The notes beneath the pieces are model-generated. The model saw only the letters and a program-made list of their open reading frames with translations, did not search any database and was not told the DNA's origin. From the NCBI GenBank assembly GCA_023382715.1, contig JAHDWP010000030.1:1-41185 (forward strand): a stretch of DNA of 41,185 nt, written 5' to 3'. The stretch is from Anaerolineae bacterium. GTDB taxonomy: Bacteria; Chloroflexota; Anaerolineae; Aggregatilineales; Aggregatilineaceae. Of this stretch, positions 1 through 41,185 are shown piece by piece; positions within the stretch are counted from its first letter, which is position 1; each line of letters opens with the position of its first letter. The translations under genes and the position numbers were made by a program.

Positions 1-213
1 CGGCGCTGACGCGCCTCGCCGCCCCCTCTCCACGCAGATGGAGAGGGGGCAAGCCGAGCGCAGCGAGGCTGGGGGTGAGGTCACTGCTCTGCTGCGCCCG
101 GGTTGACCTCACCCCCGCTCGGCGCTGACGCGCCGTGCCGCCCCCTCTCCATCTGCGTGGAGAGGGGGCAAGCCGAGCGCAGCGCGGCTGGGGGTGAGGT
201 CACTGCTCTGCGC
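1..213. repeat. Two tandem copies of a palindromic C/G-rich intergenic element
   Basis: Each copy has outer arms CCTCACCCCC / GGGGGTGAGG and inner arms CCCCCTCTCC / GGAGAGGGGG around a short loop. The first copy is cut by the window edge and the second spans about 109-200. The two copies are nearly identical, but the loop reads in opposite sense (acgcagat versus atctgcgt). Fragments of the same element recur near 26880-26905, 28833-28852, 31640-31670 and 41067-41085. It resembles the REP/BIME-like or MITE-like palindromes common in Chloroflexota. No coding potential is seen. Confidence 0.7.
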
Positions 214-246
214 CCGGCGAGTCGCTGTCAACCTTTGCACGCGCCC
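211..246 (+). repeat. Promoter-linked dispersed element, copy 1
   Basis: A 36-bp motif beginning CGCCCGGCGAGTCGCTGTCA and ending with the core CCTTTGCACGC at 232. The core begins 30 bp upstream of the -35 at 262. Near-identical copies occur at 26905, 28853 and 34518, and core-only copies at 17718 and 19621. All lie on the same strand and all precede a promoter. Confidence 0.7.
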
Positions 247-261
247 CTTCGCCGCAATTGC

Positions 262-291
262 TTGTCTTGGGCGGGCCAGGTTGGCTATACT
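262..291 (+). promoter_or_regulatory. Sigma-70-type promoter of the lysine-rich micro-gene
   Basis: TTGTCT (262-267) and TATACT (286-291) are 18 bp apart, about 43 bp upstream of the ATG at 334. Confidence 0.6.
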
Positions 292-333
292 CGCATTACT
301 GTTCTGCAAGCAGCACACAATGGGGAGAACGTC

Positions 334-411
334 ATGGCGAAGAAATCGGACAAGCCCAAGAAACAGGACGGCGACAAGGGCAAGAAGAAGGACAAGAAGA
401 AGAAAAAGTAG
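334..411 (+). CDS. 25-residue lysine-rich basic micro-protein
   Basis: This tiny frame encodes a protein with 14 lysines and 4 aspartates in 25 residues, ending in a run of five lysines. The support is contextual. A GGGGAG Shine-Dalgarno sequence lies about 7 nt before the ATG, and a good promoter (TTGTCT-18-TATACT) lies about 45 bp upstream. The frame closes with TAG directly after the lysine run. There are no domains, no membrane segment and no signal peptide. Such extreme basic composition suggests binding to nucleic acid or a ribosome, but that is inference. A longer frame with the same stop starts at 103, but it runs through the palindromic repeat and is not credible. I do not recognise a named family. 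Confidence 0.5.
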   Translation: MAKKSDKPKKQDGDKGKKKDKKKKK

Positions 412-703
412 CGAGCCGTCACGCGCCCTGCCGCCCGGATGCTCAAACGATCCCACAGCTACCGCGTATGGCAGGTGTGCTATTTTCTGATCCCGGTCTC
501 GTGGACAAGAGATTATTTGAGAGGTTGTTCCGCCCCCACCCCTTCAGTTTGAGCAGCAAGGTGAGCAGGTACGCTGTGCCTCCGTGGGGCCGTAGTGCAC
601 TACGCCCCCACGGAGACCTTTTGCCAGCGGTATCGCCGGCGGGGACAGCCGGATTTCTCCCCGCTGCTTGTCAGCGGGGAAAGGGGTTAGAGCATAACAC
701 GCC
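412..703. other. Gene-free spacer with two strong hairpins
   Basis: This separates the micro-gene from the convergent catabolic operon. The hairpin at 580-615 has 16-bp arms with one mismatch around TGCA and is followed on the plus strand by ACCTTTTG. The hairpin at 659-679 has perfect 8-bp arms CCCCGCTG/CAGCGGGG. Together they probably end transcription from both sides, although neither has a long T tract in the leftward direction. No credible coding frame is seen. Confidence 0.5.
580..615. terminator. Long hairpin, candidate bidirectional terminator
   Basis: The left arm CTCCGTGGGGCCGTAG pairs with CTACGCCCCCACGGAG with one mismatch and the tetraloop TGCA. On the plus strand it is followed by four T residues. 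It lies between two convergent transcription units. Confidence 0.5.
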
Positions 704-2179
<1,476 letters not shown>

Positions 2180-2193
2180 AACCTTCCCTCTGT

Positions 2194-2823
2194 TTAACCC
2201 ATTCGTTGCACTAGCGCCGCCTTGAGCGGCGCGTCCCGAAGCGTGCCCACGTCCAGCAGTGCTGCGACACCGGGGAATTCTAACACCGGCAGGAGCACTT
2301 CGTCCGGCAGCCCAGCGACGATCTCGGCCATCGTGCGATGCGCCAGCGCCGACACGCCGGCCAGCATCTCGCGCGACTGGCGCTGTGATTCCTGGCGGTG
2401 CGCGGGATAGCCCGCCCCGGACTCAACGCTGAAGAGGCGGTCGAAGATGAAGCGCAGGTTGACATCCGCTGCCCAGCCATAGCCCTGGTTGAGCGCCAGC
2501 GAGAGGCAGTTGCCCCCGTTGATCTGGGCGAAGAGCCAGGCGTCGAGCGAGCTGAGGACGTGCCCGCAGAACACGCCGGGGTACTGCATGGCCGCGTTGA
2601 GGAAGCCCTGCCCGGTGCCGCAGCCGCCCACGACGAAGTCGGCGCGCCCGGCGTTGAGCAGCAGCGCCGCCAGCAGCCCGGTGTGGATGTAGGTCAGCTC
2701 CGGCCTGGCCCCGTTTTTGACCATGCCGGCGTTGATCACGGTGTGGCCGCGCCCATCGAGCGCCGCCAGGATGTCGGCGTTGCGGTCTGCCGCGCTTGTC
2801 TCGTTGATGACTGCGATTCGCAT
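2194..2823 (-). CDS. RpiB/LacA/LacB-family sugar-phosphate isomerase
   Basis: The N-terminus ([10 protein letters not shown]) and the motif GCGTGQG (67-73, with Cys68) match the aldose-ketose isomerase fold of ribose-5-phosphate isomerase B. Cys68 aligns with the family's catalytic cysteine. At 209 residues it is longer than canonical RpiB (about 150), so it belongs to a divergent subgroup found in sugar-catabolic operons. That subgroup may act on four-, five- or six-carbon sugars or their phosphates. GAGGAG lies 6 nt before the ATG. It sits between the transketolase C subunit gene and the dehydrogenase gene. The pairing with a split transketolase suggests it isomerises an aldose produced by the transketolase reaction; this is inference. 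Confidence 0.82.
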
Positions 2824-2852
2824 CAGGTTCTCCTCACCCGAACGGGCGGCGC

Positions 2853-3794
2853 TCAGCGCCGGCGCTCCAGAGCGCGCCGGGCGGCGGCGGCGACATCGCT
2901 CACGCCCAGCCCCCAGGCATCCATCAGCGTGTCGGGGTCGGGGCCGGTCTCGGCGAAGGTGTCCTTGAGGCCGACAAACTCGACCGGCGCCGGGTACCCA
3001 CCGGCCAGGGACTCGGCGACCGCGCTGCCCAGCCCGCCCAGGATAGTGTGATCTTCGGCAGTGACCAGCGCGCCGGTTTCCTCGGCGGCCTGGCGCACCA
3101 GGTCGGCATCGAAGGGCTTGATCGAGGTCATGGACAGGACGCGGGCGCTGATGCCCTCGCCTGCCAGCAGGTCGGCGGCCTGGATGCAGCGCCCGACCAT
3201 GCTGCCCGACCCGATGATCGTCACGTCATGGCCAGGGCGGACGGTCGTGCCCTGGCCGAGGCGCACCGTGTGGTCGCTGCCGAACACGTCCGGCACGGCG
3301 GCGCGGCTGATGCGCATGTAGACCGGCCCGTCGTGCTCGGCGATGATCGGCACCAGCAGGGCGGCCTCGGTGTTGTCGGCGGGGGCCAGCACGACGATGT
3401 TGGGCATGGCCCGCATCAGGGCCACGTCGTTGGTGGCGAAGTGGGTGGGGCCGTCCTTGTAGTCCGACAGGCCGGAGTAGCCGCCGATGAGCTTGACATT
3501 GGTGCGGGCGTAGGCCACACAGGTGCGAATCTGCTCGCAGGCACGCAGGGTGAGCAGCGCGGCGAAGGTGTTGACGAAGGGGATGGCCCCACCCAGGGCC
3601 AGGCCCGCGCCCACGTTGACCATCGAGGCTTCGGTCACGCCCAGGTTGAAGAAGCGCGCCGGGAAGCGGTCGGCGAAGTACTTGGTCAGGGTCGAGGACG
3701 ATACGTCGGCATCGAGCACGACCACATCGGGATTGATGGCACCGTAGTCGGCCAGAGCCATGCCATAGGCCTGGCGCTGTGGAATCTCGCTCAC
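2853..3794 (-). CDS. Transketolase, C-terminal (Pyr plus C-domain) subunit
   Basis: This 313-residue protein carries the pyrimidine-binding and C-terminal domains of a split transketolase. The conserved cofactor-activating Glu is Glu55 in NLGVTEASMVN. The GTG start at 3794 was chosen because it overlaps the stop of the N-subunit gene as GTGA (4 bp), with AAAGGA just upstream, and gives the normal subunit length. An in-frame extension back to 3863 would lie wholly inside the upstream gene. With the N subunit it should form a thiamine-diphosphate enzyme that moves two-carbon ketol units between sugar phosphates. The tight overlap implies translational coupling and 1:1 production. Confidence 0.93.
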   Translation of the reverse strand: MSEIPQRQAYGMALADYGAINPDVVVLDADVSSSTLTKYFADRFPARFFNLGVTEASMVNVGAGLALGGAIPFVNTFAALLTLRACEQIRTCVAYARTNVKLIGGYSGLSDYKDGPTHFATNDVALMRAMPNIVVLAPADNTEAALLVPIIAEHDGPVYMRISRAAVPDVFGSDHTVRLGQGTTVRPGHDVTIIGSGSMVGRCIQAADLLAGEGISARVLSMTSIKPFDADLVRQAAEETGALVTAEDHTILGGLGSAVAESLAGGYPAPVEFVGLKDTFAETGPDPDTLMDAWGLGVSDVAAAARRALERRR

Positions 3795-4630
3795 GCTTCG
3801 TATCCTTTCAGTTCGGCCCTGGCCTGCGCGTACTCTTTCTCGCTGGGCACTGCGCCGTGCCACTTGGCGGTGTTCTCCATGAAAGAAACGCCCTTGCCCT
3901 TGGTGGTGTGGGCGACGATGACGGTGGGCATACTGTGAATCTCCAGGGCGGTGTCCAGCGCATCCAGGACCTGATACAGATTATGCCCGTTAATCTCGAG
4001 GACGGCGAAGCCGAAGGCCCGCCATTTGTCCACCAGCGGCTCCAGCGGCATGATGTCGTGCGCTGCGCCGTCAAGCTGCACGCCGTTGTAGTCCATCAGC
4101 ACGGTCACTTCGCTGGCCCTGAACTTAGAGGCGGCCAGCGCGCCCTCCCAGGCGACGCCCGACTGCATGTCGCCATCGCTCATCATGACGTAGGTGTGAT
4201 AGTGCGGGCCGCGCAGCCGTTGGGCGAGGGCCAGGCCCACCCCCACCGACAGCCCGTGCCCCAGAAAACCCGACGACATCTCGACGCCGGGCGTCTTCAG
4301 ACGGTCGGGGTGGCCTTGCAGGTGCGCGCCCACATGCCCCCAGCGTTCCAGGTCTTCCGTCGGGAAGAAGCCGCGCTGGGCCAGCGCCGAATAGAGCGCC
4401 GCCGCCGCGTGCCCCTTGCTCAGCAGAAAGCGGTCGCGCTCCGGCCAATCGGGGCGCGCCGGGTCAATCTTGAGGTGGTGGAAATACAGGGCGGCCAGCA
4501 TCTCGGCGCACGAGAATGACCCGCCAGGATGCCCCGCCGCGCGACGGTAGACCATGTCCAGCACGTCGAGGCGAATCTGGCGCGCGCGCTCCTGCAGGTC
4601 GCGGATCAGAGACTCAGAGTGATGGTGCAT
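3791..4630 (-). CDS. Transketolase, N-terminal (TPP-binding) subunit
   Basis: This 279-residue protein is the thiamine-diphosphate (PP-domain) half of a split transketolase. Visible motifs are GHPGGS (33-38), SKGH (71-74), GFLGHGLSVGVG (121-132) and the metal/TPP motif SDGD (151-154) with Asn182 in MDYNG. The ATG at 4630 has AGGAG about 8 nt upstream and gives the usual family length. A much longer open frame reaching 5350 overlaps the upstream TPP-enzyme gene and is rejected. Together with the C half it forms one functional transketolase. Split forms are common in archaea, Firmicutes and Chloroflexota and often sit in dedicated catabolic operons. Confidence 0.93.
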   Translation of the reverse strand: MHHHSESLIRDLQERARQIRLDVLDMVYRRAAGHPGGSFSCAEMLAALYFHHLKIDPARPDWPERDRFLLSKGHAAAALYSALAQRGFFPTEDLERWGHVGAHLQGHPDRLKTPGVEMSSGFLGHGLSVGVGLALAQRLRGPHYHTYVMMSDGDMQSGVAWEGALAASKFRASEVTVLMDYNGVQLDGAAHDIMPLEPLVDKWRAFGFAVLEINGHNLYQVLDALDTALEIHSMPTVIVAHTTKGKGVSFMENTAKWHGAVPSEKEYAQARAELKGYEA

Positions 4631-4650
4631 TATCCAACTCCTGGCGATGG

Positions 4651-6459
4651 CTAGATACGCTCGTCGCGCCGCTCGCGCTCGTAGACTTCGCGGCGCTTCT
4701 CGAAGTAGCCGGGCACGGGCACGTCCCACCAGCCGGGGGCCAGCCCGCCCGAAGTGCCGAGGCTGCTGTCCACCATGACCTCGATCACCGCCGGGCCGCC
4801 GAGAGCCAGCGCGTGCTCCAGCGCGGGCGCGATCTCGTCGGGCCGGCTGATGCGCACGGCGTGCGCCCCGAAGGCGCGCGCGGCGTCGGCGATGTGCGGA
4901 GTCAGCGGCTCGCGCCCGTCCTCGAACATGGTCGCGTAGACGGCCTCTTCGCCGTAGGCGATGATCTGCAGGTCGCGGATGGCCTGCCAGCCCTGGTTGT
5001 TGAGGACGACGCTGACCACCGGAATGTGGTACTGCACGGCGGTCGCCAATTCCTGGAAGGTCATCAGGAAGTCGCCGTCGCCGACCAGGGCCACCACCGG
5101 GGTATCCGGCGCGGCCAGCTTGGCGCCCATCGCCGCCGGGAACGACCAGCCCATCGTACTGAAGCCGCCCGCCGCGAGATAGGTGCGCGGGCGGGTGAAG
5201 GGCATCTCCTGGAAGACCTGGGCCTGCACGTTGCCCGACGAGGTGAAGACGATCCCCTCCGGCGGCAGCACCTTGCGCACCTCGCCGATGGCCCGGCCCA
5301 TCGTCACCGGGGCGCTGTTGGACTCGCGCAGGGCGCGGCTCTGCGCCCACCAGCCGGCGACGTGTTCGGCGATCTCGCGCGTGTAGGGCGCGTCGCGCCA
5401 GTTGCGCGGCGGGGTGAGGGCGCGCACCGCCTCCAGCAGCCCGGCCAGGATCGCCTGCGCATCGCCGACAATGCCCACCTCAACCGGGTAGTTCTTGCCG
5501 ATCTCGAACGGGTCAATGTCGGCGTGGATCAGCCTGGTGGGCGGGATGCTGAAGGACGCGCCCGGCTTGTAGGATGAGGCAGCTTTGTCGGCGAAGCGCA
5601 CGCCCACCGCCAGCAGCACGTCGGCGTGAGTCGTCATGTAGTTACCGCAAGTCGTGGCGTTGCTGCCCATGTGCCAGGCGTAGAGCGGGTGATCTTCGGG
5701 GAAAGCGCCCTTGCCCTGCATGGTCGTCACCACGCACGCGCCCAGGTGCTCGGCAAGCTGGCGCAGCTCGTCCCATCCTTCGGACAGGATGACGCCGCCG
5801 CCCGCGACGATCACCGGACGGCTGGCGCCAGTTAGCAGCCTGGCAGCCTGCTGCAGGGCGGTAGGATCGCCGGCGGGACGATCGTGCGGGCGGCGCGCGC
5901 GCGGCTGCGGCGCGTCGGGCAGCTCCACCAGGTCAGCCTGCACGTCCATCGGCAGCGTGACCAGCGCAGGACCGGGGCGACCGGTGCGCATGGCGTTGAA
6001 GGCCTGGCTCATGGCCCGCTGAAGCTGGACGGGGCTGTCAATGTGCCAGGCGCGCTTGACGGTCGGGTACAACATGCGCGGCATGTCCGACCAGTGCTGA
6101 CGCTCGATCTCCTGCAGCACGCCGACGCCGCGCATGTAGGTGTGCGTCTCGCCGATGAGCAGCAGCAGCGGAATCGAGTCCACGTAGGCGGTCGCCAGGC
6201 CGATGGCGGTGTTGGCCGCGCCAGCGCCGATGGACGTGAAGACGGCCAGCGGCTCGCCTTTGACGCGGAAGTAGCCGTCGGCCATGTGCACGGCGGCCTG
6301 TTCGTGGCGCGGCATGATCACCCGCAGATCATCCTGGCGACGGCGGAAGGCATCCACCAGCGCCAGGTTGCCGTGCCCCGGAATGCCAATGACATACGGC
6401 ACGCCTTCGCGCACCAGGATGTCAGTGACGATCTCCGAACCTGTCAGTCTCATGCTCAT
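4651..6459 (-). CDS. Thiamine-diphosphate enzyme of the acetolactate synthase superfamily, IolD-like
   Basis: This 602-residue protein has the Pyr-middle-PP domain order of the acetolactate synthase/pyruvate oxidase superfamily. The catalytic Glu is Glu53 in RHEQAAVHMADGY. The TPP/Mg motif is VGDGD (459-463) with NN at 487-488. Its N-terminal GIPGHGN segment resembles the GHGN segment I recall from IolD, the trihydroxycyclohexanedione ring-opening hydrolase of inositol catabolism. The neighbouring IolG-like and IolA-like genes fit an IolD-type role. Acetolactate synthase itself is unlikely because there is no regulatory subunit and the context is catabolic. Two ATGs compete: 6459 has GGAGG only 2 nt upstream, while 6453 has better spacing (8 nt). 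Residue numbers are from 6459. Confidence 0.8.
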   Translation of the reverse strand: MSMRLTGSEIVTDILVREGVPYVIGIPGHGNLALVDAFRRRQDDLRVIMPRHEQAAVHMADGYFRVKGEPLAVFTSIGAGAANTAIGLATAYVDSIPLLLLIGETHTYMRGVGVLQEIERQHWSDMPRMLYPTVKRAWHIDSPVQLQRAMSQAFNAMRTGRPGPALVTLPMDVQADLVELPDAPQPRARRPHDRPAGDPTALQQAARLLTGASRPVIVAGGGVILSEGWDELRQLAEHLGACVVTTMQGKGAFPEDHPLYAWHMGSNATTCGNYMTTHADVLLAVGVRFADKAASSYKPGASFSIPPTRLIHADIDPFEIGKNYPVEVGIVGDAQAILAGLLEAVRALTPPRNWRDAPYTREIAEHVAGWWAQSRALRESNSAPVTMGRAIGEVRKVLPPEGIVFTSSGNVQAQVFQEMPFTRPRTYLAAGGFSTMGWSFPAAMGAKLAAPDTPVVALVGDGDFLMTFQELATAVQYHIPVVSVVLNNQGWQAIRDLQIIAYGEEAVYATMFEDGREPLTPHIADAARAFGAHAVRISRPDEIAPALEHALALGGPAVIEVMVDSSLGTSGGLAPGWWDVPVPGYFEKRREVYERERRDERI

Positions 6460-6491
6460 TCCCTCCCCAGGGATGGCCTGACCGTGCCCGG

Positions 6492-7553
6492 CTAGAGCCG
6501 GACAGCGCGCCCGGCCCGCGCAGATTCCTGGGCGGCCAGCGCGAAACGCAGGATTTCGCGGCCTTCCCAGGCGGTGAGGCTCGGCGGCTCACCGGCGAAG
6601 TAGGCGTCAATAAAGTGCCGCGTTGAGTTGATGAAGCTGTGCTCCCAGCCGACGGGCATGTCGGAGTGGGCGTACACTTTGCGGTCGCGGTAGAGCACGA
6701 CGGGCGGCACGTCCATCATCTTGCCGTGCCCGCGCGTGATCCACAGCACACCCTTGCTGCCGGTGATCTCGATGCGGTCGTCCTGAGCGTAGTGCTGAGT
6801 GTCCAGCACCAGCTCCGGCGAGTTGACCACTTCCAGCGACCCATAGCGGTTGTTGCTGAACTTCCAGGAGACGATGCCCGGCGAGTCCAGCAGGAAGCCA
6901 GGGGCGATCTCGGTCGCGCCGATCCAGGCGTGGACTTCTTCGGCCAGGCCCATGAAGAACCAGGCCAGCGAGAACTTGTGGTGCCCATCGTCGAAGACGA
7001 GCGGGCCGCCGCCGCATTCTTCGGGCTTGTAGCGCCAGGCCCAGGCCGCGTGCGGCACGTCCCACATGGTGGGGCTGGTGCCGGAATTGCTCTTGATGCG
7101 GATGGTCAGCGGGTCGCCGATCTCGCCGGCCTCGATCAGGGCTTTGGCGCGCTGTACCGGCGGGTAGAAGATGAAGTTCTCGAACACCTTGAAGAGGACG
7201 CCGGCCTGCCTGGCGGCGGCGATCATCTCGTCGGCTTCGGCGACGCTCAGGGCCATCGGCTTTTGCAGCGAGATGTGCTTGCCGGCGGCGGCAGCGTCCA
7301 GAGTCGCCTGGCGATGGAGGTGATGGGGCAGGAGGATTTCGACCAGGTCCACGTCGGGGAGGGCGAGCAGATCATGGTAATCGGTGAAGATGCGATCGGA
7401 CGCGACGCCCCATTGCGCGCCGCGCGACTCGGCGAGCTGGGGGTCAATGTCGCACACGGCGACGATACGCGCCCGTTCGTTGGCCAGGTATTCCAGGGCG
7501 TGCAGGTCGGAGATGCGCCCTGCGCCGATGAAACCGACTCTTAGCAAGTCCAT
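6492..7553 (-). CDS. Gfo/Idh/MocA-family NAD(P)-dependent oxidoreductase
   Basis: This 353-residue protein has an N-terminal Rossmann fold (GFIGAGRI at 7-14) and the family motif LQKPMALS near 96-103. Gln replaces the usual Glu of EKP, which is an uncommon but known variant. The C-terminal substrate domain holds the active-site segment DDGHHKFSLAW. Relatives oxidise myo-inositol (IolG), sugars or glycosides. The ATG at 7553 has AAGGAG 8 nt upstream; an upstream extension to 7610 would cross the operator and is rejected. It is the first structural gene of the leftward operon, directly after the regulator gene, and probably catalyses the first dehydrogenation of the imported substrate. Confidence 0.88.
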   Translation of the reverse strand: MDLLRVGFIGAGRISDLHALEYLANERARIVAVCDIDPQLAESRGAQWGVASDRIFTDYHDLLALPDVDLVEILLPHHLHRQATLDAAAAGKHISLQKPMALSVAEADEMIAAARQAGVLFKVFENFIFYPPVQRAKALIEAGEIGDPLTIRIKSNSGTSPTMWDVPHAAWAWRYKPEECGGGPLVFDDGHHKFSLAWFFMGLAEEVHAWIGATEIAPGFLLDSPGIVSWKFSNNRYGSLEVVNSPELVLDTQHYAQDDRIEITGSKGVLWITRGHGKMMDVPPVVLYRDRKVYAHSDMPVGWEHSFINSTRHFIDAYFAGEPPSLTAWEGREILRFALAAQESARAGRAVRL

Positions 7554-7567
7554 AGACACCGCTCCTT

Positions 7568-7592
7568 GTTGTGCTATGCGCAACACTGTTGC
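7568..7592. promoter_or_regulatory. IclR-type operator O1 with an overlapping second palindrome
   Basis: GTTGTGCTATGCGCAAC (7568-7584) is an imperfect 17-bp palindrome. It overlaps a perfect one, GCAAC-ACT-GTTGC (7580-7592). It lies between iclR and the oxidoreductase gene, just upstream of the latter's ribosome site. It shares the layout GTTGT-N7-nCAAC with sites at 8435 and 8507. Confidence 0.65.
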
Positions 7593-7643
7593 ATCAAAAG
7601 AGCCTTTCATGAGCGGGGTTGCGAAAAGCCCTGCAACCTCCGA

Positions 7644-8390
7644 TCAAGCGCGTTGAAAGCTCATACGGTTGGAAAGTTCGCGCGCGGCGTCCAGCACCAC
7701 CTGCGCGAAGTGCGGGAGACGATCCAGGCCCATACGTCCCGCCGGGCCGGAAATGCCGATCGCGCCGATGACTTTGCCCCGGTAGTCGAAGACCGGGGCG
7801 GCCACGCAGCGCACGCCGAAGTCGTATTCCTCGTCGTCCACCGCGTACCCCTGGCGGCGCGTCTGCTCCAGGTGCAGGCGCAGCGCCTGGGGATCGGTGA
7901 TCGTGCGCGGTGTGAAGGAAGGCAGCGCCTGGGGCGATGCGATGCCGTTGTCGAAGGCGAGCAGGCACTTGCCCAGCGCCGTGCAGTGCAGCGGGGCGAG
8001 CGTGCCCACGCCCGTCGTGACGCGCAGCGAGGCCGCAGACTCGACCTGGTCCACGTAGAGCGCCTGATCCTGGGCCAGGATGGCCAGGTGCGCGCACTCA
8101 CCGGTGCGCTCGACCAACTGGCGCAGGAAGGGCTTGGCTGCGTCGCGCAGGGGCATGCGCGTCAGCAAGCTGCGGCTGAGGCGCACGACCTGCGGGCCGA
8201 GCCGGTAGCGCCGGCTGGCGGCGTCCTGCTCAGCGTAACCGTAGATGGCCAGGGTTTGAACGAGGCGGGAGGCGCTGCTCTTATCAATGCCAAGCTCTGC
8301 GGCAAGCTCGGTGATGCTGACCGGGTCACTGCTGGCGGCCAGAAGCTCCATGATCTTCAGGCCGCGCGCAAGCGATTGGATTTCCGACAA
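7644..8390 (-). CDS. IclR-family transcriptional regulator
   Basis: This 248-residue protein has an N-terminal winged helix-turn-helix (about residues 5-65, with SITELAAELGIDKSSASRLV) and the IclR effector-binding domain. The C-terminal part contains TALGKCLLAF and GISGPAGRM, which are typical of the family. I chose the TTG start at 8390, preceded by AAAGGA 8 nt upstream. A TTG at 8450 lies inside the -10 region of the gene's own promoter and cannot be translated from that transcript. The gene sits at the divide between the leftward catabolic genes and the rightward transporter. Its promoter and both flanking units carry the same 17-bp palindrome, so it probably represses itself and the locus until a pathway metabolite binds. 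Confidence 0.92.
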   Translation of the reverse strand: MSEIQSLARGLKIMELLAASSDPVSITELAAELGIDKSSASRLVQTLAIYGYAEQDAASRRYRLGPQVVRLSRSLLTRMPLRDAAKPFLRQLVERTGECAHLAILAQDQALYVDQVESAASLRVTTGVGTLAPLHCTALGKCLLAFDNGIASPQALPSFTPRTITDPQALRLHLEQTRRQGYAVDDEEYDFGVRCVAAPVFDYRGKVIGAIGISGPAGRMGLDRLPHFAQVVLDAARELSNRMSFQRA

Positions 8391-8434
8391 GTTGGCGTTC
8401 CTTTGCGAGCGCAATCTCCAGGCAGGTGCGGATT

Positions 8435-8451
8435 GTTGTGCATTATACAAC
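8435..8451. promoter_or_regulatory. IclR-type operator O2 over the iclR -10 element
   Basis: GTTGTGCATTATACAAC is a 17-bp palindrome with 5-bp arms GTTGT/ACAAC. It contains the -10 hexamer (TATAAT on the minus strand) of the iclR promoter, so binding would block polymerase. It matches O1 and O3 in arm sequence and spacing. Confidence 0.72.
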
Positions 8452-8470
8452 GCAGCGCCGGGGATGTCAA
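8442..8470 (-). promoter_or_regulatory. Consensus sigma-70 promoter of iclR
   Basis: On the minus strand TTGACA (8470-8465) and TATAAT (8447-8442) are exactly 17 bp apart, a perfect match to the consensus. Transcription would start near 8435, about 45 nt before the TTG start codon. Confidence 0.85.
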
Positions 8471-8487
8471 TCGGTCAGCGCCAGTTG

Positions 8488-8516
8488 TTGACAATGAATA
8501 AACCCTGTTGTACGAT
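8488..8516 (+). promoter_or_regulatory. Sigma-70 promoter of the sugar ABC transporter operon
   Basis: TTGACA (8488-8493) and TACGAT (8511-8516) are 17 bp apart. The -10 lies inside operator O3. The -35 elements of this promoter and of the divergent iclR promoter are only 17 bp apart. Confidence 0.8.
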
Positions 8517-8523
8517 AACCAAC
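8507..8523. promoter_or_regulatory. IclR-type operator O3 over the transporter promoter -10
   Basis: GTTGTACGATAACCAAC is the third 17-bp site, flanked by T and A to give TGTTG...CAACA as at O1. It overlaps the -10 of the rightward promoter, consistent with repression. Confidence 0.7.
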
Positions 8524-8625
8524 AGAGTCCGCATACGCCGTGCCCAGGCACACGTATGCCGACCGGTGACCGAGGGCCGTATCGCCGAAGAGTCCTGGCC
8601 GGGCACAACTGATGGCTTCTGGGGT

Positions 8626-10134
8626 ATGGGCATTGTGACCACTTCCTCCGACATACTCGAAATGCGCGGAGTGAGCAAGTGTTTCTCCACCGCTGTCGCG
8701 CTCGATCAGGTGGATTTCAGCGTGCGCCAGGGCGAAGTCCACGCGCTCATCGGCGAGAACGGCGCGGGGAAGTCTACCCTCATCAAGATTCTCTCCGGCG
8801 CGTATCAGCCCGACAGCGGCGGGTTTTCGCTCGATGGCAAACCGGTGCTGCACCGCTCCCCGGCCCTGATGCAGCGCCTGGGAATCAGCGTGATCTACCA
8901 GGAGCTGAACCTGGTGCCGCACCTGAGTGTGGCGCGCAACATCTTCCTGGGCCATGAGCCTGTGGTCGTCCCCGGCGTGATTGACTTCCAGACGATGCAC
9001 CGCCGTGCTGCGGAACTGGTGAGCCAGCTTGGTGTCCCCATCTCGACCCATGCTCTGGTCACTGAGCTGGGGATCGCGGAGCAGCAGCTTGTCGAGGTGG
9101 CGAAGGCGCTGTCGTATCAGGTCAGGCTCCTGGTCATGGATGAGCCGACCGCGCCGCTGAGCGAGCATGAGGCCGAGACGCTGTTTGACGTAGTGCGCCG
9201 GCTGCGCGATCGAGGCGTCACGGTCATCTACATCTCGCACCGGCTGGAGGAGATCTTCCGGCTGGCCGACCGCGTAACTGTGCTGCGTGACGGGCGGGTT
9301 GTGGGCACCAGGATGGTCCACGAGGTTGAAAAGGACGACCTGGTGCGCATGATGGTTGGGCGCGACATCAAGGAACACCATCCCAAAGCAGAAGTGGAGC
9401 CTGGCGAGGTGCTGCTGCGGGTTCGTGGCCTGCCTGGGCGGGATGGCGAGACAGCCGAACTGACCATCCGCGCCGGAGAGATCGTCGCTCTGGCGGGGTT
9501 GGTCGGGTCGGGGCGCACTGAGTTGGCCCGGCGGCTGTTTGGCGCGGAAACGCTGAAGACGGGCGCAATGGAGCTAAAGGGGCAAACGATCGCCATCCGC
9601 TCGACGCGCCAGGCCATCCGCGCGGGAATCGGCATGGTGCCGGAGGATCGCAAGACGCAGGGGCTGATCTTGGATCGGTCGGTGAGCGACAATATCACGC
9701 TGCCGATCCTGGGGCGGCTGTCGCGGGGGTCCTTCATCCGGCGCGGCCTGATCCGCGACCTGGTGAGCAACATCATCCGCGAGATTGACATCCGTGTTTT
9801 CAGCGCCAGGCAGGCGGTGCGCACGCTCAGCGGCGGGAACCAGCAGAAAGTCACCCTGGCGAAGTGGCTCGCCGGCCAGTGCGACGTGCTGATCCTGGAT
9901 GAGCCGACGCGGGGCGTTGACGTGGGGGCCAGGGCCGAGATCTACCAGGTGATTGGCAAGCTGGTACAGGAGGGCAAAGGAATCCTGCTTATCTCCTCCG
10001 ATCTGCCAGAAGTTCTCGGTCTGAGCGATCGGATCATAGTGGTTTACGGAGGGCGCCTTGTCGCCGAATTCACCCGACGCGACGCTGTCGCAGAAACTAT
10101 CATCCGGTTCGCCTCCGGCGCGTTCGAAGACTAG
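8626..10134 (+). CDS. RbsA-type sugar ABC transporter ATP-binding protein (two ATPase domains)
   Basis: At 502 residues this is the standard length of the CUT2/RbsA family, with two fused ATPase domains. Domain 1 has Walker A GENGAGKST (43-51), a degenerate signature LGIAEQQLVEVAK and Walker B LLVMDEPTAPLS. Domain 2 has a degenerate Walker A (GLVGSGRTEL), a good signature LSGGNQQKV and LILDEPTRGVD. This asymmetry is normal for RbsA. The ATG at 8626 has only weak SD (GGGG); a GTG at 8635 is an alternative. It is the first gene of the rightward operon. It should energise import of the sugar or polyol handled by the leftward enzymes. The family is secure and the substrate unknown. Confidence 0.93.
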   Translation: MGIVTTSSDILEMRGVSKCFSTAVALDQVDFSVRQGEVHALIGENGAGKSTLIKILSGAYQPDSGGFSLDGKPVLHRSPALMQRLGISVIYQELNLVPHLSVARNIFLGHEPVVVPGVIDFQTMHRRAAELVSQLGVPISTHALVTELGIAEQQLVEVAKALSYQVRLLVMDEPTAPLSEHEAETLFDVVRRLRDRGVTVIYISHRLEEIFRLADRVTVLRDGRVVGTRMVHEVEKDDLVRMMVGRDIKEHHPKAEVEPGEVLLRVRGLPGRDGETAELTIRAGEIVALAGLVGSGRTELARRLFGAETLKTGAMELKGQTIAIRSTRQAIRAGIGMVPEDRKTQGLILDRSVSDNITLPILGRLSRGSFIRRGLIRDLVSNIIREIDIRVFSARQAVRTLSGGNQQKVTLAKWLAGQCDVLILDEPTRGVDVGARAEIYQVIGKLVQEGKGILLISSDLPEVLGLSDRIIVVYGGRLVAEFTRRDAVAETIIRFASGAFED

Positions 10135-11077
10135 CTCGCGACGCTGGCGGTCGCTGGCGCAGGCCCTGGCCCCGCTGGTCGTGCTCATCCTGATCTGTGC
10201 GGCGGTGTCGCTGCTCACCCCGCGCTTCCTGACCGAAAAGAACCTGATCAACGTCGTGCGGCAGTCTTCGCTCAATGGCATCATGGCCGGCGGCATGACC
10301 CTGGTCATCCTGACGGGCGGGATTGACCTGTCAGTTGGCTCGCTGCTGGCCGTGACCAGCGTCTTCGCCGCGGGGACTCTGGTGGACGGCGCCAGCCCGA
10401 CCCAGGCGATACTGGTTGGCGTGGCCATTGGCCTGGGGTTCGGCCTGGCCAACGGTCTGATCATCACCATCGGCGACGTTGCCCCCTTCATCGTCACGCT
10501 CGGCACGATGACCATCGCGCGCGGCGTCGCGCTCATTTACACCAATGGCGCGCCCATCGTGACGGCTAATGCCGACTTTCGCTATATCGGGCGCGGCAGT
10601 TTTGGCCCGCTGCCGATGCCGATTCTTATCCTACTCATCGTCTACGTGCTCGTGTACCTGCTGCTCAACCGGACGACGCTGGGCGGGTACCTCTACGCCA
10701 TCGGCGGCAACCAGGAAGCAGCGCGACTGTCGGGCGTGCCTGTCAAAGTGTGCAAGACGATCGCCTACGCCATCAGCGGCCTGCTGGCCGGCCTGACGGG
10801 CGTCATCCTGACCGCGCGGTTAGGATCGGCGCAGCCGAATCTGGGCGTTGGCGATGAGCTGGACGCCATCGCCGCCGTGGTGATCGGCGGCACGAGCCTG
10901 GCCGGCGGGCGCGGCGGGATCATCGGGACGCTGGTGGGCGCGCTGATCATCGGCGTGCTGTCCAACGGACTCAACCTGATGAACGTCAACGCTTACTATC
11001 AGCCGATCGTCAAAGGGGCTGTCATTCTGATCGCCATCCTGGTTGATCGCCGCGTCCGCGCAACCAGCGCGGCCTGA
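10058..11077 (+). CDS. RbsC-type sugar ABC transporter permease
   Basis: This 339-residue polytopic protein of the RbsC/AraH (CUT2) family carries the hallmark segment GIDLSVGSLLA in the N-terminal third and GGTSLAGGRGGI near the C-terminus. The start is a TTG at 10058 with GGAGG 5 nt upstream. It overlaps the ATPase gene by 77 bp in another frame. No other start with a ribosome site precedes the first membrane segment, so translational coupling to the ATPase gene is likely. It forms the membrane channel of the importer. No solute specificity can be read from the sequence. Confidence 0.9.
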   Translation: MSPNSPDATLSQKLSSGSPPARSKTSSRRWRSLAQALAPLVVLILICAAVSLLTPRFLTEKNLINVVRQSSLNGIMAGGMTLVILTGGIDLSVGSLLAVTSVFAAGTLVDGASPTQAILVGVAIGLGFGLANGLIITIGDVAPFIVTLGTMTIARGVALIYTNGAPIVTANADFRYIGRGSFGPLPMPILILLIVYVLVYLLLNRTTLGGYLYAIGGNQEAARLSGVPVKVCKTIAYAISGLLAGLTGVILTARLGSAQPNLGVGDELDAIAAVVIGGTSLAGGRGGIIGTLVGALIIGVLSNGLNLMNVNAYYQPIVKGAVILIAILVDRRVRATSAA

Positions 11078-11179
11078 TCGTGCCCCGCAGCGGGCAGCAT
11101 CGGCCGGCAAAGCGTGAGCTTTAGAAGCGTGCAAGTATCGTCCAAAGTCCGCGCAAAGAGAATTGTGAAAGGGAAACCC

Positions 11180-12940
11180 ATGAACAAGAAACGTTCGCTC
11201 CATCTCCTGGTAATCATCGCGCTGTTCAGTGTCGTTGGGGCCTGGCTGCCGGGCGTTCCGGCCCAGGCTCAGACACTCCGCCTGGGTCTATCCGTCTCGA
11301 CCCAGAGCAACTCGTTCTACCGGTCGCTGGCGCAAGGCGTCGCTGATGAAGGCAAGGCGCTGGGAGCCGAAGTCACTGTGCTGAGCGCCGACGACCAGCT
11401 TGAGAAACAGATCTCCGACGTGGAAGACCTGATCGCGGCTGACATTGACGTGCTGCTGATCAATGCCGTCCAGGGCGAGGCCGTCGGCGTGATCGAAGAC
11501 GCGATCAGCATGGGCATCCCGGTGATCACGTTGCAGCGCGCTGTGGCCAGCTCGCAGGTGACGAGTCACCTGGGCACGGACAACGTGCTGATCGGGAAGC
11601 TGGCGGCGGAGTGGCTGGTGGACAAGCTGGACGGGCAGGGCAAGGTGGTGGTGCTGGAAGGCATTCCGGGCGCGGCCAGCTCTGAGGACCGCAAGGCTGG
11701 CTCCACGCCGGTCTTTGCTGCGGCGCCGGGCATCGAGATCGTGGCCCAGCAGACTGCCGAGTACGACCGGGCGACGGCGCTGAGCGTGATGGAGAACATC
11801 CTGCAGGCGACGCCGGACATTGACGCGGTGTTCTGCTACAACGACGAGATGGCCATGGGCGTTCTGGCCGCGCTGGAAGCGGAAGGGCGCGACGATGTGC
11901 TGATCACAGGCATTGACGCCTTGCCGGACGCGGTGGAAGCGGTGCAGCAGGGCAAGCTGGCCATGACCATTCGCATCCCCGTCTACGATATGGGCCGCCT
12001 GGGCGCGCGCTACGCCATGGAAGTGGCGGCGGGCAACATGGTGCCTGTGCAGTCGGTCATTCCTGCTGTGTTCGTCACGCCAGAAAATGTGGACGCGGCT
12101 GCAGAGCCGGCCCCTGCCGACACTGAACTGCTGATCGGCGTGTCGGTCTCGACCCAGAGCAACTCGTTCTATCGGTCGCTGGCCGAGGGGGCCGCTGCTG
12201 AGTCTGTGGCGCTAGGTTATAAGGCGAACGTGCTGAGCGCCGACGACCAGCTTGAGAAGCAGCTTTCCGACGTGGAAGACCTGATCGCGGCTGACATTGA
12301 CGTGCTGCTGATCAACCCGACCCAGGGCGAGGCCGTCGGCGTGATCGAAGACGCGGCCCGGGCGGGTATCCCGGTGATCACCATGCAGCGCGCTGTGGCC
12401 AGCTCGCAGGTGACGAGTCACCTGGGCACGGACAACGTGCTGATCGGGAAGCTGGCGGCGGAGTGGCTGGTGGACAAGCTGGACGGGCAGGGCAAGGTGG
12501 TGGTGCTGGAAGGCATTCCGGGCGCGGCCAGCTCTGAGGACCGCAAGGCTGGCTCCACGCCGGTCTTTGCTGCGGCGCCGGGCATCGAGATCGTGGCCCA
12601 GCAGACTGCCGAGTACGACCGGGCGACGGCGCTGAGCGTGATGGAGAACATCCTGCAGGCGACGCCGGACATTGACGCGGTGTTCTGCTACAACGACGAG
12701 ATGGCCATGGGCGTTCTGGCCGCGCTGGAAGCGGAAGGGCGCGACGATGTGCTGATCACAGGCATTGACGCCTTGCCGGACGCGGTGGAAGCGGTGCAGC
12801 AGGGCAAGCTGGCCATGACCATTCGCATCCCCGTCTACGATATGGGGCGCTGGGCGGCCCGCTTTGGGGCATGGACGGCCCTGGGCGAGATCACGGTACC
12901 GGTGCGCAACGTCATCCCGATCGAGTTCATCACGCCCTGA
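11180..12940 (+). CDS. Sugar ABC transporter binding protein with two tandem periplasmic-binding domains
   Basis: This 586-residue protein starts with a signal peptide ending near AQAQT (residues 28-32). Two RbsB-type binding domains follow, where the family normally has one domain and about 310-340 residues. Domain 1 opens with GLSVSTQSNSFY (36-47) and domain 2 with GVSVSTQSNSFY (320-331), an exact 284-residue period. Residues 118-271 and 402-555 are identical in protein and DNA. A linker rich in Ala, Pro and Glu joins the halves. There is no lipobox cysteine, so it may be soluble or held by its uncleaved N-terminus. It follows the permease gene in the operon. A duplicated domain could raise local binding capacity or avidity. 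Confidence 0.92.
   Translation: MNKKRSLHLLVIIALFSVVGAWLPGVPAQAQTLRLGLSVSTQSNSFYRSLAQGVADEGKALGAEVTVLSADDQLEKQISDVEDLIAADIDVLLINAVQGEAVGVIEDAISMGIPVITLQRAVASSQVTSHLGTDNVLIGKLAAEWLVDKLDGQGKVVVLEGIPGAASSEDRKAGSTPVFAAAPGIEIVAQQTAEYDRATALSVMENILQATPDIDAVFCYNDEMAMGVLAALEAEGRDDVLITGIDALPDAVEAVQQGKLAMTIRIPVYDMGRLGARYAMEVAAGNMVPVQSVIPAVFVTPENVDAAAEPAPADTELLIGVSVSTQSNSFYRSLAEGAAAESVALGYKANVLSADDQLEKQLSDVEDLIAADIDVLLINPTQGEAVGVIEDAARAGIPVITMQRAVASSQVTSHLGTDNVLIGKLAAEWLVDKLDGQGKVVVLEGIPGAASSEDRKAGSTPVFAAAPGIEIVAQQTAEYDRATALSVMENILQATPDIDAVFCYNDEMAMGVLAALEAEGRDDVLITGIDALPDAVEAVQQGKLAMTIRIPVYDMGRWAARFGAWTALGEITVPVRNVIPIEFITP
11532..11994 (+). repeat. 463-bp exact direct repeat inside the binding-protein gene, copy 1
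   Basis: This is identical base for base by eye to 12384-12846 (offset 852 bp, or 284 codons). It is bounded on both sides by divergent positions (GT versus CA before it, C versus G after it). Shorter similar blocks exist further upstream in each domain. Confidence 0.9.
12384..12846 (+). repeat. 463-bp exact direct repeat inside the binding-protein gene, copy 2
   Basis: This is the second copy of the repeat at 11532-11994, in the second binding domain. The perfect identity includes synonymous positions, so the exchange or duplication is recent. Confidence 0.9.
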
Positions 12941-12963
12941 GCAGCCTGTGATAGTTCAGCCAA

Positions 12964-12988
12964 GGGGCGGCACCACGTGTGTCGCCCC
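12964..12988 (+). terminator. Hairpin after the binding-protein gene
   Basis: GGGGCGGCAC pairs with GTGTCGCCCC (one G-U pair) around the loop CACGT, 23 bp after the stop codon. No T tract follows, so it may protect the mRNA 3' end rather than terminate intrinsically. Confidence 0.45.
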
Positions 12989-13027
12989 GCTCACTCCGAA
13001 GATCTGATCGTGTTCGGGCGCGGAGCG

Positions 13028-13094
13028 AAAGGAGGTGATGCCCGGTTATCGAGCTGACCGATGAGTTGACAACCAGGTGGCCAACATTTCGATA
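13028..13094 (+). promoter_or_regulatory. Putative control region of the second sugar transporter
   Basis: TTGACA (13066-13071) is followed 17 bp later by a weak TCGATA. The -35 lies inside an imperfect 19-bp palindrome, TTGACAACCAGGTGGCCAA (13066-13084), a plausible repressor operator. Upstream, AAAGGAGGTGAT (13028-13039) fully matches the 16S anti-SD sequence but no normal gene follows it. The -10 call is weak. Confidence 0.35.
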
Positions 13095-13208
13095 CAGTGC
13101 GCTTTCGCACAGACTCTGCGGTCGATCGGTCTGATAACCTCAACAATTCTGAGCGTCCTGGTGAACTGAAACGGAATCCTTAATCACAGTTGCGGGAGGC
13201 TAGGTCAA

Positions 13209-14468
13209 ATGCGTAGGAAAACAGGCTTGCACCTGCTGTTGCTGGCGCTGATCGTGCTGGGCATCGGCGCGACCTCTGTCGGCGCACAGGAAAAGATCAG
13301 CATTGTGCATTACTTCAGCGATGTCCTCGGCAAGGAAGCGATCGGGAAGATCTTCACCGCTTTCAACGAGACACACCCCGGCTACGAAGCTGTGGACAAC
13401 TCCGCTGGACATGAAGACTTCAAGACCCAGATTCTGGTCACCATCGCTGGCGACAACCCGCCCGATGTCTTCTCTTACTGGGCAGGCGCACGCACGCAGT
13501 TCGTGGTTGATGCGGGCCGCCTGATGAGCCTGGCCGACTTCTGGGAAGAGAACGATCTGGACGCGATTATCCCTGAGGGCGTGAAGGCTGCGGCCATCTA
13601 CAACGACGACATCTATCTGATCCCCATGAACGCCCACCTCACCGGCTTCTGGTACAACACCAAGGTGATGGCCGACGCCGGAATCACCAAGATGCCGGAA
13701 ACCTGGGATGAGTTCAAGGAAGCCTGCGTCACCCTCAAGGAAGCGGGCGTCCACCCGATCTCGCTCGGCTCGATGAACCGCTGGCCGGCCCAGTACTGGT
13801 TCGACTACACGGTGTCCTACACTGCTGGCGCGGAATATCGCCAGAAGCTGATGGCGGGCGAAGCTAAGTACACGGATCCCGAAGTCGTCACCGCCATGGA
13901 AGCCTGGAAGGAACTGACCGATCTCGGTTGCTTCGCCCCAGACTCCAACGCCTACGACTGGACTGAGGCCGCCGACATGGTCGCCAACGGCACCGCCGCG
14001 ATGAACCTGATGGGCACCTGGATCAGCGGCTACCTGAACGGTCTTGGCCTGGAGCCGGGCGTTGACTATGACTTCTTCCCCTTCCCGGTGATCAACCCCG
14101 ACGTGCCGCGCGTGACGCATGGCACGGTTGATGGCTGGGTCGTCCCGGAGAACGCCAAGAATCCCGAAGGCGCCAAGGCCCTGCTGCTGCACTTTGTGAG
14201 CAAGGAGTCGCAGGAGCTTTGGGCGGTGGGGCAGGGTGCGCTGGCCGCTTCGACCGCCGTGGATCCGGGCATCTACTCGCCGGTCATGGCGAAAGCAGCG
14301 GAGCACCTGGCGAGCGTCATGTTCCTCGGCGGCTATGATCTGTCCACCACCCCGCCGATGGCCGAGGGCGGGCTGGACATGTTCGCCATGTTCATGAACG
14401 ATCCGTCGGGCTATCAGGAGTATCTTGAGATCGCCCAAGAGGTCGCCGACGACGTGTTTGGTGGGTAA
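13209..14468 (+). CDS. Extracellular sugar-binding protein, family 1
   Basis: This 419-residue protein has a signal peptide (hydrophobic residues 8-24, cleavage near VGAQEK) and the fold signature of family 1 solute-binding proteins. Typical segments are GDNPPDVFSYWAG, the ligand-site MNAHLTGFWYN and the C-terminal GTVDGWVVPENAKNPEGA. There is no lipobox. A GGGAGG ribosome site precedes the ATG at 13209. It is the first gene of an importer operon with two permease genes and should capture an oligosaccharide or sugar for them. A strong hairpin follows the stop codon, as often seen after highly expressed binding-protein genes. Confidence 0.92.
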   Translation: MRRKTGLHLLLLALIVLGIGATSVGAQEKISIVHYFSDVLGKEAIGKIFTAFNETHPGYEAVDNSAGHEDFKTQILVTIAGDNPPDVFSYWAGARTQFVVDAGRLMSLADFWEENDLDAIIPEGVKAAAIYNDDIYLIPMNAHLTGFWYNTKVMADAGITKMPETWDEFKEACVTLKEAGVHPISLGSMNRWPAQYWFDYTVSYTAGAEYRQKLMAGEAKYTDPEVVTAMEAWKELTDLGCFAPDSNAYDWTEAADMVANGTAAMNLMGTWISGYLNGLGLEPGVDYDFFPFPVINPDVPRVTHGTVDGWVVPENAKNPEGAKALLLHFVSKESQELWAVGQGALAASTAVDPGIYSPVMAKAAEHLASVMFLGGYDLSTTPPMAEGGLDMFAMFMNDPSGYQEYLEIAQEVADDVFGG

Positions 14469-14485
14469 GCTAGTCTGAAGCTCAT

Positions 14486-14515
14486 GGCACAGGGCGGAAG
14501 CCTCCGCCCTGTGCC
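14486..14515 (+). promoter_or_regulatory. Perfect 13-bp intercistronic hairpin
   Basis: GGCACAGGGCGGA pairs perfectly with TCCGCCCTGTGCC around AGCC, between the binding-protein and first permease genes. No T tract follows. Such stems shield upstream mRNA from 3' exonucleases and so favour the binding protein over the permeases. Confidence 0.7.
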
Positions 14516-14542
14516 GGTCTCGTGGTGCAGGAGACGAACCTG

Positions 14543-15424
14543 GTGACGCGATCGCGACATATCTGGGCGTTTTTGTTCTTGCTGCTGCCCGTAACCTTTT
14601 ACCTCGTTGTGGTGATCTACCCACTGTTTTCGTCGTTCTATTTCAGCTTCACCGACTGGAACGGCTTCAGCCAGGACTACAGCTTCGTCGGGCTGGACAA
14701 CTATAAGAAGATGCAGACCGACCGCCTGTTCCGCAACGCCATCGAGAACACGGTCATCTGGACGGTCGCCGCCATCGTGCTGCCAACAGCCGGCGGCCTG
14801 GTGCTGGCCCTGGCGCTGCACGAGCGGGGCATCCTCTCCCGGCTCTTCAAGTCGCTGTTCTACCTGCCCATTTGCCTGTCCCTGGTCGTCGTCGGCCAGG
14901 TCTGGATCTGGATTTACCAGCCGGACTTCGGGCTGATCAACGTGGTTTTACGGGGCGTCGGGCTTGACAATTGGACGCGGGCCTGGCTGGCCAAGCCGGA
15001 CACGGCGCTGCAAGCGGTCATTGCCGCGTGGACGTGGCAGCAGACCGGCCTGGCCATGGTCATCTTCCTGGCCGGGCTGACTGCTGTGCCGCGCGAGCTG
15101 ACCGAGGCGTCGCAGATAGACGGGGCGAACTACTGGCAGTCTGTGCGCCATGTGATCGTCCCCTTGCTGCGGCCCGCTTCCATTGTGGTCATCGCCCTGG
15201 CGGTCATCAACTCGCTGAAGAGCTTCGACATCCTCTACATGATGACGCGCGGCGGCCCCTTCCACTCGTCGGACAATCTGGCGATGATGGTTTACAACGA
15301 ATCATTCCAGAAATACCGCATGGGCTATGGCAGCACCGTCGCTGTGGTGCTGTTCATGATCACGCTGGTCGTCATCACCATCTACTTCCGCCAGCAGCGC
15401 GGCCTGGAGCAGCTCTATGACTAA
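14543..15424 (+). CDS. Sugar ABC transporter permease 1 (MalF/UgpA type)
   Basis: This protein of about 293 residues has six predicted membrane segments and the cytoplasmic EAA loop EASQIDGANYWQSVRHVIVP, where the ATPase docks. The GTG at 14543 was chosen because GGAGA lies about 9 nt upstream. A GTG at 14522 would add seven residues but has no SD. It follows the binding-protein gene after the hairpin and overlaps the next permease gene by 8 bp. It is one half of the CUT1-family membrane channel. Closest functional types are maltose, raffinose or glycerol-3-phosphate permeases; the substrate cannot be read from the sequence. Confidence 0.9.
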   Translation: MTRSRHIWAFLFLLLPVTFYLVVVIYPLFSSFYFSFTDWNGFSQDYSFVGLDNYKKMQTDRLFRNAIENTVIWTVAAIVLPTAGGLVLALALHERGILSRLFKSLFYLPICLSLVVVGQVWIWIYQPDFGLINVVLRGVGLDNWTRAWLAKPDTALQAVIAAWTWQQTGLAMVIFLAGLTAVPRELTEASQIDGANYWQSVRHVIVPLLRPASIVVIALAVINSLKSFDILYMMTRGGPFHSSDNLAMMVYNESFQKYRMGYGSTVAVVLFMITLVVITIYFRQQRGLEQLYD

Positions 15425-16304
15425 CCTCGCATCTGCCGCGACGACAGAGGCCCAGGCCGACAGGGCGAAAGAACAGGCAAAAGCACGGCGCTCGATGGTG
15501 ATCCTGTACGTGGTCCTGACTCTGCTCCTGCTGATCTATTCGCTGCCGACCATCGGCGTGCTGCTGACCTCGCTGAAAACCAATGCCGAGATCTCGCGCG
15601 AAGGCGTCTGGAACCTGCCGGACAGCCTGAGCCTGGACAACTACCGGGCGGCCTTGCAGGACGGAAACGCGGGGCCTTATCTTATCAATTCGCTCAAAGT
15701 GACCATCCCGGCCTGCGTGCTCTCCATCGTCTTCGGCGTCCTGAGCGGCTATACCCTGGCCAAGCTGCCTTTCCGGGGCAGCGATATCCTGTTCATCTTC
15801 CTCGTCGCCGGGTTGTTCTTCCCGCCGCAGATCGTCATGATCCCCCTCTTCCGCATGTTCAACTCGGCGGGGCTGTACGACACGCTGTGGCCGATGATCA
15901 TCGTGCACGCCGGGTTCGGCATCCCCATCTGCACGCTGGTGCTGAAGAACTTCTTCGCCACCATCCCAACCGCGATCCGCGAAGCGGCCATCATTGACGG
16001 CGCGAACGAGATACAAGTGCTGCTGCGAGTCATGCTGCCCCTGTCGCTGCCTTCGCTGGCGGTGCTGGCGACCCTTCAGTTTACCTGGATCTGGAACGAT
16101 TTTCTGTGGCCGGTCATCTTCACCCGCTCGGACGAAGTGCGGACCATCATGTTCGGGCTGGCATCGTTGCGCGGGCAGTACAGCGTCGCCTATGGCACGC
16201 AGGCCGCGATGGCCATCTTGGCGAGCATCCCGACGCTGTTGATCTTCATCTTCTTCCAGAAATACTTCATTCGCGGGCTGACGCTGGGGTCGGTGAAGGG
16301 CTAG
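15417..16304 (+). CDS. Sugar ABC transporter permease 2 (MalG/UgpE type)
   Basis: This 295-residue protein has six predicted membrane segments and the EAA loop EAAIIDGANEIQVLLRVMLP. The first 25 residues are charged and Ala-rich, then the first membrane helix begins (MVILYVVLTLLLLIY). The ATG overlaps the permease 1 gene by 8 bp, so the two are probably translationally coupled. It completes the CUT1 channel. No ATP-binding subunit gene follows: the next gene is on the other strand. The system therefore probably uses a shared MsiK-type ATPase encoded elsewhere. Confidence 0.9.
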   Translation: MTNLASAATTEAQADRAKEQAKARRSMVILYVVLTLLLLIYSLPTIGVLLTSLKTNAEISREGVWNLPDSLSLDNYRAALQDGNAGPYLINSLKVTIPACVLSIVFGVLSGYTLAKLPFRGSDILFIFLVAGLFFPPQIVMIPLFRMFNSAGLYDTLWPMIIVHAGFGIPICTLVLKNFFATIPTAIREAAIIDGANEIQVLLRVMLPLSLPSLAVLATLQFTWIWNDFLWPVIFTRSDEVRTIMFGLASLRGQYSVAYGTQAAMAILASIPTLLIFIFFQKYFIRGLTLGSVKG

Positions 16305-16321
16305 CGACGCGGGCGCTTCCG

Positions 16322-17464
16322 TCAGAACAGCCGCGGCTGCTCAATCGGACGCTGTCCATCGAGCAGCAGAAAAGCCGCCGCGCGCTCGACATTGGCCACG
16401 CCCGCGCCGCGCAGATCGCCCAGGCGGCGCAGCGTCCCCTTGCGCCGCGCTGCCACAATGCGCTCCGCCCCTTTCGCGCCGATCCCCGGCACGCGCAGCA
16501 ATTCCTGCGGCGTGGCTGTGTTCACTTCCAGCGGCGCTTCGCGCAGGTGCACCTCGGCCCAGGCGCGCTTGGGATCCACGCTCAGGGGCAGGTTGCCGTC
16601 CGCCGTGAAGGGCATCTCCTCCAGCCCGAAGCCGTAGTCGCGCAGGAGAAAGCTGGCCTGGTAGAGGCGAATGCGCCGCATGTTGTCCGTCGGGGCGATG
16701 TTGTCGAGCGGCGTGTCGGCGATCGGACGGAACGCCGAGAAGTAGACGCGGGCCAGCCCCAACTGGTGGTGCAGGCGCTCGGTGGCGCTGAGCAGCTCGA
16801 CATCCGGCTCGCCCGCCGGCCCGACGACGAACTCGGTCGTGCTGCTGGCGCGCAGTCGCCCTTCGCTGGACTGGCGCAGCTCGTGCACCCAGCGCAGCGG
16901 GTCGAGCAGCTCGGCGGTGAACTGCTTGCTGGGGGCGATGCGCGCCAGGCGGTCGGCGGTGGGCGCTTCCAGGTTGGCCGAGACGCGGTCCGCCAGAGTC
17001 ATCGCCCGCAGCACCTGGTCGCGCTCGGCGCCGGGCATGATCTTCAGATGTAGGTAGCCCCGGAAGCGGTGCTTTTCGCGCAGGATGGCCCCCACGTCGA
17101 GGATCGCGTCCTGGCTGCTGCTGCCGCCGCGCACCACGCCCGACGACAGGAACAATCCCTCCACCGCACCGGCGCGATAGAGCGCCATGAAGCCGCGCGC
17201 CAGGTCGTCGGGCGTGATCCTGACGCGGCGCATGGCCGAGCGTCCGGCGCGAAAGGGGCAGTAGAAACAGTCGCGCTCGCAGGCGGTGGTCGTCATCGCC
17301 TTGAGCACGGGCATGCGCCGGTTTCCGGCGACGACGTGGGTGATGCACTCGCTCAGGTCGGGGACGTTGCGGCGGCGGGCAGGGCGCTCGTGTTCGGGCG
17401 CATCGCCCACCGATTCCAGGTCGCCGGTGCCGCGCAGGCGTTCGAGCAGGTCGTGGCCGTCCAT
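16322..17464 (-). CDS. Radical SAM protein with C-terminal helix-hairpin-helix (putative DNA modification/repair family)
   Basis: This 380-residue protein has the radical SAM cluster motif CERDCFYC (Cys62, Cys66, Cys69; CX3CX2C), which binds a 4Fe-4S cluster and S-adenosylmethionine. The C-terminus (about 313-355) holds a helix-hairpin-helix with VPGIGAKGAERI, a non-specific DNA-binding element. This combination matches the family annotated as putative DNA modification/repair radical SAM proteins, often found beside a uracil-DNA glycosylase gene. No such neighbour is present here. The ATG at 17464 has only a weak SD (AGGT). The gene is transcribed alone, convergent to the importer, from a clear promoter. 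Its reaction is not established. Confidence 0.9.
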   Translation of the reverse strand: MDGHDLLERLRGTGDLESVGDAPEHERPARRRNVPDLSECITHVVAGNRRMPVLKAMTTTACERDCFYCPFRAGRSAMRRVRITPDDLARGFMALYRAGAVEGLFLSSGVVRGGSSSQDAILDVGAILREKHRFRGYLHLKIMPGAERDQVLRAMTLADRVSANLEAPTADRLARIAPSKQFTAELLDPLRWVHELRQSSEGRLRASSTTEFVVGPAGEPDVELLSATERLHHQLGLARVYFSAFRPIADTPLDNIAPTDNMRRIRLYQASFLLRDYGFGLEEMPFTADGNLPLSVDPKRAWAEVHLREAPLEVNTATPQELLRVPGIGAKGAERIVAARRKGTLRRLGDLRGAGVANVERAAAFLLLDGQRPIEQPRLF

Positions 17465-17502
17465 AGGGTACCTGACTTTCGTTCGCTCAATGATTTAGGA
17501 TG

Positions 17503-17531
17503 AGTATAGCGAACTTTTGTTCTATGCGCAA
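17503..17531 (-). promoter_or_regulatory. Promoter of the radical SAM gene
   Basis: On the minus strand TTGCGC (17531-17526) and TATACT (17508-17503) are 17 bp apart, about 40 bp before the ATG at 17464. Confidence 0.7.
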
Positions 17532-17577
17532 TATGAAACGAGCGCGCAGGACGAGGCTGAGGATGCGAAATTCTGGA

Positions 17578-17665
17578 ACCGCAGAGGCGCAGAGAGCGCA
17601 GAGGAAAGCGAATTATTACGTTCTTCTCTGTGTCCTCTTCTCTGTGTCCTCTGCGCCTCTGCGGT
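17578..17665. repeat. Palindromic dispersed element with 17-bp perfect arms
   Basis: ACCGCAGAGGCGCAGAG (17578-17594) is the exact reverse complement of 17649-17665. Between the arms lie further GCGCAGAGG- and CTCTGTGTCCTCT-like units. Elements of this composition (CGCAGAG and CTCTGCG multimers) are scattered in many large bacterial genomes. It fills most of the spacer between the divergent radical SAM and rpsA genes. Confidence 0.75.
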
Positions 17666-17748
17666 GATCCTTTGCTCCAGCGTCCGGCGCCGGGTATGCG
17701 GGGCGCGGCGCTGCCGACCTTTGCACGCCCCGCCCTGCGGCTGACCGT

Positions 17749-17777
17749 TTGATCATTGTCTGCCCACTGTGTATAAT
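17749..17777 (+). promoter_or_regulatory. rpsA promoter, with upstream TTTGCACGC core
   Basis: TTGATC (17749-17754) and TATAAT (17772-17777) are 17 bp apart. The core CCTTTGCACGC begins at 17718, 31 bp before the -35, as at five other promoters here. Confidence 0.75.
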
Positions 17778-17815
17778 GCCCCCTGCGCCCGAAAGTATCG
17801 GAGATCGAAACTTCT

Positions 17816-19342
17816 ATGGAGTCCTATAACCCGAACCTTGACCCTGACATGGGGGCAGAAGAGTCCATGCCTGAGGTCGAGCACACCCCTCCCGAAGCTC
17901 TGAATGCCCCAGAGCCGGTGGATGAAGCCACCCCCCAGCCGGAAGTGCTTTCCGTCGAGGACGAACCGCTGGCCGAAGCGGCTGAGGTAGCCAGCGCCGT
18001 TGACGAGGCTGCCGCTCAGCCGGAACCTGTCCCTGCCGAAGCCGAGCTGTTGGCCGAAGCGGCTGAGGCAGTCAGCGCCGTTGACGAGCACGAGCCGCTT
18101 GAAGATGAGGCCGAGGAAGCCGCTGAAGAAGGTGGCGAGGAACCGGCCATCAAGCGCGGCACCATTGTGGACGGCACCGTGCTCGAGACCAGCCCCACCG
18201 AAGTCCTGGTGGACCTGGGCGAGGACATCGTCGGCGTCATCGCCAGCCGCGAGCTGGAGCGCATGGATCGCGAGGCCATCGAGGCGCTCAAGCCCGGCAG
18301 CCAGGTCACGGCCTACGTGCTGAAGACCAGAGGCTCCGACGGACGCCCCGTGCTGTCATTGGCCCGCGCCGAGGAAGAGAGCAACTGGCGTCTGGCTGAA
18401 AAGCACTACACGAGCAAGGAAGTGTACTTCAGCAAGATCGCCGGCTACAACAAGGGCGGGTTGATCGTGCGCTTCGGCAAAGTGCGCGGCTTCGTGCCCG
18501 CCAGCCAGGTCAGCCGCGAGCGCCAGCAGCGCGCAACCAGCGGCAGCCCGGAAGAGCGCTGGGGGCAGATGGTCGGCGGAGACATCGCGGTCAAGGTCGT
18601 CGAAATTGACCGCGCCCGCAACCGCCTGATCCTCTCAGAACGGGCCGCCGCTCGCGAGTGGCGCGAAAAGCAGAAGGGCCGCCTGTTGAGCACGCTGCGC
18701 GAGGGCGAAGTGCGCAAGGGCCGCGTGATCAGCGTCGCCGACTTCGGCGCGTTCGTGGACCTGGGCGGGGCCGACGGGCTGGTCCATCTCACCGAGCTGT
18801 CCTGGAAGCACATCACCCACCCGCGCGAGATCCTCGAGGTGGGGCAGGAAGTCGAGGTCGAGATCATCAGCATTGACCCGCAGCGCAAGCGCATCGGCCT
18901 GAGCATGAAGCGCCTGGAGCGCGACCCCTGGCAGGAGATCGTCGCCGGTTACAGCATCGGCCAGCTTGTCCAGGCCACGGTGACCAAGCTCACCAAGTTC
19001 GGCGCGTTCGCCCGCCTGGTGGACAAGCCGGAGATCGAGGGGCTGATTCACATCTCGGAGCTGGCCGATTATCGCGTGTCGCACCCGCGCGAAGTGGTGC
19101 TGGTCGGCGATGTGCTGACGCTGCGCATCGTCAAGATTGACGCTTCAGAACGCCGCCTGGGTCTTTCGCTGCGCCAGGTTGATTCGGCCAAGTACATGGA
19201 CCAGGACTGGCAGGCCATCACTGGCGAGATCGGCGAGGAAGCGCCCGCCGAGCCGCAGCCTGATGCAGACGAGCCGGCCCTTGAGTCGCCGTCCGAAGAT
19301 GATGGCGGGTCAGAAGCCGAGTCTGCGCCAGAGGCCGATTAA
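17816..19342 (+). CDS. rpsA: 30S ribosomal protein S1 (four S1 domains)
   Basis: This 508-residue protein has four S1 RNA-binding domains at about residues 114-184, 202-275, 297-365 and 381-453. The last two carry the canonical VTDFGAFV-like segments (SVADFGAFVDLGG, KLTKFGAFARL). It binds mRNA on the small ribosomal subunit and helps initiation. The first 110 residues are an acidic, disordered-looking extension rich in Glu, Ala and Pro. It contains a 27-residue direct repeat (LAEAAE..SAVDE at 52-64 and 79-91; DNA copies at 17969 and 18050). The C-terminal 50 residues are also acidic. Four rather than six domains is common outside Proteobacteria. GGAG lies about 12 nt before the ATG. The gene is single and ends at an intrinsic terminator. 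Confidence 0.9.
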   Translation: MESYNPNLDPDMGAEESMPEVEHTPPEALNAPEPVDEATPQPEVLSVEDEPLAEAAEVASAVDEAAAQPEPVPAEAELLAEAAEAVSAVDEHEPLEDEAEEAAEEGGEEPAIKRGTIVDGTVLETSPTEVLVDLGEDIVGVIASRELERMDREAIEALKPGSQVTAYVLKTRGSDGRPVLSLARAEEESNWRLAEKHYTSKEVYFSKIAGYNKGGLIVRFGKVRGFVPASQVSRERQQRATSGSPEERWGQMVGGDIAVKVVEIDRARNRLILSERAAAREWREKQKGRLLSTLREGEVRKGRVISVADFGAFVDLGGADGLVHLTELSWKHITHPREILEVGQEVEVEIISIDPQRKRIGLSMKRLERDPWQEIVAGYSIGQLVQATVTKLTKFGAFARLVDKPEIEGLIHISELADYRVSHPREVVLVGDVLTLRIVKIDASERRLGLSLRQVDSAKYMDQDWQAITGEIGEEAPAEPQPDADEPALESPSEDDGGSEAESAPEAD

Positions 19343-19380
19343 GCCGCCCGGCCTGGCGTTCATTCGACAACACACGGCGA

Positions 19381-19417
19381 GGCTCTGCCCCTGATCGGGG
19401 GGCAGGGCCTTTGTGTT
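19381..19417 (+). terminator. Intrinsic terminator of rpsA
   Basis: GGCTCTGCCCC (19381-19391) pairs with GGGGCAGGGCC (19399-19409) with one G-U pair and a 7-nt loop. It is followed by TTTGTGTT, about 40 bp after the rpsA stop. Confidence 0.82.
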
Positions 19418-20086
19418 AACGGGTTATCGGTGGCGAACGAAGCATGCGCGGGTTTCAGTGGGGGCGCTGCGCTGCTGCGCCTCGCCAACAGTCTCCCCTG
19501 TAGGAGAAGCGCCGGAGACGGCAGCCGGCACGATCCAAGATATGGGTAACGTATAGCCCCTCGCGGGGAAGGGGTTAGGGACGAGAGCGAAACGGCGATC
19601 GCGCTATTCTGTGGAGCCACCGCTTGCACACGCGCCCAAAACGTAAAGAATACCCGCATCATGGGCGGAACATGCTACAATAGGGGTAGGGACACACCGC
19701 TGGCGCAGCGAACGGGCCGCTTAGCCTGTGCCGCAATCCCCTGTGCGCCAGTGTCCGGCCTGGCTTGCCCGACCCACCGCCGACCGACGCCTAGCCAGCA
19801 CCTACCGCGCCAGGTGTGCGCGCCGCCAGAACCGCGCTAGAGTCGAGTAGTAAGCGGCCCGGTCGAGCATCTGGGGACCTGCTGAGAAGGTCGCCGCAAC
19901 GCGCGTTTTTTTACACAGATTTGACGAGCCTTACTGGTAGAGTGGGGGGCGACTCATCTAAAATAAGGTGAGGACGCGGCGCGTTGCGGCAATCTGGCGA
20001 TTGAGAGATATGCCGACTCTGTCCAACCTGTTCTCTGTACCGCGCCGCGTCGCACCGCACCGTCAGGGACGGGGCTAGGAGAGACA
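19418..20086. other. ~670-bp gene-free region upstream of clpC
   Basis: No credible coding frame is seen. The first 190 bp contain C-rich dispersed repeat debris. A TTGCACACGCGCCC core at about 19621 precedes an extended -10 (TGCTACAAT, ending 19681). From there to a run of seven T residues at 19906-19912 the sequence is very rich in potential stems. GCCGCAACGCGC (19893-19904) is perfectly complementary to GCGCGTTGCGGC (19979-19990) across the T run. The clpC ribosome site AGGAG lies just before 20087. Confidence 0.55.
19688..19912 (+). ncRNA. Candidate structured leader or small RNA before clpC
   Basis: An extended -10 promoter (TGCTACAAT, 19673-19681, weak -35) and a seven-T tract bound about 225 nt. 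Visible stems are GGACA with CTGGCGCA pairing to TGCGCCAGTGTCC (5-nt bulge), GCACCT/AGGTGT around ACCGCGCC, and GACCT/AGGTC around GCTGAGA. It does not show the signature sequences of RNase P RNA, tmRNA, SRP RNA or a TPP riboswitch. The stem directly before the T tract is unclear. It could be an attenuated clpC leader or an independent RNA. Confidence 0.3.
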
Positions 20087-22588
<2,502 letters not shown>

Positions 22589-22610
22589 TAGGCTGTTTGC
22601 GAAGTTCTTT

Positions 22611-22708
22611 CCCCCCGCCCCAAACCTCTCTCCGACAAGGGGAGAGGGGCTTGGCGGATGCGCTTGGCTCCCTTCCCCCTCGTGGGAGGAAGGGCCGGGG
22701 ATGGGGGG
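22611..22708 (+). repeat. C/G-rich dispersed double-hairpin element, copy A
   Basis: It begins CCCCGCCCCAAACCTCTC and ends GGGCCGGGGATGGGGG, with two inner hairpins. An inverted, diverged copy lies at about 40957-41055 near the window end. It sits in the 3' region after clpC. Confidence 0.7.
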
Positions 22709-22786
22709 CAAAGGCAGGCGCACGGCTTCTCGAATGGTCTCTCAGACGGCTTCTGAGCGCCGATCTCGACAACACCAGACAGCGGA

Positions 22787-22815
22787 GCGGCCCCTGACAG
22801 CAGGGGCCGCTTTTG
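22787..22815 (+). terminator. Intrinsic terminator downstream of clpC
   Basis: GCGGCCCCTG pairs perfectly with CAGGGGCCGC around ACAG and is followed by TTTTG. It lies about 200 bp after the clpC stop, beyond the dispersed repeat. Confidence 0.82.
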
Positions 22816-22900
22816 TCGCCTGGCCGGGGCAGCGTAACCTGCAAGACTTTCGAAGTCTGCTCGAATGCGCACGCTGGAAAGCGTGGCCCCAAAACAGCTA

Positions 22901-22909
22901 TGCTATAAT
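22901..22909 (+). promoter_or_regulatory. Extended -10 promoter of the response regulator gene
   Basis: TGCTATAATG contains a TGnTATAAT extended -10. The -35 position (GCGTGG) is poor, as is typical of extended -10 promoters. The ATG is about 64 bp downstream. Confidence 0.6.
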
Positions 22910-22972
22910 GCATGAAAGTCCAGAATGTAGGCGCACAGTAGTGCCGGGCAGCTACAAGGCGGAGGGGGGATC

Positions 22973-23353
22973 ATGTCTCATCTGATTCTGATCGTTGATG
23001 ATGACACAGAGCTGCGCACGCTGTACCGCATGATCCTGGAGCGCGAAGGGTACACCGTGGACGAAGCGTCTAATGGGGCCGACGCGCTCAAGTATCTCAG
23101 CGACCACGTCCCCGATCTGATCCTCATGGATATGCTCATGCCCATGCTCGGCGGCGAGTCGGTCATGCGGCGTATCCAGCAGATGCCGGCCCTGAGCCAT
23201 GTGCGCATCATCGTGCTCACCGCCTATCCGCGCTTCCGCGATACGACCCGCTATCTTCACGCCGATCAGTTCCTGGTCAAGCCGATCATGCCCAGGCAGG
23301 TTGTCGAGGCCGTGCGCGACGTGCTCAGCGAGGAGCCGCGCCCGGAGGAGTGA
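22973..23353 (+). CDS. Single-domain response regulator (CheY-like receiver)
   Basis: This 126-residue stand-alone receiver domain has the acidic pocket Asp10/Asp11, the phospho-acceptor Asp53 in LILMDMLMP, Thr83 in VLTAY and Lys103 in LVKPI. These are all the residues needed for phosphorylation and switching. There is no output domain, so it must act by protein contact (CheY or Spo0F style) or as a relay. A GGAGGGG ribosome site precedes the ATG. No histidine kinase gene is adjacent. The phosphodonor and target are unknown. Confidence 0.92.
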   Translation: MSHLILIVDDDTELRTLYRMILEREGYTVDEASNGADALKYLSDHVPDLILMDMLMPMLGGESVMRRIQQMPALSHVRIIVLTAYPRFRDTTRYLHADQFLVKPIMPRQVVEAVRDVLSEEPRPEE

Positions 23354-23385
23354 GGGCGTTCCGCCCGCCGCCCGCTGACTGCTGA

Positions 23386-23415
23386 TTGCTGTCCGCCCGC
23401 CGCCCGCGCTATACT
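23386..23415 (+). promoter_or_regulatory. Promoter consistent with a leaderless transcript
   Basis: TTGCTG (23386-23391) and TATACT (23410-23415) are 18 bp apart. The -10 ends only 7 bp before the ATG at 23423, so transcription should begin at or next to the start codon. No SD is present. The -35 lies within a GCTGACTGCTGATTGCTG dispersed repeat unit. Confidence 0.55.
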
Positions 23416-23422
23416 TCGCCTC

Positions 23423-24862
23423 ATGAACACATCTCATTCCCTGCGCGCTGTTCTGATGATGGCGCTGCTGCTGCTCGCCGCGCTGCTGACCGCCTGCGAC
23501 TCGGTCACCGACGTGATCGGCAATCGCGAGCCGCCCACGCCCACCCGCCGCCCGCTGACCACAGCGACGCCCGGCGGGAGGCTGTCGGTGTGGCTGGTGA
23601 CGCCCACCGGCCAGTTTGCCGCTCCGTCCACGCCCCTGCCCGGCGGCGGCGTGGGCAACCCGGTCGGGCCGAACGCGACGGCGACCGCCGTCTTCGCCAC
23701 CATCCAGGCGGCCACGCAGGTCGCCGCCGCCCCGCCGCCCGCCCCTTACTTTCAGCCGGACGAGTGTCCCGCGCCCGCCGTACCCGCGCCGCCGTCGCGC
23801 CCTGGCTCCTTTGGCGACTACAGCGTGATGATCGGGCGCTACCTGTCGGCGGGCGGCTCGTCCACCGTGCTCGAAGCGACCCTGCGCAACTGGGGCGCGA
23901 TCACCGAGCGGGGCGGCATCGTCCAGGCGGATACCGACCTGACCGGCGACGGCATCCCCGAAATCATCGTCACGCTCTACAACCCGGCCACCTACAACGA
24001 AGAAGCGCCGCTCAACGCCGGGCAACTGCTCGTCTACGGTTGCGACAGCGGCGGCTATCGTCTGCTCTACCAGACCGTGTTCAACCCCGGCATCGCCCTG
24101 CCGGAGCTGGTGCGGGTGGGCGACATGAACACCGATGTTAAGAGCGAGCTGGTCTTTTTCGCCGAGACGTGCAGCGGGGCAGCCTGCGTCAAAGAGGCCA
24201 GGATTCTGAGCTGGAACGCGGTTGTCGGCGTGTTCGAAGAACTGAACAACGGGCAGATCGTGGCCATCAACGGGCGGATCAGCGTCCTCGACGTGGAAGG
24301 CGACGGCGTGCTGGAACTGACCGCCGCCATCAACCCGCCCGGCACGGCGGCGACCGGCCCACAGCGCAGCGTGCTCGATACGTGGGACTGGAACGGGGAG
24401 GATTATGTGCTGGCGCTGCGCGAAGAGGTGCCCGGCGCACGCTATCGCATCCACGCCGTCTACGACGCCGACGACCTGCTGCGTGGCGGGCAGTGGCGCC
24501 CGGCGATCCTGGCCTATGACGAGGCGCGCACCAACCGCGATCTGCTCGCCTGGACGCCCCCCGGCGAGACGGAGGCGCTGCGTGCTTACGCCGCCTTCCG
24601 CATCGTCATCACTTACGCGCGGCTGGGCAACGCCCGCGCCGAGACCTGGCTCAACACGCTGCTCGGCGAGAACCCCCCCGGCACGCCCGGCTACGGCTTC
24701 GCCCAGATGGGCGGGGCGTTCATGGACAACTTCCGCGCGACCAGCGATGCGCGGGCGGCCTGCGCGGCGGCGATCGCCAGCGGGGCGAACGTGCTCGGCG
24801 TGCTCAACAGCTACGGCTACGCCAACCGCGCCTATACCCTCAATGACGTGTGCCCGTTCTGA
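23423..24862 (+). CDS. Lipoprotein with three Asp-rich FG-GAP-like repeats, function unknown
   Basis: This 479-residue protein starts with a signal peptide ending in the lipobox LLTAC (Cys25), so it should be lipid-anchored outside the membrane. A Pro/Thr-rich spacer (about 37-120) follows. Three acidic segments, DTDLTGDGIPEI, VGDMNTDVKSEL and LDVEGDGVLEL, resemble calcium-binding FG-GAP/VCBS propeller repeats. The C-terminal 130 residues look helical, with several Ala-rich stretches. I do not recognise a named family. There is no ribosome site, and the promoter -10 lies 7 bp before the ATG, which suggests leaderless translation. It stands between the response regulator and peptidase genes; no functional link is evident. 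Confidence 0.8.
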   Translation: MNTSHSLRAVLMMALLLLAALLTACDSVTDVIGNREPPTPTRRPLTTATPGGRLSVWLVTPTGQFAAPSTPLPGGGVGNPVGPNATATAVFATIQAATQVAAAPPPAPYFQPDECPAPAVPAPPSRPGSFGDYSVMIGRYLSAGGSSTVLEATLRNWGAITERGGIVQADTDLTGDGIPEIIVTLYNPATYNEEAPLNAGQLLVYGCDSGGYRLLYQTVFNPGIALPELVRVGDMNTDVKSELVFFAETCSGAACVKEARILSWNAVVGVFEELNNGQIVAINGRISVLDVEGDGVLELTAAINPPGTAATGPQRSVLDTWDWNGEDYVLALREEVPGARYRIHAVYDADDLLRGGQWRPAILAYDEARTNRDLLAWTPPGETEALRAYAAFRIVITYARLGNARAETWLNTLLGENPPGTPGYGFAQMGGAFMDNFRATSDARAACAAAIASGANVLGVLNSYGYANRAYTLNDVCPF

Positions 24863-24988
24863 TGGGGACCCAGGCCCGCACAGGCACATTTGCGGCGGAC
24901 CGTGAGTCCGGCGTGAGGAGTCCTGGGTTCAGGCTGCGCGGGCCATCTCATGACTCCAGGCGCAGAACCCTTCATCCAGAGGAGAACT

Positions 24989-26137
24989 ATGTCTGACTAT
25001 CTGGCCTATTTCCAGCAGCGCGCGCCGGAGATGGTGGCGCTGCTCAAGCGGCTGGTGCTGTTCGAATCGCCCTCGCACGAGAAGCCGCTCACCGATGCGA
25101 TCAGCGCCTTCGTCGGCGGGCTGTGCGCTGACCTCGGCGCGACGGTGGAGGTCTTCCCCCGCGCCGAAGTGGGCGACATTCGCCTGGCCCGCTGGAACGA
25201 AGGCGCGCCCGGCCAGCCGATCCTCATACTCGCCCACCTGGACACGGTCTGGCCTGCTGGCACGCTGGCGACGATGCCCCTGCGCGAAGAAGACGACGTC
25301 CTCTACGGGCCGGGTGCGCTGGACATGAAATGCGGCGTGGTGGTCGCGCTGGAAGCGCTGCGCGGCCTGCGCGACCGGGACGAATTACCCGCCCGCCCGC
25401 TCTGGATTCTTTTCAATACCGACGAGGAGACCGGCAGCCAGCATTCGCGTGAGCTGATCTGCACGATGGCGGTTCAGGCGGGCGTCGTGTGGGTGATGGA
25501 GCCGGCGGCGGATGGCGAGGCTCTCAAGACGTGGCGCAAGGGCATCGCCCGCTACACCGTGCGCACGACCGGGCGCGCTTCGCACGCCGGGCAGGCCCCC
25601 GAAGCTGGCATCAACGCCGTGATCGAGGCCGCGCACCAGGCGCTCACCTTGCACAGGCTCAACGACCTGCCCAACGGCACATCCGTCTCGGTGACGGTGA
25701 TCCAGGGCGGCATCGCCACCAACGTCATCCCGCCCGAAGCCACATTGCAGGTGGACGTGCGCTTCCTCAAAGCGTCCGAAGCGCAGCGCGTAGATCGCGC
25801 CATCCAGAGCCTGGGGCCGGTCTTGCCCGGCGCGGGCGTGACCGTCAGCGGCGGCATTGATCGCGGGCCGCTGGAGCGGAACGAGCAGATGCTGCGCGCC
25901 TTCGGCCAGGCGCGGGAGATCGCCGCCTCGATCGGGCTGGAACTGCGCGAGGGCGGCAGCGGCGGGGCCAGCGACGGCAACTTCACGGCGGCGCTGGGCA
26001 TCCCCACGCTGGACGGGCTGGGCGCGGGCGGGCTGGGCGCGCACGCCGCGCACGAGCAGGTGCACCTGCGCACGCTGCCCCGCCGCGCCGCGCTGCTGGC
26101 GAAGATGCTGCGCGACTGGGACATGGCGCGGCTGTGA
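24989..26137 (+). CDS. M20-family zinc metallopeptidase (glutamate carboxypeptidase type)
   Basis: This 382-residue protein has the di-zinc site of the M20 family. His83 and the catalytic Asp85 lie in HLDTVW, the bridging Asp112 in GPGALDMKCG, Glu146-Glu147 in NTDEETGS, Glu171 in VMEPAADG, and His355 in HAAHEQVH. Between them (about 185-295) is the dimerisation domain. The closest functional type is carboxypeptidase G2, which removes C-terminal glutamate from peptides or folates; ArgE/DapE-like roles are possible. The ATG at 24989 has GGAG 5 nt upstream and was chosen over a start at 24950 with no SD. There is no signal peptide, so it is cytoplasmic. The GNAT gene follows after 31 bp. Confidence 0.92.
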   Translation: MSDYLAYFQQRAPEMVALLKRLVLFESPSHEKPLTDAISAFVGGLCADLGATVEVFPRAEVGDIRLARWNEGAPGQPILILAHLDTVWPAGTLATMPLREEDDVLYGPGALDMKCGVVVALEALRGLRDRDELPARPLWILFNTDEETGSQHSRELICTMAVQAGVVWVMEPAADGEALKTWRKGIARYTVRTTGRASHAGQAPEAGINAVIEAAHQALTLHRLNDLPNGTSVSVTVIQGGIATNVIPPEATLQVDVRFLKASEAQRVDRAIQSLGPVLPGAGVTVSGGIDRGPLERNEQMLRAFGQAREIAASIGLELREGGSGGASDGNFTAALGIPTLDGLGAGGLGAHAAHEQVHLRTLPRRAALLAKMLRDWDMARL

Positions 26138-26168
26138 GCGGGGCGCTAGCAGCCTGGAGAAGCAACCG

Positions 26169-26873
26169 ATGACTGCTGAGATACCCACCCCGCTCCCCCT
26201 CGACGTGCTGGAACGGCGCGTTCACCTGCCCCTCAAGCCGGAGCCGATCGCGCTGCGCGGCGACTTCGTGCGCCTGGAACCGGTTGATGTGCAGCGTCAC
26301 CTGGCGGAGTTGTACGCTGTCTCCAACGGCAGCCCTATCACGCTGGGGGGCCGCTCGCTGGGCACGTATGACGCGGACGCGCTGATCTGGCGCCACCTGT
26401 TCGGCGGGCCGTTCGCCTCGCTGAAGGCGTTTGAGGGGTATGTGCGCGCCCAGGTGAGCGCGCCCAACGGCCTGCCTTTCTGCGTGGTGGACAGCGCCAC
26501 CGGGCAGCCCATCGGCATGGCCAGCTACCTGAACAACGCCCCCGAACACCTGCGCATCGAGCTGGGGAGCATCTGGTACAGCCCCATCGCTCAGCGCACC
26601 GCCGCCAACACAGAGACTACTTACCTGCTGCTGGGCCACGCCTTCGCCCTGGGCTACCGGCGGGTGGAATGGAAGTGCGACGCGCGCAACGAGCGCTCGC
26701 GCCGGGCCGCGCTGCGCCTGGGCTTCCAGTTCGAGGGCGTTCAGCAGCAGCACATGATCGTTAAGGGGCACAGCCGCGACACCGCCTGGTTCCGCGTGCT
26801 CGACGGCGAGTGGCCGGGCGTGCAGGCGCACCTGGAGGGGCTGCTGCGCCGGGGGAGCGGGGGCGACAAGTGA
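26169..26873 (+). CDS. GNAT-family N-acetyltransferase (RimJ/RimL type)
   Basis: This 234-residue protein has the GNAT core. The acetyl-CoA-binding turn and helix are at RTAANTETTYLLLGHAF, followed by a typical C-terminal motif (RVEWKCDARNERSRRAALRL, then GFQFEGV) of the RimJ/RimL subgroup. It would transfer an acetyl group to an amine on a protein or small molecule; the substrate cannot be read. The ATG at 26169 has GGAG about 10 nt upstream. A longer open frame from 25857 overlaps the peptidase gene and is rejected. It probably forms a two-gene unit with the peptidase, 31 bp upstream. Confidence 0.9.
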   Translation: MTAEIPTPLPLDVLERRVHLPLKPEPIALRGDFVRLEPVDVQRHLAELYAVSNGSPITLGGRSLGTYDADALIWRHLFGGPFASLKAFEGYVRAQVSAPNGLPFCVVDSATGQPIGMASYLNNAPEHLRIELGSIWYSPIAQRTAANTETTYLLLGHAFALGYRRVEWKCDARNERSRRAALRLGFQFEGVQQQHMIVKGHSRDTAWFRVLDGEWPGVQAHLEGLLRRGSGGDK

Positions 26874-26904
26874 GAGAGAGGCGGGGGGCGAGGTCACTGC
26901 CCCG

Positions 26905-26940
26905 CGCCCGGCGAGTCGCTGTCAGCCTTTGCGCGCGCTC
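26905..26940 (+). repeat. Promoter-linked dispersed element, copy 2
   Basis: This matches the 36-bp motif at 211-246 almost base for base (CGCCCGGCGAGTCGCTGTCA, then GCCTTTGCGCGC). The core begins at 26926, 31 bp before the higBA -35. Confidence 0.75.
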
Positions 26941-26956
26941 TCCCCGGAACTGATGG

Positions 26957-26985
26957 TTGTCTTCCCGGTAAAAAATGGCTATAAT
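26957..26985 (+). promoter_or_regulatory. higBA promoter
   Basis: TTGTCT (26957-26962) and TATAAT (26980-26985) are 17 bp apart, about 45 bp before the toxin GTG. Confidence 0.82.
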
Positions 26986-26988
26986 CAT

Positions 26989-27007
26989 ATTAACCCTATC
27001 CGTTAAT
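26989..27007. promoter_or_regulatory. Candidate HigA autoregulatory operator
   Basis: ATTAAC-CCTATCC-GTTAAT is a palindrome with perfect 6-bp arms immediately downstream of the -10. It overlaps the expected transcription start, where HigA-type antitoxins commonly bind to repress their own operon. Confidence 0.65.
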
Positions 27008-27029
27008 GTATTCGGGAGGCGTTTAGGGA

Positions 27030-27365
27030 GTGGAAATAACTTTCGAGGCCAATAAGCTTCGTGAGGAATGTTCTTCTTTCAAACTCTTAGTTAAACGTTA
27101 CGGCGAGGGACAGGCGAAAAAGATAAGACAGCGTCTTGACGATCTTCGTGCGGCAACGATCCTTGAAGATATGCGGTATATCGGGGGCCGCTGTCACGAG
27201 CTCAAAGGGGATCGGCAGGGACAATTGTCGCTCGATCTCGTTCATCCCTACCGCCTCATCTTCGAAGTCGCTAATGAGCCAATTCCCAGGAAGCCAGACG
27301 GTGGCCTGGACTGGAAGCGGGTCACTGCCGTCCGGATACTGGGAGTGGAGGACACACATGGGTAA
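27030..27365 (+). CDS. higB: HigB-type toxin (RelE/ParE superfamily)
   Basis: This 111-residue protein has the HigB pattern: a basic helical N-terminus and the motif GRCHELKGDRQGQLSLDL followed by HPYRLIFEV, the core strands of RelE-fold mRNA interferases. It would cleave mRNA on the ribosome when free of antitoxin. The start is GTG at 27030, with GGGAGG about 10 nt upstream. It overlaps the antitoxin gene by 8 bp. The toxin-first order is characteristic of higBA. The base composition here is less GC-rich than that of its neighbours, which suggests horizontal acquisition. Confidence 0.88.
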   Translation: MEITFEANKLREECSSFKLLVKRYGEGQAKKIRQRLDDLRAATILEDMRYIGGRCHELKGDRQGQLSLDLVHPYRLIFEVANEPIPRKPDGGLDWKRVTAVRILGVEDTHG

Positions 27366-28488
27366 CGTAGTGAATGAGTATCATCCTGACGTAGTTTCCC
27401 CTCCAGGGGAGACATTGCAGGAGATTCTCGATACTATTGGCATGTCCCAGGCGCAACTGGCACGGCGCACAGGCAGGCCCATCAAAACTATCAATGAGAT
27501 CATCAAGGGTAAGGCTGCGATCACGCCGGAGACAGCCCTTCAGTTGGAGCGTGTCCTGAGAGTGCCAGCCTCCTTCTGGCTGAGGCGCGAGCAGCACTAC
27601 CGCGAGTCAATCACCAGGCAAAAGGAGCGGGAAGCTCTGGCCGCTCAGACCGAGTGGCTGAAGTCAAGCAGGATTCCCTGGAAGGAGATGGCGTCCAAAG
27701 GCTGGATTGATCCCTCTGATCCTGATGATCCCGTTCAGGTGCTAGAGATGGTACTCAGCTTCTTTGGCATCACTTCTCCGCTGCAATGGTCCGCCCTCGA
27801 CTACCAGGCCTGCTTCCGCCAGTCTCACGCCTACGAAGTCAATCAGGCGGCGGTAGCAGCCTGGCTGCGCAAAGGTGAGCTTGAAGCACAAGCCATCCAC
27901 TGCGCCCCATACGATCCACGCAGATTTCGGGATGCGCTGGGCGAGGCGCGGGCGTTGACGCGGGCAGCGCCGGAAGTCTTCGTGCCTGAACTACGTGCAG
28001 TCTGTGCGGCAGCAGGGGTCGCCGTCGTGTTCGTGCCTGAACTCGGTGGATCGCGCGTGAGCGGGGCAACTCGCTGGCTTAGTCCCACAAAAGCCCTTAT
28101 TCAACTGAGCCTGCGCTACAAGACGGATGATCAATTATGGTTCTCGTTTTTCCATGAGGCGGGGCACATCGTCCTGCATGGGAAGAGCGAAGTGTTCCTT
28201 GAAACAGATGGCGAAGGGGCTGTGAACTCAAAGGAGACGAAGGCCGATACGTTCGCTGCTGATCTCCTTATCCCGCCGGCGCAGATGGCTCACCTCAGAC
28301 GCCTGATCCCTGTGCAGGGGAGATTCATAAGCCTGGAGAAGATCAGGAAGTTCTCCGGCGAGATAGGCATAGCACCCGGTATTGTGGTGGGCAGGCTGCA
28401 ACACGAGGGGCTGCTGCCGTACACGCACGGCAATGGACTCAAAGTGAGACTCGGATTAGATCGAGTTGTAGCACAGGCGGGTTCTTAG
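27358..28488 (+). CDS. higA: HigA-type antitoxin fused to an ImmA/IrrE-family metallopeptidase
   Basis: This 376-residue protein has an N-terminal XRE helix-turn-helix (about 17-72, with MSQAQLARRTGRPIKTINEI), matching HigA antitoxins of about 100 residues. The rest is an extension. Its C-terminal half has the zinc-peptidase motif HEAGH (266-270) and the downstream segment ETKADTFAADLLIP (293-306), typical of ImmA/IrrE peptidases that cleave repressors. Plain HigA lacks this domain. The ATG at 27358 overlaps the toxin stop by 8 bp, with GGAGG close upstream. The HTH should bind the toxin and the palindrome at 26989. The peptidase may cleave an antitoxin or repressor in response to stress; this is inference. 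Confidence 0.9.
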   Translation: MGNVVNEYHPDVVSPPGETLQEILDTIGMSQAQLARRTGRPIKTINEIIKGKAAITPETALQLERVLRVPASFWLRREQHYRESITRQKEREALAAQTEWLKSSRIPWKEMASKGWIDPSDPDDPVQVLEMVLSFFGITSPLQWSALDYQACFRQSHAYEVNQAAVAAWLRKGELEAQAIHCAPYDPRRFRDALGEARALTRAAPEVFVPELRAVCAAAGVAVVFVPELGGSRVSGATRWLSPTKALIQLSLRYKTDDQLWFSFFHEAGHIVLHGKSEVFLETDGEGAVNSKETKADTFAADLLIPPAQMAHLRRLIPVQGRFISLEKIRKFSGEIGIAPGIVVGRLQHEGLLPYTHGNGLKVRLGLDRVVAQAGS

Positions 28489-28490
28489 AG

Positions 28491-28764
28491 GTGTCTGGGA
28501 ACCCCTCACCCCTGCACCCCTCTCCCTCACCGGGGCGAGGGGAAATTCTGCGCCTTGCTCCCCTTCTCCCCCTGGAGGGAGAAGGGGTTGGGGGATGAGG
28601 GGGAGCTTACCATACACCCTTTAGAGCGTGTCTGGGAACCCCTCATCCCTGCACCCCTCTCCCTCACCGGGGCGAGGGGAAATCCTGCGCTTTGCTCCCC
28701 TTCTCCCCCTGGAGGGAGAAGGGGTTGGGGGATGAGGGGGAGCTTACCATACACCCTTTGAGGA
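28491..28764. repeat. Two tandem 137-bp copies of a C/G-rich hairpin element
   Basis: Copies start at 28491 and 28628 (GTGTCTGGGAACCCCTCA) and differ at only about three of the first 130 positions. Each has outer arms CCCCTCA..CCC and GGGG.ATGAGGGG plus two inner hairpins (CCCCTC/GAGGGG and CTTCTCCC/GGGAGAAG), giving a cloverleaf-like layout. No coding potential is seen. Confidence 0.85.
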
Positions 28765-28852
28765 ACGCATCCTCGCTTGCAGAGTGCGTGCAAAACCTAT
28801 CAGGGGGGCACTGCGCCGCTGCGCCCTGGGTTACCTCACCCCCCCAGCCCCG
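28765..28852. other. Spacer with remnants of the palindromic intergenic element
   Basis: The stretch begins with GTGCGTGCAAAACCTATCAGG. A similar GCGTGCAAAACCTGTCAGG occurs at 34403. These resemble a loosely inverted version of the CTGTCAGCCTTTGCGCGC end of the element that follows, so the whole may be one composite element with imperfect inverted ends. No gene is seen. Confidence 0.4.
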
Positions 28853-28888
28853 CGCCCGGCGAGTCGCTGTCAGCCTTTGCGCGCATCC
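28853..28888 (+). repeat. Promoter-linked dispersed element, copy 3
   Basis: This is the same 36-bp motif, identical to copy 2 over its first 31 bases. The core begins at 28874, 30 bp before the -35 TTGACA at 28904. Confidence 0.75.
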
Positions 28889-28903
28889 GCGCGCTTTTGA
28901 AAC

Positions 28904-29019
28904 TTGACAACTCCCCGCCCACTTGCGCTACAATAACAAATGGCCATTATATATGGCAGTGCGACGCGCATCATCCCTGATAGTCCCGTCTTCGGCTTCG
29001 ACAGGCGGGACTTTCATTT
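28904..29019 (+). ncRNA. Candidate ~80-nt small RNA with its own promoter and terminator
   Basis: TTGACA (28904-28909) and TACAAT (28929-28934) are 19 bp apart. About 50 bp later AGTCCCG (28982-28988) pairs with CGGGACT (29006-29012) and is followed by TTTCATTT. Transcription from about 28941 would give an RNA of roughly 80 nt that stops just before the convergent membrane-protein gene. A 36-codon frame from 28940 has no ribosome site and overlaps that gene, so a noncoding product is preferred. Confidence 0.4.
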
Positions 29020-29022
29020 CGC

Positions 29023-30894
29023 TCACCCTTCTTCCGTCACCACCTCGTAGACGCGCGCACCGTCGCGGTCGAAGACCAGCCGCAGATAGGGCGCATCCCC
29101 CACCTTCTCCGCCGCATACGACGCCGCTTCGTCCAGCGGCGGACGCCAGCGCACCATATCGGCCAGCGCATCCGGGTTGGCGAAGACCTGCGGCACCAGC
29201 ACGTAGCGCACCCCTGCCGCCAGCAGCGCCCCCCGCTGCGCCGGATCAGCCGGATCGTGCCAGAAGGCGCGCAGCGCGTCCTGCTCGGCGTCGGCGCGCG
29301 CCGTCCCGCGGAAGAACGGCTGCGGGCGGAAGAAGATAGCGTCGCGCTCGGCGATGACCGGCGCCCAGTCACCCTCGTGCGGGCCAGGGTGATTCAGCAC
29401 GCGCGCATTGGAGGGCGCATGATCGCGCAGCCACTGCATCGCCGCCACGTCCGCCGCTGACGAGAACGCGCCGTAGAAGCGCACGCCCACGTCTTTGCTG
29501 ACCGCCAGCAGCGGGCCGGACGCGACGACGATCGCCAGCAAAATCGCCGCGCCCAGCGCCACCGCCGGATAAGCCAGCCGCCGCGCCAGCCGATCCGTAT
29601 GCGCCGCGCCCCGCCGGTCGGCCAGCCACAGCAGCCCGCTCCCGCCGAGAATCGTGTAGGGGATGATCGGCCCGTGCCAGGCCAGGCTGAACGGGTAATC
29701 GTACTTGAGCAGCGGGGCCAGCAGCGCCGGGAATGCCTGCTCCAGCAGGCCGAGCGTCGAGAACTCGACGATGGCCGCCAGCCAGACCAGCGCCAGCAGA
29801 GTCGCCGGGGATCGCTGTCGCACCCCGGCCAGCGCGCCGATCGCGGCCAGCGCCACGATCACCCCGCCGTGCATGATCACCATCGTCCGCCAGTGCGCGG
29901 CGCTGACCTCGAACGGCGATTCGATGCCGGAGCCGAGCAGCTCGCGCAGGCCCACCAGCCAGGGCGCGACCAACAGCAGCGCCGCCAGCGGTATCCACAC
30001 GGCGACTGTCAGCCAGGCGCGGAGCGCCGGGCGCGGGCGGGCCAGCCACACGACGATCAGCCAGGGCACATAGCCGATGATCAGGGCGATGGTCGTGTCT
30101 GGCTGGCTGAGCGGCACCGCCGCCAGGCAGATCGCCGCCAGCGCCCCGTTCCACCCGTCCGGCGAACGCAGCGCGCGCAGGGCAAAGATGAGAAATCCCA
30201 GCGAGAAAGCCAGCGCCAGCAGCGCCGTGTAATGGGAGTCCATGAAGGCGGTGAGCAGGCCCGTCCCGCCCAGCGCCGCCAGCAGGAAGGCGCGGCCCAG
30301 CCGCCGGTCACCCAGCTCGCAGCCCAGGTCGTAGGCGGCCCAGGCGAACAGTGCCGCCGTCGCCGCGCCGAGCGCCATCTGCAATGCGTGAATGCCGGGG
30401 GTAAAGCGCGCGCTCAGGTGAGCGATCAGGCCCGGCTGCGCGGGCGAATAGAGATACTCGATCTCCGGGTGCCAGGGGGCCAGCGCCGTGTAGTCACCGC
30501 CGTCGCGCAGCGCCAGGGCCAGGCTGCCGAAGCCCTGCGCGTCTGTGTCGAGCGGCACGGGCAGCACCAGCAGGACGACGCCAAAGGCAGCGATGACCAG
30601 CGCCAGGGCTGCCAGATCGCGGGCAGTGGGCCGTTCCCAGCCACCGGGTGCGTGGTGCTGGCGGCGCAGCGCCAACCCGGTCGCCGCCGCGAACACGAGG
30701 AGCCAGGCCGCGTCGCCCAGCCCGGCAGACCAGCCGATCAGCGGGGCGAGCAGCCAGGTCAGGTCTGTGATGGCGGCCAGGGCCAGCACACTGCCCAGGC
30801 CAACGCGCAGCTCGCGCGCCGGCAGCGCGGCGGCAGCCAGCGTCCCCAGGCCGAGCAGCACGCCGACCAGCAGCAGATAAGCGGCAAAATCCAT
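29023..30894 (-). CDS. Polytopic membrane protein with extracytoplasmic C-terminal domain (GT-C-like)
   Basis: This 623-residue protein has about a dozen hydrophobic segments in the first ~480 residues, then a soluble region of about 140 residues. The tail contains NARVLNHPGPHEGDWAPVI and RYVLVPQVFANPDALAD. The layout resembles GT-C lipid-linked sugar transferases and the large membrane proteins of exopolysaccharide clusters. No catalytic residues can be assigned with confidence. The ATG at 30894, 16 bp after the acyltransferase stop, was chosen; a TTG at 30939 would run into that gene. It is the last gene of a leftward set with two glycosyltransferases and an acyltransferase, so a role in surface glycan assembly is likely. 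Confidence 0.75.
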   Translation of the reverse strand: MDFAAYLLLVGVLLGLGTLAAAALPARELRVGLGSVLALAAITDLTWLLAPLIGWSAGLGDAAWLLVFAAATGLALRRQHHAPGGWERPTARDLAALALVIAAFGVVLLVLPVPLDTDAQGFGSLALALRDGGDYTALAPWHPEIEYLYSPAQPGLIAHLSARFTPGIHALQMALGAATAALFAWAAYDLGCELGDRRLGRAFLLAALGGTGLLTAFMDSHYTALLALAFSLGFLIFALRALRSPDGWNGALAAICLAAVPLSQPDTTIALIIGYVPWLIVVWLARPRPALRAWLTVAVWIPLAALLLVAPWLVGLRELLGSGIESPFEVSAAHWRTMVIMHGGVIVALAAIGALAGVRQRSPATLLALVWLAAIVEFSTLGLLEQAFPALLAPLLKYDYPFSLAWHGPIIPYTILGGSGLLWLADRRGAAHTDRLARRLAYPAVALGAAILLAIVVASGPLLAVSKDVGVRFYGAFSSAADVAAMQWLRDHAPSNARVLNHPGPHEGDWAPVIAERDAIFFRPQPFFRGTARADAEQDALRAFWHDPADPAQRGALLAAGVRYVLVPQVFANPDALADMVRWRPPLDEAASYAAEKVGDAPYLRLVFDRDGARVYEVVTEEG

Positions 30895-30910
30895 CAGCGG
30901 CCCCCGCGCG

Positions 30911-31603
30911 TCAGAGGTGACGGAGCCGCGCGGCGTCAAGCGGGCGGATGGGCCGGGCGGGATTGCCCGCTGCGATCACGCCGGGCGGAAGGCTGCGCGT
31001 CACGATGCTGCCCGCGCCGATCACGCTGCCCGCCCCGATCGTCACCCCCTTGAGCACCAGCGAGTTCATGCCAATAAAGACGCCATCTTCGATAATCACC
31101 GGGGCGGTCGCGCCGTCCAGCGGACGGGCCAGGCGCGCCGCCAGATCGAGCGGGTGGAAGTCGGTGTCGGTGATGACGCAGTTGGCCCCCACCCACACAT
31201 CATCGCCGATGGTGATCGACTCCTCAGCGCAGATCGTCCCGCCGGTCATGCCGAAGCCGCGCCCGATGACCAGCCGCGCACCGGGCCGGCGCGTGGAGAG
31301 AATGACCGGGTGGTTGGGGCCGAGCGCGTTGCTGTGCGGCGTCGAGCGCAGCGACAGCCCGTCGCCGATGGTCAGCGTGCTGCGGCGGTGCTTCTGCAGG
31401 ATAGGCACGCCGTAGAAGCGCCAGCCGCGCCCCCAGCGCACGCCCGCCAGGGCGAAGATCAGCCACGTGCCCGGCCAGCTCAGCCAGCGGCGCAGCTCCA
31501 GCCGGACGCGCCAGGGCGTGTCCAGGGCCATGCGCAGCGCGCCCGCCGAGAGCAGCCTCTCCGGCGGGGCGGGGTCGTGATCGTGCTGTGAGTGCTCGCT
31601 CAT
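30911..31603 (-). CDS. Hexapeptide-repeat (left-handed beta-helix) acyltransferase
   Basis: This 230-residue protein has its hexapeptide-repeat region from about residue 75 to 215. Typical coils are ITIGDDVWVGANCVI and VIIEDGVFIGMNSLVL, followed by GAGSVIGAGSIVTRSLPPG and AAGNPARPIR. TDTDFHPLD contains the likely active-site His, in the position seen in maltose/galactoside acetyltransferases and WcaF-type proteins. It would O-acetylate a sugar in glycan synthesis. ATG 31603 is the start; a TTG one codon upstream is unlikely. It lies between a glycosyltransferase gene (93-bp gap) and the membrane-protein gene. Confidence 0.88.
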   Translation of the reverse strand: MSEHSQHDHDPAPPERLLSAGALRMALDTPWRVRLELRRWLSWPGTWLIFALAGVRWGRGWRFYGVPILQKHRRSTLTIGDGLSLRSTPHSNALGPNHPVILSTRRPGARLVIGRGFGMTGGTICAEESITIGDDVWVGANCVITDTDFHPLDLAARLARPLDGATAPVIIEDGVFIGMNSLVLKGVTIGAGSVIGAGSIVTRSLPPGVIAAGNPARPIRPLDAARLRHL

Positions 31604-31699
31604 CAATAGCCAGCCTTGCTTGCCAGTTGCTCACCTCGCCCCGTCTCGCTCAGCTTCCCAGGGGGTGAGGTCGCGGGCGAAAAAACAACGACCCAGCGA

Positions 31700-32896
31700 T
31701 CAGGACAGGTACCCCTGGATGATGCTCACCAGTTGTCTGGCGCGGTGGCGGAAGGTGTGCTCCTTCAGGAAGCGCTCGCGGGCGGCCTGGCCCATCGCAC
31801 GCCGGACGTCGTCGTGCGCCAGCAGCCAAGTATACCGCTCAATCGCTTCTTCGGCGCTGTGCACGACGATCAGCTCCTTCTCCGGCTCGAACCACGTCTC
31901 GAGGCCCTCGTAAGGGTTGCAGACCATGCACGCGCCCAGCGAAGCCAGCTCGAACGGGCGCGACGACGATGAAGCGAACACCGAGGCATGGGCTTTGCGT
32001 GTGATGACCAGGTTGAGCTTGCTGCGGCAGGCGTACTCGCGCAGCTTGCTGAACGAAAGATAGGGCAGCATCTGCGCCCGGCCCAGGTCGCCCAGGCGCG
32101 TCCCGCGCACGGCGAAGCGCGCATCCGGCAGCGCCAGGCTCGGCGCGCGTACCATCGCTTCGATCCACTCAGCGCGATACTCGCGCCCGTGCCCGTAGAA
32201 GAACGCGTCGAGGTCTTGCGGCACGTCCACCGGGCTGAACAGGTCTTCGTCCGCGCCGTAGAACAGCGTGTGCACGGCGCGCGCGCCCAGGTCGAGCAGG
32301 CCCTGCCGCCCGCCCTCGCTGTTGGAGATGAACGCCGTGTATTCAGACAGGTCTGCGCCCTGGTAGATGCGGAAGCCAGTGGCGAAGCCCATGAAAGTGG
32401 GCAGGCTGGCCGGCACGTCGCCATCGTAGAAGAAGACCGGCTTGTGGTGCTGCTCGGTGATGTGGCGGGCCACGCCGGGCAGGTGGTTGGCCGGCACGGT
32501 GATCACCAGCACGGCGTCCACGTCCGGCTGCTGGCGCAGAATGTGATCCACATGTCGCCGCCAGCGGGGCGCGATCACCGTCTGCGCGATGCGGCGCACG
32601 GCCCGGTCGGCGAGGCTCTCGCCCTCGACCTGCGTCCCGGCGGCCTGCGTTTGCCTGACGCCGGTGAGGCGGCGCAGCGTGTCGCGGGCCAGCTTGAAGG
32701 CGTCGCCCTCGCGCTTGGCTGGGTTGGGCGCGGCCCGCCACCAGGGGGACTCGATGGCCGGCCCCTGGTAGGGCGCAGCGATCACGTCCACGCCCACTTC
32801 GTACAGCGCCTTGAGCAACTGCCACCAGGCGGGCGTGGCGCTGAAGGGCTGCGTCAGGTCGAGCGAAGAGACGATCACCAGCAGTTTCATGGACAT
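31700..32896 (-). CDS. Glycosyltransferase, CgeB/GT4-like
   Basis: This 398-residue protein has two Rossmann-like halves of the GT-B fold. The C-terminal half contains RPFELASLGACMVCNPYEGLE, the usual nucleotide-sugar-binding region, and ends with a helical tail, REHTFRHRARQL-like, as in CgeB-type spore-coat/surface glycosyltransferases. There is no signal peptide or membrane segment. The start is the ATG at 32896 (AGGA about 5 nt upstream); an ATG two codons later is possible. The gene follows the other glycosyltransferase after 24 bp. The donor and acceptor sugars are unknown. Confidence 0.85.
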   Translation of the reverse strand: MSMKLLVIVSSLDLTQPFSATPAWWQLLKALYEVGVDVIAAPYQGPAIESPWWRAAPNPAKREGDAFKLARDTLRRLTGVRQTQAAGTQVEGESLADRAVRRIAQTVIAPRWRRHVDHILRQQPDVDAVLVITVPANHLPGVARHITEQHHKPVFFYDGDVPASLPTFMGFATGFRIYQGADLSEYTAFISNSEGGRQGLLDLGARAVHTLFYGADEDLFSPVDVPQDLDAFFYGHGREYRAEWIEAMVRAPSLALPDARFAVRGTRLGDLGRAQMLPYLSFSKLREYACRSKLNLVITRKAHASVFASSSSRPFELASLGACMVCNPYEGLETWFEPEKELIVVHSAEEAIERYTWLLAHDDVRRAMGQAARERFLKEHTFRHRARQLVSIIQGYLS

Positions 32897-32920
32897 GCCA
32901 TCCTGGAAGAGAAGCTGGGG

Positions 32921-34219
32921 TCAGGAGTCGGGAGCCGAGCGTTGTGCTGAGCGCCCCGCCCGGCGGCGTGCGATGGCCCGCTCGGAGACGGCGAGCATCT
33001 TCTCGGTCTGCTGTTGCAGCGTGAAGTGTTCTTCCACGCGCGCGCGCCCGGCGGTGGCCATGCGCGTGCGCAGCGCTTCGTCGGTCAGCAGGCGGGTCAG
33101 GCGGTCAGCCAGCGCCTCGGTGTTGTACGGGTTGACGACGAAGCCAGTCTCGCCGTCGGTGACGACTTCGCGCGGGCCGCCGAAACACGTCACGACGGGC
33201 ACCGCACCGGCGGCCATGCCTTCCAGGGCCGTCAGGCCGAACGTCTCGAAGCACACTGAGGGCAGCGCCACCGCCTGGGCCAGCCGGTAGGCCGTCGCCA
33301 GCTCGCTCCCTTCCAGCCAGCCGCCGGGCACGATGACCCCGGCCAGGTCGCTGTTATCACGGAGAAGCTGTTCCAGGTAGGTATTGGAACGGGCCAGCAC
33401 CAGCAGGGCCACGTCCGGCACTGCCTGGCGCACGCGGCGCAGCGCGGCCAGCAGTTGCTGATCGCCTTTGGCGCGGTTGAGCCGCCCACCGAAGAGGATC
33501 ACCTGCCGTCCCTCCAGCTTGTAGCGTTGGCGCAGCACAGCGATGGCCGCGTCCGGCACGTCGAAGCGGCCCGGATCGATCCCGTTGTGCACCACTTCGA
33601 ACGGGGCCTGGCGGTTGGCTTCCAGCACCGTTTTCAGCTCGCCGCTGACGGCAACGCGCGCGTCCGCGTAATAGCGCAGCGTGTGGCGGATGGAGAGATT
33701 GCGCGCCGGATTCCAGCGGAGGCGCATCTGGCGCAGGTTGTAGCCGAAGGGCAGCCGGTAGTTGAAGCCGTCGCATTGCTCCGGGCGGGCCGGGTCAATG
33801 AAGTGGGTGAGCTTGCCATAGACGACGGTCATCGCGTCGTGAGCGGTGAAGACGGTCGCCGCTCCCACGTGGCGGGCGATGACCAGGCTGTGATAGCTGA
33901 GATGGCTGTGCACGTTGTGGGCGTGCACCACGTCGGGGCGCAGTTGGCGCAGCAGCCGGTTGAGCGGCCAGATAGTCTGCGGGTTGAACAGGCCAAACCA
34001 CGCCCGCCAGCGCTCGGCATAGCGCGAGTGCAGCACGTGCACAGTGAAGCCGTCGCGCTTCTCTGTGCATGGCGGCCCCGGTGACGACGTGATAAAGGTG
34101 ACGCGCTGCCCGGCAGCAACAAATCCCTGCCCCAGTTGCCAGGCGACGCGGCCCGCGCCGCCCGGTTCGTCGGGGGGGAGTCTGTCGCTGAGGATGACGA
34201 TGTGCATGGGCGCTGACAT
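32921..34219 (-). CDS. Glycosyltransferase family 4
   Basis: This 432-residue GT-B enzyme has the GT4 N-terminal signature DRLPPDEPGGAGRVAWQLG and VVHAHNVHSHL. The C-terminal domain holds LFGGRLNRAKG and the E-x7-E region PSVCFETFGLTALEGMAAG that binds the nucleotide-sugar donor, followed by PVVTCFGGPREVV. It transfers a sugar from an activated donor to a lipid- or glycan-linked acceptor in the cytoplasm. The ATG at 34219 or the one four codons on (34207) may be used; neither has a clear SD. It is the first gene of the leftward glycan set. Confidence 0.92.
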   Translation of the reverse strand: MSAPMHIVILSDRLPPDEPGGAGRVAWQLGQGFVAAGQRVTFITSSPGPPCTEKRDGFTVHVLHSRYAERWRAWFGLFNPQTIWPLNRLLRQLRPDVVHAHNVHSHLSYHSLVIARHVGAATVFTAHDAMTVVYGKLTHFIDPARPEQCDGFNYRLPFGYNLRQMRLRWNPARNLSIRHTLRYYADARVAVSGELKTVLEANRQAPFEVVHNGIDPGRFDVPDAAIAVLRQRYKLEGRQVILFGGRLNRAKGDQQLLAALRRVRQAVPDVALLVLARSNTYLEQLLRDNSDLAGVIVPGGWLEGSELATAYRLAQAVALPSVCFETFGLTALEGMAAGAVPVVTCFGGPREVVTDGETGFVVNPYNTEALADRLTRLLTDEALRTRMATAGRARVEEHFTLQQQTEKMLAVSERAIARRRAGRSAQRSAPDS

Positions 34220-34517
34220 AAGACATCGGCAGGTGGTGACCAGGACTCGGTCAGCAGGTGTCAGTCGGTGGCGATCAGGCGCGCACCTGCCCCTTAAGAT
34301 ACCACACCCCCGCCGCCCTGTCAGCCCGCGCGCCTGGCTCATAACAGGGTCTAGAGCCATCCCATCATTCCCCGTCAGCACTTTTGACGCGCTTGCCTAG
34401 GATGCGTGCAAAACCTGTCAGGGAGGGGCGCTGCACAAGACTTCGGAAGCCTGCCCCCGAACATCCCCGCGCAGAGGTGTGTAGCCATACGCTCCTGCGG
34501 GACCTTGCCTCGCCCGA

Positions 34518-34553
34518 CGCCCGGCGAGCCGCTGTCACCCCTTGCGCGCCCCC
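34518..34553 (+). repeat. Promoter-linked dispersed element, copy 4
   Basis: A slightly diverged copy: CGCCCGGCGAGCCGCTGTCA, then CCCCTTGCGCGC. The core begins at about 34539, 31 bp before the -35 at 34570. Confidence 0.65.
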
Positions 34554-34569
34554 TTTGCCCAGGCGCAGG

Positions 34570-34598
34570 TTGAAGATCGAGCCGGGGCGCGGTAGACT
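34570..34598 (+). promoter_or_regulatory. Promoter of the orphan sugar-binding protein gene
   Basis: TTGAAG (34570-34575) and TAGACT (34593-34598) are 17 bp apart, giving a leader of about 195 nt before the ATG at 34803. Confidence 0.5.
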
Positions 34599-34748
34599 AC
34601 AAGTATAGGATAGCGGTGAATATATACATCGCATTCTGGTCATAAAGGAGGTCAATCGAGTAAAATATCTTTAGCCGCTTCAGAAGCCTGGCCTAAGCGT
34701 TTGGGCGCCGCTCTTTTTCCCGGCTGTCTCATACTTTCGGTCCGCACG

Positions 34749-34764
34749 GGGAACGCGCGTTCCC
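34749..34764. promoter_or_regulatory. 16-bp perfect palindrome, candidate operator
   Basis: GGGAACGCGCGTTCCC is self-complementary over its whole length and lies 38 bp upstream of the binding-protein ATG. Its central CG and even symmetry resemble LacI-family operators, but it could equally form an RNA hairpin in the leader. Confidence 0.5.
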
Positions 34765-34802
34765 ACCATTGCTTCGTAGGGTTTTCAAGGAGACTATAAA
34801 CC

Positions 34803-36173
34803 ATGCGCAAATTCGTAATCCTCATTCTCGTGGTGGCCCTGGCTATCCCCCTGGCCGTCGTGAATGCCCAGGGCGACGAAGGCTTCGTCAAGACGCTCGA
34901 TCTGCCGGTTGAGCCTGCCACCGAAGGCCCGCTGGCTGGCGTAGACCCCAGCGGCCAGACCGTCACCTGGTGGCACCAGCACAGCGGTGCCCGTGAGGAA
35001 TTCCTCAACGGTCTGATCACTGACTTCAATGCCAACAACCCCTGGGGCATCACTGTCGAAGGCTCGAACCAGGGCAGTTATGGCGACATCTATCAGAAGA
35101 TGATCGCTGGCATCCCCTCCGGCGACGTGCCGAACCTGATCGTGGCCTACCAGAACCAGTCTGCCGCCTACTATCAGGCGGGCGGCCTGGTGGATGACCT
35201 GGATGACTTCGTGCTCGATCCGCAGTGGGGCCTGAACGAGGCTGAGATCGCCGACTTCGTGCCCAGCTTCTTCAACCAGGACTACACGCCGGACGGCTCG
35301 GCGCGCATCGGCTTCCCGCCCAACCGCTCGCTGGAAGGGTTCTACTACAACCTGACGGCCCTCAAGGAGCTGGGCTACGATGGCCCGCCCACCAGCCTGG
35401 AAGAGTTTGGCGAGATGGCCTGCGCGTTCAAAGAGCAGGGTTGGAGCGGCTACGATGCGGGCGACCAGCTCGGTTACCTGATCCGCACCGACGCTTCGAA
35501 CATCGCCGCGGGCACGTTCGCCCAGGGCGGCGACGTCTTTGCTGACGGCGCTTTCGTCTACAACAGCCCGGCGACAGTCACCTACATCAAGTTCATGGTG
35601 GACCTCTACAACCAGGGTTGCGCGGGCCTGATCGCGGAGCGGTATGGCGATCAGAACGCCTTCACCGCTGGCAAGGCGGCCTTCTTCATGGGGTCTTCCT
35701 CTGGCCTGCCCTTCGTTCGTTCGGGCATCGAGGAAGCCTTCACCGAGCCGTTCGAGTGGGGCGTGACCTACATCCCCTACGCCGAAGTGCCGGTGGCCGA
35801 CGTCTACGGCGCGAGCGTGAGCGTCCCCAAGACCACGCCGGAGGCGGAACTGGCGGCCTGGCTGTTCGTGCGCTGGCTCACCGAGGCGGAGCAGCAGGCG
35901 GGCTGGGCGCAGGCCTCCAACTACTTCCCGGTTCGCTACTCGACCGGCGCAGAGATGGGCGCGATCTTCGCCGATCTGCCGCAGTTTGAGGAATCCTGGA
36001 ACCTGTTGCAGGGCGAGACGATGGTCGAGCCGCAGTTGGCCAGCTACGACGTGATCCGCGACGAGGCCGAGGCGACGTTCGAGAACCTGCTCGCCAGCGG
36101 CGGCGATGTCGAGACGGCGCTGACCGCGCTGACCAACACCGCCAACGAGATTCACGCTTCCTTCCAGGACTAG
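34803..36173 (+). CDS. Orphan extracellular sugar-binding protein, family 1 (UgpB-like)
   Basis: This 456-residue protein has a signal peptide (hydrophobic residues 4-20, cleavage near NAQG) and family 1 binding-protein segments. WWHQHSGAREEFLNGLI and the ligand-site region SLEGFYYNLTALKELGYDGP are typical of UgpB/MalE-like proteins. FVRWLTEAEQQAGWAQASNYFPVR is the usual C-terminal helix region. AAGGAG lies 9 nt before the ATG. No permease or ATPase gene is adjacent: the gene stands alone between divergent glycan genes and an intrinsic terminator. It must serve a channel encoded elsewhere. No lipobox cysteine is present. Confidence 0.92.
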   Translation: MRKFVILILVVALAIPLAVVNAQGDEGFVKTLDLPVEPATEGPLAGVDPSGQTVTWWHQHSGAREEFLNGLITDFNANNPWGITVEGSNQGSYGDIYQKMIAGIPSGDVPNLIVAYQNQSAAYYQAGGLVDDLDDFVLDPQWGLNEAEIADFVPSFFNQDYTPDGSARIGFPPNRSLEGFYYNLTALKELGYDGPPTSLEEFGEMACAFKEQGWSGYDAGDQLGYLIRTDASNIAAGTFAQGGDVFADGAFVYNSPATVTYIKFMVDLYNQGCAGLIAERYGDQNAFTAGKAAFFMGSSSGLPFVRSGIEEAFTEPFEWGVTYIPYAEVPVADVYGASVSVPKTTPEAELAAWLFVRWLTEAEQQAGWAQASNYFPVRYSTGAEMGAIFADLPQFEESWNLLQGETMVEPQLASYDVIRDEAEATFENLLASGGDVETALTALTNTANEIHASFQD

Positions 36174-36196
36174 ACCTGGCCGGACGCAAAACATAC

Positions 36197-36232
36197 AGCG
36201 AGGTCGCCCGTTGGGGCGGCCTCGCTTCTTTT
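36197..36232 (+). terminator. Intrinsic terminator of the orphan binding-protein gene
   Basis: AGCGAGGTCGCCC pairs with GGGCGGCCTCGCT (one T-G pair) around GTTG and is followed by TCTTTTTT, about 23 bp after the stop codon. Confidence 0.9.
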
Positions 36233-36297
36233 TCGCTGGATTCTGCCGACGGGTACTCCGCCGGCCCGCGCGGCAACCGGGATGAAGGGGCGCTGCC

Positions 36298-37047
36298 TCA
36301 CCGCACGGTGCTGATCAGGTGGCGCTCGACCAGCCCGCTCAGCAGCCCGCTCAGGCCGGTCAGCGGCTCGCCGACAACGCTGCCTCCCGGCCCGATCGTA
36401 TAGCGGTGAATGGACGTGTTATGCGCCGAGCCGCGCATCTTGAGCACCAGCAGCGCGCGCTGGATGGCGCTGTCAATCTCCAGATAGCGCAGCATGATCA
36501 GCGTATCGGCGATGAACGACAGGCCCCCGCGCTCCTGGCGGGTGTAGTCGGCGCGCCCTTCTTCGTCCAGATACACTGCGGTGATGCCCTCGCGCCGAAA
36601 CGCGCTGATCACCTGGTGATAGGCTCGCCGCCGCGCGTGATCGTCGCGCACGGCGCGGGTGAAGTGGCTCAGGCTGTCCACTACGACGCGCTGAACGCCG
36701 CCCTGCTGGATGCGGCGCAGCAGGTTGCTGTCGGGCGTGGCGAGGCTGGTGAGCAGCACTTCGGGCGACGTGAAGAGCAGGTGCAGCGCCCCGCTGGCTT
36801 CGACCTCGGCCAGGTCCCAGCCCAGGCTGGCCGCGTCGCGGTAGAGCGACTGGGGGAATTCCTCAAAGGTGACGAACAGTCCGGCCTGGCCCTGGCGCGC
36901 GCCGTCCAGCACGAATTGCAGGCCGAAGGTGGTCTTGCCTGTCCCTGGCGCGCCGCGCACCAGGATGGCCGACTGGGGGATGTAGCCGCCGCCCAGCATG
37001 GCATCCAGGCCCGGCACGCCGCTTGACACGCGCATCAGATCGGCCAT
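36298..37047 (-). CDS. KaiC/RAD55-type RecA-fold ATPase
   Basis: This 249-residue single KaiC domain has Walker A GAPGTGKTT (32-40), the paired catalytic glutamates in TFEEFP (Glu62-Glu63) and Walker B VVVDS (121-125). The opening RVSSGVPGLDAMLGGG is typical of KaiC/RadA-like proteins. Clock KaiC has two such domains, so this is a stand-alone relative. Such proteins often act as signalling ATPases beside receiver or kinase genes. The ATG at 37047 has AAGGA about 6 nt upstream. It follows an anchor-stalk gene after 34 bp and is the last gene of the leftward run. Its role with surface proteins is unknown. Confidence 0.88.
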   Translation of the reverse strand: MADLMRVSSGVPGLDAMLGGGYIPQSAILVRGAPGTGKTTFGLQFVLDGARQGQAGLFVTFEEFPQSLYRDAASLGWDLAEVEASGALHLLFTSPEVLLTSLATPDSNLLRRIQQGGVQRVVVDSLSHFTRAVRDDHARRRAYHQVISAFRREGITAVYLDEEGRADYTRQERGGLSFIADTLIMLRYLEIDSAIQRALLVLKMRGSAHNTSIHRYTIGPGGSVVGEPLTGLSGLLSGLVERHLISTVR

Positions 37048-37081
37048 GCTCCTTCCTTTCGTCGGGCCGGGCGCGCACGCC

Positions 37082-37891
37082 CTAATAAGCGTGGTTTTGC
37101 CGGAACTCCACGAGCGCCACATTGGTCTGGCAGGTGATGCCGGTCTCGATAGTGACAGGCTCCGAGATGGGCGCGCCCGTCGGGCCGAGCACGAGCAGGG
37201 TGAAGGTCGCCGGGCGCAGCGCGGCCCCCACCTGGAACTCGAACCCGGACCTGCCCCAGCGACCCGCCGAGCCGGAGAAGCGCACGCTGCGGAAATTTTC
37301 GCCGGTGATCTCGATGGCCAGGCCGGGCAGCGGCTCGCCGGACAGGCCCGTAACCGTCCCGGCGACGCTCAGCCATTGGCAGCCCTGGTCGTTGTCGTTC
37401 GCCTCGTAGCGCGCCGGTCCCGCCATGAAGGGGAACGGCGCGCGCGTCGGCGTGGACGGGGCAGGCTGGGGGCCGACCGCGCCCGGCACGCTGCCGCCGC
37501 TGCCATCATCGAGCGGCGGCAGGGCAGTCGCCTGCGAGAAGTCTGTCGGCTGGGCGGGGGCGGGCGCGCCGACCAGCACCTGAGTCGGCGTGGCGGTGGG
37601 CGTGGGCGTATCGGTGGCAGTGGGCGTGACAGTGGGCGTGTCCGTCGCCGTCGGGGTGGCGGTGGCGGTGGGCGTGTCCGTTGCCGTCGGCGTGGCGGTG
37701 ACAGTGGGCGAGGGGGTGAGCGTCGGCAGCGCCAGCACCGGCGCGACGGTCGGCGGCGGGAACGGGTTGAGCGGCGTGTTGGGATCGTCGAGGATCAGCA
37801 CCACCAGCGCGATCACACCCACCGTCAGCGCGACGAAGAGGACGGTGATCACGTCCAGGAAACCTGCGCCCGAAGACTGCCTGTGCCCCAT
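37082..37891 (-). CDS. Membrane-anchored Thr/Pro stalk protein with Ig-like C-terminal domain (paralogue 3)
   Basis: This 269-residue protein has a short N-terminus, one membrane helix (about 12-34), a Thr/Pro/Ala stalk of near-perfect PTATDTPT-type units (about 57-107) and a C-terminal domain of about 110 residues. The domain begins GCQWLSVAGTV, continues with GEPLPGLAIEI and ends TCQTNVALVEF. This matches a carboxypeptidase-regulatory-like beta-sandwich with two Cys that could pair. The same domain closes the protein at 38539. The ATG at 37891 was chosen by comparison with that paralogue; a GTG at 37912 is possible. The function is unknown, perhaps surface display or adhesion. Confidence 0.8.
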   Translation of the reverse strand: MGHRQSSGAGFLDVITVLFVALTVGVIALVVLILDDPNTPLNPFPPPTVAPVLALPTLTPSPTVTATPTATDTPTATATPTATDTPTVTPTATDTPTPTATPTQVLVGAPAPAQPTDFSQATALPPLDDGSGGSVPGAVGPQPAPSTPTRAPFPFMAGPARYEANDNDQGCQWLSVAGTVTGLSGEPLPGLAIEITGENFRSVRFSGSAGRWGRSGFEFQVGAALRPATFTLLVLGPTGAPISEPVTIETGITCQTNVALVEFRQNHAY

Positions 37892-37979
37892 AGAAATTGC
37901 GCCAGGGGACACCGGGTTTCAACCCGGTGGGGAAGGGCGCTTGCCTCCTTTCGGACACGGTGTAGCGAGCGAATGTGCG

Positions 37980-37996
37980 GTATACTTCCCGTATAC
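37980..37996. promoter_or_regulatory. Palindrome GTATAC-N5-GTATAC, candidate control site
   Basis: This 17-bp palindrome lies about 90 bp upstream of the paralogue 3 gene. On the minus strand it contains TATACG and TATACC, either of which could be a -10 with a weak -35. It may be a promoter with an overlapping operator. Confidence 0.4.
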
Positions 37997-38115
37997 GGTT
38001 GGGCGAGAGCGTGACAGCAGGAGCATAGCCTCAGCACGCGCCCCATGCGGCTCTTTGACCACTTCAGGTACAGGGTTGCAGCGGGCAGGCCGCTGCGTAA
38101 CATCTGAACCGCACC

Positions 38116-38299
38116 TAAGCTCGACTTTGCACATGCCAATCCTTGCTTATGGCCCTTCGGCTAGAGAAGGCCGTCAAAACCCATCAGACTTTTCTAACAT
38201 CGAGGTCAGCTTATGACATTTGAAAAGTCACTGGGTCAGTTTCCGCTCACCGAAGAACGCCCGAAGATGCGATTCTTAAGATGTGCAAAGTCGAGCTAA
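38116..38299. mobile_element. MITE-like element with 16-bp perfect inverted ends and TAA target duplication
   Basis: GCTCGACTTTGCACAT (38119-38134) is the exact reverse complement of ATGTGCAAAGTCGAGC (38281-38296). The 178-bp element is flanked on both sides by TAA (38116-38118 and 38297-38299). The interior is less GC-rich than its surroundings and encodes nothing credible. The size, ends and 3-bp duplication are those of a non-autonomous miniature transposable element; IS5-type transposases make such duplications. No transposase gene is in the window. Confidence 0.75.
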
Positions 38300-38538
38300 G
38301 AGAGAAACGGCTACTCGGCCCGGACGGGGCCGCCAGAGCGTAACGTGGCCTGTTGCGGCGCGCGTGCTCTGGGAAGCTCCCCGCTAAAGCGGGGAGAGTC
38401 GTCACTCAGTCTGCCTGTTTTGGATTGTTGATTGTGGTTATTGGTAAGGGCGGCAGGGCCGTGCGCTCACCAATAACCCGAAATCACCAATCACCAACTA
38501 CCACCAACTTAGCCCCTCGCCGGCGCACCGGCTTCACG
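38300..38538. other. Spacer with hairpins and ACCAATCACC repeats
   Basis: CTCCCCGCT/AGCGGGGAG (38377-38396) forms a perfect 9-bp stem with a 2-nt loop. GTTATTGGT...ACCAATAAC forms a second stem around 38430-38480, followed by AATCACCAATCACCAAC repeats. These are common repeat debris in such genomes. No gene is seen. Confidence 0.5.
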
Positions 38539-39357
38539 CTAGGGCTGGCTCGTTCGGATGAAGTTGACCATCGCCAGGTTCTGCTGGCACACGCCAGGGA
38601 AGACGATCTCCTGGCTCGGCGACGCCTGCTGGCCCGCCACCCACAACTCGACGACGTAGCTGCCCGTGTTGGGCTGGTCGGCGACCTTGATCTCCCAGCC
38701 CGACGGCCCATAGAAAGTTGCCGTCCCGCTCAGCGCTGCAAAATTGCCGCCTGCGCTGCGCACGCGCACTTCCACGCCGATCACCGGCTCGCCGCGGTCG
38801 GTCGTGACCAGCCCGGCCAGCCCCTGCCAGTTGCAGCCCGCCGTGTTGCCGAAGTTCTCGCGCAGGATCACCGAGCCGGGCTGCACGATGAAGGCCAGCT
38901 CCACGGTCGGCGTCGCGCTCGGCGTGGACGTGGGCAGCGGCGTGACGGTCGGGGTGAGAGTCGGCGTTCTGGTGAACGTGGCAGTCGGCGGCGGCAGCGT
39001 GTTGGTCGGCGACATGGTGAAGGTCGGCGACGCGGTGAATGTGGGCGAGATCGAGGGCGTGAGCGAAGCCGTCGCGGTAGGCGTGTCGCTCGGCAAGGCG
39101 GTCGGCGTGAGGGTGCGCGTCGGTTCGTCGGTCGGCGTGGCTGTGGGCGGCGGCGTGTTGGACGGGGTCCAGGTGGGCCAGGGCGTGGGCGGGGCGAACG
39201 CGGCAATCGTGGGGATGACCGCCGTATCCTGCGGCTTGAGGATCGGCGGCTCCAGCGCGTCGCCGGCGATGCCCAGCGCGACGACTGCCGCCCCGATGGT
39301 CAGCAGCACAAACAGCACCGTCACCAGGTTGAAGCAGCCATTTATCACCCGGTTCAT
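38539..39357 (-). CDS. Membrane-anchored Thr/Pro stalk protein with Ig-like C-terminal domain (paralogue 2)
   Basis: This 272-residue protein has one membrane helix (about 9-31), the juxtamembrane motif EPPILKPQDT, a long Thr/Pro/Ser stalk (about 55-155) and a C-terminal beta-sandwich domain (about 175-272). That domain begins GCNWQGLAGLV, continues with GEPVIGVEVRV and ends VCQQNLAMVNF, closely parallel to paralogue 3, with both Cys conserved. The ATG at 39357 has GGAGG 7 nt upstream. Stalk lengths differ between the two copies, as expected from slippage in repeat DNA. It probably displays a small domain outside the membrane; the ligand is unknown. Confidence 0.8.
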   Translation of the reverse strand: MNRVINGCFNLVTVLFVLLTIGAAVVALGIAGDALEPPILKPQDTAVIPTIAAFAPPTPWPTWTPSNTPPPTATPTDEPTRTLTPTALPSDTPTATASLTPSISPTFTASPTFTMSPTNTLPPPTATFTRTPTLTPTVTPLPTSTPSATPTVELAFIVQPGSVILRENFGNTAGCNWQGLAGLVTTDRGEPVIGVEVRVRSAGGNFAALSGTATFYGPSGWEIKVADQPNTGSYVVELWVAGQQASPSQEIVFPGVCQQNLAMVNFIRTSQP

Positions 39358-39555
39358 GGCATCCCTCCCCTCGCTCGGCGAAGTGGGCGAGCAGCGGTCA
39401 GCGGTCAGCAATCAGCAATAAGCGATTGGCAGTCAGCAGGCAGTTGCCGATTGTCAGCGATCAGTTGCCAGGTTCTCAATGACCGGCGGTCAGGGGCATC
39501 GGTTCACAGGCTAACAACCGATCGCTGACTGCTGATCGCTGACAGCTACTTCGCT
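39358..39555. repeat. Degenerate GCTGATCGCTGA-type repeats
   Basis: The stretch is built from direct and inverted units such as CAGCGGTCAGCAATCAGC and GATCGCTGACTGCTGATCGC. Similar units lie at 23374-23391. The direct block on the left and the inverted block on the right can form a long imperfect hairpin. No gene is seen. Confidence 0.7.
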
Positions 39556-39795
39556 CTACTGCCCGCTCTCTGCGGTGGCGGCGGCTGTCGCCGTGAGCGC
39601 CGCGCCAGGGAGCGGCGAGGGCGTCAGGGTGGGCGGCTGGGCGAGGGTCGGCGGGGGCTGCGTATCCTCTGGTGCCAGGAACGGCGCATCCATCGTGCCG
39701 CCGGCCACGCTGAGCACGATGATCAGCACCAGCAGCGTCAGCACAAGGAAGATGGCCGACACAACATTGAAGAACACAGTCGCTCCCTTGCCCAT
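39556..39795 (-). CDS. Short membrane-anchored stalk protein lacking the C-terminal domain (paralogue 1)
   Basis: This 79-residue protein has an N-terminal membrane helix (about 10-30) followed by MDAPFLAPEDTQPPPT and a short Pro/Thr/Ala tail. The helix and the juxtamembrane motif (P-x-L-x-P-x-D-T) match paralogue 2. The stalk is short and the Ig-like domain is absent, so it is either a truncated paralogue or a bare anchor. AGGAG lies about 5 nt before the ATG at 39795. It follows the foldase gene after 22 bp, so the two are probably cotranscribed. Confidence 0.75.
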   Translation of the reverse strand: MGKGATVFFNVVSAIFLVLTLLVLIIVLSVAGGTMDAPFLAPEDTQPPPTLAQPPTLTPSPLPGAALTATAAATAESGQ

Positions 39796-39817
39796 CCTTT
39801 CTCCTCTCCCTGAGTGC

Positions 39818-40789
39818 TCAGGGCACCACTGCCCCGACGAACCGCTCGATGGTCGCCATCTGCCGCTGGCCTTCCAGCCAGGCCAGGAAAGCATTCTGAC
39901 GCTTCTCGGCCAGTGCCGTGGCCGAGAGCGGGCGATCCTGGACTCGTTCCAGCGTCTGCACGACGTGATAGCCCAGGCTGCTCTGCACCGGATAGGCGGC
40001 CAGATCGCCCGGCCCCAGGGCGAAAACCGCCCGCTCAACTTCGGGCTGGAGCAGGTCGCCCTCGCTCACCCAGTCGAGATCGCCGCCCAGGCGCGCCGTT
40101 GAGCTGTCGAGCGAGTACTGCGTCGCCAGTTGCGCGAAGTCCGCGCCCGCCTGAATCTGCGCGATCAGGTTGCGGGCCAGCGCCTCATCGGTGACCAGGA
40201 TGTGCCGCGAGTGCACCTGCTCGGCGTAGGGCGACACATTGGCCACCACGTCGCTGAGCCTCTGCACGGTCAGCATATCGCGGATGACGGCGCGGTATTC
40301 GTCCATTGTGTAAAGCTGCGAGGCGGCGACTTCTTCCAGCGTTGTGCCACCGGCAGCGGCCAGCTCGGCCTGGATAGTTAGCTCGGCGTCAATCTCCTCT
40401 TCGCTGATGACGATGCCTGCCTTCGCCGCCCCCTGGTTGATCAGCACCTGGTCAATCATGGACGCCAGCACCTGCGCGTCGAAGGCGTCCTGCGTCGCTG
40501 GCTCGACCATCATCCCCAGCGAGCGCCGCTCGCGCTCGCGCACGAACTGCGCCAGGGTGATCGGCTCGCCGTTCACGCGCGCGGCCAGCGCTTCCTCGGT
40601 GGGTTGGGCGGGCTGGGTTGGCTGGCTGGCGCTGACTGACACCTCGCCAGCGTCGCTGGCTGCGCTGAGCGACTCGCCGGAAGCCCCGTTGTTCGACTTG
40701 CCCCCGCAACCCGCCAGCAACGCCACCGTCGCCAGGGTGAGGACGATAAGCCAGGCAAAACGCCGTAGATCAGACCTGAGAACGGGCAC
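39818..40789 (-). CDS. PpiC-type peptidyl-prolyl isomerase lipoprotein (PrsA/SurA-like foldase)
   Basis: This 323-residue protein has a signal peptide with lipobox LLAGC (Cys28), a Ser/Gln/Pro-rich linker, a SurA-N-like helical chaperone region (about 65-185) and a parvulin domain (about 192-285). The parvulin domain carries HSRHILV, FAQLATQYSLD, GGDLDWVSEGDL and GYHVVQTLE, the standard PpiC motifs. It should catalyse prolyl isomerisation and assist folding of exported proteins at the outer face of the membrane. The GTG start at 40789 has AAGGAG 5 nt upstream. As first gene of the run it may help fold the Pro-rich stalk proteins encoded next; this is inference. Confidence 0.93.
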   Translation of the reverse strand: MPVLRSDLRRFAWLIVLTLATVALLAGCGGKSNNGASGESLSAASDAGEVSVSASQPTQPAQPTEEALAARVNGEPITLAQFVRERERRSLGMMVEPATQDAFDAQVLASMIDQVLINQGAAKAGIVISEEEIDAELTIQAELAAAGGTTLEEVAASQLYTMDEYRAVIRDMLTVQRLSDVVANVSPYAEQVHSRHILVTDEALARNLIAQIQAGADFAQLATQYSLDSSTARLGGDLDWVSEGDLLQPEVERAVFALGPGDLAAYPVQSSLGYHVVQTLERVQDRPLSATALAEKRQNAFLAWLEGQRQMATIERFVGAVVP

Positions 40790-40831
40790 GGTAGCTCCTT
40801 AGAAAGCCTGAGACTCAATGCCGAGCCGCGC

Positions 40832-40854
40832 CCAGCGGAGCATATCTCCGCTGG
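40832..40854. promoter_or_regulatory. Leader hairpin of the foldase gene
   Basis: CCAGCGGAG pairs perfectly with CTCCGCTGG around CATAT, between the promoter and the foldase GTG on the minus strand. It could stabilise or regulate the leader. Confidence 0.45.
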
Positions 40855-40874
40855 CGGCACCTTGCAGCGCGCTT

Positions 40875-40903
40875 AGTGTAATGTCAGCGCGTGCTTTGTG
40901 CAA
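40875..40903 (-). promoter_or_regulatory. Promoter of the foldase and stalk-protein run
   Basis: On the minus strand TTGCAC (40903-40898) and TACACT (40880-40875) are 17 bp apart, giving a leader of about 80 nt. Confidence 0.65.
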
Positions 40904-40956
40904 CCGCGCGGCGCTCGGGGTTCACGAACAAGCTGCCAGGCCGTTGTCGAGGCCCC

Positions 40957-41055
40957 CCATCCCCGGCCCTTCCCCCACGAGGGAGGAAGGGAGAAAAGCA
41001 CATCCACTAAGCCCCTCCCTCCTGGTGGGGGAGGGGTTTGGGGTGGGGGGGAAAC
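40957..41055 (-). repeat. C/G-rich dispersed double-hairpin element, copy B (inverted)
   Basis: Read on the minus strand this follows the element at 22611-22708 (CCCCACCCCAAACCCCTC to GGGCCGGGGATGGGG) with scattered differences and the same two inner hairpins. Confidence 0.7.
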
Positions 41056-41087
41056 AGCGCCCCGGCTGACCTCACCCCCGCGCGGCG

Positions 41088-41185
41088 CGGGCCCGCCCCC
41101 CCCCCCCCCCACCCCCACCCGCGACGGGGGCAGCCCCCCGCCGCCCGCCGGGGGGGGTGGGGGACCCCCCCCCCAAACCCCCCCC
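41088..41185. other. Low-complexity C/G tail, probable assembly-edge artefact
   Basis: Runs of C and G up to about 17 bases with occasional A fill the last ~95 bp. There is no gene or recognisable element. The composition is unlike the rest of the window and typical of error-prone contig ends. Confidence 0.7.

Follow-up and report, generated by a model that had tools for sequence, protein, structure and literature searches.

The window, i.e., the whole stretch of 41,185 nucleotides that was analysed, carries an ABC transporter locus in which the sugar-binding protein consists of two binding domains in one chain. The genes and features are:

704 to 7610, minus strand: catabolic genes, perhaps using the imported compound (profile matches)
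7644 to 8450, minus strand: IclR-type regulator, divergent from the transporter (IclR_C and HTH_IclR)
8287 to 10134, plus strand: RbsA-like ATPase (ABC_tran twice), true start probably downstream of 8287
10058 to 11077, plus strand: RbsC-like permease (BPD_transp_2)
11180 to 12940, plus strand: tandem CUT2 sugar-binding protein, 586 aa (open reading frame, two Peripla_BP_4 stretches, AlphaFold model)
11276 to 12037, plus strand: domain 1 (alignment of the copies; Peripla_BP_4 at 11285–12037)
12128 to 12937, plus strand: domain 2 (alignment of the copies; Peripla_BP_4 at 12134–12865)
11532 to 11994, plus strand: homogenised middle, copy 1, 463 nt identical to 12384–12846 (alignment of the copies)
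12384 to 12846, plus strand: homogenised middle, copy 2, 463 nt identical to 11532–11994 (alignment of the copies)

The tandem binding protein and its neighbours

The reading frame of the tandem protein starts at ATG 11180, immediately preceded by AAAGGG, and stops at 12940; the frame also contains a GTG at 11114. Its two Pfam Peripla_BP_4 stretches sum to 387 bits against a gathering score of 35.1, and either domain is also detected individually by profile search. This domain score, together with the adjoining fused-ATPase RbsA and the RbsC permease, identifies a Peripla_BP_4 protein of the CUT2 class. AlphaFold, supplied with 13 tandem sequences, predicted two complete folds in the window protein (mean pLDDT 84.6) with a low-confidence linker at residues 309–313, while the mutual orientation of the domains is not fixed by the model (pTM 0.58); downstream of domain 2 the model contains neither a helix nor residual sequence. 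The initial annotation had described two full domains joined by a short linker into one chain and served by an ordinary RbsA/RbsC pair, and had suggested predicting the structure of both pockets. The profile matches, the model and the RbsA-like and RbsC-like genes directly upstream bear out this description, and the pocket residues were compared by mapping to RbsB. The single signal peptide is a judgement by eye. A simple pattern search for a lipobox was negative for the window protein, as was a scan for promoters and terminators at 12900–13230.

The RbsA and RbsC neighbours of the binding protein are kept in three related genomes and the IclR-type regulator is kept in loci L174, L175 and L176. 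The initial ~120 residues of the RbsA-like reading frame match nothing. The minus-strand genes at 704–7610 include an aldehyde dehydrogenase (methylmalonate-semialdehyde-type), an RpiB-like isomerase, a split transketolase, a TPP enzyme and a Gfo/Idh/MocA oxidoreductase. A second transporter lies directly downstream (13209–16304, plus strand), comprising two permeases and an SBP_bac_1 binding protein whose length is ordinary for a single domain; this binding protein also adjoins the tandem gene in L174 and L175.

Divergence and exchange between the two halves

Over 266 codons, the halves of the window gene share 88% of their amino acids and 89% of their nucleotides. The likeness, which together with its unevenness is new relative to the initial annotation, is greatest in an exact run of 463 nt, with the copies offset by 852 nt. 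Divergence is concentrated in the first ~80 codons and in the C-terminal part, and for the latter the ungapped figures are inexact because of a small indel.

A search of relatives, which had been proposed as a check, recovered the same architecture. A second genome of the genus (G002) has a tandem gene that is 93% identical with the same neighbours, and a genome from another family of the same order (G322) has one that is 76% identical in the same operon. Within the genus the gene is present in two of five genomes, the remaining three having more distant matches only. At 34 residues the window halves differ from each other, and the same difference is found at 27 of the 34 in the orthologue L008 and at 12 of the 34 in the orthologue L144, where a further three are swapped. 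L144 is far less homogenised, with ~80% DNA identity between its halves including gap columns (83.5% without gaps) and a longest exact run of 95 nt. These patterns point to a duplication that predates the split of the two species of the genus, and the shared domain-specific residues and operon suggest that it is probably older than the split from the other family as well.

In a nearest-neighbour test, 58 of 97 domains were closest to, or tied with, their own partner and 39 were closer to a domain of another protein. Such a test fails to separate recent duplication from concerted evolution, therefore a four-sequence site test was run on 13 chosen pairs, in which sites where the four domains split two against two are scored as concerted, orthologous or crossed. 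Between the window gene and L008 there were 40 concerted, 55 orthologous and no crossed sites, and these were unevenly placed: 26 concerted against 2 orthologous at nt 244–648, 8 against 4 at nt 649–729, and 6 against 49 at nt 1–243 and 730–810. The middle thus groups by gene and the ends group by domain. A Fisher test of nt 244–648 against the ends gave p ~1e-13, which is a guide only, as the bins were chosen post hoc and adjacent sites are non-independent. Another tandem type (L010 against L012) has the same layout, with 42 concerted sites and 14 orthologous sites, the latter all at nt 1–162 and 730–819. Concerted sites dominate in 11 of the 13 pairs, a result that independent duplications could also give; the exceptions are the window gene with L008, and L026 with L027 (31 concerted, 28 orthologous, 7 crossed).

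Synonymous divergence has the same form. For the middle, the two halves of the window gene are separated by a dS of 0.009 and those of L008 by 0.071, compared with 0.27–0.30 between the species, whereas in the N-terminal part the halves stand at 0.50 and 0.73 and the species at 0.30 and 0.45. Taken with the site test, this dS pattern indicates that the duplication preceded the species split and that each lineage subsequently re-equalised its middle. This is concerted evolution: the middles were homogenised independently in the two species, whereas the ends remained specific to their domain. The dN/dS ratios of the two domains are 0.105 and 0.122, consistent with similar purifying selection on both halves.

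Crossing-over between misaligned repeats is expected to produce one- and three-domain genes. G144, a congener of the tandem genome G322, holds a single-domain gene, L145, in the same operon and 78% identical to domain 2. We typed L145 at the 135 sites that differ between the L144 halves: it has the domain 1 letter at 29 of 33 sites in nt 1–100, is mixed in nt 101–455 (12 domain 1, 22 domain 2, 2 neither), and has the domain 2 letter at 54 of 66 sites in nt 456–852. L145 thus reads as a recombinant with a domain 1 start and a domain 2 end, a pattern that both a true deletion and an assembly collapse would fit. A second single-domain gene, L035 from a Spirochaetaceae bacterium MAG, has homologues of RbsA, RbsC and the IclR regulator alongside. 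It is 55–59% identical to the window domains and agrees with them at 13 of 15 mapped pocket residues; it differs in having one domain and a TPP-enzyme neighbour only 28% identical to that of the window. With L145 in the same operon and L035 among similar neighbours, one domain can suffice.

Multi-domain binding proteins in other genomes

The fetched loci contained 46 distinct multi-domain proteins, which are no random sample since the loci were picked by likeness to tandem queries. Five of them have three domains, and in 45 of the 46 the closest partner within the same protein is at least 83% identical. The sole weakly homogenised case is a three-domain protein in G101 (L153:1393–4110, minus strand), whose domains are only 67–72% identical. 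At the other extreme, the halves of L009:1444–3291 and L156:1465–3309 are 100% identical, in L009 also across 801 nt of DNA, which would fit a duplication or homogenisation that happened very recently, or an effect of the assembly.

Among the best 80 of 421 loci from a named collection, multi-domain reading frames occurred in 18, in records titled as Chloroflexota/Anaerolineae-type or as Clostridia/Bacillota. Petrocella sp. FN5, which is not titled a MAG, has a tandem in one of its 12 Peripla_BP_4 reading frames (13 matches). Across 396 genomes of the class, with three candidates scored apiece, a match at E 1e-57 or better was found in 31, whose rows mix single, tandem and triple forms. Eight of the 18 genomes of the family were ≥90% complete and ≤5% contaminated; six were chosen (G003 and G015 were left out), and tandems, i.e., adjacent matches within one open frame, were counted manually. 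In these six, 20 of 108 Peripla_BP_4 reading frames (128 matches) are tandem, with 1/9, 3/16, 9/31, 3/16, 1/14 and 3/22 per genome, the window's own genome having 1/9.

Other binding-protein families were searched in four of the six genomes. No in-frame pair occurred among the SBP_bac_1 matches listed (159 in total, longest listed frame 562 aa), among 66 SBP_bac_5 matches, where two frames of more than 1,000 aa hold one match each, or among 17 Peripla_BP_6 matches. A mixed-family tandem was observed in G005, where a 794-aa reading frame (L173:1321–3705, minus strand) has a Peripla_BP_6 and a Peripla_BP_4 match. Separately, contig C11 of G000 has two adjoining Peripla_BP_4 reading frames at 63274–65182 (frames of 376 and 340 aa) with equal E-value and score, perhaps a fresh duplication as separate genes. 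The literature search, which covered titles and abstract openings and few subscription papers, gave, among the papers listed, no description of a free-standing tandem CUT2 binding protein.

Ligand pockets and explanations for the doubling

The initial annotation called the protein RbsB-type. This fits the fold: the ribose-binding proteins 2ioy and 2dri share the fold of each half and the transporter class, and the best Foldseek match is 2ioy (43% identity; TM 0.93, normalised by target length). The name itself is not safe to use, as the halves score 198.5 and 210.7 bits against a cut-off of 337 for the RbsB equivalog NF007936. The whole chain reaches 396.2 bits, above the cut-off, because the scores of the two domains add up, and a tandem protein can therefore pass a naming cut-off that neither half reaches. 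Unlike the window protein, ribose-binding proteins have one domain per chain; of 715 structures matched at E up to 0.001, the 50 that were listed have lengths of 270–315 residues.

Fifteen positions, including 16, 89, 103, 164, 214 and 234, which we take to be the ribose-pocket sites of RbsB, were mapped onto the domains, and the residue identities at these positions are consistent with the RbsB sequence. At all 15 the two domains of the window gene carry the same residues, and so do those of two tandem orthologues. Six of the 15 differ from E. coli RbsB (F16Y, D89Q, S103T, F164Y, F214I, A234R), and with F16Y, D89Q, F164Y and F214I among them the pocket departs from that of a ribose binder; the other tandem types L012 and L025 have the RbsB residues at all 15. 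Since the six positions differ from RbsB while the halves match, the ligand is probably something other than ribose and the same for both halves. The divergent catabolic genes would fit a sugar, polyol or sugar acid. Inositol was rejected, as the IolD-like protein scores 323.1 against a cut-off of 715 and the IolG-like protein 126.9 against 355, both far below. A sulfoquinovose-type transketolase route was suggested by the split transketolase and RpiB-like isomerase (available part of PMC12890257); no route-specific gene was found and it is kept as a lead.

It is, to our knowledge, still unsettled why certain ABC importers carry more than one binding domain, the cases considered being few and membrane-fused.

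According to the available sections of the GlnPQ paper (PMC8025302), the tandem domains of this Lactococcus lactis importer keep their structure and affinity and act independently. GlnPQ resembles the window system in having two binding domains per chain on a flexible linker (14 residues in GlnPQ) and one ABC importer, and differs in that its domains are fused to the membrane domain and have differing specificity (PMC8025302, same sections). The window protein is instead a chain separate from the permease (gene at 10058–11077), without membrane fusion; it is a type I (RbsB-like) binding protein, not of the GlnPQ fold class, with halves 88% identical and matching pockets. OpuA likewise keeps two similar binding domains close to one translocator, at millimolar local concentration, and they cooperate according to earlier work cited in the accessible text of PMC11065425; each OpuA membrane subunit has one domain fused to it, whereas in the window both are in one separate chain. 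Tandem binding domains are known from GlnPQ, and what is new is a free-standing, homogenised multi-domain CUT2 receptor.

Starting from the architecture, its conservation, the similar purifying selection, the separate homogenisation and the same mapped pocket residues, we lean somewhat towards a CUT2 receptor that was doubled in frame and later homogenised, with two same-ligand domains feeding one RbsA/RbsC. The mature domain of a CUT2-type (RbsB-like) binding protein would have duplicated in frame, and recombination between the repeats, by gene conversion or by unequal crossing-over via one- and three-domain states, would have re-equalised the middles and left the outer ends domain-specific. 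Both domains would bind the same compound, work independently on the flexible linker and deliver alternately to one translocator, so that a second loaded domain would be near the docking site and the binding sites per chain would be doubled. Faster loading of the transporter, one of two possibilities in the initial annotation, is a plausible best guess by analogy with GlnPQ and OpuA, whereby this chain would keep two loaded domains near one RbsA/RbsC pair. There are counterpoints: the single-domain relatives in the same or a similar operon (L145, L035) mean that two domains are not required, and in OpuA domains at one docking site compete and empty domains can slow transport (accessible text of PMC11065425), which might also apply here.

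The single-domain L145 in a congener of a tandem genome and the existence of L035 would equally suit an internal repeat that is unstable, forming and collapsing frequently and conferring no advantage, as would the patchy occurrence of the tandem form, e.g., in one of nine Peripla_BP_4 frames in the window's own genome. We consider such a functionally neutral or transient repeat rather unlikely, as long intragenic repeats should be readily lost and yet the tandem persists in two genomes of the genus and in a genome of a different family, with purifying selection similar on both halves. The second possibility in the initial annotation, binding of two ligands, or of one at two affinities as in GlnPQ, could draw on the first ~80 codons and the C-terminal part, which differ between the halves and whose differences are kept. 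The mapped pockets, which agree at all 15 positions in each of three tandem orthologues, and the nearly identical, re-equalised middles disfavour it, making it improbable. A double-size chain without a lipid anchor might alternatively be better retained on the surface if the cell lacks an outer membrane, as we assume for the envelope of the source organism. The window protein and most tandem proteins of its family are without a lipobox by a rough pattern, which found one in 18 of 44 multi-domain proteins with the N-terminus present against 67 of 113 single-domain proteins; at least one of the 18, L134, looks false and L153 was possibly missed. With these counts, and with phyla mixed, lipobox loss was dropped as a mark of doubling, and we regard retention as having a small chance of being the reason.

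An assembly artefact might be suspected in a draft of 82 contigs, where an exact repeat of 463 nt is difficult for short reads. This is very improbable: the halves have different, diverged ends, which recur domain by domain in separately assembled genomes, nine tandem reading frames occur in a family genome of five contigs, and short reads would presumably sooner collapse than create such repeats. These sequence comparisons argue that the tandem gene is not an artefact of its contig, and since the same tandem gene is found in two other genomes it is not chance. Conversely, short-read assemblies may hide tandem genes of this kind.

A broader reading, possible though doubtful, is that CUT2 receptors in Chloroflexota and some Clostridia have a tunable number of binding domains (one, two or three). 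Recombination within the gene would insert, delete and re-equalise domains, and the multi-domain states would be maintained by selection on scarce-sugar uptake. If so, there would be a class of free-standing, homogenised multi-site receptors, none of which we found described in the literature searched. These genes form a natural set of separate-chain receptors, including one- and two-domain congeners in the same operon, in which the consequences of domain number can be examined against a nearly unchanged background.
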